From NCBI GenBank assembly GCA_934725525.1, contig CAKVCG010000103.1, positions 1-6,286 of the forward strand: a stretch of 6,286 nucleotides of DNA, written 5' to 3'. Position 1 is the stretch's first letter. Each line of letters begins with the position of its first letter. The position numbers and the translations under genes were made by a program. This DNA comes from an uncultured Brachyspira sp. GTDB taxonomy: Bacteria > Spirochaetota > Brachyspiria > Brachyspirales > Brachyspiraceae. This document shows positions 1-6,286 of this stretch, piece after piece. The notes under the pieces are model-generated. The model saw only the letters and a list, made by a program, of their open reading frames with translations, did no database searches and was not told the origin of the DNA.

Positions 1-126
1 ATTATAGAAGGATTAGAAAATTTGGATATAAATATGTTAAAATGCTTATCTGACGAAGATATTAAAAATTATGTAAACTATCAAAAAGAACTTATAAGAT
101 TTATGGAAAATTATATTAAAAAATAA
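1..126 (+). CDS. 3' end of an unidentified gene (partial)
   Basis: An open frame enters from the left edge and gives 41 residues before a TAA stop at 124-126. The fragment is rich in Lys, Glu, Asn and Ile. It reads as two amphipathic helices, with LSDEDIKNYV followed by ELIRFMENYIKK. The 'LSxED' turn followed by a charged terminal helix resembles the C-terminal dimerisation helix of MarR-type regulators, but this is too short to assign and many helical proteins end this way. The gene converges on glpK, 49 bp away, and its stop codon lies inside the terminator stem at 124-165. It is judged coding because it is open from the edge with composition like the neighbouring genes. The function is unknown. 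Confidence 0.6.
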   Translation: MIEGLENLDINMLKCLSDEDIKNYVNYQKELIRFMENYIKK

Positions 127-165
127 TCCGCATATCAAAATAATCGACTGTCAATACGCGGATTA
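118..165 (-). terminator. Rho-independent terminator of glpK
   Basis: The arms 124-135 and 154-165 pair over 12 bp with one A:C mismatch; the outer eight pairs, TAATCCGC with GCGGATTA, are exact. The loop is 18 nt. Read on the minus strand, the stem begins 10 nt past the glpK stop codon and is followed directly by six T (complement of A 118-123), as in an intrinsic terminator. On the + strand the stem is followed only by CAAAATTTT, so termination of the convergent gene is less certain. The stem also overlaps that gene's stop codon. Confidence 0.75.
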
Positions 166-175
166 CAAAATTTTA

Positions 176-1663
<1,488 letters not shown>

Positions 1664-1703
1664 TTACACCTTAATTATTTAAATTATTTATTTTTTATAT
1701 TTT

Positions 1704-2936
1704 TCAATAATAAAAAATCTCTTTCCCGAAACCGCTATAAAAAATATTTTCATTCAAACCCGAATCGTATTTATAAACAGTATTTCCTCGTAAAATTGTC
1801 ATAATTACTCTTCCACCTCTTTTGAAGTTAATATAAGGACTCCAAGCCGCTTTCGTTATTATATCTTTTTCTATTATTTCCGATTCGTCATTTAAATCTA
1901 CTATAGTCAAATCGCCGTCATATCCTTCTTTCAAAATTCCTTTATTTTTTATGCCGAATATTTTAGCCGAATTTTCGCTCATAATTTTTGTTAATAATTT
2001 TAAATCTATCGTAGAATCTTTTACTTTTTTCAACATTAATTCGAGCGAATGTTCTACGGATGGAATTCCAAAAGTAAGTTTGTCAAGTTTTTCGGATAAT
2101 AAATGAGGCGCATGGTCTGTGCCAATAGTGTCGATAGTTCCGTCTTTTATCGCTTTCCATAATGCTTCGTTGTCACTTTTTTCTTTTAATTCTGGATTCA
2201 TTCTTAAAAGCGTTTTATTTTTTTCGTTAATATTTTCCGTATTCAAAAATAAATGGTGAGGAGTAGCTTCGCCGTAAATTTTCATTCCGCTGTCTTTCGC
2301 TCTTTTTAGAGAATCTATTTCGCTATATAAAGATAAATGACATAAATATAAAGTCGTTCCCGTTCTTTTTGCAATTTCAATCGCTTTATCAACCATTTTA
2401 CCTTCCGCATGAACGGATACGATTTTTGAAGCCGTAAATAATTTTTCCAATATTTTATCGTCTTCTATAAGCATATTTCCTGTGGAAACATTTAAAAAAA
2501 TTTTTGTAGACGCTACTTCGTTTTTAATTGACTTTATATCTTCGCTATTGTCAGTTTTGTTTCCACCGAAATGAAAACCGTAATCGACATAAGATTTTCC
2601 CGACATCATCGATTTTTTTTGAATAAGATTTTCTTTCGTTATCGTGTTTGGAATTGTATTTGGCATATCCAAAAAAGTTGTAATTCCGCCTCTCATAGCC
2701 GCCTTGCTTCCAGAATTAAAATCTTCTTTATGGTTAAGTCCAGGGTCTCTCATATGGGTATGCGGGTCTATTATTCCAGCGATAACATAATTATAATTTG
2801 CGTCTATTATTTTATTTCCAACTTCTTTATATTTTTCAAAATCGTTTTCCATATCTATTTTTTTTATTTTTTCATTTTCAATAATTATAGAAACCGGTTT
2901 TTGAGAATTTATAATTTTAACGTTTTTTATTATCAT
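1704..2936 (-). CDS. pyrC: Dihydroorotase (class I type)
   Basis: This enzyme closes N-carbamoyl-L-aspartate to dihydroorotate, step 3 of UMP synthesis. It is a metal-dependent amidohydrolase of 410 residues. Metal and substrate motifs appear in order: DPHTHMRDPG (His59, His61, Arg63), DMPNT (90-94), KIF with Lys145 as the probable carboxylated bridging lysine, followed by STGNML, then VHAEG (His176), CHLS (His200), GEATPHH (222-228) and TDHAPH with catalytic Asp274. The late loop reads GIPSVEHSLELML rather than the GxPGxET of many class I enzymes, and NPELK (247-251) replaces the usual NPPLR. Both resemble the Bacteroidetes-like branch as I remember it. Dihydroorotase is preferred over allantoinase or hydantoinase because pyrB is directly upstream. 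The ATG touches the pyrB stop (TAAATG), and its ribosome site AAGGA (2947-2951) lies inside pyrB, so translation is probably coupled. The stop is TGA. Confidence 0.93.
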   Translation of the reverse strand: MIIKNVKIINSQKPVSIIIENEKIKKIDMENDFEKYKEVGNKIIDANYNYVIAGIIDPHTHMRDPGLNHKEDFNSGSKAAMRGGITTFLDMPNTIPNTITKENLIQKKSMMSGKSYVDYGFHFGGNKTDNSEDIKSIKNEVASTKIFLNVSTGNMLIEDDKILEKLFTASKIVSVHAEGKMVDKAIEIAKRTGTTLYLCHLSLYSEIDSLKRAKDSGMKIYGEATPHHLFLNTENINEKNKTLLRMNPELKEKSDNEALWKAIKDGTIDTIGTDHAPHLLSEKLDKLTFGIPSVEHSLELMLKKVKDSTIDLKLLTKIMSENSAKIFGIKNKGILKEGYDGDLTIVDLNDESEIIEKDIITKAAWSPYINFKRGGRVIMTILRGNTVYKYDSGLNENIFYSGFGKEIFYY

Positions 2937-4013
2937 TTATTTTATTTCCTTATTGCAATAATAACAGAAATTTCCGTAATCTTTTTTAACTGTCTTATTC
3001 TTTGTTTCTTCAAAATGAGCGACACATTTTTTATTTTGACAAACTATATTTTTATTTTCAATTATTTCGTAATCCGCTTTCTCTTTCCTCACATTCGATT
3101 TTATTACTCCAGAGGCAACCGATAACATAGCCATTCTTATCGGAACTCCGTTTCTTGCCTGAATAAAATATTTTGCATATTTAGTATTATCCAAATCTAT
3201 ATTTATTTCGTCTACTCTCGGAAGGGGATGCATTATTATCATATTATCTTTACATTTTCCTTCAATATCTTTTTTTGACACACGGAATGCATGTTTAACT
3301 TTTTCGTATTCGTTTATATCGTCAAATCTTTCTCTCTGTATTCTTGTCATATATAAACAATCAATATCTCCTAATATACTTTCGTAATTATCCCCTATAT
3401 GATATTTAATTTTCGCTTTATCCAATTCTTTTAATATATGGTTGGGTATCTGTATTGATTCTGGAGCTATAAAATAAAATTCTCCGTCAAACATTTTCAA
3501 AGCGTTAGCCAATGAATGAACGGTTCTTCCGTATTTTAAATCCCCGACAAAAGCGATTTTTTTATTTTCTATATTTCCAAGTTCCTCTCTTATCGTATAT
3601 AAATCGAGCAAGGTTTGACTCGGATGTTCGTTAGCACCGTCTCCCGCGTTTATTATAGGACATCTTGTAACTTCTTCTGCAAATTTAGCCGCTCCGTCTA
3701 TATAATGTCTCATAACTATTACATCAGAATAAGCGGAAACCATTATAATAGTGTCTCTTAACGATTCTCCTTTTACGATTGAACTCATATTTGGATTGTC
3801 GAAACCCAATACATGACAGCCAAGTTTATAAGCCGCGGAAGTGAAAGATAATCTCGTTCTTGTCGAAGGCTCGAAGAATATGCTCGTTATTATTTTTCCG
3901 TCCATCATTTTTCTTCTTTTGTCTTCATTCATACAATCTAATTTTTTAGCCGCGTCAAGAATTTCAATAATCTCTTCTTTCGACATTTCTTTAATTCCTA
4001 TAATATTTCTCAT
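2937..4013 (-). CDS. pyrB: Aspartate carbamoyltransferase with fused PyrI-like zinc domain
   Basis: The enzyme joins carbamoyl phosphate and aspartate to form carbamoyl aspartate, step 2 of UMP synthesis. Residues 1 to about 305 are a complete catalytic chain: carbamoyl-phosphate loop FEPSTRTRLSF (47-57), Ser77 and Lys81 of the 80s loop, MRH (101-103), GDGANEHPSQTLLD (124-137, with His130 and Gln133), GDLKYGRTVHS, YMTRIQRER (221-229, with Arg224 and Gln226), and MHPLPRVDEI (261-270). A 50-residue tail follows with Cys325-x4-Cys330-VAHFE and Cys350-x2-Cys353-NKEI. It matches the zinc module of E. coli PyrI (CPNSNCISH...CKYCEKEF). No PyrI nucleotide-binding domain fits between the two parts. 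In class B enzymes that zinc module docks regulatory to catalytic chains, so here it probably has a structural or assembly role. The start is set by AAAAGGA at 4021-4027, 7 nt before ATG. It is first in a pyrB-pyrC unit behind an apparent attenuator. Confidence 0.95.
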   Translation of the reverse strand: MRNIIGIKEMSKEEIIEILDAAKKLDCMNEDKRRKMMDGKIITSIFFEPSTRTRLSFTSAAYKLGCHVLGFDNPNMSSIVKGESLRDTIIMVSAYSDVIVMRHYIDGAAKFAEEVTRCPIINAGDGANEHPSQTLLDLYTIREELGNIENKKIAFVGDLKYGRTVHSLANALKMFDGEFYFIAPESIQIPNHILKELDKAKIKYHIGDNYESILGDIDCLYMTRIQRERFDDINEYEKVKHAFRVSKKDIEGKCKDNMIIMHPLPRVDEINIDLDNTKYAKYFIQARNGVPIRMAMLSVASGVIKSNVRKEKADYEIIENKNIVCQNKKCVAHFEETKNKTVKKDYGNFCYYCNKEIK

Positions 4014-4031
4014 TTTAATATCCTTTTAATA

Positions 4032-4154
4032 TTATTTTGGCATAAAAATAGGGAATGAAACAGTTAAACCGTTTGCATTCCCTTTTAAGAATTTCAAATT
4101 CATAAAATCAGATAAATAAAAAATAATCTTATATTTTAAAAATACATTATTCAT
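4032..4154 (-). CDS. Candidate pyrB leader peptide (40 aa)
   Basis: A short ORF starts about 30 nt after the predicted transcription start. It runs 40 codons to a TAA at 4032-4034, ending 18 nt before the pyrB ATG. It begins MNNVFLKYKIIFYLSDF, includes FLKGNANGLTV across the hairpin, and ends PIFMPK. GGAA (4160-4163) lies 5 nt upstream of the ATG and could serve as a weak ribosome site; a further GGAA is at 4165-4168. An internal in-frame ATG at 4101-4103 could start a 23-residue version. From 4145 to 4101 the transcript has 26 U in 45 nt, including runs of five and six. The frame then reads through the entire terminator hairpin at 4050-4083. The peptide sequence probably does not matter; ribosome position would. 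I know of no homologous peptide. It could be a chance frame, though stops are frequent in sequence this AT-rich. Confidence 0.55.
   Translation of the reverse strand: MNNVFLKYKIIFYLSDFMNLKFLKGNANGLTVSFPIFMPK
4044..4083 (-). terminator. Attenuator-type intrinsic terminator in the pyrB leader
   Basis: On the minus strand, AGGGAATG pairs with CATTCCCT (4076-4083 with 4050-4057). After a single bulged base (4075), AAAC pairs with GTTT (4071-4074 with 4058-4061). This gives 12 bp around a 9-nt loop. Five T follow (4044-4048), one base past the stem. No gene ends here on either strand: it lies between a pyrB promoter and pyrB itself, with the upstream neighbour divergent. A terminator in that place is best explained as a conditional attenuator. 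The + strand also has TTTT after the stem (4083-4086), but no transcript is expected to end there. Confidence 0.75.
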
Positions 4155-4189
4155 TTTTATTCCGTTCCAATATTAATTTAATTTTATAA

Positions 4190-4218
4190 ATTATATAACA
4201 GTAATTTTAAAAAATCAA
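4190..4218 (-). promoter_or_regulatory. Predicted sigma-70-type promoter of pyrB
   Basis: On the minus strand, TTGATT (4213-4218) is separated by exactly 17 bp from a consensus TATAAT (4190-4195). Transcription would start near 4181-4184, giving a leader of about 170 nt before pyrB. AT-rich DNA yields many TATAAT-like matches, but the spacing, the near-consensus -35 box and the position ahead of the leader ORF support this one. Confidence 0.65.
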
Positions 4219-4258
4219 TTATAAATTTATTTAATTTTTTATTATTCGATTTTTATAG

Positions 4259-4286
4259 TTGACAATTTTGTAATTTAAAATATCAT
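4259..4286 (+). promoter_or_regulatory. Predicted sigma-70-type promoter of the zinc-ribbon membrane protein gene
   Basis: A perfect TTGACA (4259-4264) is followed after 16 bp by TATCAT (4281-4286), five of six matching the -10 consensus. The expected start near 4293 leaves a 5' leader of about 23 nt that contains the GGAGA ribosome site (4304-4308). The -35 box stands back to back with that of the pyrB promoter, 40 bp apart. That spacer is nearly pure A/T, and I see no clear operator in it. Confidence 0.6.
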
Positions 4287-4315
4287 TATTTGATTAATAA
4301 TTTGGAGATTTTTAT

Positions 4316-4771
4316 ATGGCGAAAACTATTAAATGTAAATCCTGCAAATCAATAAACGACAAATACGCTACAAAATGTAATTCCTGCGGCGCCGCTTTAT
4401 ATCCCGAAATTTCCCGTAAAAACGCCGAAATTGTGACGATAGTTTTGGATATTATTTTTGCCACTATTTATTTATTTGCAATATTTATCTTTATAAAAAA
4501 CGCAAACAATAACGAAACTCCGAAATATATTAATATTCTTCCCACCGCAAATTCAATTCCATATTTTATTATAATATTATTCTTTTTATGTTTTGCCGCG
4601 ACTAAAATACTTTATGTGTTAAATATATTTATAATGAAAAACGAACTTATACTAACGGTTAGAAGAGCGAGCATGTTTATAGAAGCGATTACGATGTTTC
4701 CGATACAAACTATACTCGCTTTATATTTTTATGAACCAGCCACAAATGAAAATAAAAAAGAAAAAAATTAA
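4316..4771 (+). CDS. Small zinc-ribbon membrane protein, function unknown
   Basis: The 151-residue product starts with a treble-clef or zinc-ribbon knuckle: Cys7-x2-Cys10 and Cys21-x2-Cys24, the second followed by Gly. It resembles the N-terminal 'zinc-ribbon' tags seen on many uncharacterised bacterial membrane proteins. Three hydrophobic segments follow at about 39-61, 81-106 and 118-138. A Lys/Glu/Asn-rich tail closes the protein. With the ribbon in the cytoplasm, three crossings would put the C-terminus outside. There is no signal peptide and no catalytic motif I recognise. The ATG is supported by GGAGA 7 nt upstream and by a promoter with a perfect TTGACA. It is transcribed divergently from pyrB and overlaps the last codon of the convergent TPR gene. 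Shared control with pyrB is possible but not shown. Confidence 0.85.
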   Translation: MAKTIKCKSCKSINDKYATKCNSCGAALYPEISRKNAEIVTIVLDIIFATIYLFAIFIFIKNANNNETPKYINILPTANSIPYFIIILFFLCFAATKILYVLNIFIMKNELILTVRRASMFIEAITMFPIQTILALYFYEPATNENKKEKN

Positions 4772-5550
4772 TCTAAATTATTTATATATTCTTTTAGTTT
4801 AATAGCCTCTTCATAATCTCCGTCTATAGATAAAGCTTTGTCGATATTTTCTAAAGCGGATTTTTTATTTCCCATATCGAAATAAATCGAACCTATATTA
4901 TAATAAATTAATTTGTTGCCATCGTCTATTTCTTTCGCTTTTTCCAAATATCTAATCGCCATATTATTGCTGTTTTTTTTTCTATAGCATGAAGAAATAT
5001 TGCATAAAATATAAATATTGCTTTTTTCGTAAATAAAATTCAAATCATGAAATAAAGAAAGCGCTTTATCGTAATCTCCTTTCTTATAATATATGCATCC
5101 GAGCAAATTGACGATTCCGTTTATCTGCCTGACATTATAAATATAATTCGTGTAATTTAAAGAAATATCGTATTCACCCATTTCGTAAGATTTGAAAGCG
5201 ATATAAATATATCTCGAATAATCTCTTTTCATTATTTTTATATTGTCGTTAATTTCAATAGCCTTATTAAAATATTCCGTTCTATTCATTTCGTCCATCA
5301 TTCCCATATATTCGTAAACAAAAGGATTATCTTTTTTAAGATTTATAAATTTATTAAAATATTCCAAAGAGTTTTTATACGAATTATTTTTCATGCATAA
5401 AAAACCCGACATATATAAAGCCTCTAAATTTTCTGGTTCGTTATCCAATATTAGTTTATAATAATTTTTGGCGTCTTCAAATTTATTTTCTTTTATGCAA
5501 GTTTTTGCAAGCTCGAATAAATCTTTTTCTTCTTTATTATTAGCGTTCAT
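4768..5550 (-). CDS. Tetratricopeptide-repeat protein, function unknown
   Basis: The 260-residue protein is almost entirely TPR helix pairs. Recognisable units fall near 8-41, 42-75, 111-142, 145-174, 178-211 and 214-247. The clearest are GCIYYKKGDYDKALSLF and YYNIGSIYFDMGNKKSALE. The stretch 76-105 is a degenerate unit. The N-terminus is charged with no signal peptide or membrane segment, so it is probably a cytoplasmic scaffold that binds a partner protein; the repeats do not say which. AGAGAG (5557-5562) lies 6 nt before the ATG. It follows tgt by 28 bp without a terminator and is probably co-transcribed with it. Its TAA overlaps the stop of the convergent membrane-protein gene. Confidence 0.88.
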   Translation of the reverse strand: MNANNKEEKDLFELAKTCIKENKFEDAKNYYKLILDNEPENLEALYMSGFLCMKNNSYKNSLEYFNKFINLKKDNPFVYEYMGMMDEMNRTEYFNKAIEINDNIKIMKRDYSRYIYIAFKSYEMGEYDISLNYTNYIYNVRQINGIVNLLGCIYYKKGDYDKALSLFHDLNFIYEKSNIYILCNISSCYRKKNSNNMAIRYLEKAKEIDDGNKLIYYNIGSIYFDMGNKKSALENIDKALSIDGDYEEAIKLKEYINNLD

Positions 5551-5578
5551 ATAAAACTCTCTAATATTTCGATTAATC

Positions 5579-6286
<708 letters not shown>

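Follow-up and report, generated by a model that had tools for sequence, protein, structure and literature searches.

Attenuation at the pyrBI operon is a textbook case of transcription-translation coupling serving as a metabolite sensor, and it is known chiefly in enteric bacteria. Another closely related type of control is found in the PyrR-controlled pyr attenuators (RF00515), in which a terminator is likewise located before pyrimidine genes. For the leader ORF of Escherichia coli pyrBI (pyrL, NC_000913 b4246), excerpts of the published work describe that termination is prevented only if transcription and translation are coupled across PyrL (PMC5021804) and that the pyrL pause has been measured and is independent of a NusA-stabilised hairpin (PMC9291695). 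Furthermore, UTP-dependent reiterative initiation is reported at E. coli pyrBI in an excerpt of a third study (PMC6245113). Among the literature matches listed, no report of a pyr leader-peptide attenuator in Brachyspira or another spirochaete could be found.

The window, i.e., the whole stretch of 6,286 nucleotides analyzed here, originates from an uncultured Brachyspira sp. and carries a pyrB gene with a leader region. Judging from its sequence and from the leaders of related genomes, this region is probably a ribosome-coupled, UTP-sensing attenuator of the pyrBI type.

Genes and leader elements in the window

On the minus strand of the window, pyrB (2937..4013; TIGR00670, 373 bits against a cut-off of 237) encodes an aspartate carbamoyltransferase with a Cys4 tail and is directly adjacent to a gene for a pyrC-like dihydroorotase (1704..2936; TIGR00857, 290 bits against a cut-off of 279). 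As the two genes are neighbors with pyrB in first position, they likely form one operon. In the scan of genome contigs, the pyrB of the window showed 75–78% identity to seven Brachyspira loci, including those of B. innocens and B. alvinipulli, 71% identity to one uncultured Spirochaetes locus and 30–32% to two others. The Cys4 tail of PyrB (2937..3047, minus strand) bears a weak likeness to the metal-binding domain of PyrI (PF02748), with a score of 10.2 bits that lies under the cut-off of 23.4; beyond this tail, the remainder of PyrI was unmatched in the window PyrB. On the plus strand, an ORF of 151 codons (4316..4771) has a CKSCKS...CNSCG motif near its start, zinc-ribbon-like by eye, and hydrophobic stretches after this motif; a match to a Pfam family was not found for it.

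In front of pyrB, the original prediction had described a pyrBI-like series of elements on the minus strand, and these were found where it had put them. The series begins with a –35 box TTGATT (4213..4218), assigned by its match to the consensus only, and a –10 box TATAAT (4190..4195), which are separated by a spacer of 17 nt. A transcription start is predicted at AATTA (4179..4183), followed by the ribosome-site-like sequence GGAACGG (4162..4168) and the leader ORF of 40 codons (MNNVFLKYKIIFYLSDFMNLKFLKGNANGLTVSFPIFMPK, 4032..4154). The ORF is U-rich, as had been proposed, and the count of 26 U given for its first part had to be revised: the first 45 nt contain 24 U, and the richest 45 nt (4102..4146), which are the proposed pause region, contain 27 U. 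In the coding DNA of the window, 13 of 5,460 segments of 45 nt reach 26 T, and four reach 27.

The terminator hairpin (4050..4083) is located inside the ORF, with a stem that consists of 15 pairs with one bulge (–17.1 kcal/mol) instead of the 12 bp originally given. It is followed by T5 (4044..4048), the end of a full tract T-A-TTTTT. After the leader ORF come the ribosome-site-like sequence AAAAGGA of pyrB (4021..4027), again a consensus assignment only, and the pyrB start at 4013. A simple terminator scan missed the hairpin, presumably because of the bulge, and for the comparison of the 25 leaders described below it was placed by hand (at 4084 to 4050). The leader from 4190 to 4014 folds with a z of –3.42, and none of 200 shuffles was equally stable. 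For a candidate pause hairpin of the window leader (GAATTTGAAATTC), an obvious counterpart was missing by eye in several relatives.

Every testable sequence feature of the pyrBI type was found in the pyrB leader. It shares the order of the elements with E. coli pyrBI, and in both cases an antiterminator is not needed. The distance from the leader ATG to the hairpin is 87 nt in E. coli pyrL and 70 nt in the window, and the ORF ends 48 nt and 53 nt past the hairpin start, respectively. In contrast to E. coli, the Brachyspira pyrB leaders are more U-rich (T fraction of 0.43–0.53, against 0.34 for E. coli pyrL), the ORF can end inside the hairpin, most genomes possess a PyrR-family gene and leaders are also present at carA and pyrK. 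A similarity between the leader peptide of Brachyspira and PyrL, which belong to different phyla, was not seen by eye in the unaligned sequences.

In the proposed mechanism, a transcript from the predicted start would be translated across the leader ORF. At low UTP, RNA polymerase would likely slow down in the U-rich stretch of this ORF, and the trailing ribosome would then keep the terminator hairpin from folding, which would allow readthrough into pyrB. With plentiful UTP, the polymerase would move ahead of the ribosome, leaving the hairpin free to form, and transcripts would end at T5, before pyrB and pyrC.

Conservation of the leader across Brachyspira

The leader set comprised 24 loci from 24 Brachyspira genomes and the window, resulting in 25 different sequences. 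Among the 26 Brachyspira genomes, 24 contain a close pyrB, and G010 and G019 have only distant transcarbamylase matches. The same order of elements was observed in all 25 leaders, so that the layout is more than a product of chance. Each leader has one ATG with a GG 5–14 nt upstream in the searched stretch, which opens an ORF of 31 to 64 codons, and the intrinsic-terminator hairpin starts 68–98 nt past this ATG. Compared with dinucleotide shuffles, the hairpin is more stable by at least 5.68 standard deviations in each of the 25 leaders, and the best 45 nt contain 23–28 T.

The leader ATG was picked by the upstream GG and not by the openness of the frame. In frame 0, none of the 25 leaders has a stop codon before or within the first 6 nt of the hairpin, compared with 75 and 49 stops in the other two frames, which are open in none and in one of the leaders, respectively; a shared ATGA contributes to the closure of the +1 frame. 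In dinucleotide shuffles, the ORF was open in 3.5–11.2% of the cases per leader (0.035–0.112), and as the leaders are related sequences, they do not count as 25 independent trials. Relatives that keep the hairpin and interrupt the ORF had been named beforehand as evidence against a ribosome-coupled attenuator, and none of the 25 leaders closes its ORF before the hairpin.

The ORF runs past the whole hairpin in 19 leaders and stops within it in six, namely in the 5′ arm in L013 and further in in L014, L015, L018, L022, and L023. On an ORF that ends inside the hairpin, a ribosome would still sit on the hairpin. In L012 and L024, the leader ORF overlaps the ATG of pyrB by four bases. Depending on the species, each of the three frames is used to read the hairpin, and the pyrB tree, in which 10 of the 22 inner branches are open, requires four or more changes of frame. 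This means that the openness into the hairpin is kept, whereas the peptide encoded by the hairpin is not.

For the first 15 codons, a pN/pS of 0.22 was determined in frame 0, and the other two frames gave 0.56 and 1.05. This count covers 20 of the 25 leaders; L018, L021–L023, and L030 were left out, since their peptide differs. The first 15 codons thus evolve as coding sequence, and the low ratio suggests that the leader is translated. An alignment of related leaders had been expected to reveal a conserved U-rich ORF through the hairpin with a variable peptide. This was the case for the ORF, which enters the hairpin in all 25 leaders, and for the hairpin peptide, but not for the first 15 codons. 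As these are conserved as a peptide, the leader peptide is not entirely free, which is more than pure coupling needs.

The pairs of the stem change on both sides at several positions among the 25 leaders (e.g., G-C to A-T and T-A to C-G); pairs beyond the bulge were counted in order, and the register is approximate in bulged hairpins. With a hairpin, a T tract and stem covariation, the region between promoter and pyrB has the features of an intrinsic terminator and is predicted to act as one.

Predicted transcription start

In all 25 leaders, a –10-like hexamer is followed by six bases and AATT. The sequence is AATTT in 23 leaders and AATTA in two, the window and L018, so that a run of at least three T at the first transcribed bases is absent from the window. 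In the 400 kb control (see below), N6-AATTT follows 36 of 4,350 –10-like hexamers, which are not known promoters. The AATTT of the 23 leaders is also found at the start of E. coli pyrBI (TATAAT-N7-AATTTG), one of the cases of reiterative initiation in E. coli besides carAB. The differences are the gap from the –10 box, which amounts to 6 nt in Brachyspira and 7 nt in E. coli, and the missing AATTT in the window. By analogy with E. coli pyrBI, the AATTT start could add UTP-sensitive stuttering to these 23 leaders; such reiterative initiation is expected in most members of the genus, but not in the window.

Inspection by eye of the promoter regions (4218 to 4190 in the window and the corresponding regions of its relatives) revealed a T-rich stretch directly after the –35 box in many of the relatives, as well as a TGA before the –10 box, corresponding to an extended –10. 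Elements similar to both were seen by eye in the pyrK upstream regions.

Leaders of carA and pyrK

Of the 22 carA loci over the cut-off, 21 were used and L068 was left out, as the start pattern was not found; L062 and L065 look identical. In all 21 extracted loci an ORF reaches a terminator hairpin. It ends 7–16 nt into the hairpin in nine loci and past the hairpin in twelve, and the frame differs between species. The carA leader ATG was defined as the first one 30–105 nt upstream with an ORF reaching the hairpin, and therefore the openness results partly from this choice and the count is less independent than that for pyrB. By eye, the ATG is located at the same position in 19 of the 21 loci, and a clear ribosome site was not seen in any of them. 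The T fraction of the carA leaders ranges from 0.30 to 0.53. Upstream of carA (L052–L073), a short C/G-capped inverted repeat precedes the hairpin in 19 of 21 loci and may represent a pause hairpin.

The pyrE gene (TIGR00336) is located in a cluster after pyrK- and pyrD-like genes (named by eye), and for this reason the leader was sought at pyrK. Stretches upstream of pyrK were obtained from 20 of the 26 genomes, of which 19 were used, L105 being without a pyrK start. A hairpin was detected in 15 of these and is missing in L116, L119, L120, and L123. In the 15 leaders with a hairpin, a short U-rich ORF enters it in five cases and ends 6–24 nt before it in ten. As this ORF (L104–L123) begins about 8 nt after a –10-like box by eye, its mRNA may be almost without a 5′ untranslated region. 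Taken together, carA is a good second case of the pyrB leader design, and pyrK a weaker third.

The control consisted of 20 stretches of 20 kb (400 kb) from two genomes, which contain 327 ORFs with a length of 90 codons or more. Here, nine ORF-terminator pairs were found, in two of which the hairpin is well clear of the upstream ORF. A small ORF entering a hairpin was detected once (L143), and none of the 327 ORFs has such an arrangement with a ribosome-like site. Due to the missing ribosome-like site and a shorter ORF ending just upstream (by eye), L143 probably represents a normal terminator at the end of a gene. With this scanner, 25 of 25 pyrB, 21 of 21 carA and 14 of 19 pyrK upstream regions are recovered, and four of the five pyrK regions that it misses are those without a leader hairpin. 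Because the design is nearly absent from the control, a general habit of the genus is ruled out. Its presence before carA and, more loosely, before most of the pyrK genes examined likely makes it a feature of a pyrimidine regulon and not an oddity of a single gene.

Antiterminators and other RNA elements

The absence of a competing antiterminator, originally noted for the window, holds true across the 25 pyrB leaders. When the ORF region was paired with the 5′ arm of the hairpin, the best duplexes did not exceed those of shuffled sequences (mean z of +0.19, from –1.23 to +1.18) and reached –3.9 to –7.8 kcal/mol, compared with –13.2 to –22.5 kcal/mol for the hairpins. Ahead of the hairpin, the leader is hardly more structured than expected by chance (mean z of –1.38, from –2.92 to 0.17). 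The carA leaders lean slightly toward an antiterminator, with a mean z of –1.15 and duplexes of up to –8.8 kcal/mol, which are weaker than their hairpins (–14.3 to –20.4 kcal/mol); by eye, an AATCTT/AAGATT pair was noticed as a possible antiterminator duplex. A riboswitch or another RNA of the Rfam database was rejected for the window, in which no match was found up to an E of 10.

By sequence and comparison, the pyrB leader thus has an ORF, a conserved openness of this ORF into the hairpin, coding-like evolution, a covarying hairpin and no antiterminator above chance.

Other explanations for the pyrB leader

A PyrR-family gene was found over the cut-off in 22 of the 26 Brachyspira genomes, and consequently a PyrR-type switch needed to be tested and not assumed away. 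In such a switch, a PyrR-family protein would bind the leader RNA at high UMP or UTP and favor the terminator, and the leader ORF would be incidental. A terminator before pyrimidine genes and, in most genomes, a PyrR-family protein are what Brachyspira has in common with the PyrR-controlled pyr attenuators. In addition, a PyrR-like ORF (by eye) is located directly upstream of pyrB in L046 and L049, which belong to members of the class outside the genus, and an excerpt of a study on Leptospira reports an RNA like a PyrR-binding site (E of 1.5e-4) downstream of hypothetical genes (PMC3953431). However, the Brachyspira leaders differ from these attenuators in the ORF running into the hairpin and in the lack of an RF00515 match: none of the 26 genomes gave one over the cut-off among the 93 of 183–412 first-look candidates that were scored per genome, and a single weak match (30 bits against 54) lies at the junction of pta- and arcA-like genes (by eye). 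The window is likewise devoid of such a match, the weakly folding stretch before the hairpin offers no antiterminator partner and a PyrR-type switch leaves the conservation of the leader ORF unexplained. We therefore consider this explanation unlikely.

In five genomes from other members of the class, RF00515 was also not found over the cut-off among the scored candidates, and a leader ORF with a terminator was not seen in the 420 nt upstream of pyrB. As the genomes with a PyrR-like ORF beside pyrB are among those without RF00515, the model may miss spirochaete sites. At the one locus that was read in Brachyspira (L041, 859–1389), the PyrR-family gene is located away from pyrB and adjoins a FliL-like ORF (by eye). 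PyrR control of Brachyspira pyrB is unsupported, with a low probability remaining.

The terminator might also be a general sensor of the growth rate or of how many ribosomes are available, without UTP-specific pausing, as an ORF running into a terminator would give a coupling effect anyway, and the carA leaders have the same layout with less U in most of them. Against this stand the U-richness of the window leader, which with 27 U in 45 nt is far above that of coding DNA, the T-rich 45 nt stretches of all 25 pyrB leaders and the location of the design at pyrimidine genes, contrasted with none of the 327 control ORFs when a ribosome-like site is included. An attenuator of this general kind is improbable in our view. 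A nascent-peptide or codon sensor, in which the conserved start (approximately M-K/N-N-I-F-L-K-Y-K-I-I-F-Y-L) stalls the ribosome on a metabolite or a charged tRNA, would agree with the low pN/pS of the first 15 codons in 20 leaders but is very improbable, since the peptide differs in the five leaders outside that count, a codon run for one pyrimidine-tied amino acid is not seen by eye and upstream stalling would, given the absence of an antiterminator, favor termination instead of preventing it.

The evidence supports the ribosome-coupled interpretation that the original prediction had put forward, with UTP as the proposed signal.

Meaning for Brachyspira

If the pyrB leader acts as such a UTP-sensing attenuator, this would be evidence that the ribosomes of spirochaetes stay close enough behind the polymerase to govern termination, and finding a leader ORF, a terminator and an AATTT start together would represent a striking convergence. 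The 25 leaders, natural variants that differ in the frame of the hairpin and in the stop of the ORF, offer a ready comparison. For a wider interpretation we see the chances as evenly balanced: Brachyspira may have built, independently of the enterics, a whole regulon of ribosome-coupled UTP sensors, with leader ORFs that run in varying frames into terminators before pyrBC, carA, and pyrK-pyrD-pyrFE and a UTP-sensitive AATTT start at pyrB in most species, and may have kept its PyrR-family gene, which is no longer located beside pyrB.
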